Source of the DNA: Chryseobacterium gleum
GTDB lineage: Bacteria; Bacteroidota; Bacteroidia; Flavobacteriales; Flavobacteriaceae
Direction: 5' to 3'
Assembly: GCA_945897915.1 (NCBI GenBank)
Contig: CAMDGB010000018.1
Span: 1-44,239, forward strand
DNA: 44,239 bases
A program made the position numbers and the translations under genes. This document shows, piece after piece, positions 1 through 44,239 of this stretch (position 1 is the first letter of the stretch; every line of letters begins with the position of its first letter). The notes beneath the pieces are model-generated. The model did no database searches, was not told the origin of the DNA, and saw nothing but the letters and a program-made list of their open reading frames with translations.

Positions 1-19
1 GGAATTTAAAGTAAAAAAA

Positions 20-1351
20 ATGATAAAAAAAATTATGCAAATTTGCTTTGTGATGTTAGGAACTGTATCGTTTTTACAAGCACAAGAAACTCCAGCAGAA
101 GCTAAGTATCGTAGAAGTTCATTATCTATGATTTTAGTTGAATCTGAAAATTTCCCAAATAAAGCAGCTGTTATGGGATCTTGGGATAAATATCCATTTC
201 CTGATAAGTATAACAAACATGATGTAAGTTTAAAAAATGTAAATTTAGAGACAATGAAATTGTCTGACAAAGAAATGTTAGATGCTGGATTTTTAAAAGA
301 CACTTTAAAAACAGAATTACAGTTATTAACAGCAAGTGTAAAACGTGTAAAGTATTTAAATAACGAGAAAACTTTAGCAGTTGTCCTTCCTAGTGAAAAT
401 GATGAATATAGATTAAAGATTGATAAAGTTATTAAAGAAAAAAAACTTGCGAATCAATTAGTTGAAAGTTGGTTTATCAAAGATGGTAAATTTGACCTTG
501 GTTTAATTGGTAAAAGAGGTTCTTATGACGCTTCTCAAATAGATGCTGGTTATTCAAAAGATCAAGCAAGAGGTAGTGCGAGTCTTCAAGATGCTGGATA
601 TGAATTAATTAGTAATACATTTACCACTTTTACTAAGTTAAAGTTCATTGAAAATGAGCCTGTTGCTAGAGTAATTAGAGATGTTGCTAAAGCAGAAACA
701 GCAAAACAATTAGCTGGTAAACCTCAGTTTTTGATAGATAAAGCTATGCAAGCATTAGATAAAGTATATGAAAAAACTAAAGAGGGTTATACACTATATT
801 CAAATACTTGGTTGTATAAATTAAGTTGGAACGAAAATAGTTTGAATTCTGTTTATGATATTTGGGATACTCCATCTGAACTAGCTAAATCGGATAAATT
901 TAATTTAGAATTTGTAAATTTTCAATCTAATATGAGTTTAGTTACTTTTTCTTTAGGTGAAACACGTACTCAAGAACAAATTATAGATTTAGCATTAGTA
1001 AGAAATGTAGATAATGCTTTCGCCAAATTACAAAAAGAAAATGATGTATTTAAACCAAGAATACCTGTTTTAACTGGAAAACCATTAACTGCACAAATTG
1101 GAATGAAAGAAGGTTTAGAAGGTGGAGAAAAATTTGATCTACTTGAATTAGGTCAAGATCCTAAAACAGGATTATCAGTTTATAAAAAAGTAGGTTCTGT
1201 AAAAGTGGATAAAAAGCAAGTATGGGATAACCGATATAATGCTGGAGGTAAACCAGAAAAAGAACAAATGGATAAACAAGGAAATCCTATTAATGCTACA
1301 CTTTTTTCAGGAAAAGCGGAATTAGGTTTATTGCTTAAACAAGTTAAATAA
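20..1351 (+). CDS. Exported protein of unknown function with possible SH3-like C-terminal module; first gene of five-gene envelope operon
   Basis: Encodes 443 residues. Residues 1-22 form a signal peptide (lysines, hydrophobic core, FLQAQ at the cleavage region), so the product should reach the periplasm or outer membrane. No enzyme motif is visible. Residues about 352-400 contain IGMKEGLEGGEKFDLLEL followed by VGSVKVDKKQVWDNR. This pattern (basic-Glu-Gly-Leu, Gly-x-x-Phe, then a VGxVxV strand) resembles the small SH3-like C-terminal domain of FlgT-type proteins; that is my inference from pattern, not a database hit. It precedes four more exported proteins with gaps of 10-20 bases, so it is almost certainly co-transcribed. 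Its promoter lies before the window start: only 19 bases precede the ATG. Function unknown. Confidence 0.85.
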   Translation: MIKKIMQICFVMLGTVSFLQAQETPAEAKYRRSSLSMILVESENFPNKAAVMGSWDKYPFPDKYNKHDVSLKNVNLETMKLSDKEMLDAGFLKDTLKTELQLLTASVKRVKYLNNEKTLAVVLPSENDEYRLKIDKVIKEKKLANQLVESWFIKDGKFDLGLIGKRGSYDASQIDAGYSKDQARGSASLQDAGYELISNTFTTFTKLKFIENEPVARVIRDVAKAETAKQLAGKPQFLIDKAMQALDKVYEKTKEGYTLYSNTWLYKLSWNENSLNSVYDIWDTPSELAKSDKFNLEFVNFQSNMSLVTFSLGETRTQEQIIDLALVRNVDNAFAKLQKENDVFKPRIPVLTGKPLTAQIGMKEGLEGGEKFDLLELGQDPKTGLSVYKKVGSVKVDKKQVWDNRYNAGGKPEKEQMDKQGNPINATLFSGKAELGLLLKQVK

Positions 1352-1368
1352 TTTTTAAAAATAATAAA

Positions 1369-1887
1369 ATGAAAAGTAAATATTTATTTCTTACACTTAT
1401 TTTTTCATTATTTGTCAATCAAATGGTCTTCGCTCAGTCTTCTAATAAGAAGGCTGACAAAGACACATTTGAATGGCGATATGAAATCGAAGTATTTGGA
1501 CAAGGCGTTCAAGGAACATATCAAGTTAAAGTATGGTCATATTCAAAAAAAACTGAAACTGCTTTAGAGCAAGCTAAAAAAAATGCAGTTCATGGTGTGG
1601 TTTTTAAAGGTTTTCCATCAAAAGGACAACTAGAAGGTAAATCGGCACTTGCTACTTCTCCAAATGTTGAACAAGAAAAAGAAGATTTTTTTAGAGAATT
1701 TTTTGCAAATGGTGGTAAATATTTGAAATATGTAACTGTAGCTAATAACGGGGCTTTAGGTGCTGGAGATGTTATTAAAATAGGGAAGGAATATAAGGTA
1801 GGGGTTGTAATCTCAGTTAATGTAGCCATGTTGCGTAAAGATCTGGAAGATGCAGGTATTATAAAAGGATTAAGTAATGGTTTTTAA
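1369..1887 (+). CDS. Small exported protein, LPP20/FlgP-like candidate; paralogue of the next gene
   Basis: Encodes 172 residues with a signal peptide at 1-22 (VFA before QSS) and no lipobox, so it is probably soluble and periplasmic. The core has VKVWSYS (53-59), then EQAKKNAVHGVVFKG from residue 67, then FFREFFANGGKYLKYV (107-122), and ends with a VGVVISVNV strand. The next gene repeats each block in the same order, so the two are tandem paralogues. A beta strand followed by an alanine-rich helix containing AxxQAxxxAV is typical of LPP20/FlgP-like folds; that assignment is inference. It lies 17 bases after gene 1. No catalytic residues seen. Confidence 0.85.
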   Translation: MKSKYLFLTLIFSLFVNQMVFAQSSNKKADKDTFEWRYEIEVFGQGVQGTYQVKVWSYSKKTETALEQAKKNAVHGVVFKGFPSKGQLEGKSALATSPNVEQEKEDFFREFFANGGKYLKYVTVANNGALGAGDVIKIGKEYKVGVVISVNVAMLRKDLEDAGIIKGLSNGF

Positions 1888-1897
1888 TCAATTTAGC

Positions 1898-2383
1898 ATG
1901 AAATATTTTATTTATTTTCTAACACTTTTATTAATTTCTTCATGTGCTAGTTCTCCTCAGAAAAAAATTTCAGGTAATTATACATATAAAACAGAATGTT
2001 TAGGACTTGAATTAGATGGTTCACAAACAATTAAAGCTTGGGGTAACGGAAGAAATAGATTTGATGCCGTAGAACAAGCAAAAAAGAACGCTGTTAACGA
2101 TGTACTCTTTAATGGTATTTATGAAGGCAAACAAGATTGTGAAAAAAGACCCGTAGTCAGTGAAGTTAATGCTAGACAAAAATATGAGAATTATTTTAAT
2201 AGTTTTTTTGTTGATGGCGGAGAATATAAAAATTTTGTTTCTTTGAAAGATGAACGTACTTTTCAAAAAATTAATAGAGATAGAAAAGGCGCACGAGAAA
2301 GTATTACTCATGGATTTGTAATTCGTGTACTTCGTTCTGAATTAAAACAAAAAATGATTCAAGACGGTATAATTAAACAATAA
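1898..2383 (+). CDS. Small lipoprotein, paralogue of the preceding gene
   Basis: I start this gene at the ATG at 1898 rather than the in-frame ATG at 1877. The later start gives a clean lipoprotein signal (MKYFIYFLTLLLISSC, lipid-accepting Cys16), and the earlier one overlaps the preceding gene. The 161-residue product repeats the plan of its neighbour: IKAWGNG (45-51), VEQAKKNAVNDVLFNG from residue 58, YFNSFFVDGGEYKNFV (99-114), and a C-terminal GFVIRVLRSEL strand ending in DGIIKQ (DAGIIKG in the paralogue). No Asp follows the Cys, so nothing argues against outer-membrane sorting. One lipidated and one soluble paralogue side by side suggests a heteromeric assembly. Function unknown. Confidence 0.85.
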   Translation: MKYFIYFLTLLLISSCASSPQKKISGNYTYKTECLGLELDGSQTIKAWGNGRNRFDAVEQAKKNAVNDVLFNGIYEGKQDCEKRPVVSEVNARQKYENYFNSFFVDGGEYKNFVSLKDERTFQKINRDRKGARESITHGFVIRVLRSELKQKMIQDGIIKQ

Positions 2384-2403
2384 TTTAATAATAATTTACA
2401 TAT

Positions 2404-3345
2404 ATGAAAAAATTTATTTATAATTTTTTATTTTTTTTATTCATTTCTTTAAGTTTTGCTCAAGCAAAAAAGCCAACCATTATGGTTGTCCCAAGTGATG
2501 CTTGGTGTAAAGAAAATGGTTATATAATGGAGTTTGATAATCAGGGTAAAAAAACAACCGTATCTGATTACAAGAGAGCATTCCAAGAAAATACTGATTT
2601 ATTACTTGTAATTTCTAAGATAAATGAATTAATGGCAGAAAGAGGTTTTCCGCTTAAAAATTTAGAATCTTCGTTAAAAGCTTTGGAAAGTCAATCTGCA
2701 GAAGATGCAATGCTTACAAGTAAAAATGGTAGTGATGTAAGTGAAAGTCCAATTGATAAACTCAAAAAGACAGCTAAAGCTGATATTTGGATGCAAATGA
2801 CTTGGACTGTTAATAAAAGAGGTCCTGAAAAATCAATAACTTTTATTTTACAAGGTCTAGATGCCTACACAGACAAACAAGTTGCTGGAGCATCAGGAAC
2901 AGGTAATCCTTCTTCTTTTGCTGCTTTCCCAGTACTTCTTCAAGAAGCTGTTTTAGCTCATTTAGATAATTTTAATACACAATTACAAAAACATTTTGAT
3001 GATTTGTTTGCCAATGGAAGAGAAATAGTAGTTCGAATTAAAAAGTTTGATTCATTTGATGGCGATTTAGAAAGTGAATATGAAGGTGAAGAATTAGGAA
3101 CTTTAATTGAGAATTGGATTTCTGAAAACACTGTTCAAAAGAGATTCAGTACTACAGATGCTACAGAAAATATGATGTTTTTCGAACAAGTTAGAATACC
3201 ATTATACGACGTTAACAATAAAGCATTAGATGCTAGAGCTTGGATTAAAGGACTTCAAAAAAATCTTAAAGAAAAATATCAAATAGAGTCTAAGTTAATG
3301 ATGAAAGGTTTAGGACAAGCGCAACTAGTAATAGGTGAAAAATAA
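2404..3345 (+). CDS. Exported DUF6175-like protein with CsgG/FlgT-like features
   Basis: Encodes 313 residues, signal peptide about 1-21. The mature protein opens with the strand PTIMVVPSD (24-32), then a helix with ISKINELMAERGF (70-82), the strand KADIWMQMTWTV (115-126) and FILQGLDAYTDKQVAGASG (137-155). This order (PxIxVxPS strand, 'which member of the sequence' helix, 'can be a component of' strand, 'aspect of the tag' Asp-Ala-Tyr-Thr strand) matches the layout of TolB-N/LpoB/CsgG/FlgT-like domains. A second half follows (GREIVVRIKKFDS, 186-198; EQVRIPLYDV). I recall similar Bacteroidota proteins filed as DUF6175, but cannot verify this here. Fourth gene of the operon, 20 bases after the lipoprotein. 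Likely a periplasmic partner of the other four products; biochemical role unknown. Confidence 0.82.
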   Translation: MKKFIYNFLFFLFISLSFAQAKKPTIMVVPSDAWCKENGYIMEFDNQGKKTTVSDYKRAFQENTDLLLVISKINELMAERGFPLKNLESSLKALESQSAEDAMLTSKNGSDVSESPIDKLKKTAKADIWMQMTWTVNKRGPEKSITFILQGLDAYTDKQVAGASGTGNPSSFAAFPVLLQEAVLAHLDNFNTQLQKHFDDLFANGREIVVRIKKFDSFDGDLESEYEGEELGTLIENWISENTVQKRFSTTDATENMMFFEQVRIPLYDVNNKALDARAWIKGLQKNLKEKYQIESKLMMKGLGQAQLVIGEK

Positions 3346-3361
3346 TTTAAATAACTTAATA

Positions 3362-4327
3362 ATGAAAAAAATAATTTTATCAATTGCATTTTCTGTTTAT
3401 TCACTTTTAACTTATTCTCAAAATAATTTAGGCAAAGCTGATGATGCTGCAAGAATCGTATTGAATACATTTATTCCAGATCAAGTTGAAGGACTAACCG
3501 AATCTGCTAAGGCAAATTTATCTAATAAATTAAGCCAAATAGCGACTAAAGCTGGAATGGGTGGTAGTGCGTCAAATCCACGTTTTATAATTACTGCTAA
3601 TGTGGTTGTTTTAACAAAAGACATTACTCCAACCGCTCCACCTATGCATGCTTATACACTAGAAATTACGTTTTATATAGGAGACGGTATTGCGGGAACT
3701 AAGTTTGCTAGTACTTCATTAACTGCAAAAGGTGTAGGAGAAACAGAAACAAAAGCATATAATGCTGCTTTAAAAAATTTAAAAGTTGCTGATCCAAAAT
3801 ATCAAACTTTTATTGAAGATGGTAAAAATAAAATCATACAATATTATAATAGTAAATGTGATTTTATTTTAAAAGAGGCAGAAATGTTAACAAGTAAAAA
3901 TGATTACGATTCTGCAATTGCTACTTTAACTGCTATTCCAGAAGTTTGTAAAGAATGTTACGACAAAGCAATGAATGCTATTGGACCAATATACAAACAG
4001 CAAATTGATCGTCAATGCAAACTTGATTTCGCTGAAGCAAAGAATGCATGGAATGTAAGTCAAGATGCTTCTGCTGCAGAACAGGCCTCTATTTATCTTG
4101 CAAAAATTGATCCAAATTCTTCTTGTTATAATGATGCTCAAACCTTTTCTAATACAATTGCAAAAAGAATAAATGATTTAGACAAACGTGAGTGGAATTT
4201 TAAAATGAAACAACAACAAGATAACGTTGATTTGCAAAAAGCAACTATAAAAGCGGCTCGCGATATTGGAGTAGCTTATGGAAACAATCAACCAAAAGTT
4301 GTTTATAATGTTAGAGGATGGTGGTAA
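3362..4327 (+). CDS. Exported protein, TolB-N/CsgG-like N-terminal region plus TPR-like helices; last gene of the operon
   Basis: The start is the ATG at 3362: it opens a signal peptide (MKKIILSIAFSVYSLLTYSQ), while the in-frame ATG 27 bases earlier adds a polar stretch and overlaps the preceding gene. The product is 321 residues. Residues about 24-140 alternate helices and strands (SNKLSQIATKAGMGG, RFIITANVVVLT, TLEITFYIGDG, then an Ala-rich helix GETETKAYNAALKNL), compatible with a CsgG/TolB-N-like domain. Residues about 150-280 are helical with Cys-containing TPR-like units (SKNDYDSAIATLTAIP). The C-terminus is a long polar helix and ends in Trp-Trp. A strong terminator follows 46 bases later, closing the operon. 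Function unknown; domain calls are inference from pattern. Confidence 0.82.
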   Translation: MKKIILSIAFSVYSLLTYSQNNLGKADDAARIVLNTFIPDQVEGLTESAKANLSNKLSQIATKAGMGGSASNPRFIITANVVVLTKDITPTAPPMHAYTLEITFYIGDGIAGTKFASTSLTAKGVGETETKAYNAALKNLKVADPKYQTFIEDGKNKIIQYYNSKCDFILKEAEMLTSKNDYDSAIATLTAIPEVCKECYDKAMNAIGPIYKQQIDRQCKLDFAEAKNAWNVSQDASAAEQASIYLAKIDPNSSCYNDAQTFSNTIAKRINDLDKREWNFKMKQQQDNVDLQKATIKAARDIGVAYGNNQPKVVYNVRGWW

Positions 4328-4372
4328 TATATTATTCAAACAAATAAAGTAATATTATAAATTAGATTAAAT

Positions 4373-4402
4373 ACCTATAAGTTTCTTATAGGTGTTTTTT
4401 TT
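4373..4402 (+). terminator. Rho-independent terminator of the five-gene envelope operon
   Basis: A perfect 9-bp stem, ACCTATAAG at 4373-4381 and CTTATAGGT at 4385-4393, closes a three-base loop. A run of eight T follows from 4395. Placed 46 bases after the last gene of the operon. Confidence 0.9.
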
Positions 4403-4493
4403 ATTAAAAATATATTTTTATTTTATAATATTCATAAAATTTTAACAATAAATATGATATTTGAAAGTTATTATTTGAAAATATCTTATTTAT

Positions 4494-4667
4494 ATGAAAA
4501 ATCTACTAGTGTTATTAGCATTATTTTTTTAGTATTGAATAAATCCTTAAAAGTAATGTCTGAAGTATGGGGAAAGCCAACCTGTAAATAATTGTACTGA
4601 TGGTATACTTTGTTCGGAAAAAGAACATCAGCAAAATAGAATAAGCAGTTTTATAATTATTCAATAA
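4494..4667 (+). pseudogene. Decayed OmpA-family (peptidoglycan-associated) gene remnant
   Basis: Only the two ends of a gene survive. At 4494 an ATG opens MKNLLVLLALFF, a signal-peptide start, and hits TAG at 4530. At 4563-4667 another frame reads KYGESQPVNNCTDGILCSE, then KEHQQNRISSFIIIQ and TAA. The YGES, NNCxDGxxCSEKEHQxNR and final hydrophobic strand are the usual C-terminus of flavobacterial OmpA-like peptidoglycan-binding proteins (established family knowledge). The body of the gene is missing, and between the two ends the frame shifts and carries stops, so it cannot make a working protein. It may be the residue of a deletion between the upstream operon and the tRNA. Confidence 0.7.
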
Positions 4668-4691
4668 TTGTGTTAGGTTATAATAATAATT

Positions 4692-4729
4692 AAAAAAGAC
4701 AAACTTTTATCAAAGTTTGTCTTTTTTTT
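4692..4729. terminator. Strong bidirectional terminator after the OmpA remnant
   Basis: A 16-bp inverted repeat (AAAAAAGACAAACTTT at 4692-4707 and AAAGTTTGTCTTTTTT at 4712-4727) with a four-base loop and T-runs usable on both strands. It lies 25 bases after the stop of the OmpA remnant, so it is probably that gene's original terminator and still intact. Confidence 0.88.
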
Positions 4730-4801
4730 GTGGGCGATATTGATTTATCTTCAAATCAAATGTTGGAATTTCTAGAAAATTTCATTGAGGAAATATCATA
4801 A
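4730..4801 (+). pseudogene. Possible 3' end of a lost gene
   Basis: From 4733 a frame reads GDIDLSSNQMLEFLENFIEE followed by Ile-Ser and TAA at 4799. It has an amphipathic, protein-like composition and is followed by a terminator, as a true gene end would be. There is no plausible upstream coding sequence: the frame runs back into the preceding terminator. I do not recognise the family. It could be chance, but the residue mix is better than random AT-rich sequence. Confidence 0.3.
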
Positions 4802-4833
4802 AAAAAACCTCTAAATTTCTTCAGAGGTTTTTT
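4802..4833. terminator. Terminator for tRNA-Val (and usable on the plus strand)
   Basis: Inverted repeat AAAAAACCTCT (4802-4812) and AGAGGTTTTTT (4823-4833) with a ten-base loop. Read on the minus strand it comes directly after the 3' end of the tRNA and ends in a T-run. Confidence 0.85.
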
Positions 4834-4841
4834 GGTTTTAG

Positions 4842-4916
4842 TGGGCAATGAGGGGTTCGAACCCCCGACCCCCTCGGTGTAAACGAGGTGCTCTGAACCA
4901 GCTGAGCTAATTGCCC
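4842..4916 (-). tRNA. tRNA-Val (anticodon UAC)
   Basis: Read on the minus strand, the 75-base sequence folds as a cloverleaf. The acceptor GGGCAAT pairs with ATTGCCC, followed by discriminator A. The D-arm contains AGCTCAGCTGGTTCAGAGC. The anticodon stem CCTCG/CGAGG encloses the loop TTTACAC, giving anticodon TAC, which reads GUA valine codons. The T-arm is GGGGG TTCGAAC CCC.. in the usual form. CCA is not encoded. It has its own promoter and terminator and is a single gene here. Confidence 0.97.
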
Positions 4917-4944
4917 TGTTTTATATACTTTCGTAATAGGAGTG

Positions 4945-4974
4945 CAAATATACATTCAAATTTTTCAAATACAA
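4945..4974 (-). promoter_or_regulatory. Promoter of tRNA-Val
   Basis: On the minus strand, TTG (4974-4972), a 19-base spacer and TATATTTG (4952-4945) match the Bacteroidota sigma-70 consensus TTG-N19-TAnnTTTG exactly. The tRNA 5' end lies 28 bases downstream. Confidence 0.85.
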
Positions 4975-4992
4975 GTAATAACAAATAATAAT

Positions 4993-5379
4993 TTAATTAA
5001 ATTGTATATCCTCTAAAATTACTTTATTTGTTTCGTTTATAATTGTAAGGGTAACTTTTTTATTTTCAGATAATTGAGATTCAATGATGTATTTTTTTCC
5101 GTTTTTATACGGAATGTTACTTTTAGAAAAATCTACATTACCGTTAGAAATTGCTAAATCTATGGCTTTCAAATTGGTTATTTTTTTAGCAAAAATACTA
5201 TCTACTTCCGCTGAAGTTTTAAAGGGTTTACTTCTAATATCTTTAATCACTCTACAATTTGGAAAATAACAAAAAGTAACGCCTCTTGAAGTGGCTTTTG
5301 CAGATAAAAATTCCCCCACAAAATAAAACCCAATTAACAAACCGAATAAATAAAAAGCTAATCTGTAACGTAAAGACAT
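4993..5379 (-). CDS. Small membrane-anchored DUF4258-like protein
   Basis: Encodes 128 residues. One hydrophobic segment (about 7-26, LAFYLFGLLIGFYFVGEFLS) anchors the protein, with most of the chain after it. The remainder contains CYFPNCRVIKDIRSKPF, NVDFSKSNIPYKNGKKYIIE and ends in a short strand. I recall this layout from flavobacterial proteins annotated as DUF4258; the assignment is from memory of the pattern. No catalytic motif is visible. It is a single-gene unit with a consensus promoter 20 bases upstream of its ATG, divergent from the E1 dehydrogenase gene. Confidence 0.8.
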   Translation of the reverse strand: MSLRYRLAFYLFGLLIGFYFVGEFLSAKATSRGVTFCYFPNCRVIKDIRSKPFKTSAEVDSIFAKKITNLKAIDLAISNGNVDFSKSNIPYKNGKKYIIESQLSENKKVTLTIINETNKVILEDIQFN

Positions 5380-5399
5380 TATACTAAATTTTAATACTG

Positions 5400-5429
5400 C
5401 AAAGATAGCACTATAAATAGGATTGTCAA
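5400..5429 (-). promoter_or_regulatory. Promoter of the DUF4258-like gene
   Basis: Minus-strand TTG (5429-5427), 19-base spacer, TATCTTTG (5407-5400); an exact match to TTG-N19-TAnnTTTG. The ATG at 5379 lies 20 bases downstream. Confidence 0.85.
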
Positions 5430-5531
5430 AAAACTATTTTTTCTTATTTTGCTTAAAAGACATCGTATTAAATAAAATAATTTTCCACAAATTATTATTC
5501 TAACAAAATTCTTTTAAAATGTTATTTTTGT

Positions 5532-5539
5532 TACTTTTG
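5532..5539 (+). promoter_or_regulatory. -7 element of the E1 dehydrogenase / acs unit
   Basis: TACTTTTG fits TAnnTTTG 25 bases before the ATG at 5565. No TTG sits at the expected -33 spacing, so this may be a weaker or regulated promoter. Confidence 0.55.
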
Positions 5540-5564
5540 AAGAAAATTACATTTCAAATATACT

Positions 5565-7541
5565 ATGATTTTTGATAGACAAAATATAACCAACGAAAAG
5601 CTACTTCAATTATATAAAAAATTAGTAAAACCCCGACTAATTGAAGAAAAAATGCTCATTTTGTTACGACAAGGTAAAGTATCAAAATGGTTTTCAGGTA
5701 TCGGACAAGAAGCAATTTCTGTTGGAATTACTTGTGCTTTAGATGCTGACGAGTACATTTTGCCAATGCATAGAAACTTAGGTGTTTTCACTTCTCGTGA
5801 TATTCCTTTGCATCGATTATTTTCGCAATGGCAGGGAAAGAAAACGGGTTTTACAAAAGGTAGAGACAGAAGTTTTCATTTCGGCACACAAGAATATAAA
5901 ATTATTGGGATGATTTCCCATTTGGGACCGCAAATGGGTGTGGCTGACGGAATTGCATTAGCTAATAAGCTAAAACAAAATGGTAAAGTAACCGCCGTTT
6001 TTACTGGTGAAGGCGCTACTTCAGAAGGCGATTTTCATGAAGCACTAAATATTGCCGCAGTTTGGGATTTACCAGTATTATTCGTCATTGAAAACAACGG
6101 TTACGGACTTTCTACACCAACAAACGAACAGTATCGTTGTGAAAACTTAGCGGATAAAGGTATCGGTTACGGTATGGAAAGTCATATTATTGACGGTAAT
6201 AATATTTTAGAAGTTTACCATAAAATTTCAGAATTAAAAGCATCAATGATTGTCAATCCTCGTCCTGTTTTGTTAGAGTTTTTAACTTTCAGAATGCGAG
6301 GACATGAAGAGGCGAGTGGCACCAAATATGTCCCACAAGAATTAATGGATATTTGGGCAGAAAAAGATCCAATTGTTAATTATAGAAAATATTTAATCGC
6401 CACCGATGTTTTGTCTGAAAAAGAAGATACTCAAATTCGTGAAGCTATTAAAGCAGAAATAGATGAACATTGGGCAATTACTCAAGCTGCAGAAGAAGTT
6501 GTGGCTAATTTAGAAGAAGAGTTAAACGATGTTTATGCACCTTATGCACATGAAGAGATTAACCCATCGGATGTAACTGAAAACATTCGATTTATTGATG
6601 CCATTTCACATTCGTTACGACAATCCATGCAACGTTATCCGGATTTGGTAATTATGGGGCAGGATATAGCAGAATATGGTGGTGCGTTTAAAATCACAGA
6701 CGGTTTTGTAGCTGAATTTGGTAAAGAACGTGTAAGAAATACTCCAATTTGTGAAAGTGCTGTAGTTTCCGCAGGAATGGGATTGTCGATAAACGGATGC
6801 AAAGCGATTGTAGAAATGCAATTTGCCGATTTCGTATCTACAGGATTTAATCCGATTGTTAATTTATTGGCAAAACAACACTATCGTTGGAATGAAAAAG
6901 CCGATGTAGTGGTTCGAATGCCTTGTGGCGGCGGTACGCAAGCCGGACCTTTTCATTCGCAAACTAATGAAGCTTGGTTTACTAAAACGCCTGGTTTAAA
7001 AGTGGTTTATCCTGCTTTTCCTTACGATGTAAAAGGATTATTAAATACAGCAATTAACGATCCGAATCCGGTTTTGTTTTTTGAGCATAAACAATTGTAT
7101 AGAAGTATTCATCAGGATGTTCCAACAGATTATTACACGATTCCTTTAGGAAAAGCGGCATTGTTAAAAGAAGGAAAGGATGTTACCATTATTTCGTTTG
7201 GAGCAGGCGTGCATTGGGCTTTGGAAACTTTAGCTAATAACCCAGAAATTGCTGCAGATGTTTTAGATTTACGAACCTTACAACCTTTGGATACAGCAGC
7301 AATTTTTGCATCTGTACAAAAAACTGGTAAATGTATTATTTTACAAGAAGATACTTTATTTGGCGGAATTTCAAGTGATATTTCGGCTTTAATTATGGAA
7401 AACTGCTTTGAATATTTAGATGCGCCAGTTAGACGTGTTGGGAGCTTAGAAACCCCAATTCCGTTTGTAAAAGCTATTGAAGATCAATATTTACCAAAAA
7501 CTCGTTTTGAAGTAGCATTAAAAGAATTGGTGTCTTTTTAA
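5565..7541 (+). CDS. Fused alpha-beta E1 component of branched-chain 2-oxo acid dehydrogenase
   Basis: Encodes 658 residues: an E1-alpha-like half (about 1-335) joined to an E1-beta-like half (about 343-658). The alpha half carries the thiamine diphosphate motif GEGATSEGDFHEALNIAA ... ENN (148-178) and a RxRGHEE loop. The beta half carries the transketolase-like sequence RFIDAISHSLRQSM, a QDIAEYGGAF loop and the C-terminal ETPIPFVKAIEDQYLP. The fused form is common in Bacteroidota and is usually annotated as 2-oxoisovalerate dehydrogenase, which decarboxylates branched-chain 2-oxo acids and passes the acyl group to lipoyl-E2. E2 and E3 are not in the window. The acetyl-CoA synthetase gene follows after 38 bases. 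Substrate assignment could be off; the E1 class is secure. Confidence 0.93.
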   Translation: MIFDRQNITNEKLLQLYKKLVKPRLIEEKMLILLRQGKVSKWFSGIGQEAISVGITCALDADEYILPMHRNLGVFTSRDIPLHRLFSQWQGKKTGFTKGRDRSFHFGTQEYKIIGMISHLGPQMGVADGIALANKLKQNGKVTAVFTGEGATSEGDFHEALNIAAVWDLPVLFVIENNGYGLSTPTNEQYRCENLADKGIGYGMESHIIDGNNILEVYHKISELKASMIVNPRPVLLEFLTFRMRGHEEASGTKYVPQELMDIWAEKDPIVNYRKYLIATDVLSEKEDTQIREAIKAEIDEHWAITQAAEEVVANLEEELNDVYAPYAHEEINPSDVTENIRFIDAISHSLRQSMQRYPDLVIMGQDIAEYGGAFKITDGFVAEFGKERVRNTPICESAVVSAGMGLSINGCKAIVEMQFADFVSTGFNPIVNLLAKQHYRWNEKADVVVRMPCGGGTQAGPFHSQTNEAWFTKTPGLKVVYPAFPYDVKGLLNTAINDPNPVLFFEHKQLYRSIHQDVPTDYYTIPLGKAALLKEGKDVTIISFGAGVHWALETLANNPEIAADVLDLRTLQPLDTAAIFASVQKTGKCIILQEDTLFGGISSDISALIMENCFEYLDAPVRRVGSLETPIPFVKAIEDQYLPKTRFEVALKELVSF

Positions 7542-7579
7542 TACTAAACTTTACCTATCTAAACAAAAACAACAAAATA

Positions 7580-9487
7580 ATGAGCTATTATAAAATTACT
7601 GATTTAGAAAATTATTTTAAAATGTACAAAAAATCGGTACGCGAACCAAGAAAATTTTGGGATCGTATTGCTGATGAAAACTTTACTTGGTATCAAAAAT
7701 GGGATAAAGTATTTGATGTAGATATGCAAGAAGCAAATTTTAAATGGTTTTTAAATGCAAAAGTAAACATTACTAAAAACTGTATCGATAGACATTTAGC
7801 GAAACGTGGCGATAAAACAGCCATTATATTTGAACCAAACGATCCAAAAGAGGCCGCGTTACATATTACGTATAATGAATTGTATGTAAGAGTTTCTAAA
7901 ATGGCAAACGTATTGCGTGAACAAGGTATTACAAAAGGCGATAGAGTTTGTATTTATTTACCAATGATTCCAGAATTGGCCGTTGCTGTTTTAGCATGTG
8001 CACGAATTGGAGCCATACACTCGGTAGTATTTGCTGGTTTTTCAGCATCTGCTGTAGCAGCAAGAATTAACGATTCTGAATGTAAAATGGTAATTACATC
8101 TGATGGTGGATTTAGAGGTAATAAATCAATTGATTTAAAAGGAATCGTAGATGAAGCATTGGAAAAATGTCCTTGTGTAGAAAAAGTGTTAGTTGCTAAA
8201 AGAACTAATACGGCTGTAAATATGAAAGATGGTCGCGACATTTGGTTACAACCACTTTTAGATGCTGCTTTAGGAAATAATGTAGCTGAAATTATGGATG
8301 CAGAAGATCCTTTATTCATTTTATATACTTCAGGTTCTACCGGAAAACCAAAAGGAATGTTACATACTACAGCGGGTTATATGGTTTACACAGCTTATAC
8401 ATTTAAAAACGTTTTCAATTATGAACAAAATGACGTTTTTTGGTGTACTGCCGATATCGGTTGGATAACAGGTCATTCCTATATATTATACGGTCCGTTA
8501 TTAAATGGAGCAACTACAGTACTTTTCGAAGGCATCCCTTCTTATCCAGATTATAGTCGTTTTTGGGAAGTAATTGAAAAACACCAAGTCAGTCAATTTT
8601 ACACAGCACCAACTGCCATTCGTGCTTTAGCTAAAGAAAATTTAGATTATGTTCAAAAATTCCCATTAAGTTCTTTAAAAGTGATTGGATCTGTTGGAGA
8701 ACCTATAAATGAAGAGGCTTGGCATTGGTATAACGACCACGTAGGAGGAAAGCGATGCCCATTAGTAGATACTTGGTGGCAAACCGAAACAGGTGGAATT
8801 ATGATATCGCCAATTCCATTTGTAACTCCAACAAAACCAACATACGCTTCTTTGCCGTTACCAGGAATTCAGCCGGTATTAATGGATGAATTAAGAAACG
8901 AAATTGAAGGCAACCAAGTAACAGGTAGTTTATGTATTAAATTTCCTTGGCCGTCTATGGCTAGAACCATTTGGGGTGATCACCAACGTTATAAAGACAC
9001 GTATTTTTCAACTTTTCCAGGTAAATATTTCACTGGAGACGGTGCTTTACGCGATGAAGTTGGATATTATCGTATTACGGGTAGGGTAGATGATGTAATT
9101 ATTGTTTCCGGCCATAATTTAGGAACTGCGCCTATTGAAGATGCTATAAATGAACATCCAGCTGTTGCAGAAAGTGCAATTGTGGGTTTTCCTCACGATA
9201 TTAAAGGAAATGCGTTATATGGTTTTGTAATTTTGAAAGAAACAGGAGAAACAAGAAATCAAGATAATTTAAGAAAAGAAATCAATCAATTAATTTCAAA
9301 CCAAGTGGGACCGATAGCTAAATTGGATAAAATTCAATTTGTTTCTAGTTTACCAAAAACACGCTCTGGAAAAATTATGAGACGTATATTAAGAAAAATT
9401 GCAGAAGGTGATTTCTCTAATTTCGGAGATATTTCTACGTTGTTAAACCCTGAAATTGTTGAAGAAATTAAAAACGAAAAAATATAG
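7580..9487 (+). CDS. acs: Acetyl-CoA synthetase (AMP-forming)
   Basis: Encodes 635 residues, close to the usual 640-655. It activates acetate to acetyl-CoA through acetyl-AMP in the cytoplasm. Visible motifs: the P-loop-like YTSGSTGKPKGMLHT near residue 250, DTWWQTETGG near 400, FTGDGALRDEVGYYRITGRV near 495, the hinge DDVIIVSGHNLGT, and PKTRSGKIMRR near 593, whose last lysine is the acetylation-controlled catalytic lysine of the family. Trp in the DTWWQTE region is typical of acetate-specific enzymes. It lies 38 bases after the E1 gene. Its end faces the exonuclease gene, only 12 bases away, with no hairpin between them. Confidence 0.95.
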   Translation: MSYYKITDLENYFKMYKKSVREPRKFWDRIADENFTWYQKWDKVFDVDMQEANFKWFLNAKVNITKNCIDRHLAKRGDKTAIIFEPNDPKEAALHITYNELYVRVSKMANVLREQGITKGDRVCIYLPMIPELAVAVLACARIGAIHSVVFAGFSASAVAARINDSECKMVITSDGGFRGNKSIDLKGIVDEALEKCPCVEKVLVAKRTNTAVNMKDGRDIWLQPLLDAALGNNVAEIMDAEDPLFILYTSGSTGKPKGMLHTTAGYMVYTAYTFKNVFNYEQNDVFWCTADIGWITGHSYILYGPLLNGATTVLFEGIPSYPDYSRFWEVIEKHQVSQFYTAPTAIRALAKENLDYVQKFPLSSLKVIGSVGEPINEEAWHWYNDHVGGKRCPLVDTWWQTETGGIMISPIPFVTPTKPTYASLPLPGIQPVLMDELRNEIEGNQVTGSLCIKFPWPSMARTIWGDHQRYKDTYFSTFPGKYFTGDGALRDEVGYYRITGRVDDVIIVSGHNLGTAPIEDAINEHPAVAESAIVGFPHDIKGNALYGFVILKETGETRNQDNLRKEINQLISNQVGPIAKLDKIQFVSSLPKTRSGKIMRRILRKIAEGDFSNFGDISTLLNPEIVEEIKNEKI

Positions 9488-9499
9488 TATCAATAAAAT

Positions 9500-10087
9500 C
9501 TATTTAATTCCTAATTTACTTTTCAATTTCAAAAACAAAATAGCTATCGAATACGCGTCATCAGCAACAGAATTTCTATCGCTTATAGAAATATTAAGAA
9601 ATTTACTCATTTCTTCCATTGCATATTTTTTATTATTGGTTTCTGATAATTTATTAAACATAGCTTCAATGTCATAAGCCTCGTTTTTAAGTTTTCCTAA
9701 TTTAAGTCGATTCAAGGCTTGGTTTAGCATTTCAATATCAAAATCTATACGGTGACCAATAAATATTGAATTTCCAAGATATTCAATTAGGGTTTCAATA
9801 GCCAAATCTTCAGACACTTTTTCCACTTTACTTACCGTAATAAAATCATTTTCTAAACTAGAATCTAGCGGTTTGATATGTTGAATAAAAATTTCAAAAG
9901 AATCTTTCAACAAAATTCTGTTTTCAACTATTGATGTGGCCGCAATAGACATTATCACATCTTTTTCTGTATCTAAACCTGATGTTTCCATGCTAATAAC
10001 TACATATTTAGTAGCTGGAGTTTTAAAAGATTCAGTATATTTTTTCCAAAATTCAGGATATTCTTTATGAAATAATTTTGATAACAT
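9500..10087 (-). CDS. DnaQ-fold 3'-5' exonuclease family protein with altered catalytic positions
   Basis: Encodes 195 residues. The DEDDh exonuclease fold is recognisable: ISMETSGLD (31-39) at ExoI, FIGHRIDFDIEMLN (109-122) at ExoII, and RNSVADDAYSIAILFLKL (171-188) at ExoIII. However, the first catalytic Asp of the ExoI Asp-x-Glu is Ser32 here, and the ExoIII His is Asn172; Glu34, Asp117 and Asp177 remain. Either metal coordination is changed or the protein has become a nucleic-acid-binding partner. I recall close flavobacterial relatives with the same substitutions, so this is probably a family trait and not decay. It follows the DUF294 gene by five bases and is surely co-transcribed with it. 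Confidence 0.88.
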   Translation of the reverse strand: MLSKLFHKEYPEFWKKYTESFKTPATKYVVISMETSGLDTEKDVIMSIAATSIVENRILLKDSFEIFIQHIKPLDSSLENDFITVSKVEKVSEDLAIETLIEYLGNSIFIGHRIDFDIEMLNQALNRLKLGKLKNEAYDIEAMFNKLSETNNKKYAMEEMSKFLNISISDRNSVADDAYSIAILFLKLKSKLGIK

Positions 10088-10092
10088 ATATT

Positions 10093-12006
10093 TTATGAAA
10101 ATTGGGTTAATTTATATTTCGCTTTAATTAAATCTATAATATCTTCAATTTCTAACAAGGCTTTTTTCATTTCCTCTTTATCGATTTTAGATAGTTTTTT
10201 CGGATCAATAAAAGCACCATCATTATCATTAATAATGCCTTCATTGGCTCTTAATTCTTGCAGTTTTATGTAATTTTCAGCAAAATCCAGGTACTTTTCA
10301 GCGTTTTTCGTGTCAATTATGGCCATTTGCTTAAATCGTAAAAAAGTATTGTTTATGCCTTTTAAGTTATGACTTAACGCAAAAATTCGTGCGGCATCAA
10401 TGTAAAATTGTAATCCTTTTTCTTTTAAATTAAATAACTCTTTATGTTTTCCGGTTTCCTCAACAGCAAATTTTTTGAAAAAAGTCAATGCAGGAGGAAG
10501 CTTAAGAAATTGATTACCAATATAATCAAAAAACAAAGTGTTATTGGATAAACTCTGATGAATCGCTATTTCTAAAGAATCTTTAATTTTTGTTTCACCA
10601 TAAATATATTCGAAATCAAAGAAAATTCCATTGAAATCTGACATATTTTCGCCTGGCGATTTTATACAATTGGTATAAATAGTTGTAAAATCAGACAACG
10701 ATTTACACCATTTAATATTACTTGCTAAATGTTCGTTTGGACATGGTGTATAACCTAAAACTTCCATATTTGAAATGATTAATTTTGCCAATTGCACAAA
10801 GTAAAATTTCACATCACGATGCTTATCGGCAGCAACATTTTCAAAAACAATTAAATTATCTTGATCGCTTAAAACCAGTTGCTCTTTTCGCGCTTGACTA
10901 CCTAAGGAAAGCCAAACAAAGCGAGCAGGAGGTGAGCCCATTTTCTCAATAGATAATTTTATGCATTGCTGAATAATGGCATGTAAAACACCTCCAACGG
11001 TATTATTTATATGAAAAATCGGGATGTTTTTGGTAAACGAATTCTGAATTACAAATAAATATTTAGAATGTACATATTTTAATTCATCAAAATTTTTAGA
11101 ATTTCTAATTTCATCAAGTAAAACCCCTGGATTATTTGATTGAGATTTTATAATATCTCGTTCCGAAATAATACCTTTTATTCGCGTATTTTCTGTACCA
11201 TCTTCAGTAACACACAAATAATTAGTTTCATTTTTTAAAAGTAATAATTGTGCTTCCGCTACGGATATAGTTTCTTCTACAATAGATACGTTTTGTTGCA
11301 TCAGTGTAGTACAATCGGCATCTAAATTTATATTTCCAACCGCCATTTTTTTTCTAAAATCGGCATCTGTAATTAAACCATTTATGCGTGCATTATTTGT
11401 AACAATAGCATACGATTTATTAGTGTCCATCATTTTTTTTGCTACTGTTGAAATACTGGAATGATTAGGAACAACAAGCGGATTTTTGTCAAAATCTAAT
11501 TCCTGAAAATAAGAAAAATCAGTCAACTCTGTTTCAGAACCAGCTTCTGAAATGGCTTTTAAATTCTGATAATTTTCACCTGTGGATTTTGTTTGTTCTG
11601 AAAAACTTTCTAAAAAGTAATCCATTACGCTGGAATATTTTGCTAATAAAGGCTTGAATAGTACAATTGGAATAGCGTAAACTACAGAATCTTCATTGGC
11701 TATTGAATTTAAAGAATAATTATTTTTTGCAAAAAACGGGCGTAATCCAAAAATTGAACCTACATAACACTTAGAAATTAAAGTTTCTTGTGCGTCAATA
11801 ATTTTTGTTAAATGAATAATTCCAGAATGCACTATATAAAAATTCTGATGTAATTCGTCATTAATTTTAAATAATCGTTTGGATTTCTCTAAATAGATAA
11901 TTTCACTTTGTGAGGCAATATCAAATAAGTCGGTGTAAGCTACTGTTTTAAAAGGCTCATATAGTTTTAAAAAATCTACAATATTTTCTGCAAAAGTATT
12001 CTTCAT
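10093..12006 (-). CDS. cNMP-binding / tandem CBS / DUF294 nucleotidyltransferase-like signalling protein
   Basis: Encodes 637 residues in four parts. About 1-150 is a cyclic-nucleotide-binding-like beta roll (FYIVHSGIIHL, GSIFGLRPFF). About 178-290 is a CBS pair (KKMMDTNKSYAIVT ... GLITDADFRKKM; KGIISERDII), the usual adenine-nucleotide sensor. About 340-480 is a DUF294/GlnD-like nucleotidyltransferase domain with GSQARKEQ (369-376) and LSDQDN (379-384) supplying its Gly-Ser and acidic metal residues. The rest is the helical DUF294 C-terminal domain. The family is thought to act as a sensor or modifying enzyme; the target is not established. A -7 element (TAAATTTG on the minus strand, 12036-12029) lies 22 bases upstream. 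In proteobacteria this gene and a DnaQ-like partner often sit near acs/actP, as here. Confidence 0.92.
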   Translation of the reverse strand: MKNTFAENIVDFLKLYEPFKTVAYTDLFDIASQSEIIYLEKSKRLFKINDELHQNFYIVHSGIIHLTKIIDAQETLISKCYVGSIFGLRPFFAKNNYSLNSIANEDSVVYAIPIVLFKPLLAKYSSVMDYFLESFSEQTKSTGENYQNLKAISEAGSETELTDFSYFQELDFDKNPLVVPNHSSISTVAKKMMDTNKSYAIVTNNARINGLITDADFRKKMAVGNINLDADCTTLMQQNVSIVEETISVAEAQLLLLKNETNYLCVTEDGTENTRIKGIISERDIIKSQSNNPGVLLDEIRNSKNFDELKYVHSKYLFVIQNSFTKNIPIFHINNTVGGVLHAIIQQCIKLSIEKMGSPPARFVWLSLGSQARKEQLVLSDQDNLIVFENVAADKHRDVKFYFVQLAKLIISNMEVLGYTPCPNEHLASNIKWCKSLSDFTTIYTNCIKSPGENMSDFNGIFFDFEYIYGETKIKDSLEIAIHQSLSNNTLFFDYIGNQFLKLPPALTFFKKFAVEETGKHKELFNLKEKGLQFYIDAARIFALSHNLKGINNTFLRFKQMAIIDTKNAEKYLDFAENYIKLQELRANEGIINDNDGAFIDPKKLSKIDKEEMKKALLEIEDIIDLIKAKYKLTQFS

Positions 12007-12190
12007 GATCGGAGTAGTAAATACATTCCAAATTTAAACAAATTATTCTATTATTATATACCTATTTCAAAATAATCTATTTTACATAATGCATATTATA
12101 ATTCATTAATAAAATGTAAAATTATCTTAAATAGTGTAATTATTGCTAAACATTATTTAGTTTTGTAGGAAATATATAATATAAACGACA

Positions 12191-12469
12191 ATGTTAAACT
12201 GGTTTAAAAAAATAGCACTACTTGAAGGAATTTCTTTTTTAGTTTTAATTTTTAATATGTTGGTTCTAAAACCAAATTATTTTGATACGTATAAATTAAT
12301 TCTGAAACCATTCGGAATGCTTCACGGTATTTTATTTATTTTGTACATAATACTAGCATTTTTATTAAAAGATGAAAAAAACTGGAAGTTAAAAGATTTT
12401 AGCATAATCATATTAGCTTCATTTATTCCGTTTGGAACATTTTGGGTAGATAGAAAATACTTAAATTAA
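12191..12469 (+). CDS. DUF3817 small membrane protein
   Basis: Encodes 92 residues with three hydrophobic segments (about 8-27, 41-58, 73-87). The pattern ALLEGISFLVLIFNMLVLKP followed by GMLHGILFILY is diagnostic of DUF3817: an early Glu-Gly, then a His-Gly pair in the second helix. The family is an inner-membrane protein of unknown role. A -7 candidate, TAGTTTTG, lies at 12158-12165, 25 bases before the ATG. It may be transcribed with the MscS channel gene 50 bases downstream. Confidence 0.88.
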   Translation: MLNWFKKIALLEGISFLVLIFNMLVLKPNYFDTYKLILKPFGMLHGILFILYIILAFLLKDEKNWKLKDFSIIILASFIPFGTFWVDRKYLN

Positions 12470-12519
12470 AACGTTTAAAATTCGCATATTCCTAAAATTA
12501 AAAATAATTTTTTTCATTT

Positions 12520-13779
12520 ATGAAAGTTTTCGACCTAATAGAACCATTATTAAAAAAACTAGATTTTGGTGCAGATTTTACCTTGTATGGAAATTTGTTT
12601 GTCAATTTATTAGTATTAATGATTTTGGCTTATGCTATTGATTTTTTAGCAAAAAAAATATTAATTATTGGCTTGGCTATTGTAGCAACTTATACAAAAT
12701 CAACATTCGACGATTTTTTAGTAGCCAATAAAACAGCTAAATACATTGCGCACTTAGTACCGTTATATTTTATAAGCATTAAACTTCCAATTGTTTTAGA
12801 CGATTTTGTGTATTGGGAAAATTTGTTTGGGAAAAGTGTAAAAATTTTCATTATTATTTTATCCCTTTACATTGTTCGAAGTGTCTTTAATTCGTTAAAA
12901 GATTATTTGAAATCATTACCAAAATATAACGATAAACCCATAGATAGCTACATTCAAGTAATTATGATTATATTGTGGATTTATGCCTTATTATCTATTA
13001 TCTTATTGCTTTTTGACACTAAAAAAAGTGCGTTATTAACCGCTTTTGGATCAATTTCTGCGTTGATAATTTTGGTTTTTAGAGATACAATTTTAGGTTT
13101 TGTAGCCAGTATTCAAGTAACCGTAAACGATATGGTTCGCATTGGCGATTGGATTACCGTTGATAAATTTGGTGCCGATGGCGAAGTTGAAGAAATTAAT
13201 TTGGCAACAGTTAAAGTCAGAAATTTTGACAACACTACCTCCACTATTCCAACTTATAGTTTAATTTCAGATAGTTTTAGAAATTGGCGTGGTATGATAA
13301 ATTCTGATGGGCGAAGAATTAAACGCCATGTTCTGATAAAAGGAGCAACTGTTAGATTTGTTACTAACGAAGAGTTAGAATCTTTTAAAAGAATCCAATT
13401 TGTAGCCAATTATATTGATAAAAGAAAAACGGATATTGATAAGTTTAATTTTGCAAATAACATCGACAAATCTTTAAATGTAAATGGTAGAAATATGACC
13501 AATTTAGGTTTGTTTAGAAAATATATTCAAAAATACATTGAAACCCATCCTGGAATTAATAAAGATATGCATTTGTTAGTCAGACATTTACAGCCTACTG
13601 AGAAAGGTATTCCGCTAGAAATTTATTGTTTTAGTAAAGATAAAAAATGGGAAAATTACGAATATATTATGGCTGATATTTTTGACCATATCATCGCTTC
13701 TGTTCCTTATTTTGATTTAGAATTATTTGAAGTACAACATGTTAAGTCTGAAAAATTAAATTTATTAGATATAGATTAA
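12520..13779 (+). CDS. MscS-family mechanosensitive channel (YbdG-like)
   Basis: Encodes 419 residues. Four or five membrane helices occupy about 22-185. The pore helix and beta domain follow: ALIILVFRDTILGFVASIQ (181-199), VNDMVRIGDWITVDKFGADGE (from 202), and the NTTSTIPTYSLIS strand (228-240). This is the MscS beta-domain signature. The long C-terminal region with KAIEDQ-like polar helices and HLLVRHLQPTEKGIPLEIYCF matches the larger YbdG/MscM subgroup. It opens under membrane tension to release solutes. It starts 50 bases after the DUF3817 gene and is followed by an unknown gene after 22 bases. Confidence 0.92.
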   Translation: MKVFDLIEPLLKKLDFGADFTLYGNLFVNLLVLMILAYAIDFLAKKILIIGLAIVATYTKSTFDDFLVANKTAKYIAHLVPLYFISIKLPIVLDDFVYWENLFGKSVKIFIIILSLYIVRSVFNSLKDYLKSLPKYNDKPIDSYIQVIMIILWIYALLSIILLLFDTKKSALLTAFGSISALIILVFRDTILGFVASIQVTVNDMVRIGDWITVDKFGADGEVEEINLATVKVRNFDNTTSTIPTYSLISDSFRNWRGMINSDGRRIKRHVLIKGATVRFVTNEELESFKRIQFVANYIDKRKTDIDKFNFANNIDKSLNVNGRNMTNLGLFRKYIQKYIETHPGINKDMHLLVRHLQPTEKGIPLEIYCFSKDKKWENYEYIMADIFDHIIASVPYFDLELFEVQHVKSEKLNLLDID

Positions 13780-13801
13780 TAAGTAATTAAAAACAAGTAT
13801 T

Positions 13802-14197
13802 ATGATACCTAGAAACGAGCTATTATCTGAAATTAAATCTGAAAAATTAGGAGTTGATTTTTTAGACACGTTATCTGAAGAAGCATTTCAGAATAGTACT
13901 TTACGCCCTATTTTAAAGTTTCAAAACGATTTGCTTTTACAAGTCTTTATTAATTATGCCGTCAAACAAAAAGGATTATTCTTTACACTTTCCCCAGATA
14001 AAATGGAAAAATACATTGAAAATGTAATTCAAAAAGATATAAAATTCAGAAATGCATTAAAAGGTATTATTATTGGCTTATTTACAGTGGAAGAATATTC
14101 AAATTACATTAAAAATTCCTCAAGTTTAAATAAAAGGATGATGACGTTATTAATTGAAAGATATAGAAGTCAGATACAATTGCTAACAAACGAGTAA
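13802..14197 (+). CDS. Conserved uncharacterised helical protein
   Basis: Encodes 131 residues, soluble, without signal peptide or membrane segment. It is predicted largely helical (SEEAFQNSTLRPILKFQND, YRSQIQLLTNE at the end). I recall flavobacterial relatives annotated 'glyoxalase', but none of the glyoxalase metal-binding pattern is visible and I would not carry that name. The stop TAA overlaps the ATG of the next gene by one base (TAATG), so the two are translationally coupled. Confidence 0.75.
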   Translation: MIPRNELLSEIKSEKLGVDFLDTLSEEAFQNSTLRPILKFQNDLLLQVFINYAVKQKGLFFTLSPDKMEKYIENVIQKDIKFRNALKGIIIGLFTVEEYSNYIKNSSSLNKRMMTLLIERYRSQIQLLTNE

Positions 14198-14616
14198 TGG
14201 AAATTAACCAATTACCTCAAGATAAAAAAATCATACTTTTTGATGGTGTTTGTAATTATTGTAATAATAAAGTAAATTTTATCATTAAAAATGACCAAAA
14301 CGATAGTTTCAGATTTGTAGCCTTACAAAGTGAAACCGGACAGAAAATAATCACCTATTTGGGTATTGATTCAGCTTTGGACAGTATTATTCTTTACGAG
14401 CCTGGTTATGCTTATTTTATTAAATCAGAAGCGGTTTTCAGAATTATTAAGCACTTGTCTTCTTCGGTGAAATTGCTGTTGCTATTTAATTTTATTCCCA
14501 CAAGTATCAAAAATATTTTTTACGACATTATAGCCAAAAACAGGTACAAATGGTATGGTAAAATGGAAAGCTGTATGATATCGTCTAAAGAAATTACAAG
14601 TAAATTTATTGCATAA
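14197..14616 (+). CDS. DCC-family (DUF393) thiol-disulfide oxidoreductase-like protein
   Basis: Encodes 139 residues. FDGVCNYC (15-22) gives the family signature Asp-x-x-Cys-x-x-Cys (Asp16, Cys19, Cys22) in a thioredoxin-like position. Later blocks FRFVALQSETGQ and FIKSEAVFRIIKHL are also typical. The C-terminal half has a hydrophobic segment (KLLLLFNFIPTSI) and ends with the YKWYGKMESCMI stretch. The family is suspected to exchange thiols and disulfides but is poorly characterised. It overlaps the preceding gene by one base and is the last gene before a bidirectional terminator. Confidence 0.9.
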   Translation: MEINQLPQDKKIILFDGVCNYCNNKVNFIIKNDQNDSFRFVALQSETGQKIITYLGIDSALDSIILYEPGYAYFIKSEAVFRIIKHLSSSVKLLLLFNFIPTSIKNIFYDIIAKNRYKWYGKMESCMISSKEITSKFIA

Positions 14617-14646
14617 AAAAATCCTGAATTTCTTCAGGATTTTTAA
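14617..14646. terminator. Bidirectional terminator between the DCC gene and the T9SS gene
   Basis: Twelve-bp stem AAAAATCCTGAA (14617-14628) and TTCAGGATTTTT (14633-14644) with loop TTTC. The A- and T-tracts let it stop both converging transcripts. Confidence 0.9.
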
Positions 14647-14666
14647 TTTATATTTAAAAGTTGAAT

Positions 14667-16133
14667 TTACTCAACAATTAATTTTTCTACTTTCTTAGCT
14701 GTAGCAGATTCAATTGTTACCATATAAATCCCTTTAGCTAAATTTTCTAAAGAAATTTGAGATAAATTATTTGAAACTTCTTTAACTATTCTTCCATTTA
14801 AATCAGTAATAGAAACTTTAGTTAATTCTTCAGTTTCAGATTGAATATTTAAAATATCAGTAGCCGGATTAGGATACATTGTTACTCCATTTAGTGAGAA
14901 AGAATCAGTAGATAAAACAGAAGTAATACTAACTGTATCAATTCTCATTGATGATGCCGTTGCCGGAGTAGCTGTTGAATTATCATGGAAAGCAAATACA
15001 TAAGTTCCAGCTGTTGCAAATGTATATGCAGGAACAGTTACTTGTGTCCAAGTTGTTCCAGCTGCAATTGATGCATTTAGTAATACAATTGTTTGTGCTG
15101 CTTCAGTATTGGTTAAACCAGCTGTTACTCTTAAAGTTCTTGCAGTAGTAGTAGCTCTGTGATAAAAAGAAAGTGTAACTTGTTCTCCAGCTAGTATATT
15201 AAATCTAGGAGTAAATAACCAGTTGTTATTAGGTCCAGGAGCTGCAGCTGTATTAAAGATCCAATATCCTGATGGTGATTGAGCAGCAGTTGCACTATTA
15301 CCTAATCCTTGGTTAGCAGTACCAAAGATTGTCCAACCTGCTAATGTATTTGAAGTGTCTAATCCAGAAGCATATGGTAATGTTTTATTAAGACTTAATG
15401 TACTAACTGAACTCCAAGCACTTAAATCTGTAGGTGAACATTTTGCTCTAACATAGTAATCATAATTATTACCAGCCGTTAATGAAGATAAAGCTAATGA
15501 GTTAGTTGAAGCAGCAACGATGGTACCTGCCCCTTGTACAAAACCTACTGCACCATATTCAACTTCGTAACCATTTGCAGGTGCAGATGGAGATGCAGCC
15601 CAATTTAATGTAGCGGAAGTGGTTGTAACTAAAGTTGGATTATTTATACCAGCTATAGGTAAACAAGAAACTGGAGTAAATGTAAAATCAAAATCAAAGC
15701 CAGCGGCATTCCAAAAATTATCCCAATAAATATAATATGTAGTTCCAACAACTGCAGTAAATGAAACAGTTGAAAGGTAATTTGTTGCTGAAATATCGTC
15801 TTGAGAAGTTACACAAGTTAACCCTGAACAAGTTCCACTAAAAATGGAAACTCTTGTGTCATTGCTATTTCCTGCAGCTTGTGTTATGCTAGAACTAACA
15901 CTAACAATCCCATTCAATGTTGGGATAAATTTGTACCATCTCGCGGCAAATGGTGATGTTTGAGATACATCAGCAGCTGTATCAGTAAAACACAATGGTT
16001 CAACTGTACCTGCTGGAGCAGTTGCTGTAATAGTACCACTAGCGGTTATAGCTAATGCAGTTGCACAATCATTTTGCGCATAACCAGTTAAAAAAGCAAA
16101 CGATGTTGCTAATAAAAGTAAAGATTTTTTCAT
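14667..16133 (-). CDS. T9SS-secreted protein: PPC-like domain, Fn3 domain, jelly-roll domain and type A sorting domain
   Basis: Encodes 488 residues. The signal peptide is 1-20 (ending GYAQ). A bacterial pre-peptidase C-terminal-like beta domain spans about 20-155 (WYKFIP ... SIFSG ... YYIYWDNFW). A fibronectin type III domain follows at about 160-250 (SATLNWAASP ... YEVEYG ... YYVRAKCS). Next is a choice-of-anchor/MAM-like jelly roll at about 253-405 (GWTIFG, NWLFTPRFNI, RIDTVSI). The C-terminal domain at about 415-488 carries MYPNPATDILNI, NGRIVKEV, LAKGIYMVTI and KLIVE, the T9SS type A sorting signal. It is therefore exported by Sec, then carried across the outer membrane and released or anchored. 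Probably an adhesin or matrix protein; no catalytic motif seen. A -7 candidate is at 16164-16157. Confidence 0.93.
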   Translation of the reverse strand: MKKSLLLLATSFAFLTGYAQNDCATALAITASGTITATAPAGTVEPLCFTDTAADVSQTSPFAARWYKFIPTLNGIVSVSSSITQAAGNSNDTRVSIFSGTCSGLTCVTSQDDISATNYLSTVSFTAVVGTTYYIYWDNFWNAAGFDFDFTFTPVSCLPIAGINNPTLVTTTSATLNWAASPSAPANGYEVEYGAVGFVQGAGTIVAASTNSLALSSLTAGNNYDYYVRAKCSPTDLSAWSSVSTLSLNKTLPYASGLDTSNTLAGWTIFGTANQGLGNSATAAQSPSGYWIFNTAAAPGPNNNWLFTPRFNILAGEQVTLSFYHRATTTARTLRVTAGLTNTEAAQTIVLLNASIAAGTTWTQVTVPAYTFATAGTYVFAFHDNSTATPATASSMRIDTVSITSVLSTDSFSLNGVTMYPNPATDILNIQSETEELTKVSITDLNGRIVKEVSNNLSQISLENLAKGIYMVTIESATAKKVEKLIVE

Positions 16134-16200
16134 AAAAATAATTTTTAAAGTTCAAACAAATTTATGAAATTTTTGTACAAAAAAAACTTTTTTTTGTATT

Positions 16201-17370
16201 TTATTTCAATTTTCTTCTATTTCTTTCCGAAATAATCAAAGTTAGTTCCCTTCCCGTTTGTCCCGCTACGGATGTGTTTTCTTGCGCACGTCTTATTAAA
16301 TAAGGCATCACGTCTCTAACAGGTCCAAATGGTAAGTACTTCGCAACATTATAACCATTATAGGCTAAATTATAACTTATATTGTCACTCATACCATATA
16401 ATTGCCCAAACCAAATGCGGGAATCGTTATTTGAAATGCCTTTTTCTTGCATTAATTTTATTAATAAGTATGAGCTTTCTTCATTGTGCGTGCCAGCAAA
16501 AATTGCCATTTCAGATATATTATTAAGCATATAATTCAAACCTTTATTAAAATTATCATCTGTTGCTTGTTTGGTTTCGCAAATTGGGTTTTTATACCCT
16601 TTTTCTTCAGCGCGTTTAGCTTCTTTTTCCATATAAGCACCACGTACTAATTTCATACCAATATGAAATCCTTTTTCTTTTGCTCTTTTATGAAGGGCTT
16701 TTAAATATGGCATTCTGTCCCATCTGTACAATTGTAAGGTATTGAAAATAATTGCTTTTTTGTTATTGAATTTTTCCATCATACGCTCCACTACTTCATC
16801 TGCAGCATCTTGCATCCAGGTTTCCTCACCATCAACTAACAGTTGTACATCATTATCATAAGCATATTGACAAATTTTTTCAAAACGAGCCACTACTCTA
16901 TTCCATTCTTCTTTTTCGTTGGCGTTTAATATAGCTTTTAAGCCCACTTGTTCATACAAATCTATTCTTCCTACTCCTGTTGGTTTGAAAACAGCAAAAG
17001 GTATAGCTTTGTTTTCTTTAGCAAAATCAATTGTTTTTAACGTCATTTTCAAACAAGCGTCAAATTGTGCTTCTTCTTCTTTCCCTTCTACAGAATAATC
17101 TAATACTGAGGAAACGCCTTTAGTATACATTTTCGCAACAACTTGCAGACAATCTTGCTCGCTTACGCCACCACAAAAATGATCGAATACGGTTTTTCTA
17201 ATAATTCCTTCAACTGGTAAATGAAATTGTAAAGCAAAATTGGTTAATGAAGTGCCTATTTTTACCAATACTGGTTTCCCAATCATTTGAAATAAAAAGT
17301 GTGCCCTGCTTAATTCAGCGTTAGATTTTAGCGAAAATGCTTTTTCTGTATTGTTAAATATTTTATTCAT
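16201..17370 (-). CDS. Proline dehydrogenase (monofunctional)
   Basis: I choose the ATG at 17370 (MNKIFNNTEKAFSLKS). An in-frame ATG at 17385 adds MYLII, but the -7 element at 17404-17397 fits the shorter start better. The product has 389 residues. It oxidises proline to pyrroline-5-carboxylate using FAD. The beta-alpha barrel shows KLVRGAYMEKEAKRA near residue 230, FAGTHNEES near 295, and the C-terminal RRAQENTSVAGQTGRELTLI, the FAD/proline-site segment of the family. The P5C dehydrogenase domain of bifunctional PutA is absent. The gene is divergent from aroB with 98 bases between the two starts. Confidence 0.93.
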   Translation of the reverse strand: MNKIFNNTEKAFSLKSNAELSRAHFLFQMIGKPVLVKIGTSLTNFALQFHLPVEGIIRKTVFDHFCGGVSEQDCLQVVAKMYTKGVSSVLDYSVEGKEEEAQFDACLKMTLKTIDFAKENKAIPFAVFKPTGVGRIDLYEQVGLKAILNANEKEEWNRVVARFEKICQYAYDNDVQLLVDGEETWMQDAADEVVERMMEKFNNKKAIIFNTLQLYRWDRMPYLKALHKRAKEKGFHIGMKLVRGAYMEKEAKRAEEKGYKNPICETKQATDDNFNKGLNYMLNNISEMAIFAGTHNEESSYLLIKLMQEKGISNNDSRIWFGQLYGMSDNISYNLAYNGYNVAKYLPFGPVRDVMPYLIRRAQENTSVAGQTGRELTLIISERNRRKLK

Positions 17371-17396
17371 TATTATTAAATACATATTAAGGAATG

Positions 17397-17404
17397 CAAA
17401 TATA
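17397..17404 (-). promoter_or_regulatory. -7 element of proline dehydrogenase gene
   Basis: TATATTTG on the minus strand, 26 bases upstream of the ATG at 17370. No good -33 TTG at 19-20 bases. It supports the shorter gene start. Confidence 0.6.
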
Positions 17405-17468
17405 CTTATTGAACGAATGATTTCTCATATTTTTTAATTTATTTTGTAAAGAATTTATAAAAAAATCA

Positions 17469-18539
17469 ATGACACCTATTCAATCTGAAAATTATACTAT
17501 TTTTTTTAATGAGGCAAGTTTTGTTTACCTTGAAAATTTGCTTCAACCAGATGTATATTCTAAAATTTTTGTCTTAGTAGATGAAAATACAAATGAGTAT
17601 TGTTTACCCTACTTCTTGTCAAATTTGCCTACAGAAATTGAAATAGAAATTATTGAAATTGAAGCTGGTGAAGAACATAAAAACATGTATACCTGTATGG
17701 ATTTATGGCATACTTTAATAGACTTAGAAGCTGATAGAAAAAGTATTTTATTGAATTTAGGCGGCGGAGTAATTACAGATATTGGCGGATTTGTAGCCAG
17801 TACATTTAAAAGAGGTATCGAATTTATTAATATCCCAACCACTCTTCTAGCAATGGTTGACGCCTCTATTGGAGGAAAAAACGGCGTAGATTTAGGAAAT
17901 CTTAAAAATCAAATTGGTGTTATAAACGAACCTAAATCGGTAATTATACTATCGAAATTTTTGGAAACATTACCTTCAAATCAAATGCGTTCTGGATTGG
18001 CTGAAATGATAAAACATGGTTTAATCTACGACAAGTTATATTGGAATACTTTAAAAAACTTAAATGACTTAAATACAGATGATTTAGATGTTTTAATAAA
18101 ACAATCAATTGAGATTAAAATTGAAATTGTTTCCCAGGATTTAAAAGAAAATGGTATCAGAAAAGCATTAAATTTCGGACATACTTTAGGCCATGCCATT
18201 GAAAGTTATTTTTTAGAATTAGAGGAAAACAAACAGTTACTTCACGGCGAAGCTATTGCTATTGGTATGATTTTAGAAAGTCACCTGTCATTTCAATTAA
18301 ATTTAATTTCTAAAGAAGAATTTGCTGAAATAAAATACATTATAACTGATGTTTTTGAAAAAATTCTATTTGAGGAAACTGATATACACAACATTCTGAA
18401 ATTATTGGTTTTTGATAAAAAAAATGAGTTTGGAAACGTAAAATTTACATTACTAAATAAAATTGGAGAAAGTAAAATCAATCAAATAGTTGATGAATCC
18501 ATGATTTTACTGGCCTTTGAAGATTATTTAAAGAAATAA
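17469..18539 (+). CDS. aroB: 3-dehydroquinate synthase
   Basis: Encodes 356 residues, the normal length. It converts DAHP to 3-dehydroquinate, the second step of the shikimate pathway, using NAD and Zn. Seen: the glycine-rich NAD motif NLGGGVITDIGGFVAS (96-111), PTTLLAMVDASIGGKNGVD (123-141), metal ligand Glu179 in GLAEMIKHG, and the histidines of NFGHTLGHAIE (236-246) and LHGEAIAIGM (H259). It stands alone, divergent from proline dehydrogenase. No typical terminator follows before the next promoter, although T-rich sequence begins directly at its stop. Confidence 0.96.
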   Translation: MTPIQSENYTIFFNEASFVYLENLLQPDVYSKIFVLVDENTNEYCLPYFLSNLPTEIEIEIIEIEAGEEHKNMYTCMDLWHTLIDLEADRKSILLNLGGGVITDIGGFVASTFKRGIEFINIPTTLLAMVDASIGGKNGVDLGNLKNQIGVINEPKSVIILSKFLETLPSNQMRSGLAEMIKHGLIYDKLYWNTLKNLNDLNTDDLDVLIKQSIEIKIEIVSQDLKENGIRKALNFGHTLGHAIESYFLELEENKQLLHGEAIAIGMILESHLSFQLNLISKEEFAEIKYIITDVFEKILFEETDIHNILKLLVFDKKNEFGNVKFTLLNKIGESKINQIVDESMILLAFEDYLKK

Positions 18540-18579
18540 TTTTTTTTTCAATTACTTCTTTTTTTAGTAATATTATTTT

Positions 18580-18610
18580 TACTTTTGTTCAGCAAAAACA
18601 CTAGTGTTTT
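18580..18610 (+). promoter_or_regulatory. Promoter -7 element plus 16-bp perfect palindrome upstream of the arginine decarboxylase gene
   Basis: TACTTTTG (18580-18587) fits TAnnTTTG. Transcription would start near 18592. A perfect palindrome AAAACACTAGTGTTTT covers 18595-18610, in the first bases of the transcript, 26 bases before the ATG. The placement suits an operator for a dimeric repressor. A role as a weak aroB terminator is less likely because it has no loop and is not followed by a T-run. Confidence 0.5.
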
Positions 18611-18636
18611 CAATTAAATAATATAGTAATAGCCTA

Positions 18637-20052
18637 ATGAATACAAAATATTCCGACCTTATCAATCAAACTTTCTATTTTCCGCAGGAAGAATTTACTT
18701 TGAATAAAGATAATTTGCAATTTCACGGAATTGATTTGATGAAATTAGTAGAGCAATATGGTACGCCATTGAAATTTACGTATTTACCAAAAATTTCCCA
18801 AAACATCAATAATGCCAAAATGTGGTTTAGAAATGCTATGGAAAAGCATGGATATGAAGCCAAATATTTTTATTGTTATTGTACCAAAAGTTCTCATTTT
18901 GAATTCATTTTAAATGAAGCTCTTAAAAATAATATTCATATTGAAACGTCTTCTGCTTTTGATATCGATATCGTTGAAAACCTTATGGAACAAGGTAAAA
19001 TCAATAAAAATTCTTTTATTGTTTGCAATGGTTTTAAACGTGACCAATATGTAACTAATATTGCCCGTTTAATTAATAATGGCCATAAAAATACCATACC
19101 AGTTATTGATAATTTTGAAGAATTAGATTTGCTTCAAGAACAAATTGATGGTAAATTCAAAATCGGAATTAGAATTGCAGCCGAAGAAGAACCAAAATTC
19201 GAATTTTACACTTCTCGTTTAGGTATTGGTTATAAAGATATTTTACCATTTTACAGAAAGCAAATTGCCGATAATAAAAATGTAGAGCTTAAAATGCTTC
19301 ACTTTTTTATTAATGCAGGGATTAATGATACAGCTTATTATTGGAACGAATTGGTGAAATGTTTAAAAGTATATATTGCCTTAAAAAAAGAATGTCCTTC
19401 TTTGGATAGTTTAAATATTGGTGGTGGTTTTCCTATCAAAAATTCATTGGCTTTTGAATATGATTACCAATATATGGTTGATGAAATATTGAACCAAATA
19501 AAAATTGCTTGTGATGATGCAGAAGTTGATGTTCCTCACATTTTTACAGAATTTGGTTCTTACACCGTTGGCGAAGCTGGCGGGGTGCTATACCAAGTTT
19601 TATATCAAAAGAAACAAAACGATAGAGAAAATTGGAACATGATTGATTCCTCATTTATCACAACTTTACCAGATACTTGGGCTATTAATAAACGTTATGT
19701 AATGTTAGCCGTGAACCGCTGGAATGACATTTATGAAAGGGTACTTTTAGGTGGTTTAACTTGTGATGGAGACGATTATTACAATTCAGAACAACACATG
19801 AATGCCGTATATTTACCAAAATACAACAAAGAAAAGCCATTGTATATTGGTTTTTTTAATACAGGTGCTTATCAAGAATCTATTGGTGGTTATGGAGGTT
19901 TGAGTCACTGTATTTTACCACAACCCAAACACATTTTAATAGATAAAGATAAAAACGGAATTTTTGCTACAGAAGTATTTTCTGAACAACAAAAGGTAGA
20001 ACAGGTTTTAGAGATTTTAGGATATAACAAAAACAAAAACGATAATAAATAA
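18637..20052 (+). CDS. Arginine decarboxylase-type PLP enzyme (fold III)
   Basis: Encodes 471 residues. It belongs to the fold-III PLP decarboxylases (LysA/ornithine decarboxylase group). The PLP lysine is probably Lys84 in FYCYCTKSSHFEF. Later motifs are ETSSAFDID, the glycine-rich phosphate loop SLNIGGGFPI, and FTEFGSYTVGEAG in the position of the usual EPGR segment. Relatives in flavobacteria are annotated arginine decarboxylase, giving agmatine. The next gene, a deoxyhypusine-synthase-like enzyme, starts five bases later, which supports a polyamine role. The substrate is not proven by sequence; another basic amino acid is possible. Confidence 0.85.
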   Translation: MNTKYSDLINQTFYFPQEEFTLNKDNLQFHGIDLMKLVEQYGTPLKFTYLPKISQNINNAKMWFRNAMEKHGYEAKYFYCYCTKSSHFEFILNEALKNNIHIETSSAFDIDIVENLMEQGKINKNSFIVCNGFKRDQYVTNIARLINNGHKNTIPVIDNFEELDLLQEQIDGKFKIGIRIAAEEEPKFEFYTSRLGIGYKDILPFYRKQIADNKNVELKMLHFFINAGINDTAYYWNELVKCLKVYIALKKECPSLDSLNIGGGFPIKNSLAFEYDYQYMVDEILNQIKIACDDAEVDVPHIFTEFGSYTVGEAGGVLYQVLYQKKQNDRENWNMIDSSFITTLPDTWAINKRYVMLAVNRWNDIYERVLLGGLTCDGDDYYNSEQHMNAVYLPKYNKEKPLYIGFFNTGAYQESIGGYGGLSHCILPQPKHILIDKDKNGIFATEVFSEQQKVEQVLEILGYNKNKNDNK

Positions 20053-20057
20053 ACCCC

Positions 20058-21032
20058 ATGAATAAAGGACCAATTAGTCAGTTTGTAGAAAAACATTATT
20101 TACATTTTAATGCTGCTGCTTTAGTAGACGCTGCAAAAGGATATGAAACCCATTTATTAGATAACGGTAAAATGATGGTAACACTAGCTGGAGCTATGAG
20201 TACAGCAGAGTTAGGAAAATCGTTAGCAGAAATGATTCGTCAAGATAAAATTCATATTATTTCTTGTACAGGTGCCAATTTAGAAGAAGATATTATGAAC
20301 TTAGTGGCACACAATTCTTACAAAAGAGTGCCAAATTATAGAGATTTATCTCCAGAAGAAGAAAGAGATTTACTAGACAATCATTTCAATAGAGTTACAG
20401 ATACTTGTATTCCTGAAGAAGAAGCATTTCGTCGTTTGCAACAGCATTTATTTAATATTTGGAATAAAGCAGACAAATCTGGTGAACGCTACTTTCCCCA
20501 CGAATTTATGTATCAAATGATTAATTCAGGTATTTTAGAACAATATTACGAAATTGATCCTAAAGATTCTTGGATGGTTGCTGCAGCAGAAAAAAACTTA
20601 CCAATTGTTGTCCCAGGTTGGGAAGACAGTACCATGGGTAATATTTTCGCATCATACTGTATCAAAGGAGAATTGGAAGCTTCAACTACAAAAAGTGGTA
20701 TAGAATATATGATGTGGTTGGCCGATTGGTACCCAAAAAATTGCACAGGTAAAGGAATTGGTTTTTTCCAAATTGGTGGTGGAATTGCTGGAGATTTTCC
20801 AATTTGTGTTGTACCTATGTTGTACCAAGATATGGAAATGCATAACGTGCCATTTTGGAGTTATTTCTGTCAGATTTCTGATTCAACTACAAGTTATGGT
20901 TCGTATTCTGGAGCAGTTCCAAATGAAAAAATTACTTGGGGAAAATTAGATGTAGACACACCAAAATTCATAGTAGAATCTGATGCAACTATTGTAACAC
21001 CACTAATCTTCGCTTATATTTTAGGTTGGTAA
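20058..21032 (+). CDS. Deoxyhypusine synthase-like polyamine enzyme
   Basis: Encodes 324 residues. It has the NAD-dependent deoxyhypusine synthase fold: TLAGAMSTAELGKSLAEMI (from 42), IISCTGANLEEDI, FFQIGGGIAGDF (236-247) and SGAVPNEKITWGKL (284-297). Lys296 in WGK aligns with the lysine that carries the aminobutyl group in eukaryotic enzymes, so chemistry is probably retained. Bacteria have no eIF5A, so the acceptor must be a small amine such as putrescine or agmatine; that is inference. It is transcribed with the decarboxylase. In many relatives an agmatinase gene sits between them; here it does not. Confidence 0.92.
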   Translation: MNKGPISQFVEKHYLHFNAAALVDAAKGYETHLLDNGKMMVTLAGAMSTAELGKSLAEMIRQDKIHIISCTGANLEEDIMNLVAHNSYKRVPNYRDLSPEEERDLLDNHFNRVTDTCIPEEEAFRRLQQHLFNIWNKADKSGERYFPHEFMYQMINSGILEQYYEIDPKDSWMVAAAEKNLPIVVPGWEDSTMGNIFASYCIKGELEASTTKSGIEYMMWLADWYPKNCTGKGIGFFQIGGGIAGDFPICVVPMLYQDMEMHNVPFWSYFCQISDSTTSYGSYSGAVPNEKITWGKLDVDTPKFIVESDATIVTPLIFAYILGW

Positions 21033-21118
21033 TAAGAAAAAATAAAGTTTTAAAAAAATTTAAATTTTAAAATTTCAATACTAAATTTGACAATTAAATT
21101 GATTAAGGCAAGAAATAA

Positions 21119-21505
21119 ATGAAAAGAGTAATTGTAGAGTACACAAAATTAACAAACGAAATTTTAAACCTATTGGTTGAGAAATTTCCAGATGGATATG
21201 ATGATTCGGATATAATTCGTTTCAAAAACGCTAAAAATGAGGCAATTGAAGCTGTTGAAGTAAAAACTGCGGATACTGTATATTTAGTAAAAGTGAGTAT
21301 GAAATTAGCCGATAGAATTGAAAATTTTGATGAAGAGGAAGATTTTATTACGCCTGAAGTAAGTATAGATGCAATTAAAGATTTAGTTATAGAGGACGAC
21401 GAGGAAGAGGAAGAAGAGAAAATTGAGTTAGACGATGAAGAAGATGCTGATGGAAATAAAATAAAAACCTATTCAGAAGATGAAGAGGAAGAAGAAGAAG
21501 ATTAG
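21119..21505 (+). CDS. Small protein with highly acidic C-terminal tail
   Basis: Encodes 128 residues. The first 85 form a compact basic/acidic domain (MKRVIVEYTKLTNEILNLL ... VYLVKVSMKLADRIENF). The last 45 are almost all Glu and Asp (EDDEEEEEEKIELDDEED and EDEEEEEED). I recall flavobacterial relatives being called 'DNA primase', with nothing here to support it. An acidic tail suits DNA mimicry, chaperoning of basic proteins or metal binding, all unproven. A -7 element TAAATTTG lies at 21082-21089, so it probably has its own promoter. A strong terminator follows. Confidence 0.78.
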   Translation: MKRVIVEYTKLTNEILNLLVEKFPDGYDDSDIIRFKNAKNEAIEAVEVKTADTVYLVKVSMKLADRIENFDEEEDFITPEVSIDAIKDLVIEDDEEEEEEKIELDDEEDADGNKIKTYSEDEEEEEED

Positions 21506-21521
21506 AAAAATACAAGCATAA

Positions 21522-21558
21522 AAAAATCCCGTTTCGATACTTTCGGAACGGGATTTTT
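21522..21558. terminator. Bidirectional terminator between the acidic-tail gene and lrp-like gene
   Basis: A 15-bp stem with one G-T wobble (AAAAATCCCGTTTCG, 21522-21536; CGGAACGGGATTTTT, 21544-21558) and a seven-base loop. The flanking A- and T-tracts serve both converging genes. Confidence 0.92.
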
Positions 21559-21573
21559 TATATTTAAATTTGA

Positions 21574-22053
21574 CTACAATTCTTTAAAAATTGTATGCAT
21601 CAATCGTTTTTTGTCGTTAATACTTTCTTCTAATGAAATCATTGTTTCGGTTCTGTAAACGCCATCAATATCATCAATTTGAAAGATAACATCTTTGGCA
21701 TGTGCCGTATCTCTCGCTCTTATTTTACAGAATATATTAAATTTCCCTGTAGTTACAGAAGCTACAGTAACAAAAGGAATTTCATTAATACGTTCTAAAA
21801 CAAATTTTGTTTGAGAAGTGCTATTTAAAAAGATTCCTACATAAGCAATAAATGAATATCCTAATTTTTCATAATCTAAAGTTAATGAAGAACCTTTAAT
21901 AATTCCAGCATCTTCCATTTTTTTTACTCTAACGTGCACTGTTCCTGCAGATATTAATAATTTTTTTGCAATATCTGTAAATGGGATTCTAGTATTGTCA
22001 ATTAACATATCTAAAATCTGGTGGTCTACTTCATCTAATCTAAACTTACCCAT
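21574..22053 (-). CDS. Lrp/AsnC-family transcriptional regulator
   Basis: Encodes 159 residues. The N-terminal winged helix (about 5-60) shows LDEVDHQILDMLIDNTRIPF, AKKLLISAGTVHVRVKKME and DAGIIKGSSLTLDYEKLGY. The RAM ligand-binding domain (about 65-150) follows with VTTGKFNIFCKI and DIDGVYRTETMISL. The family binds amino acids and forms octamers to control metabolism. It lies 25 bases after the M14 carboxypeptidase gene on the same strand, so it may be transcribed with it. Effector unknown. Confidence 0.95.
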   Translation of the reverse strand: MGKFRLDEVDHQILDMLIDNTRIPFTDIAKKLLISAGTVHVRVKKMEDAGIIKGSSLTLDYEKLGYSFIAYVGIFLNSTSQTKFVLERINEIPFVTVASVTTGKFNIFCKIRARDTAHAKDVIFQIDDIDGVYRTETMISLEESINDKKRLMHTIFKEL

Positions 22054-22078
22054 AATCTTTTTTTTATCTTTTTGTAAA

Positions 22079-23191
22079 CTATATTTTTATAATGTCGCCA
22101 ATTTTAGGAAAATTTCGGTTTTCAAATTCATATAATTTATTTTCAAAATCAATGGTTTGATGTGCTAAAAAGGAGTCTAAATTATCAATTTGAACAACTT
22201 CTGGAATAAATGCTATTTTTCCGCCCTTTAAAACTTCCTTAAATTGAACTGCAAATCTAATATTTTTTTCTACATTATTATCAAAAATTTTCACATTTTT
22301 AAAAATAAAATCATAAAAACATTTATTATTCTGATAAATATTTAAATAATTCTGTAAATCATTGCTAACTATATCGTTTTCGTTAACAAATGAAATTGCG
22401 GCTTTTAATGCAATAAAAACAAATTTTCTTACTTCTTCTCTATTGTAATCATTGGTATAATGACCAGCTTCAAATAATATAGTCGCATACCCCCTATTTG
22501 TAAAATAATCACCCGTACAATTGATATTAAATGAATCATCGAATCTTCCTACTTGATGGGGAATGTACTTTTGCAACTCTGCATTGATGCCTACTATTAC
22601 GGCAGCTGCTTTCTCTCTAACCGGATTAAAAGTGCGCGCTTCGTTATAGGATGCAGTTAAAAACGACATAGTTGCAGGTTTTTGACTTTCCAATAAACCA
22701 AAAATACTACGCTGGTCATGCAAATTAAAACAGAAATTTGGATTAAATGTTGCTAAACTCGTTCTTAAAACCTGACTTTCGGGTTGGGTACAGGCAAATG
22801 CGTCTCTATTCAAATCTACGCCATTGGCATTTTCTCTTGTATAGGCTTCGGCTCCATCCGGATTTAATAATGGTAAAATATAAAAAGTAAAAGATTTAGA
22901 AATGTTGTCAAATTCTTTTTCGTTGCAGTTTAAATAGTTTAAATAATCAATCAAACCTTTTGTCGTGGTACTTTCATTGCCGTGCATTTGCGACCAAACT
23001 AAAATTTTAATAGCACCTTTACCAAATTGAATGGCTTTTATATTTTTATTTTGAACAGAATATCCAGCAGTTGTAATCTTAAATTTAGAAGTTAATGTAT
23101 CTAAAAACAAATCAACATGCTCAGCAGTTACATATCTTCCTGATATGGAATCATACTTATATTGGGTTGCAATTTGTAAATTATCTTTCAT
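22079..23191 (-). CDS. M14-family zinc carboxypeptidase-like protein, cytoplasmic
   Basis: Encodes 370 residues, no signal peptide. Zn ligands His70 and Glu73 are in QMHGNEST and His158 in FNLHDQRS. The substrate-binding Asn-Arg pair is in GVDLNRDAF (N128, R129), and the catalytic Glu is in TILFEAGHY. All key M14 residues are present, so an active metallopeptidase is expected. Most M14 enzymes of this phylum are exported, so a cytoplasmic form may process imported peptides or cell-wall peptides. A minus-strand TACATTTG ends five bases before the ATG, hinting at a leaderless or nearly leaderless mRNA. An Lrp regulator follows it. Confidence 0.9.
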   Translation of the reverse strand: MKDNLQIATQYKYDSISGRYVTAEHVDLFLDTLTSKFKITTAGYSVQNKNIKAIQFGKGAIKILVWSQMHGNESTTTKGLIDYLNYLNCNEKEFDNISKSFTFYILPLLNPDGAEAYTRENANGVDLNRDAFACTQPESQVLRTSLATFNPNFCFNLHDQRSIFGLLESQKPATMSFLTASYNEARTFNPVREKAAAVIVGINAELQKYIPHQVGRFDDSFNINCTGDYFTNRGYATILFEAGHYTNDYNREEVRKFVFIALKAAISFVNENDIVSNDLQNYLNIYQNNKCFYDFIFKNVKIFDNNVEKNIRFAVQFKEVLKGGKIAFIPEVVQIDNLDSFLAHQTIDFENKLYEFENRNFPKIGDIIKI

Positions 23192-23192
23192 G

Positions 23193-23441
23193 TTACAAAT
23201 GTAAATATATTTAATTTTACATTTGTAAACAGCAAATTAACCCAAAACATTTCAATTTTACTTCAAAAATAGCTGCAATATTTCACAAGTGTAAACTAAT
23301 ATATTATTATTTATCTAAATTACACAAAATCAGTACTTTATAATATTTTATATGCATTAATAAATTATATAATTTAAACAGTATTTATCTTATATTACAA
23401 ATATATGTTGTGATTTTAATTGTAATTTGTTACATTTGTAA
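23193..23441. repeat. Recurrent dyad TTACA-N2-TGTAA between carboxypeptidase and XRE genes
   Basis: Three exact copies occur at 23193-23204, 23217-23228 and 23430-23441. A one-mismatch copy (TCACAAGTGTAA) is at 23283-23294. The copy at 23217 extends to a 14-base TTTACATTTGTAAA. The first and third copies contain a perfect -7 element facing the flanking genes. The 274-base stretch 23192-23465 holds no gene; apart from these dyads it is plain AT-rich sequence. Confidence 0.7.
23408..23438 (+). promoter_or_regulatory. Promoter of the XRE regulator gene
   Basis: TTG (23408-23410), 20-base spacer, TACATTTG (23431-23438). The ATG is 27 bases downstream. The -7 element is embedded in the dyad TTACATTTGTAA, so a protein bound to that dyad would block it. 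Confidence 0.8.
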
Positions 23442-23465
23442 ACTAAATTTTTAATATTAATTAGG

Positions 23466-23915
23466 ATGATAGATACAGAACACTTCGTAAAACGTTTGGA
23501 AACTATTTTTGATTATTATGGTTTAACGGCTTCGCTATTTGCAGAAAAAATTAACGTGCAAAGATCTAGTATCTCTCACCTACTTTCAGGAAGAAACAAA
23601 CCTAGTTTAGATTTTATATTAAAAGTAATTGAAAACTTTCCTGAAGTAGAATTATTATGGTTACTTAATGGAAAAGGAAGTTTTCCAAAAGGAGAAAATG
23701 GTTCTAATGAAAAGATAGCTGTTTCGTACCAAGAAAAAACAGAACAAGTGAACGATTTGTTTTCTCAAGAAACTACAGTATCTAAAATAAATGCTGAAAT
23801 AAGCTCAATAACGCCTAAATATCAATCCGAAGATAAATCAGAGTATACCGAATCAACAATTGAGCGGATTGTTATATTTTATAGCGATGGTACGTTTAAA
23901 AACTATTTGCCTTAA
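23466..23915 (+). CDS. XRE-family helix-turn-helix regulator with divergent C-terminus
   Basis: Encodes 149 residues. Residues about 5-65 form a Cro/C1-type HTH (YGLTASLFAEKINVQRSSIS, HLLSGRNKPSLDFILKVIEN). WLLNGKGSFP follows, typical of phage-derived and housekeeping XRE proteins of flavobacteria. The C-terminal 80 residues are polar and probably disordered, ending in a short strand IERIVIFYSDGTFKNYLP. It has a consensus promoter overlapping a dyad repeated upstream, consistent with autoregulation. Its 3' end overlaps the convergent acyltransferase gene by four bases. Confidence 0.9.
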   Translation: MIDTEHFVKRLETIFDYYGLTASLFAEKINVQRSSISHLLSGRNKPSLDFILKVIENFPEVELLWLLNGKGSFPKGENGSNEKIAVSYQEKTEQVNDLFSQETTVSKINAEISSITPKYQSEDKSEYTESTIERIVIFYSDGTFKNYLP

Positions 23916-24463
23916 TTGGTAAAGCTAAATTCCGGTACTTTTCCTTTGATAGTAGTAAATATTGACTCTAAATACTTTGAATCTTTCTCAAAATCGTTAG
24001 TTATGTTAAATGTATCAAAAATAATTACCTGTTTGTTTTTGTAATCAAAGGCAATAGGCAGAATAGGCACATTTGCCTTTTGAGCAATATAATAGTATCC
24101 AGATTTCCATTGTGTTACTTTTTTTCTTGTGCCTTCAGGTGATAATGACAAGCGCATTACTTCTTTTCTTTCAAAAATTTTCGCAATTGCATCTACTTTA
24201 TTTTCGTTTTTGTCTCTGTTTAACGGAATGCCACCCATCCATTTTAAATAAGAACCTAGCGGAAATTTGAATAATTCTTGCTTGGCTAAAAAATTAATTT
24301 CTACAGGATAGGTTCCTCTAAAAAACACCCCAATAAAAAAATCAAACCAACTGGTGTGAGGCACCACAATTATTACACATTTTTTAATTGAGGCGTCAAA
24401 AGTACCAGTGACTTTCCAACCCATTATTTTAAAAAATATAAATCTATATAGATATTGTTTCAT
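23912..24463 (-). CDS. 1-acyl-glycerol-3-phosphate acyltransferase-like protein (PlsC family)
   Basis: I take the ATG at 24463 (MKQYLYRFIFF). The reading frame opens earlier with TTG at 24481, but a -7 element at 24493-24486 would place that codon at the transcript's first base. The product has 183 residues. It carries the acyltransferase motifs PHTSWFDFF (His36, Asp41), the MGGIPLNRDKNENK block and LSPEGTRKKV (EGTR 110-113). It probably acylates a lysophospholipid at the inner membrane; the exact acceptor is open. Convergent with the XRE gene. Confidence 0.9.
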   Translation of the reverse strand: MKQYLYRFIFFKIMGWKVTGTFDASIKKCVIIVVPHTSWFDFFIGVFFRGTYPVEINFLAKQELFKFPLGSYLKWMGGIPLNRDKNENKVDAIAKIFERKEVMRLSLSPEGTRKKVTQWKSGYYYIAQKANVPILPIAFDYKNKQVIIFDTFNITNDFEKDSKYLESIFTTIKGKVPEFSFTN

Positions 24464-24514
24464 TTTTATAAATTTTGACAAAAAACAAAAATAAAGTATA
24501 TTTACGTAATTTAT

Positions 24515-25174
24515 ATGATGATGTTCAAAAAAATACTCAGCTACCTCTATCCTATCACAATATACACCAAACCTTCTGTTATTAGCAAGTCTATTGAAGT
24601 GACATTATACAACGGGAAAATGCTACTGAATACCAAAAACACCAATTATTCATACGGAAGTTTGCAAGTAATTTTAAAAAAAGGACTTTTGGATATTGGT
24701 AAAGCTGAAATAAATAGCATGGAATCTATTTTAATTCTGGGTGTGGCAGGCGGTAGTGTGGTGCAAACCTTAGTTACCGACTTTTCGTTTACCAAAAACA
24801 TTACAGGTGTAGAATTAGACAAAGAGATAATTGATGTAGCCAATTCGTATTTTAATTTAGATAAAATAAGTAACTTTAAATGTATTATTGCTGATGCAGA
24901 ACAATTTGTGAATACAGATGCAAACCATTACGATTTGATAGTTATAGATATTTTTAAGGATACCGAAATGCCCTCGTTTTTATTTGAACAAAGCTTTATT
25001 TCTAATTGCAAAAAGTTGCTTGATAAAAATGGGTATATCTTATTTAACACGATGAATTTAAATAAAAATGTTATTGAAAATTACCTGTTGCATTTTGATG
25101 CGCACAACTTTACTCAAAAAGTGCTAAAAAATATAGAAAGATACAATGATGTTATAATAATTAGACGGATTTAA
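24515..25174 (+). CDS. Spermidine-synthase-like class I methyltransferase-fold protein
   Basis: Encodes 219 residues. The Rossmann motif ILILGVAGGSVVQTL (72-86), the acidic GVELDKEI (98-105) and YDLIVIDIF (139-147) match the SpeE-like fold. The N-terminal SYGSLQ segment corresponds to the 'Y..S' substrate gate. The family includes true aminopropyltransferases and many orphan members in bacteria that do not make spermidine. The polyamine genes at 18.6-21 kb in this window make a polyamine link plausible but unproven. The start has three ATG codons in a row; the first is used here. Confidence 0.82.
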   Translation: MMMFKKILSYLYPITIYTKPSVISKSIEVTLYNGKMLLNTKNTNYSYGSLQVILKKGLLDIGKAEINSMESILILGVAGGSVVQTLVTDFSFTKNITGVELDKEIIDVANSYFNLDKISNFKCIIADAEQFVNTDANHYDLIVIDIFKDTEMPSFLFEQSFISNCKKLLDKNGYILFNTMNLNKNVIENYLLHFDAHNFTQKVLKNIERYNDVIIIRRI

Positions 25175-25238
25175 AACTGAAAACTAAAATTGAGTTCCTT
25201 CTTTGTAAGTAGCTAAACTTCAGATTGTAGTATCAAAG

Positions 25239-25334
25239 AACCTGACCCGAGCTTGCGAATTGACGAAGTAAACAAGTTCAGGTTGACAGACTCTACCTAA
25301 TGATTTTTCTGTCATGCTGAACTCGTTTCAGCAT
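25239..25334. repeat. Two degenerate CTGAAC...TTCAG-type inverted repeats (dispersed flavobacterial repeat)
   Basis: AACCTGA (25239-25245) pairs with TCAGGTT (25278-25284). ATGCTGAA (25314-25321) pairs with TTCAGCAT (25327-25334) in a short hairpin. The second reads GTCATGCTGAACTCGTTTCA, a sequence I recall as scattered between flavobacterial genes. The 169-base stretch 25175-25343 holds nothing else. Confidence 0.55.
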
Positions 25335-25343
25335 CTCGAATTA

Positions 25344-25589
25344 CTAGCCAATTTCATCTTTCAAAATTTTCTCAATTCTAAAGTAAATAATTGCATAGCC
25401 GAGAAACAGCAACAATACTAATAATAACTCATTTTCATAACTGAAATATTCAAAAATAAAGGCCAATGTAGATACAATCGCACATAAAACAATGATATAA
25501 TTTGGTGCATGTTTGTTTGCTAGTATCCAGTGTTCATCGCTTTTTTTAGCACTTCCCAATTGGTAACCAAAATAGTTATTGGGTTTTTT
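25344..25589 (-). pseudogene. 5'-truncated SdpI-like membrane protein
   Basis: The frame, read on the minus strand, begins after a stop at 25592-25590 and continues NNYFGYQLGSAKKSDEHW, then two membrane segments (YIIVLCAIVSTLAFIFEYF and ELLLVLLLFLGYAIIYF). 'NxxxGY(R/Q)xxxAxxxxxxW' with two helices after it is the C-terminal half of SdpI-family proteins. The usual N-terminal helices and an ATG are missing, the only start is TTG at 25559, and the frame breaks at a run of eight A. So this is either a decayed gene or a sequencing slip in the homopolymer. If TTG is used, a 71-residue protein could be made. Confidence 0.5.
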
Positions 25590-25712
25590 TTATGTTTTTA
25601 AACTATTTGATATTTTTGAGACCATTATGTCGCTTCTTGATATATTTTTGAATTCGTAAACTACTTAAAAATAAAACGAATTTACGTTTTATTACTTACA
25701 TTCATCGGAATA

Positions 25713-26438
25713 TTATACTAAACGTCTCGCTTTTTCTAAATCTTCTGGGGTATCAATGCCAATACTTCCTTGCGAAGTTTCAATCATTTTAATGCGTTTT
25801 CCGTATGCTAAATAACGCAATTGTTCTAGTTTCTCGGATGCTTCAAGCGATAGCATTGGTAAGTTGGCAAAATCCAATAACGCTTGTTTTCTAAAGGCAT
25901 AAATACCTATGTGCTTCATGTATCGTACCCCCACATTTTCCTCACGAGGATACGGAATTACCGAACGTGAGAAATACAAGGCAAACCCATCTTGGTCAGT
26001 AATTACTTTTACGTTATTTGGGTTTTCAATTTCCGATTTATCTGTGATTTCAAACATTAACGAAGCCAAATCAATTTTCTTTTCATTATCGTTTTTAAAT
26101 GCCGCAATAATTTGTTCCAAAGGCGTTTTATTGATAAAAGGCTCATCACCTTGTACGTTGATAATAAGGTCTGCATCAATATTTTCAACAGCTTCAGCAA
26201 TTCGGTCGCTACCACTTTCGTGTTCTTTGATACTCATAATAGCTTTTCCGTGATGCGAAATAATTTCGTTATAAATTAAATCCGAATCGGTTACCACAAA
26301 TACATCGTCAAACAAATTAGTGGCTACAGCTGCTTCATATGTTCTTAAAATGACTGTTTTTCCACCTAAATCTTGCATTAATTTAGCAGGAAATCGTGTT
26401 GAGGCATAGCGCGCAGGGATGACAGCAATTGTTTTCAT
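25713..26438 (-). CDS. kdsB: 3-deoxy-manno-octulosonate cytidylyltransferase
   Basis: Encodes 241 residues. It joins Kdo to CMP for lipopolysaccharide core synthesis. Motifs: [20 protein letters not shown] (8-27), [44 protein letters not shown] and [12 protein letters not shown] at the end. It follows the helicase gene by 25 bases on the same strand and may be its last cistron. kdsC lies 8.3 kb away in this window, so the Kdo genes are not clustered. Confidence 0.96.
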
Positions 26439-26463
26439 AACCTATTGTTTAGTGGTTTCAAAA

Positions 26464-27882
26464 TTACTCAAAATTTTCATCTTTAAACCCAATTAAATAT
26501 AACTTTTCTTTGGCTCTAGTAATGGCAGTGTATAACCAACGAATGTAATCTCTATCTACGCCATTAGGTAAGTAGGGTTTTTCTACAAATACACTACTCC
26601 ACTGTCCGCCTTGCGATTTATGACAAGTAATCGCATAAGAAAACTTCACTTGCAACGCATTAAAATACGGATTGCTTTTTACTTTTAAAAGTTTCTTGTA
26701 TTTGTGTATTTCGTCTTCATAATCTTTAGCAACTTCTTGATACAATAGGTTCGATTCAGCAAAGGTTAACGATGCCGCTTCGCTTTCAATTGTATTTAAA
26801 AGCAGTACGGTTTCAAATGGTGCTTCATTCGGATAATCAATCATTCGGATGGTAACATTGGCAAATTTAAAACCATATAATTCCTGAATATTTCTTATTT
26901 TTAAGACTTCAATAATATCGCCATTGGCAATAAAACCAGCTTGTGAGGTTTCATTTAGCCAAAAATAGTTGTTTTTTACTACCATTAACAAATCGCCAGC
27001 CGATAAATCACTTTCTTTATCTAAAATGCGTTGTCTAATTTGCTGGTTGTACTGATTGGCTCGTTTATTAGAACGCACGATGAATGCAGTATCTTCCGTA
27101 CTATAATTTCGATACGATTGGTGAATGGCGTCTTCTATATCAAATCCATCATCCAATCGAATAATGTCTTTAAACGATTTCAAATTGAATTTAAAATCAT
27201 CAATAAAGTGTGATTTTAAAAGCGCTCGTAATTCGGTAGCATTGCTTAATATTCCTGAATTTTCGGCTTGACGCATTACTTCGTCCAATTCAATATGAAT
27301 AATTTCTTTATCGTAATTCACTTGTAAAGAATGAATATCCAAAGCCGGACTAATATCTGAATTCACTGGTGGTAACTGAGCCGTATCACCAACTAAAATA
27401 AGCTTACAATTTTGCCCAGCATCTACATAAAACAATAAATCGTCTAACAAAGAACCATTTTCATACAAACTGGTTTCGTTAGATTGATCCGAAATCATCG
27501 AGGCTTCATCCACAATAAATATCGTATCTTTAAATTTATTGGCTTGCATCACAAAACCTAAGCCGCCATTTTTATTCTTTTTAGGAAAATAAATACGTTT
27601 ATGAATAGTAAAAGCAGGTTTTTCAGAATACGCCGACATTACTTTAGCCGCTCTACCAGTAGGCGCAAGCATAACAGATTTTTTATTGGCGGTTTGTAGT
27701 TGATTTACTAAAGTTGAAATCACGGTAGTTTTACCCGTTCCGGCATAGCCTTTTAAAACAAAAAGCGCATCATTAGAATGAAGCACAAACGCCGCCATTT
27801 TTTGGAAGAAAATATCCTGATTTGCAGTGGGCTGAAAAGGAAAATGTTCTATTAAAATTTTATAAAATTGCGTTGGCGACAT
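26464..27882 (-). CDS. RecD-like (UvrD/Pif1-type) ATP-dependent DNA helicase
   Basis: Encodes 472 residues. Walker A LKGYAGTGKTTV (43-54), Walker B IFIVDEASMIS, the later LVGDTAQLPPV (motif III) and SYAITCHKSQGGQWSSVFVE (motifs V/VI region) with YTAITRAKEKLYLIGF at the end are the superfamily 1B pattern. It is much shorter than RecD of RecBCD and lacks RecB/C neighbours, so it should act alone in repair or recombination. A -7 element is 22 bases upstream of the ATG, divergent from the DUF3822 gene. Confidence 0.93.
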   Translation of the reverse strand: MSPTQFYKILIEHFPFQPTANQDIFFQKMAAFVLHSNDALFVLKGYAGTGKTTVISTLVNQLQTANKKSVMLAPTGRAAKVMSAYSEKPAFTIHKRIYFPKKNKNGGLGFVMQANKFKDTIFIVDEASMISDQSNETSLYENGSLLDDLLFYVDAGQNCKLILVGDTAQLPPVNSDISPALDIHSLQVNYDKEIIHIELDEVMRQAENSGILSNATELRALLKSHFIDDFKFNLKSFKDIIRLDDGFDIEDAIHQSYRNYSTEDTAFIVRSNKRANQYNQQIRQRILDKESDLSAGDLLMVVKNNYFWLNETSQAGFIANGDIIEVLKIRNIQELYGFKFANVTIRMIDYPNEAPFETVLLLNTIESEAASLTFAESNLLYQEVAKDYEDEIHKYKKLLKVKSNPYFNALQVKFSYAITCHKSQGGQWSSVFVEKPYLPNGVDRDYIRWLYTAITRAKEKLYLIGFKDENFE

Positions 27883-27903
27883 TCATTTTTAGTTTACGAA
27901 CTT

Positions 27904-27911
27904 CAAATATA
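27904..27911 (-). promoter_or_regulatory. -7 element of the helicase-kdsB unit
   Basis: TATATTTG on the minus strand, 22 bases before the ATG at 27882. No -33 TTG at usual spacing. Confidence 0.55.
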
Positions 27912-27965
27912 GCAAGGATTTTAAATATAATTTCATTTGAAGGTTTTTAATTCTCGTAAAAAATG

Positions 27966-27973
27966 TAAATTTG
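27966..27973 (+). promoter_or_regulatory. -7 element of the DUF3822-rsmD unit
   Basis: TAAATTTG, 18 bases before the ATG at 27991. It also shows that the in-frame TTG at 27937 lies upstream of the transcript and is not the start. Confidence 0.6.
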
Positions 27974-27990
27974 TATTTCAAATAAAAAAT

Positions 27991-28794
27991 ATGAATCAGG
28001 ATATTACTCAAAAAACATATAAAAAGCTTTGCTTTGAGGTGTCATATAGTGACCTTTCTTTTTGTGTTATTGATTTGATTTCGAATAAAATAGTTACTTA
28101 CAAATCGTATTCTATTAACAAAAACAATGTTTTAGAAGAAGAATTGTGGAAAATATTTGTAGAGAATCCTATTTTAGATGATAAATATGATGATGTTGTG
28201 GTGTTGCACAATTCCAATTTAAATACCTTGGTACCTTCTTCTTTGTTTGACCCCAATTATTTAGGAAGTTATTTGCAATATAATTCGAAAGTTTTTGAAA
28301 CCGATTATTTTGCTTTTGATTATTTAGACACGTACGATTTAAATAATGTTTTTATTCCATTTACGAATATAAACAACTATTTATTAGACCATTACGACAC
28401 GTTTGATTATAAAAATTGCAACTCCATATTTGTAAAAAAAGCATTAGATTTTTCTAAAAACAAGGATACAAAGCAAGTTTGGGTGCATTTTCAACACGAT
28501 AGATTTGAAATTACGGTAACCAAAAACACAAATTTGTTATTGTTTAATACCTTCACGTATAACTCGTTAGAAGATTTTATTTATTTTTTATTGTTCACTT
28601 ACGAGCAATTACAACTAAATCCAGAAACAATTCCTGTTCAGTTTTTAGGTGCGATTTCAGAAGAAAGTGATGCGTTTAAAATTGCATATAAATATATAAG
28701 AAACTGTAGTTTATTAGATGTTTCTCATTTAAAATCCGTTTTAGATGTTCCTGAAAACGACCTATTAAAGCATTTTATTTTATTTCACTCATGA
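27991..28794 (+). CDS. DUF3822 protein
   Basis: The start at 27991 (MNQDITQKTYKKLCFE) is chosen because the promoter -7 element lies between it and the earlier TTG. The product is 267 residues. It shows the DUF3822 plan: a first RNaseH-like/actin-like strand pair (FCVIDLISNKIVTYKSY), 'VVLHNSNLNTLVPSSLF', and a second half with FIYFLLFTYEQLQLNPE. I recall the gene before rsmD in many Bacteroidota; its role is unknown. Its stop overlaps the rsmD start (ATGA), so the two are translationally coupled. Confidence 0.88.
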   Translation: MNQDITQKTYKKLCFEVSYSDLSFCVIDLISNKIVTYKSYSINKNNVLEEELWKIFVENPILDDKYDDVVVLHNSNLNTLVPSSLFDPNYLGSYLQYNSKVFETDYFAFDYLDTYDLNNVFIPFTNINNYLLDHYDTFDYKNCNSIFVKKALDFSKNKDTKQVWVHFQHDRFEITVTKNTNLLLFNTFTYNSLEDFIYFLLFTYEQLQLNPETIPVQFLGAISEESDAFKIAYKYIRNCSLLDVSHLKSVLDVPENDLLKHFILFHS

Positions 28795-29387
28795 GAATAA
28801 TATCAGGAAAATATAAAGGTAGACGTTTACAAGCACCAAAGAATTTGCCCGTTCGTCCTACTACCGATATGGCCAAAGAAGCTTTATTTAATATTTTAAA
28901 TAACCATTTTAATTTTGGCGAATTAAAAATATTAGATTTGTTTTCGGGTACAGGTAATATTGCTTATGAATTTGCTTCTCGTGGTGCCACGCCTCTTGTA
29001 GCAGTAGATGCAGATATGGGTTGTGTAAATTACATACGAAAAATCGCTACTGAATTTGACTTTGATATCACGCCTATTAAAAGTGATGTTTTTGCATTTT
29101 TACAAAAACACAAAGGAAGTTACGACATTATTTTTGCAGACCCACCGTATCATATTGATCAAAAAGATTTTGAAAAAATTCCCGTTTTGATTTTTGAAAA
29201 TGATATTTTAGATGAAGAAGGGATATTAATTATTGAACATTCTAAAGATACGAAATTAGAACATTTGGATAATTTTTCGTTTGCAAGAACGTATGGCGGT
29301 ACAACTTTTAGTTTTTTCGAATTAGTAAGTGACGAAGACGAATTGGACGCGATTACTGAAGATGATGAAAATGACGAATCCGAATAA
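28791..29387 (+). CDS. rsmD: 16S rRNA (guanine(966)-N2)-methyltransferase
   Basis: Encodes 198 residues. MRIISGKYKGRRLQAP at the N-terminus, the SAM motif ILDLFSGTGNIAYEFASRG (47-65) and the catalytic DPPY (117-120) identify RsmD, which methylates G966 in helix 31 of 16S rRNA. The C-terminal tail after residue 180 is acidic (SDEDELDAITEDDENDESE), longer than in E. coli. It is coupled to DUF3822 by a four-base overlap. It converges on pdxH six bases later without a hairpin between. Confidence 0.95.
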   Translation: MRIISGKYKGRRLQAPKNLPVRPTTDMAKEALFNILNNHFNFGELKILDLFSGTGNIAYEFASRGATPLVAVDADMGCVNYIRKIATEFDFDITPIKSDVFAFLQKHKGSYDIIFADPPYHIDQKDFEKIPVLIFENDILDEEGILIIEHSKDTKLEHLDNFSFARTYGGTTFSFFELVSDEDELDAITEDDENDESE

Positions 29388-29393
29388 GCACCA

Positions 29394-30035
29394 TTAAGGC
29401 GATAAACGGTCTATTTTCCAATTGAAATCAGCTTCTAATTTATAACGAATTCTATCGTGTAAACGATTGGCTCTTCCTTGCCAAAATTCTACTTCAACGG
29501 GTTTTACTAAAAATCCACCCCAATTTTCTGGTCGTTTAATTTCAGAACCTGAAACTTTTGTTTCTAAGTTTTTTAATTTTTCATCTAAAAACGCTCTTGA
29601 TGGAATTATTTCACTTTGATTCGATACAATAGCGCCCAACTTACTACCTTCAGGACGTGAATCGAAATAAGTATCTGAAACTTGTGATGTAGTTTTTTCT
29701 GCTATTCCTTTAATGATTACTTGGCGTTCTAATATCGGCCAAAAGAAAGAAATACAAACATTTGGATGTTGTAAAATGGCTTTTCCCTTTTCTGAATTAT
29801 AATTGGTGTAAAATATAAAACCTTCTTCATTAAATTTTTTAAGGAGCACTACCCTGCTTTTTGGAAAACCATCTAATCCAATTGAAGAAACTGTCATAGC
29901 GTTAACTTCACCGTTCTCCTGTTCTTCGGCTTCATAAAACCATTTATGAAACAATTGAATCGCATCATCAGGAATGGTGTTTTCTAATAATTCGCTTTTG
30001 TCGTATGATTTTCTATAATCGGATAAATCTTTCAT
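29394..30035 (-). CDS. pdxH: Pyridoxamine/pyridoxine 5'-phosphate oxidase
   Basis: Encodes 213 residues, standard length. It oxidises PNP or PMP to pyridoxal phosphate with FMN. Seen: DYRKSY at the N-terminus, SRVVLLKKFNEEGFIFYTNY (FMN site), SEKGKAILQHPNVCISFFWP, RQVIIKGIAEK, SRPEGSKLGAIVSNQSE and the C-terminal FWQGRANRLHDRIRY, the PLP-site signature. It is the last gene of the minus-strand run starting at pyrR, but 69 bases holding a short tandem repeat separate it from rnz. Confidence 0.96.
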   Translation of the reverse strand: MKDLSDYRKSYDKSELLENTIPDDAIQLFHKWFYEAEEQENGEVNAMTVSSIGLDGFPKSRVVLLKKFNEEGFIFYTNYNSEKGKAILQHPNVCISFFWPILERQVIIKGIAEKTTSQVSDTYFDSRPEGSKLGAIVSNQSEIIPSRAFLDEKLKNLETKVSGSEIKRPENWGGFLVKPVEVEFWQGRANRLHDRIRYKLEADFNWKIDRLSP

Positions 30036-30068
30036 TTTTTATGGGTAAAAGGTGAAGGGTTTTAGGTT

Positions 30069-30099
30069 TCTCTGTCAATCTTTGTGAATCTCTGTGTAA
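30069..30099. repeat. Period-10 imperfect tandem repeat between pdxH and rnz
   Basis: Three units, TCTCTGTCAA, TCTTTGTGAA and TCTCTGTGTAA, sit head to tail in the only sizeable gap of this gene run. I recall similar 'CTTTGTGAATCTCTGTG' strings between genes in other flavobacteria. No function is visible. Confidence 0.6.
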
Positions 30100-30104
30100 T
30101 AACT

Positions 30105-31010
30105 TTAAAATTCAAATTCTAATCCATCATCTGCAAGTAATACGTTTTCAAAAATTTCATTAGCTTCTGTTCTAAATAATTCAATATTTCCATATCGTGT
30201 AGAATAATGTCCTAATAATAAATGTTTTACATCTGCTAATTTAGCAATTTTTGCGGCTTGTTTCGCAGTTGTATGCATAGTTTTTTCAGCTAAATGAGAT
30301 TCGCTTTCTAAAAACGTGCTTTCGTGATATAAAACCGTTGTGTTTTTGATTATCGGAATAATGTCTTCATTATACAAAGTATCCGAACAAAACGCATAAC
30401 TTTTAGCTTCTTCAGGATCAAATGATAATTCTGAATTGGGTATGATTCTTCCATCATCTAAAGTAATATCACCGCCTAATTTTATTTTATTATAATATAA
30501 TTTTTCAATATTGTAATTTAATATGGCGTCAATATTTAGTTTACGCTCAATATTTTTTTCTTCAAATAAATAACCATTGGTGTACACTCTGTGTTTTAGA
30601 GGTATTGTAGTGATTTTTACTTTTTCATCTTCATAAATCACTTCGCTTTCTTTAGAAGTCAATTCGTGAAAAAATAAATTATAGGAAGTATATGCATTAC
30701 CTAATTTCAACAGCAATAATATGGCTTCTTTAATGCCTTTCGGACCATAAATGTGTAAATCTTTTTCTCTACCCAATAACATAAAAGTAGAAATTAAGCC
30801 AATTAACCCAAAAAAATGGTCGCCGTGTAAATGGGAAATAAAAATATGTTCAATTTGGGAGAATTTAATTTTATATTTACGAAGTTGCACTTGTGTGCCT
30901 TCTCCACAATCTATTAAGAACATGTGGTTTTTTATCTCTAAAACTTGCGAAGTAGGATGTGTAATGGTTCTTGGGGTGGCGGCATAACAGCCTAATATTT
31001 TTATTTTCAA
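30105..31010 (-). CDS. rnz: Ribonuclease Z (tRNA 3' processing endonuclease)
   Basis: Encodes 301 residues. It cleaves 3' trailers from tRNA precursors, which matters here because the tRNA-Val gene lacks an encoded CCA. The metallo-beta-lactamase motif SHLHGDHFFG (59-68), CGEGTQVQLRK, FCSDTLYNEDI (second Asp), and LLLGHYSTRY (final His) are all present. The start codon is TTG at 31010: no in-frame ATG or GTG precedes it within reach, and the N-terminus KIKILGCYAATPRT is the usual one for the family. Confidence 0.96.
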   Translation of the reverse strand: MKIKILGCYAATPRTITHPTSQVLEIKNHMFLIDCGEGTQVQLRKYKIKFSQIEHIFISHLHGDHFFGLIGLISTFMLLGREKDLHIYGPKGIKEAILLLLKLGNAYTSYNLFFHELTSKESEVIYEDEKVKITTIPLKHRVYTNGYLFEEKNIERKLNIDAILNYNIEKLYYNKIKLGGDITLDDGRIIPNSELSFDPEEAKSYAFCSDTLYNEDIIPIIKNTTVLYHESTFLESESHLAEKTMHTTAKQAAKIAKLADVKHLLLGHYSTRYGNIELFRTEANEIFENVLLADDGLEFEF

Positions 31011-31029
31011 GATGAAATTATGGTTGTCA

Positions 31030-31227
31030 TTATTTATTGTTTTCCATTTTGCTTAATTTGATAATCTGTAAAATCAAACCTATTGCAAATAACAGATTTG
31101 TAGCAATGGCTAAAAAATTATATTCGTTGGTTTTTAATCCAGAAAATATAAACATTGCACTCAAAAAAGTACATCCAAATAATAATCCCGTAAAAATGTA
31201 TATTTTAGTTTGATTTGAAAGCTTCAT
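31030..31227 (-). CDS. Small two-helix membrane protein
   Basis: Encodes 65 residues: two hydrophobic helices (about 9-29 and 38-57) joined by a short polar turn, with a charged tail (SKMENNK). I do not recognise a named family. It is embedded in the pyrR-to-rnz run, two bases after the STAS-like gene and 19 bases before rnz, so it is certainly co-transcribed. The pairing with a STAS-like protein could mean the two work together. Confidence 0.75.
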   Translation of the reverse strand: MKLSNQTKIYIFTGLLFGCTFLSAMFIFSGLKTNEYNFLAIATNLLFAIGLILQIIKLSKMENNK

Positions 31228-31229
31228 AA

Positions 31230-31562
31230 TTAAAATCCTAAGTCACGTTCAATTTCTTCCATTTCAATAATATCATGTGCTTCAAGTAATGAAGGAACCG
31301 TATTAATTGAAGTTGGCACTTTATTAAAATCTATATCTGTTGCAACAATTACAAAAGATTTTTTATTTTTTTTATGCGCTTTTGCTAAATCTGAAAATTG
31401 TTTTAAGTTACTCATTTCAAATGATTTATCATGCGTAATATCAATTATTAAATTAACAGATTTGTACGAGTTATATTGTTCAGTTAATTTTTGTAAAAAC
31501 ACATCGAAACTACTTTCTGTATCTTTAATTGTGGTAGTATGACCTTTGTGTTCTACTTTCAT
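31230..31562 (-). CDS. STAS-like small protein
   Basis: Encodes 110 residues. The pattern of strand VNLIIDITHDKSFEM, helix LKQFSDLAKAHKKNKKSF, strand VIVATDID and final helix PSLLEAHDIIEMEEIER matches the STAS (anti-sigma antagonist-like) fold. The usual STAS phosphorylation Ser is not evident. I recall relatives wrongly called 'ribonuclease Z' because rnz is next door. It starts five bases after pyrB and is followed two bases later by a membrane protein. Role unknown. Confidence 0.78.
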   Translation of the reverse strand: MKVEHKGHTTTIKDTESSFDVFLQKLTEQYNSYKSVNLIIDITHDKSFEMSNLKQFSDLAKAHKKNKKSFVIVATDIDFNKVPTSINTVPSLLEAHDIIEMEEIERDLGF

Positions 31563-31567
31563 TTGAA

Positions 31568-32497
31568 CTAATTTTTAATCTTACTCGCTAATAAATAAAT
31601 AACTGCCATTCTAACAGCTACGCCGTTTTCCACTTGATCTAAAATAACAGAATGATTGCCATCAGCCACATCTGAAGTGATTTCCACACCACGATTTATT
31701 GGTCCCGGATGCATGACAATAATTTCTTTGTTTAAGTTATTTAATATTTCATTTGTTAGTCCGAATTGCTGCGTATATTCTCTTGTATTTGGAAAATAAC
31801 TTACGTCAAGTCTTTCATTCTGAACGCGCAGCATGTTGGCAACATCGCACCATTCTAGTGCTTTTATTAGATTTGGTTCATATGTTACCCCTAAAGAATT
31901 TATATATTGAGGCATCAAAGTTTTGGGTCCGCAAACTTTTACTTCTGCACCTTGCATTTGTAAGGCAAAAATATTGGAAAGCGCTACTCTACTGTGCAAA
32001 ATATCGCCAACAATAACTATTTTTTTACCAGCAACTTCACCTAATTTTTCTCTGATTGTATAACTATCTAACAAAGCTTGTGTGGGATGTTCATGAGCGC
32101 CATCACCAGCGTTTATTATACTTGCCTTTACATGTTGTGATAAAAAATGTGCCGCCCCAGGAGAACTGTGTCGCATTACGACCATGTCCACTTTCATGGC
32201 TAAGATATTATTAACGGTATCAATTAAGGTTTCTCCTTTTTTAACAGAAGATTGTCCTGAAGAAAAACTCATTACATCAGCTGAAAGTCGTTTTTGAGCC
32301 AATTCGAAAGATAATTTGGTACGTGTGCTGTTTTCAAAAAAGATATTTGCGATGGTAATATCTTGTAAAGAAGGCACTTTTTTAATAGGACGATTTATTA
32401 CTTCTTTAAACTGATCAGCGGTTTCAAGAATTAAATTAATATCATTCTTATTGATGTATTTTATTCCTAGTAAATGATTGACGCTTAATTCTTTCAT
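31568..32497 (-). CDS. pyrB: Aspartate carbamoyltransferase catalytic chain
   Basis: Encodes 309 residues. It makes carbamoyl-aspartate, the first committed pyrimidine step. Carbamoyl-phosphate site NSTRTKLSFELAQKRL (56-71), SSVKKGET (83-90), HPTQALLDS (137-145) and HPGPINRG (263-270) are intact. No pyrI gene is nearby, so it is probably an unregulated trimer. It lies 20 bases after pyrR. Confidence 0.97.
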   Translation of the reverse strand: MKELSVNHLLGIKYINKNDINLILETADQFKEVINRPIKKVPSLQDITIANIFFENSTRTKLSFELAQKRLSADVMSFSSGQSSVKKGETLIDTVNNILAMKVDMVVMRHSSPGAAHFLSQHVKASIINAGDGAHEHPTQALLDSYTIREKLGEVAGKKIVIVGDILHSRVALSNIFALQMQGAEVKVCGPKTLMPQYINSLGVTYEPNLIKALEWCDVANMLRVQNERLDVSYFPNTREYTQQFGLTNEILNNLNKEIIVMHPGPINRGVEITSDVADGNHSVILDQVENGVAVRMAVIYLLASKIKN

Positions 32498-32517
32498 TTT
32501 AGTTATGTTATTTTTCT

Positions 32518-33063
32518 TTAATTATCCTTTATCTCGATATAAACGGCATCTTCACCATCATTTTCAGCCCATTTTACTAAAACTTTTTCGTTGTTTATTG
32601 CATCTACTTGTCGTCCTCGATAATCGGGTTGAATGGGTAAATCACGACTAAATCGTCTATCTATAAGTGTTAAAAGTTCTATTGATTTTGGTCTTCCAAA
32701 AGACTGAATTGCTGTTAAAGCAGCGCGAATGCTTCTTCCGGTATACAATACATCATCTATAAAAACCACATTTTTATCTTCAACTAAAAAATCAATTTGC
32801 GTTTGATTGGCTTCAAAATGTTTTTCGTTTCTTCTAAAATCGTCTCTGAAGAAAGTGATGTCTAATAACCCTAATTTTAAATCGGAAACTTGGTAATCGT
32901 TTTTTAAAATTTTTGACAATCTATTGGCTAAAAATGTGCCTCTTGGCTGAATTCCGATAAGAATAGTATTGGAGAAATCGAGATGTTTTTCGATTAATTG
33001 ACAGGCCAATCGATGTAGAATGATGTTGACTTCTTTTGAATTGAGCAATATTTTTTGACTCAT
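32518..33063 (-). CDS. pyrR: PyrR-like uracil phosphoribosyltransferase / pyrimidine regulator
   Basis: Encodes 181 residues. The PRPP-binding motif VVFIDDVLYTGRSIRAAL (99-116) and DRRFSRDLPIQPDYRGRQ in the second half are those of PyrR. In Bacillus it binds pyrimidine mRNA to attenuate transcription and has UPRTase activity. No PyrR-type antiterminator fold is visible before this gene or before pyrB, so here it may act mainly as an enzyme. A minus-strand -7 element TACATTTG lies at 33090-33083, 19 bases before the ATG. It begins a run of five or six genes down to rnz or pdxH. Confidence 0.93.
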   Translation of the reverse strand: MSQKILLNSKEVNIILHRLACQLIEKHLDFSNTILIGIQPRGTFLANRLSKILKNDYQVSDLKLGLLDITFFRDDFRRNEKHFEANQTQIDFLVEDKNVVFIDDVLYTGRSIRAALTAIQSFGRPKSIELLTLIDRRFSRDLPIQPDYRGRQVDAINNEKVLVKWAENDGEDAVYIEIKDN

Positions 33064-33169
33064 ATTTTATGTATTGTGGCTACAAATGTAAGTAATAAAT
33101 TTCAAATTTTAAAATGCATCAATAAATGATACTAATTCATAAATAAATCGAAAGTTAAAATTGCTTTTT

Positions 33170-33757
33170 TTAAAGTGTTAATTTCAATAATTCGCTATAC
33201 AATTTGTGAGTTGGCAAACCTACAACATTGGCATAGCTTCCTTCAATTTTTTCAATTGCTACCAAGCCAATCCATTCCTGTATACCATAAGAACCCGCTT
33301 TATCAAAAGGTTTGTAATTCTTTAAATAATACTCAATTTCTTGTGAAGTTAACGATGCAAAAGAAACTGAGGTTTTGTCATGAAAAACAATTTCTTTTTG
33401 GTTAGTTTTAATACACACAGAAGTAATGACTTCATGGGTTTTGCCAGACATTTCTGTTAGCATTTTTAAAGCATGAGATGCGTCGGTAGGTTTTCCTAAA
33501 GCTTGATTTTTTAACCAAACTATAGTGTCAGAAGTAATTAAAATTTCGTTATCTTTCAGTTCGTTTTCAAAAGCATTGGCTTTTAATTTGGCTAAAAAAT
33601 CAGTTATTTCTTCAGCTTGTAAATGATTTGGATAAATCTCTTCAATTTCTTTTAATCTAATTTCGAAATCAAGATCTAATTCTTTTAAAAACTTTTGTCT
33701 TCTTGGAGAACCCGAAGCTAAAATAATTTTATGATTGTTAAATTTCTCTTTAAGCAT
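33170..33757 (-). CDS. maf: Maf-family nucleotide pyrophosphatase
   Basis: Encodes 195 residues. IILASGSPRRQKFLKEL (11-27), LITSDTIVWLKNQALGKP, MLTEMSGKTHEVITSVC and FDKAGSYGIQEWIG are the Maf/YhdE signature. The enzyme removes pyrophosphate from non-canonical or surplus dTTP/UTP-type nucleotides. Its start overlaps the end of the UbiA gene by eight bases. It ends the DUF2520-kdsC-UbiA-maf operon; the 106 bases to pyrR hold no clear terminator. Confidence 0.95.
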   Translation of the reverse strand: MLKEKFNNHKIILASGSPRRQKFLKELDLDFEIRLKEIEEIYPNHLQAEEITDFLAKLKANAFENELKDNEILITSDTIVWLKNQALGKPTDASHALKMLTEMSGKTHEVITSVCIKTNQKEIVFHDKTSVSFASLTSQEIEYYLKNYKPFDKAGSYGIQEWIGLVAIEKIEGSYANVVGLPTHKLYSELLKLTL

Positions 33758-34706
33758 ATTGCATAGAAATTAAGATAATAAGTAAGGAGAAAATGGTTGT
33801 AATTTGAACTATTTTTAAAATAATAACCAACAAAACGTATTCTTTGGTTTGTTTGAATTGAAACAATTTGATAGCTATAATTACCAAGGGCGCTATGATA
33901 AATAATATAAAATAACCTAAAGCATACAAATTATGTGCTAAATTTTCGAGCAAATAATAAGTCAAATAACTAATAAAAATTAGTAGCGAAGTCATGCCAA
34001 TAATTTTTGCTTTTTTAATTCCGAAATAAGTCGCAACAGTTGATATTTCAAAAGCAGCATCGCCGTTTTCATTTGCAATAGTTTTGATGATTTCGATAGC
34101 AAATTGTAACATAAAAATAAAAATCGCATAATCGGTAAGAATTGAAACTAACGTTTTCATGAAAAATTCGTTTCCAGAATAAATAGCGGGTAAAATATTA
34201 AAAAAACTTATATTTATTATAGATAATCCAGCTACAACTGCAACAATAAAATTTCCTAAAACAGGAATTTGTTTTAACCCATTGGAATAAATATATAAAA
34301 GTGCAGCACAAATGATAAATATGGTAGCAAATGCTGGCTTATTAATAACGCGACTTAAATAAAATCCAATTCCAACGCCAAGACAAGTTAAAACAAAATA
34401 CAGATTATAAGCCGTTTTTTCAGAAATATGAGTACCAATAACCACTTCGCTTGGTTTGTTGATGTTGTCTGTATCCACATCAAAAATTGCATTAATTATG
34501 TAACCACCTGCTAAAATAAAAAGTGTAGCACTTACAAGTAGAATATATTGAAAATTAGATAATGATTGCCAAAGTATCAAAGATTGTTGGGCGCCTAAAG
34601 CATCTTTAAAATGTATTTGGTTCAAAAATCCGTATTTAATTATGAGTTGCATAAAAGCAAACAATACTAAATTCTCAATTCGAATTAATTTTAAAAAATA
34701 TTTCAT
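33750..34706 (-). CDS. UbiA-family prenyltransferase
   Basis: Encodes 318 residues with about eight or nine membrane helices. The first Asp-rich motif is NAIFDVDTDNINKPSEVV near residue 76; the second region reads IANENGDAAFEISTVATYFG near 208. Both sites bind Mg-prenyl diphosphate. Flavobacterial relatives are annotated geranylgeranylglycerol-phosphate geranylgeranyltransferase, but no archaeal-type lipids are expected here, so the true acceptor is unknown (a quinone or heme precursor are alternatives). It overlaps maf by eight bases and follows kdsC by 18. Confidence 0.88.
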   Translation of the reverse strand: MKYFLKLIRIENLVLFAFMQLIIKYGFLNQIHFKDALGAQQSLILWQSLSNFQYILLVSATLFILAGGYIINAIFDVDTDNINKPSEVVIGTHISEKTAYNLYFVLTCLGVGIGFYLSRVINKPAFATIFIICAALLYIYSNGLKQIPVLGNFIVAVVAGLSIINISFFNILPAIYSGNEFFMKTLVSILTDYAIFIFMLQFAIEIIKTIANENGDAAFEISTVATYFGIKKAKIIGMTSLLIFISYLTYYLLENLAHNLYALGYFILFIIAPLVIIAIKLFQFKQTKEYVLLVIILKIVQITTIFSLLIILISMQYA

Positions 34707-34724
34707 TATAAATTTATGGTTGTA

Positions 34725-35252
34725 TTAAAAAAACTTAGCATCAAAATCGTCCATCCATTTCCCTTGAACTTTTAAAACTTGCTCTATAACATCTCTTACA
34801 GCTCCTTTTCCTCCATTTGCATGAGAAATGTATTTGCTAACGCCTTTTATTTCCTGAACGGCATCTTGTGGGCAAGTTGGTAAGCCTACTTTTTGCATCA
34901 CTAAATAATCAGGAATATCATCGCCCATATATAGTATATGTTCTGGTTTTAATTGATAAGCATCACAAATTTCATGAAATTTTTCTACTTTGTCAGGAGT
35001 TGCCATATAGATATCTTTTATACCCAAATTTTGTAACCTAACGCGAACACCTTCGTTGCTTCCGCCAGAGATAATACAAACAGGATATCCTTTGTCTATG
35101 GCAACTTTCATGGCATAACCATCTTTGATATTCATTTGACGAAGTAATTGTCCGTCTTCAGCAATATGAACGATTCCATCAGTTAATACTCCGTCGATAT
35201 CAAAGATAAACGCTTTGATATCATTCATTAATTCTTTATAACTTTTTGCCAT
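34725..35252 (-). CDS. kdsC: Kdo-8-phosphate phosphatase (HAD family, subclass C0)
   Basis: Encodes 175 residues, the usual size for KdsC. FDIDGVLTDG (17-26) carries the nucleophile Asp18 and acid Asp20. IISGGSNEGVRVRLQNLG, the later MGDDIPDYLVMQKVGLPTCP (metal-binding Asp pair) and HANGGKGAVRDVIEQVL complete the family pattern. It has no cap domain, so it acts as a tetramer that releases phosphate from Kdo-8-P for LPS. Its start overlaps the end of the DUF2520 gene by 17 bases. Confidence 0.94.
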   Translation of the reverse strand: MAKSYKELMNDIKAFIFDIDGVLTDGIVHIAEDGQLLRQMNIKDGYAMKVAIDKGYPVCIISGGSNEGVRVRLQNLGIKDIYMATPDKVEKFHEICDAYQLKPEHILYMGDDIPDYLVMQKVGLPTCPQDAVQEIKGVSKYISHANGGKGAVRDVIEQVLKVQGKWMDDFDAKFF

Positions 35253-35985
35253 TTTGAATAGATTTTGTCAGGATTTTATATATTTCTTTTTGATTTTCGT
35301 TAGTAAGAAAATCGATATGTTTTTCTATGGTTTTTGTGTCATTTCTTACAGCAGGTCCAGTTTGCGCTTCACTAGGTGAAAGTGATTGTATCTTTTCAGC
35401 TGTTTCTTTAATTAAAGGCTGTAAAATTTCAAATGGAATACTATTTTTCAAACAAATTTCATTTCCAATTTGATACAAATGATTCGTGAAATTACAAACA
35501 AAAACTGCGGAAACATGAAGTGCTTTTCGTTGCGTTCCTGATATAGCATGCACTTTATTTGATATTGATTTCGCAACTTTTTTTAATATTTTATAATCTG
35601 AATCAGTTTCAGTTTCCAAACAAATAGGAATTTCAGAAAAATCAACAGGTTTGTTTTTTGTAAAGGTTTGTAAGGGATAAAAAACGCCCCTACTATTTTT
35701 ACTATCAAGTACATTTAAATCAGAACTTCCGGAAGTATGAACGACTAACCTATTTTCAAATTCTAATTGAGTCGATACCCTTGATATGGCACTATCTGAA
35801 ACACAAATAATATAAACATCCGCTTCAGCAATTTTAGAAAAATCAGATGTTTGAAGTATTTCTGGAAAATCGTTTGATACTGTTCTAGAAAAAACCTGAA
35901 CCACTTCTATTTCATTAGCTTTCGAAAATGCATGAAATAAATGAGTAGCCACGTTTCCTGAACCTAAAAGAATTACTTTAATCAT
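35236..35985 (-). CDS. DUF2520 / Rossmann-type NAD(P)-binding protein
   Basis: The start at 35985 gives MIKVILLGSGNVATHLFHAF, a proper Rossmann GxGxxA N-terminus; an ATG 42 bases earlier would add a non-conserved tail. The product has 249 residues. The first half binds NAD(P) (YIICVSDSAISRV, VVHTSGSSDLNVL). The C-terminal helical DUF2520 domain includes HVSAVFVCNFTNHLY and AQTGPAVRNDTKTIEKHI. The overall fold resembles ketopantoate or prephenate-type dehydrogenases, but the substrate is unknown. First gene of an operon of four. Confidence 0.9.
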   Translation of the reverse strand: MIKVILLGSGNVATHLFHAFSKANEIEVVQVFSRTVSNDFPEILQTSDFSKIAEADVYIICVSDSAISRVSTQLEFENRLVVHTSGSSDLNVLDSKNSRGVFYPLQTFTKNKPVDFSEIPICLETETDSDYKILKKVAKSISNKVHAISGTQRKALHVSAVFVCNFTNHLYQIGNEICLKNSIPFEILQPLIKETAEKIQSLSPSEAQTGPAVRNDTKTIEKHIDFLTNENQKEIYKILTKSIQNGKKL

Positions 35986-36066
35986 GACGCGAAGATAAAC
36001 AATCGCAATAACAATATCAAATTTCAATTTTTAATTCAATGATTTAAATATTTTCTCAAATCTGAG

Positions 36067-36097
36067 TTGTGAAAAATAATCCTATTGCTTATTTTTG
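36067..36097 (+). promoter_or_regulatory. Promoter of yaaA
   Basis: TTG (36067-36069), 20-base spacer, TATTTTTG (36090-36097). The ATG is 16 bases downstream, so the leader is very short. Confidence 0.8.
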
Positions 36098-36113
36098 AAA
36101 AAAAATCTGTTAA

Positions 36114-36872
36114 ATGAAAATTGTTATTTCTCCAGCAAAATCTTTAAATTTAGATAAAGAACTTCCTACTTCTTTAGTTTCTGAAGCTTCTTTTTTAAAA
36201 CAAGCTGAAACCATTCAGAAAACGTTAAAAAAGAAAAAGCCAAAACAGCTTATGGAATTGATGGCTATTTCTGAGAAATTAGCTGATTTAAATTGGCAAA
36301 GAAACCAAGATTGGCAACTTCCATTTACTGCAACAAATGCACGACCAGCTATTTATACTTTTGATGGTGAAGTGTATACAGGTTTAGACGCTTATTCATT
36401 ACCTACAGAGAAAGTTGCCATTTTACAAGATAAATTGCGTATTTTATCTGGATTATACGGCATATTAAAACCTTTAGATTTAATGCAAGCTTACCGTTTA
36501 GAAATGGGCACTTCAATAGCAATAGGCACAAAAAAAAATCTTTACGAATTTTGGAAAAAATCAGTTACAGATTATTTAAATTCAGAATTAAGTAAAGACG
36601 AGTTATTTGTGAATTTAGCCAGTAACGAATATTTTTCTGCTGTTGATGCTAAAAAATTAAAAGTAGCTGTAATCACTCCGGAATTTAAAGATTATAAAGA
36701 CGGAAAGCTTAAAATGATTTCGTTTTTTGCCAAAAAAGCTCGAGGATTAATGGTTCGATACATTATAGATACAAATGCTGAAACTGTTGAAGATTTAAAA
36801 GGTTTCAACTATGAAGGGTATGCGTTTGATAGAAATTTATCAGAAGGAAATAAATTGGTTTTTACCAGATAA
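36114..36872 (+). CDS. yaaA: Peroxide stress protein YaaA (DUF328)
   Basis: Encodes 252 residues. MKIVISPAKSLN, PAIYTFDGEVYTGLDA, LSGLYGILKPLDLMQAYRLE, VNLASNEYFSAVD and ARGLMVRYIID are all characteristic of YaaA, which in E. coli limits free iron during hydrogen peroxide stress and binds DNA. It is a single-gene unit with its own consensus promoter and a terminator two bases after the stop. No OxyR-type site is obvious. Confidence 0.96.
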   Translation: MKIVISPAKSLNLDKELPTSLVSEASFLKQAETIQKTLKKKKPKQLMELMAISEKLADLNWQRNQDWQLPFTATNARPAIYTFDGEVYTGLDAYSLPTEKVAILQDKLRILSGLYGILKPLDLMQAYRLEMGTSIAIGTKKNLYEFWKKSVTDYLNSELSKDELFVNLASNEYFSAVDAKKLKVAVITPEFKDYKDGKLKMISFFAKKARGLMVRYIIDTNAETVEDLKGFNYEGYAFDRNLSEGNKLVFTR

Positions 36873-36874
36873 AA

Positions 36875-36904
36875 AAAACCTCTAACTTTCGCTAGAGGTT
36901 TTAG
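36875..36904. terminator. Bidirectional terminator after yaaA
   Basis: Ten-bp stem AAAACCTCTA (36875-36884) and TAGAGGTTTT (36893-36902) with an eight-base loop. It lies between the converging yaaA and T9SS genes. Confidence 0.88.
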
Positions 36905-36924
36905 TTTCTTTATTAGTTGTAAAT

Positions 36925-39900
36925 TTATTTTACAATTAATTTTTTAACAATTCCTTCGCTAGTTTTTACTAAATAAATTCCTTTTGAAAGTTGACTTGTA
37001 TTTATTGTATATGCTTCTTTTTCTGAGCTAATTTTCTTTCCAGAAATATCAAATAATTCATAATCAGCTACTCTATTGAAATACACAATTCCATTTTCAG
37101 ACGGATTAGGGAAAATTGTGAATGTTTTAATTTCTGAATTGAAACTTGAGTTATTTAAAGTATTTGTATCTACTTCAAAAATAGTTATCGTACCACTGAT
37201 TTCATTTGCAACTAATACGTAAGCGTTGCCATTTGGACTATTTTCTGGTTTAATATAAGTTATTCCTTCAGGTCCATTATCTCCTCCATAAGCTGAAGTA
37301 CTTCTGCTATTTTTATAATCTACAAAAGTTACATTGTTTGGATTTGTAATATTATAAACCATAACACCACCCACTCTTTCTAAAGAAATAAAAGCAAAAG
37401 TTTGCGTTCCAATTTGAGCTACGGCAACTCCTTCTGGTTCTGGTCCTTTTGCACGGCTACGCCCTTTTGAAATATTATCAGAATGATCCGCATTAAATAA
37501 TGTTGGTAAATTGGCAGCAGTATATTTTTCAAAATCATCACCGCTATCAAAAACAATTTGTTTTGTTGTTGCATTAAAAATTGAAAATGAACGCGAACCT
37601 ACCGAACTAATGACATCAAAATCGGTGTCTGCGTCTGTATTTCCACTTAAATTAGACACTCTAAAACGTCCCATATTATAAGTTTGTTTTAAAACAGAAG
37701 CATTTGGAAATAAAGTAGCATCTAAAATATACGTTGAAGCGCCAACAGTAGTTCTTTCATTAAGACCTGTATATTCTTTTTCATCACCTTCGTTTGCTGT
37801 TACTAAATAAGTAGTTCCACCTACAGTATAATTTGCAACTGCATCAGGCATATAAAATGCTTTTAATGGCCAATTTGCAATTAATACTAGTCCGTTATTA
37901 TCGGAAATATCCATTCCGTTTCCAGGGATACTAATATCTTTTGTTCCTAAAGCCCAAAGTTCAGAAAAAGTTGAAGTTGTTAAATTTATTTCTGCTATTG
38001 CGTTATTTTCTTGAATTGTAACCCAAGCTTTTTGAGAATCAGCACTTATAGTAATAAATTCTGGTTCAAAATCTTGTGATAAAGTACTGGATAATTTTAA
38101 TTTTCTAATTCCAGAAGCAATCAAAGCTGTTTCTTGAGCATTATATTGTGTAAAAAATAATGTAGTAACATTCGCTTGAGTTAAAGCAGGAATTCCACCA
38201 GCAATATTAATTATACTTACCGAACCTTCTGGATCTATTGAATAGTTTGCGTTTGGTTGACCTTCATTCGCAGTCATTACTTTCGTTCCATCTGGTGAAA
38301 AGGTAATCATATCAGGTAACGCTCCAACAGTTACTTGCTTAAGAAAAGTTCCACTTGTATCAAAAAACACTACTGAACCATTTAAAGTTGCATCTACATT
38401 TGGTGAAGCTACAGCAACAATTCCGTTTTTTACAGCTACAGAAGTTACTCCACCATAAGTATTCATATTAATAGATGACACTAATGAAGGTGCAGCTGGA
38501 TTAGAAAAATTAACAATATCTAGATAACCAGCAATAGCACTTGTAGTAAATATTCGTTGTGAAGTTGGATCGTGAACTACTATTTCACATGTACTTGTAC
38601 TTGCACCAGAAGGATCAAAACTACCAACGTAATTTAGTTCAATTTCTTGTGAAGGAACTGGTGCCAAATCATCATTATCTATGATGTAAATAGTTGAAGT
38701 ACTAGTTCCAGAAATATTTACTCCAACTGGATTTTCTAAACTTAAAACAAAATATTCTGCTTGTTGTTCTAAGGCAGTATCATTTATAATTGGAATACTA
38801 ATCGTTTGTGTTAAAGAACTAGAACTTGTAAAGTTTAACGTTTGAGTAGCTAATGTAAAATCAGAAGCATTTGCAGTACTGAAAGGACTAGACTTAACAA
38901 CTAAATCCACTGATGAAGTTGTAGGACTCACTAAATTAATAGTAAAATTAAGAGAACCTGCTGTTTCATTAACTGTAACAAAATTTGATGCTAAAGCAAC
39001 ACTTGGTACAACAGTGGTAAATGTTGAAGTTTGTATTGCAGTTAAAGCATTATTGCTTAAATCTTCAACTGAATTAGGTAATAAAGCTACATAATATAAT
39101 TGGTTTATATTAAAAATTGCTGAAGGTGTAATTGTAATTACATTACCAGTAATTGTGGCATCAAATGGAATACTAGTTCCAGATGCATTACTTAATCGCA
39201 ATTCAATTAAAGCATCTACATTAGTGTTTGTTATCGCACTATTATCTATTAATCTAACGGCTTCATTAAAAGTAATTGTTGGATTAGTAGTTGTTGCTAC
39301 ACTAATAGCTCCGTTAGCTGGAACTATTGTAGCTGTTGGAGGAGATGTATCTCCACCTCCAATAGTAGTTCCTTCTAAAGTAAAATTATCAAAACGATTA
39401 TTTCCAGCCGTTCCACCTAATCCTACTGTAAATTCAACCTTTAATTTAAAATTTGCATTATTATTTGCTCCTGTTAATGTAGAAAAGTCTAATGTAGCTA
39501 ATCCTGGGTCTCCATTATTTGGTATAACTGTTGTAAAAGCAACATAGTTTGTGCCATCCAATGTATATGACCAAGATTGAGTTCCTGCACCAGAACTAGA
39601 TCTACGCGTTGCAAATTTTACAATAATGTTCTCATATCCAGTAGTTGGTAACGTAAAAATTAGCGCACTGCCAATTGGATCATTATATCGCAAATGAGTA
39701 CCAGAGGCATCTCCATTTCTTGCATTTAAATTTAACACATTGAAGTTTTGAGCAGTACCTCCTACAAAATCGATTACACTTATACCAACATTTGCTGCAG
39801 CAATTGATGCGCCTCCGGTAGTTTGAGAGGGTGTTGTAATTGAAGCAACAGAAGCATTGTCATTAAAGTTCCAATAATGAACTAAATTTTGTCCCCAAGT

Positions 39901-39963
39901 AAAAGACGATAACATTACTAAACCTATTAGTAAAAGTTGTTTTTTTAGATAATTTTTTGTCAT
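36925..39963 (-). CDS. Large T9SS-secreted choice-of-anchor I protein with Ig-like, Calx-beta and beta-propeller regions
   Basis: Encodes 1012 residues. Signal peptide 1-25. An N-terminal jelly roll (about 26-200; HYWNFNDN ... RFDNFTLEG) is followed by an SbsA-type Ig-like domain (about 205-320; PANGAISVATTTNPTITFNE), a Calx-beta-like domain (about 325-430; VNETAGSLNFTINL ... ISIPIINDT) and a propeller (about 440-930; DMITFSPDGTKVMTANEGQ, EPEFITISADSQKAWVTIQE, ANEGDEKEY, GPEPEGVAVAQIG, NGPEGITYIKP). This propeller is the choice-of-anchor I region seen in mesenchyme-type surface glycoproteins. The end carries IFPNPSENGIVYF, SKGIYLVKT and KKLIVK, a type A sorting signal. Function is unknown; cell-surface binding or phosphatase-like activity have been suggested for relatives. 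No promoter is clear. Confidence 0.92.
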   Translation of the reverse strand: MTKNYLKKQLLLIGLVMLSSFTWGQNLVHYWNFNDNASVASITTPSQTTGGASIAAANVGISVIDFVGGTAQNFNVLNLNARNGDASGTHLRYNDPIGSALIFTLPTTGYENIIVKFATRRSSSGAGTQSWSYTLDGTNYVAFTTVIPNNGDPGLATLDFSTLTGANNNANFKLKVEFTVGLGGTAGNNRFDNFTLEGTTIGGGDTSPPTATIVPANGAISVATTTNPTITFNEAVRLIDNSAITNTNVDALIELRLSNASGTSIPFDATITGNVITITPSAIFNINQLYYVALLPNSVEDLSNNALTAIQTSTFTTVVPSVALASNFVTVNETAGSLNFTINLVSPTTSSVDLVVKSSPFSTANASDFTLATQTLNFTSSSSLTQTISIPIINDTALEQQAEYFVLSLENPVGVNISGTSTSTIYIIDNDDLAPVPSQEIELNYVGSFDPSGASTSTCEIVVHDPTSQRIFTTSAIAGYLDIVNFSNPAAPSLVSSINMNTYGGVTSVAVKNGIVAVASPNVDATLNGSVVFFDTSGTFLKQVTVGALPDMITFSPDGTKVMTANEGQPNANYSIDPEGSVSIINIAGGIPALTQANVTTLFFTQYNAQETALIASGIRKLKLSSTLSQDFEPEFITISADSQKAWVTIQENNAIAEINLTTSTFSELWALGTKDISIPGNGMDISDNNGLVLIANWPLKAFYMPDAVANYTVGGTTYLVTANEGDEKEYTGLNERTTVGASTYILDATLFPNASVLKQTYNMGRFRVSNLSGNTDADTDFDVISSVGSRSFSIFNATTKQIVFDSGDDFEKYTAANLPTLFNADHSDNISKGRSRAKGPEPEGVAVAQIGTQTFAFISLERVGGVMVYNITNPNNVTFVDYKNSRSTSAYGGDNGPEGITYIKPENSPNGNAYVLVANEISGTITIFEVDTNTLNNSSFNSEIKTFTIFPNPSENGIVYFNRVADYELFDISGKKISSEKEAYTINTSQLSKGIYLVKTSEGIVKKLIVK

Positions 39964-40161
39964 GATATTTAAGTTTTAGAATACTTACAAATATCAATCT
40001 GTAAGTTTAAAATATCATTATTCAAAAATTATTAAATAGTAAATTTCAGAGAATAAATCTTTATAAATCATTAATTATTTATAAAAAATAGATGACGTAT
40101 TTATATAAATCATTATCTAATCTTTAATTTAAAAAGTTTTAAAAAAACAGAAAATAAAAGT

Positions 40162-40725
40162 TTAATTTATAATCCAATTCTCTACTATTTTTTTTCCTTC
40201 AGTTGTAAGAATGCTTTCTGGATGAAATTGTACCCCTCGAACATCATAAACACTATGTTTAATTGACATAATATTTTTGTTTTCGTCCACAGAAGTAATA
40301 ATTAAATTTTGTGGAAAACTGTCATTTGAAATCACCCAAGAATGATAGCGACCTACTTCCATTTCATTTGGCAACTTATTAAAAATAAAATCGGTTTCAA
40401 TAATCGTAATTTTCGAAGCCACACCATGATAAACCTTTTCTAATTTAGTTAACGAGCCACCAAAAACTTCACCAATGGCCTGCATACCCAAACAAATTCC
40501 TAATATACTTTTGGTTTTGGCGTAAGTTTGAATAACTTCTTTTAATAATCCAGCTTCTTCTGGAATTCCTGGTCCTGGTGACAAAACTATTTTATCAAAA
40601 ACTTCTAATTCTTTTAATTCAAAAGCGTCATTTCTAAAAACAGTAACGGTTGCACCTAAATCTTCTATGTAGTGGACTAAATTGTAGGTAAAACTATCGT
40701 AATTATCTATGACAACTATTTTCAA
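40162..40725 (-). CDS. Glutamine amidotransferase subunit of anthranilate / aminodeoxychorismate synthase
   Basis: Encodes 187 residues. DNYDSFTYNLVHYIEDLG (7-24), LSPGPGIPEEAG, the nucleophile loop GICLGMQAIGEVFGG (Cys in GICLG) and VQFHPESILTTEG (His, Glu of the triad) define TrpG/PabA. No trpE or pabB is adjacent, so it may serve tryptophan, folate or both. The start codon is TTG at 40725: the frame has a stop just upstream and no ATG fits the conserved N-terminus. The 198-base stretch 39964-40161 downstream holds no gene. Confidence 0.93.
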   Translation of the reverse strand: MKIVVIDNYDSFTYNLVHYIEDLGATVTVFRNDAFELKELEVFDKIVLSPGPGIPEEAGLLKEVIQTYAKTKSILGICLGMQAIGEVFGGSLTKLEKVYHGVASKITIIETDFIFNKLPNEMEVGRYHSWVISNDSFPQNLIITSVDENKNIMSIKHSVYDVRGVQFHPESILTTEGKKIVENWIIN

Positions 40726-40753
40726 ATTTAAATGTTTTTTAAAGTTATTATTT

Positions 40754-40761
40754 TACTTTTG
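40754..40761 (+). promoter_or_regulatory. -7 element of the Smr protein-cysteine desulfurase unit
   Basis: TACTTTTG, 17 bases before the ATG at 40779. -33 is not clear. Confidence 0.6.
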
Positions 40762-40778
40762 TAAAAATATACTATTTT

Positions 40779-41333
40779 ATGGAAAGTGCAATGAAAATCG
40801 GCGATGTTGTTCAGGTTTTAGATGATAATATTGAAGGAGTAATTCTGCGAATTGGATCGGATAATACAATTGCCATTGAAACTAAAGATGGTTTCGAACT
40901 GATATACTATCATAAAGAAGTCATAAAAATCGCAAGTGATGCGCCAAAAATTAATTTTGAAGGCAGCCTTTCTAAAATATTAGCAGAGAAAGAAATCCCC
41001 AAAAAACCAGGTTCGGTTTTAACCAAATTGAGCAAAAAAGACCCAATGGTTTTTGAAGTCGATTTGCATTTGGAGAAAATAATTACTGGTAGAAACCAAA
41101 ATTTAACTAACTTCGATAAATTAAATATCCAACTTGAAGAAGCCAAACGCGCATTGGATTTTGCCATCTCAAAGCGCTACAACCGAGTTGTACTAATTCA
41201 TGGAGTTGGCGATGGTGTTTTAAAAAGTGAGTTAGAATATTTATTAAAACGATATGAAAACATAGTGATCCAAGAGGCCAATTATGGAAAATACGGATTA
41301 GGAGCTATGGAAATTTACATTAAGCAAAATTAA
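40779..41333 (+). CDS. Smr-domain protein with N-terminal DUF2027-like domain
   Basis: Encodes 184 residues. The N-terminal KIGDVVQVLDDNIEGVILRI (6-25) begins a small beta domain found before Smr in Bacteroidota. The Smr domain occupies about 95-184: EVDLHLE, the RALDFAISKRYNRVVLIHGV helix-strand, GDGVLKSELEYLLKRY and the final YGLGAMEIYIKQN. Smr domains are endonucleases related to the MutS2 C-terminus and often act on RNA or branched DNA. The second in-frame Met (residue 5) is an alternative start. The cysteine desulfurase gene follows four bases later. Confidence 0.93.
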   Translation: MESAMKIGDVVQVLDDNIEGVILRIGSDNTIAIETKDGFELIYYHKEVIKIASDAPKINFEGSLSKILAEKEIPKKPGSVLTKLSKKDPMVFEVDLHLEKIITGRNQNLTNFDKLNIQLEEAKRALDFAISKRYNRVVLIHGVGDGVLKSELEYLLKRYENIVIQEANYGKYGLGAMEIYIKQN

Positions 41334-41337
41334 TTTA

Positions 41338-42459
41338 ATGAAGAAAATATATTTAGATAATGCAGCTACAACACCTTTACGTGAAGAAGTGATTCAAACT
41401 ATGGTAACTGTTTTACAAAATGATTTTGGAAATCCATCTTCTACGCATAGTTTTGGAAGAAGTGCAAAATCAATTATAGAAACATCGAGAAAAACAATTG
41501 CAAAATATTTAAACTGTTCTGCTCAAGAAATCATTTTTACTTCAAGTGCTACAGAAGGAACTAATTGGATTTTAAGAGAAATGGTGAAAAATAATGGTGT
41601 AAAAAAAATTATTACTAGTAAAATTGAACATCACGCCACTTTATATACCGTTTTAAATTTACAAAAAGAGTTTGGTATTGAAGTTGATTATATTTCTGTT
41701 TTACCAAACGGAAATTTAGATTTATTTGATTTTGAAAAAAAATTAGATGATAAAATTCCAACTTTAGTAACTTTAATGCATGTGAATAACGAAATTGGAA
41801 CACAATTAAATTTAGATACAGCTGCTTCAATTTGTCAAAAATACAATGCTATTTTTCATTCCGATACTGTACAATCTATTGGTAAAGTTACTATCGATTT
41901 ACAAAATACACCTTTAGATTTTTTAGTGGCAAGCGCTCATAAATTTCATGGACCAAAAGGAATAGGTTTTGCATTTATTAGAAAAAACACACCTATGGAA
42001 CCTATGTTGTATGGTGGTGAACAAGAGAAAGGATTACGAGCTGGCACAGAAGCCGTTCATCAAATTGCAGGTTTAGCTAAAGCATTTGAGATTGCAAACG
42101 AGCAATTAAATGAAGAAACTAAATATATATCAGAATTAAAATCATATTGTATTGAAAAACTACACGCTAATTTTGAGGGAATTATTATTAATGGAGAAAA
42201 TACATTTTATACTATTCTAAACGTATTATTACCTTTTTCAGAAGAAAAAACAGCGCTAATTTTATTTAATTTAGACATGAAAGGCATTTCGGTTTCCAGA
42301 GGAAGTGCTTGTCAGAGCGGTAGTTTAAAACCTTCACATGTTTTAGCAGAATTCTTATCTTCTGATGATATTAAAAAACCTTCATTACGAATTTCATTTA
42401 GTCATTTTAATACCAAAGAAGAAATTGATGTGCTAATTGAAAGTTTAAAAACCATATAA
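41338..42459 (+). CDS. Cysteine desulfurase (NifS/IscS-like)
   Basis: Encodes 373 residues. It removes sulfur from cysteine for Fe-S or thio-cofactor synthesis. YLDNAATTPLREE (5-17), FGNPSSTHSFGR (30-41), SSATEGTNW, the PLP lysine in SAHKFHGPKGIGF (Lys202) and the catalytic loop SRGSACQSGSLKPSHVL (Cys325) are intact. The short active-site loop without extra residues suits a class I (IscS/NifS) enzyme. No iscU or suf gene is adjacent. It is co-transcribed with the Smr protein, four bases upstream. Confidence 0.95.
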   Translation: MKKIYLDNAATTPLREEVIQTMVTVLQNDFGNPSSTHSFGRSAKSIIETSRKTIAKYLNCSAQEIIFTSSATEGTNWILREMVKNNGVKKIITSKIEHHATLYTVLNLQKEFGIEVDYISVLPNGNLDLFDFEKKLDDKIPTLVTLMHVNNEIGTQLNLDTAASICQKYNAIFHSDTVQSIGKVTIDLQNTPLDFLVASAHKFHGPKGIGFAFIRKNTPMEPMLYGGEQEKGLRAGTEAVHQIAGLAKAFEIANEQLNEETKYISELKSYCIEKLHANFEGIIINGENTFYTILNVLLPFSEEKTALILFNLDMKGISVSRGSACQSGSLKPSHVLAEFLSSDDIKKPSLRISFSHFNTKEEIDVLIESLKTI

Positions 42460-42463
42460 ATGC

Positions 42464-42495
42464 AAAAAGCCATTCAAATAGAATGGCTTTTTTTA
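42464..42495. terminator. Bidirectional terminator after the cysteine desulfurase gene
   Basis: Twelve-bp stem AAAAAGCCATTC (42464-42475) and GAATGGCTTTTT (42481-42492) with a five-base loop, T-run beyond. It also serves the converging DUF2911 gene. Confidence 0.92.
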
Positions 42496-42510
42496 TTAGT
42501 TTAGTCCAAT

Positions 42511-43353
42511 TTATTTAGACCATAATTCAATACTATCTTTGTTTTGTTTAATATAATCTTCATTTTTTTCTGCTGTTGCACCTGCTAAAGATAATTTTGC
42601 AGTTTCGATAGCTCCCTTTTTATCACCTAATTTAAATTGAATTAAAGATTTTAATCTGTAATACCAAAATGGCACTTTCTCGCCTGATAAAGATATGCTT
42701 TGATTTACCCAAAGTAGTGCTTTATTTAAATCTGTATTCGATTGATAATAGTATTGAGCACTAGCGTAATAGTCTTTTGCTGAAGGGCCATTCATAGTGT
42801 CTTCAATAGATTTTAAAACGGTTTTCTGAGTTGGTACTTCAATTTTTATAGAAACCAATGTTTTTTCCCATGATAATTCTAAATTAGCGGCATCCGTTGT
42901 TACATTATTAAATGAAATGGTAAATGTTTCTACTAATCTGTTTAAACTTTCTGGCTTTGCTGATGTTTTTAAAGCTATCTTTTCATCCATCCAATTTTCT
43001 GGTAAACCCCAACTATCAGTATCTTTGTAAAATATAATATCCCACAAATCAGCTTTTGGCGTAGTATATAACGCATATTTACCTTTTGATAATGATTTTC
43101 CATTTATGGTAACATCTTGCGAAAAAGTAACAGTTGTATTTTCATTGGCACCAGTACGCAAATTTTTCCCGTAAGGCACCAATTCACCATAAACGGCTCT
43201 TCCTTTTGCACTTGGTCTGTGATAATCAATACTAATTTGCGTCAAACCAACTGTTTGATCGACCTTAGAGATTGGACTAGCTTGTGGTGTAGCGATCTGT
43301 GCACTTAAAACTCCTGAAATTAGGAATAAACTAAATAAGATGTATTTTTTCAT
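42511..43353 (-). CDS. Exported DUF2911 protein with C-terminal TPR-like repeats
   Basis: The ATG at 43353 (MKKYILFSLFLISGVLSAQ) is taken as the start because it opens a signal peptide; the frame extends 60 residues upstream, but that stretch is random AT-rich sequence holding the likely promoter (-7 TAACTTTG at 43403-43396). The product is 280 residues. The DUF2911 domain spans about 25-175: ISIDYHRPSAKGRAVYG, LVPYGKNLRTGANENT, KGKYALYTTP. A TPR-like helical tail follows (KDYYASAQYYYQSNTDLNKAL, KLGDKKGAIETAKLSL). The role is unknown; the product should be periplasmic. Confidence 0.9.
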   Translation of the reverse strand: MKKYILFSLFLISGVLSAQIATPQASPISKVDQTVGLTQISIDYHRPSAKGRAVYGELVPYGKNLRTGANENTTVTFSQDVTINGKSLSKGKYALYTTPKADLWDIIFYKDTDSWGLPENWMDEKIALKTSAKPESLNRLVETFTISFNNVTTDAANLELSWEKTLVSIKIEVPTQKTVLKSIEDTMNGPSAKDYYASAQYYYQSNTDLNKALLWVNQSISLSGEKVPFWYYRLKSLIQFKLGDKKGAIETAKLSLAGATAEKNEDYIKQNKDSIELWSK

Positions 43354-43493
43354 GACTTTATTTTTTTTGCTAAAATAATATTTTATTTTGTGTTTCAAAG
43401 TTAATATAATGATAAAACTAAAAATGAAATTTTTGTTTATTATTTTATTTGTAAACTTAAACAAATGTATATTTGCAGTAATAAATAAAAAAT

Positions 43494-43958
43494 ATGAAAA
43501 TATACAGATTAGAATCAAAACAGAATTTGCCAATTTCTAAAAAAGAAGCTTGGGTATTTTTATCGTGTCCAAAGAATTTAAAAACTATAACACCTGAATA
43601 CATGAGCTTTGATATATTGAGCGGTGCTGACAGACCTATGTTTGCAGGACAAATTATTCAATATATCGTTACACCTTTGTTAGGGATTAAAACCAAATGG
43701 GTTACAGAAATTACACATGTCGAAGAAGGAGAATATTTCGTTGATGAACAACGTTTTGGACCATACGCATTATGGCATCATAAGCATTTTATTAAAGAAA
43801 TTCCAGGTGGCGTAGAAATGGAAGATATAATCGATTATAAAGTTCCAATGGGAATTTTAGGTCAATTGGTACACCCGTTTATCGTGAAACCGAAATTGGA
43901 TGAAATATTTGAACATAGAAGAAAAAAATTAATAGAAATTTTTGGAGAATTTAAATAA
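43494..43958 (+). CDS. SRPBCC (START/Bet v1-like) ligand-binding protein
   Basis: Encodes 154 residues. NLPISKKEAWVFLSCPKNLK and TPEYMSFDIL at the start, TKWVTEITHVEEGEYFVDEQ, FGPYALWHHKHF and MEDIIDYKVPMGILGQLVHP are typical of the SRPBCC cell-division-inhibitor-like group often found beside photolyase genes. It may bind a small lipophilic ligand or pigment. A -7 element TATATTTG lies at 43468-43475. The photolyase gene starts only one base after its stop, so the two are an operon. Confidence 0.88.
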   Translation: MKIYRLESKQNLPISKKEAWVFLSCPKNLKTITPEYMSFDILSGADRPMFAGQIIQYIVTPLLGIKTKWVTEITHVEEGEYFVDEQRFGPYALWHHKHFIKEIPGGVEMEDIIDYKVPMGILGQLVHPFIVKPKLDEIFEHRRKKLIEIFGEFK

Positions 43959-43959
43959 T

Positions 43960-44239
43960 ATGACAATTTTTTGGTTTAGACGAGATTTACGTTTAGAAGA
44001 TAATACCGCATTTTTTCATGCATTACATGGAAATGACAATGTTTTGCCAATTTTTATTTTTGACGAAAACATTTTGCAACATATAGAAAAAAATGATGCG
44101 CGCGTTACTATTATTCATAATGAACTTGAAAAAATGAATTTAGAGCTTATAAAAATCAACAAGTCTCTAGCAGTTTTTCATGGAAAACCAATTGAAATAT
44201 TAAAAAAACTCATTTTAGAAAATAAAATTGCTAAAGTTT
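43960..44239 (+). CDS. Cryptochrome/photolyase family protein, 5' part (cut by window end)
   Basis: Starts with ATG at 43960: MTIFWFRRDLRLEDNTAFFH, then VLPIFIFDENIL and LAVFHGKPIEILKKL. This is the N-terminal Rossmann-like antenna domain of photolyases, which repair UV-induced pyrimidine dimers with blue light and FAD. About 93 codons are present; the FAD-binding domain is beyond the window. It follows the SRPBCC gene with a one-base gap. Confidence 0.93.
   Translation, partial: MTIFWFRRDLRLEDNTAFFHALHGNDNVLPIFIFDENILQHIEKNDARVTIIHNELEKMNLELIKINKSLAVFHGKPIEILKKLILENKIAKV

Follow-up and report, generated by a model that had tools for sequence, protein, structure and literature searches.

A five-gene operon of predicted exported proteins with FlgT-like predicted folds in Chryseobacterium gleum

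Introduction

The flagellar motors of polar swimmers bear outer-membrane rings, and FlgT, one of the proteins involved, holds its N, M and C domains within a single chain for which curated profiles exist in Pfam. A sequence-only reading of a Chryseobacterium gleum contig had proposed that five consecutive genes may form an uncharacterised envelope complex with FlgO/FlgP/FlgT- or LpoB/CsgG-like parts. The question that this locus raises is what such an assembly would be in a genome in which the flagellar export gene flhA was not found. The window (the whole stretch of DNA analysed, 44,239 nucleotides) is one entire contig of a 2.14 Mb genome that is 99.89% complete. It starts at the contig end, 20 bases before gene 1, and the sequence upstream of gene 1 lies outside it.

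Results

At the operon level, the ORF listing of the window gave five plus-strand ORFs spanning 20-4327 (Table 1), with gene starts chosen as those giving signal-like N-termini. The intergenic gaps from gene 1 to gene 5 are 17, 10, 20 and 16 bases, all five proteins begin with a hydrophobic signal-like stretch (by eye), and gene 3 has a lipobox, in agreement with the earlier description of five closely spaced exported genes, one of them for a lipoprotein. Genes 1, 2, 3 and 5 received no curated name over cut-off; the operon is not wholly unnamed because gene 4 is a DUF6175 protein, the one product of the five with a Pfam match over cut-off. NCBIfam named none of the five over cut-off. In positions 1-5600 there are five terminator-like sites versus 1.6 expected from shuffles, by consensus match only. 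For a 128 aa ORF on the minus strand downstream of the operon (4993-5379), neither Pfam nor NCBIfam gave a match at E up to 1.

Table 1. Features of the operon and its 3' flank, in window coordinates
Feature	Position	Strand	Basis
Gene 1, 443 aa predicted exported protein, predicted FlgT-like fold	20..1351	+	AF2 model, PDB matches, C-terminal motif
Gene 2, 172 aa predicted exported protein, SHS2/LPP20-like domain	1369..1887	+	Fold inferred through homologues
Gene 3, 161 aa predicted lipoprotein, gene 2 paralogue	1898..2383	+	Lipobox LLISSC
Gene 4, 313 aa predicted exported protein, DUF6175; TolB-N/CsgG/PelC-like domain	2404..3345	+	Fold inferred through homologues
Gene 5, 321 aa predicted exported protein; N-part related to the LPP20-partner C-terminus, then TPR-like helices	3362..4327	+	hhalign; ARM_TT21 in L099
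Terminator-like hairpin with T tail, 3' of gene 5	4369-4397	+	Consensus match only

The five genes are a real unit. A contig scan with a DUF6175 alignment returned at least 592 pattern matches and at least 508 relatives, the best 80 of which were kept as loci and their ORFs labelled with family profiles. Of the 80 loci, 77 have gene 5 immediately after gene 4, 67 show the order 1, 2, 4, 5 (gene 3 being optional and duplicates permitted) and 41 hold all of 1-2-3-4-5; operon membership is conserved in relatives. Six of the remaining 13 loci are cut by a contig end (four 2-3-4-5, one 3-4-5 and one 1-2-2-3-4), three read 1-3-4-5, two lack gene 5 by the labelling rule, one holds 4-5 alone, and one reads 2-3-4-5-1. 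Genes 1 and 2 share one ORF in L030, a 1-3-4-5 locus. Median gaps between usual neighbours range from 11.5 to 41 bases across the 80 loci.

The flanking genes change from locus to locus: even the widest flanking clusters reach no more than 9 of the 80 loci, many of which have short flanks, and these clusters resemble housekeeping genes by eye. An LPP20-like gene forms a downstream cluster in four of the 80 loci with the window arrangement, its copy in L025 being below cut-off. Two loci deserve separate mention. In L042, counted among the 67, genes 4-5 are whole and genes 1-3 lie in pieces upstream of position 10001, as in a decaying copy or through sequencing errors. L085 is a record titled as a Bifidobacterium breve MAG that carries this Bacteroidota operon, and it is probably a mis-binned contig.

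Gene 4 is a clear member of DUF6175 (PF19672; E 2.2e-124 and 414.8 bits, the cut-off being 23, with positions 1-293 of 293 covered), with at least 7025 protein-database relatives among 7999 candidates scored. No paper under the DUF6175 name was found in the open-licence literature. Structures were predicted for gene 1 and for one relative in which a gene 2/3-like domain and DUF6175 are fused (fusion-protein alignment, 55 of 120 listed proteins). The best PDB match of the fusion model is FlgT (E 1.1e-7). Its DUF6175 domain matches PelC, CsgG and TolB, with PelC and CsgG the closest by Z, and LpoB appears (E 7.6e-4) ranked below FlgT, PelC and CsgG. In the model, the helix of an SHS2-like domain is followed by an insert that is itself helical, and there is an extra C-terminal domain.

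For gene 1, the AF2 model (pLDDT 76.1) has FlgT (3w1e, E 2.1e-4) and the LPHT ring (8z5n chain 0, E 2.3e-4) as its top PDB matches; both are weak, and the next follows at E 0.33. The same two entries are the top pair of the fusion model, with weaker scores for gene 1, and a second aligner superposed FlgT on the two models at rmsd 12-16 A. The fold check proposed in the earlier reading, run on these two models, put FlgT on top for gene 1 (weakly) and for the fusion relative, and as far as it went it did not refute that reading. Gene 1 is predicted to consist of a CsgG/TolB-N-like body and a C-terminal small beta-barrel at residues about 345-443. A motif in this last part (loosely G.KEG ... E ... 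DN) aligns between the window, five long and two normal-length gene 1 proteins, L103 and L108, which is in keeping with the SH3-like ending that had been noticed. Gene 1 has 1591 protein-database relatives among 7996 candidates scored, and as a single query it found 2 of 296 phylum genomes, its own counted; its alignments held 31 of 120 listed relatives plus the window and, in a second version, 33 of 59 gene 1 proteins.

Some gene 1 relatives are longer. With L030 left aside, a C-terminal extension of 171-239 residues whose last residue is F, Y, L or I is present in nine of 82 gene 1 ORFs; the ORF of L081 is partial. Ten C-terminal pieces were scanned (eight from gene 1, plus L103 and L108): an outer-membrane barrel family was among the matches in five, the best at 1.6e-4, and no barrel family passed its cut-off in any of the ten. 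Amphipathic strand counts mildly exceed those of shuffles in most gene 1 extensions, L090 and L081 excepted. It is possible that some gene 1 relatives carry an outer-membrane barrel; window gene 1 has no barrel-type extension.

Genes 2 and 3 are closely related to each other (hhalign E 3.2e-36), and both match the N-domain of the fusion protein (E 2.2e-10 for gene 2 and 5.4e-11 for gene 3). They had been described as LPP20/FlgP-like; at the level of sequence profiles this did not hold: the Pfam LPP20 model, searched at E up to 0.5, matched none of the 38 gene 2/3 proteins aligned, 23 of them from 70 gene 2 and 15 from 54 gene 3 sequences. A simple lipobox rule picked out 22 of 58 gene 3 proteins, 10 of 76 for gene 2, 7 of 77 for gene 5, 2 of 75 for gene 1 and none of 80 for gene 4, and these uneven counts indicate that lipidation varies. 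Head-to-tail fusions of a gene 3-like and a gene 2-like domain (291-345 aa) are found in L049, L052, L053, L064 and L071. In L084 (2324-3694), a caspase domain is fused to a gene 3 homologue (Pfam Peptidase_C14 E 1.8e-20, PADLOC caspase 1.2e-17), which would couple a caspase-like protease to an envelope protein.

Gene 5 (alignment of 36 of 72 proteins) is linked to the LPP20-partner C-terminus through a sister arrangement of the operon, here called form B: hhalign joins gene 5 to form-B gene 5 at E 2.2e-34, and form-B gene 5 to that C-terminus at E 7.1e-6. Gene 5 may hold a CsgG-like part. The TPR-like helices also ascribed to it found one Pfam match, ARM_TT21 in the relative from L099 and barely over cut-off (27.8 bits against 27).

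Taking the window arrangement as form A, two further forms were distinguished. Form B (L099-L103) has a different first gene but still carries DUF6175, gene 5 and a single gene 2/3-like protein. Gene 4 matches form-B gene 4 in profile comparison at E 7.2e-29. The gene 2/3-like proteins of form B have a lipobox in four of five cases by the same simple rule, and none of the five matches Pfam LPP20 at E up to 1. In form C (L105-L110), a gene 2/3-like domain and DUF6175 lie in a single protein. DUF6175 is over cut-off in the three scanned of these six fusions, and LPP20 in the gene after the fusion in L107, the one of six scanned (32.4 bits against 25.9). In profile comparison, the M-domain of the fusion matches form-B gene 4 at E 7.7e-17 and gene 4 directly at only 2.2e-4. 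The names of close database relatives of form C include Chloroherpetonaceae, Kryptonium and Ignavibacteria. Downstream of one form-B operon (L101:461-4661) are genes that resemble type I restriction-modification genes by eye.

The first genes of form B bear on two other explanations. CsgG is over cut-off in three of the five (L099, L100 and L101, the last by 0.2 bits) and LpoB in two (L099 and L100), with neither in L102 or L103; the CsgG/LpoB-like parts that the sequence-only reading had suspected are thus found outright in sister operons. A CsgG protein in first position could mean that the operon builds a channel for export across the outer membrane: a pore like that of CsgG or Pel, joined by periplasmic adaptors, for a polymer or protein encoded elsewhere. 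In favour of such a channel are the possible barrels on some gene 1 relatives and the nearness of the DUF6175 domain to CsgG and to PelC, which belongs to the exporter of the Pel exopolysaccharide. We nevertheless consider it unlikely, as inspection by eye of the 30 widest clusters flanking the 80 loci showed no cargo, synthase or CsgE/F-like gene and window gene 1 is without the barrel extension. The LpoB matches, and the presence of LpoB in the PDB list for the fusion model, would suit a regulator of peptidoglycan synthesis, in which LpoB-like lipoprotein partners contact a penicillin-binding protein through the wall. This seems quite improbable to us, given the rank of LpoB under FlgT, PelC and CsgG and a sporadic presence (13 of 296 phylum genomes, own included) unlike that of a cell-wall housekeeping part.

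For flagella, the search covered the FlhA family PF00771 alone, which was positive in four of 14 controls (E. coli, B. subtilis, Caulobacter and Thermotoga). Of the 19 operon genomes searched (13 of 15 carriers from the relative and phylum surveys plus six behind the 80 loci), 17 had no member of the family. The window's own genome is among the 17, in line with the earlier remark that no flagellar gene is present, FlhA being the gene searched. PF00771 was present in G147 and G281, two carriers outside the window's class; in both (L103 and L108, respectively), the first gene of the operon bears a possible barrel. A place in a flagellar motor, as the Vibrio H-ring has, is not supported for the own genome or for most carriers searched, which were without FlhA.

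Sequence profiles placed no window protein in the FlgT, CsgG or LPP20 families. Models for FlgT, FlgO and FlgP had no match in the five window proteins (FlgT at E up to 1), nor did Pfam CsgG. The FlgT model was likewise without a match in 38 gene 2/3 and 33 gene 1 proteins at E up to 0.5, and it was not among the 25 of 41 families listed for 36 gene 5 proteins. The parts corresponding to FlgT are spread over separate genes in the window, and form C joins the N-like and M-like parts only.

Regarding its spread, DUF6175 was over cut-off in 3 of 40 relatives and in the 13 phylum genomes mentioned above, the own genome being in both counts. Since database relatives are many and genome carriers few, the set appears common in metagenomes and sporadic in sampled species. 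A window protein at 7580-9487, which we take to be acetyl-CoA-synthetase-like, is 85-88% identical to its counterparts in four named Flavobacterium genomes (G334, G335, G338 and G339) and 60% identical in Bacteroidetes bacterium UKL13-3 (G337). Gene 4 identity is 67-70% in the same four genomes versus 73% in UKL13-3. In a quick tree of gene 4 (37 of 79 proteins in hand, window included), nine Flavobacterium isolates are scattered over several places and the window pairs with a Saprospiraceae record (SH-aLRT 96). A single group of the window and the Flavobacterium isolates was rejected (AU p 1.6e-55), in part because the isolates themselves are split. As the gene 4 tree disagrees with the species grouping, the operon has likely passed horizontally among Bacteroidota. 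Form B also occurs in the window's own genus (G018 and G192), with 25-26% gene 4 identity.

Sporadic distribution and likely horizontal movement are also what an accessory stress or phage-defence cassette working in the envelope would show, and one relative fuses a caspase domain to gene 3. We regard a cassette of this kind as very improbable: at E up to 0.01, no PADLOC model matches any of the five window proteins, the caspase fusion occurs in one locus only, and the widest flanking clusters look housekeeping-like by eye.

Discussion

The envelope complex with FlgT-type parts that had been proposed for this locus is partly supported: the operon is conserved and FlgT heads the PDB matches of both models, but Pfam LPP20 is unmatched and gene 4 was already a DUF6175 protein. 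The predicted folds resemble components of the ring that the Vibrio flagellar motor has at the outer membrane, and we therefore think it likely that the five proteins form a ring or scaffold beneath that membrane. We lean slightly towards an operon that would encode an outer-membrane-associated periplasmic ring or scaffold of predicted FlgT-type domains, in an organism with no flhA found. We infer both the step from fold to ring and that from ring to job.

In such a ring or scaffold, the predicted lipoprotein of gene 3 would anchor the assembly in the outer membrane, and genes 2 and 3 would supply SHS2 units of the LPP20/FlgP/FlgT-N type. The unit from gene 4 may be of the TolB-N/CsgG/PelC type, whose fold builds rings in both PelC and CsgG. 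Gene 1 would add a second unit of this type and a FlgT-C-like small barrel, with a possible outer-membrane barrel in some relatives. The TPR-like helices of gene 5 may form a bridge to other periplasmic parts.

Like the Vibrio flagellar H-ring (FlgO, FlgP and FlgT), the operon is predicted to combine a lipoprotein with SHS2, TolB-N-like and small-barrel domains, and both predicted models have FlgT as their best fold match. Unlike the H-ring, its domains lie in separate genes and FlhA is absent from its own genome. It differs from the PelC, CsgG and TolB systems in that no Pel or curli genes were recognised beside it and in the extra C-terminal domain of the model.

With the FlgP basal disk of Campylobacter and Helicobacter and with Lpp20, the operon shares a predicted SHS2-like domain with a post-helix insert (PMC12222027). 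That work derives FlgP from a broad family, ties ring formation to an insert, and describes FlgQ as resembling a two-FlgP repeat, which the fused gene 3-gene 2 proteins recall. Unlike in these systems, the insert of the operon is helical in the predicted model, and judged by FlhA most carriers searched are not flagellar. We found no paper on FlgT, FlgP, LPP20 or CsgG in Bacteroidetes/Bacteroidota in the open-licence literature.

More tentatively, and less likely than not in our view, the operon might be a free-standing, horizontally moving and flagellum-free outer-membrane ring machine. Its parts would be unassembled counterparts of FlgT, FlgP and FlgO and would represent the non-flagellar stock that gave rise to the flagellar H-ring and basal disk, with DUF6175 as a widespread hub.

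Finally, the operon gives DUF6175 a likely fold and a genomic context. With its ring domain types and its mostly FlhA-less carriers, it would be a system for asking what such rings do alone.
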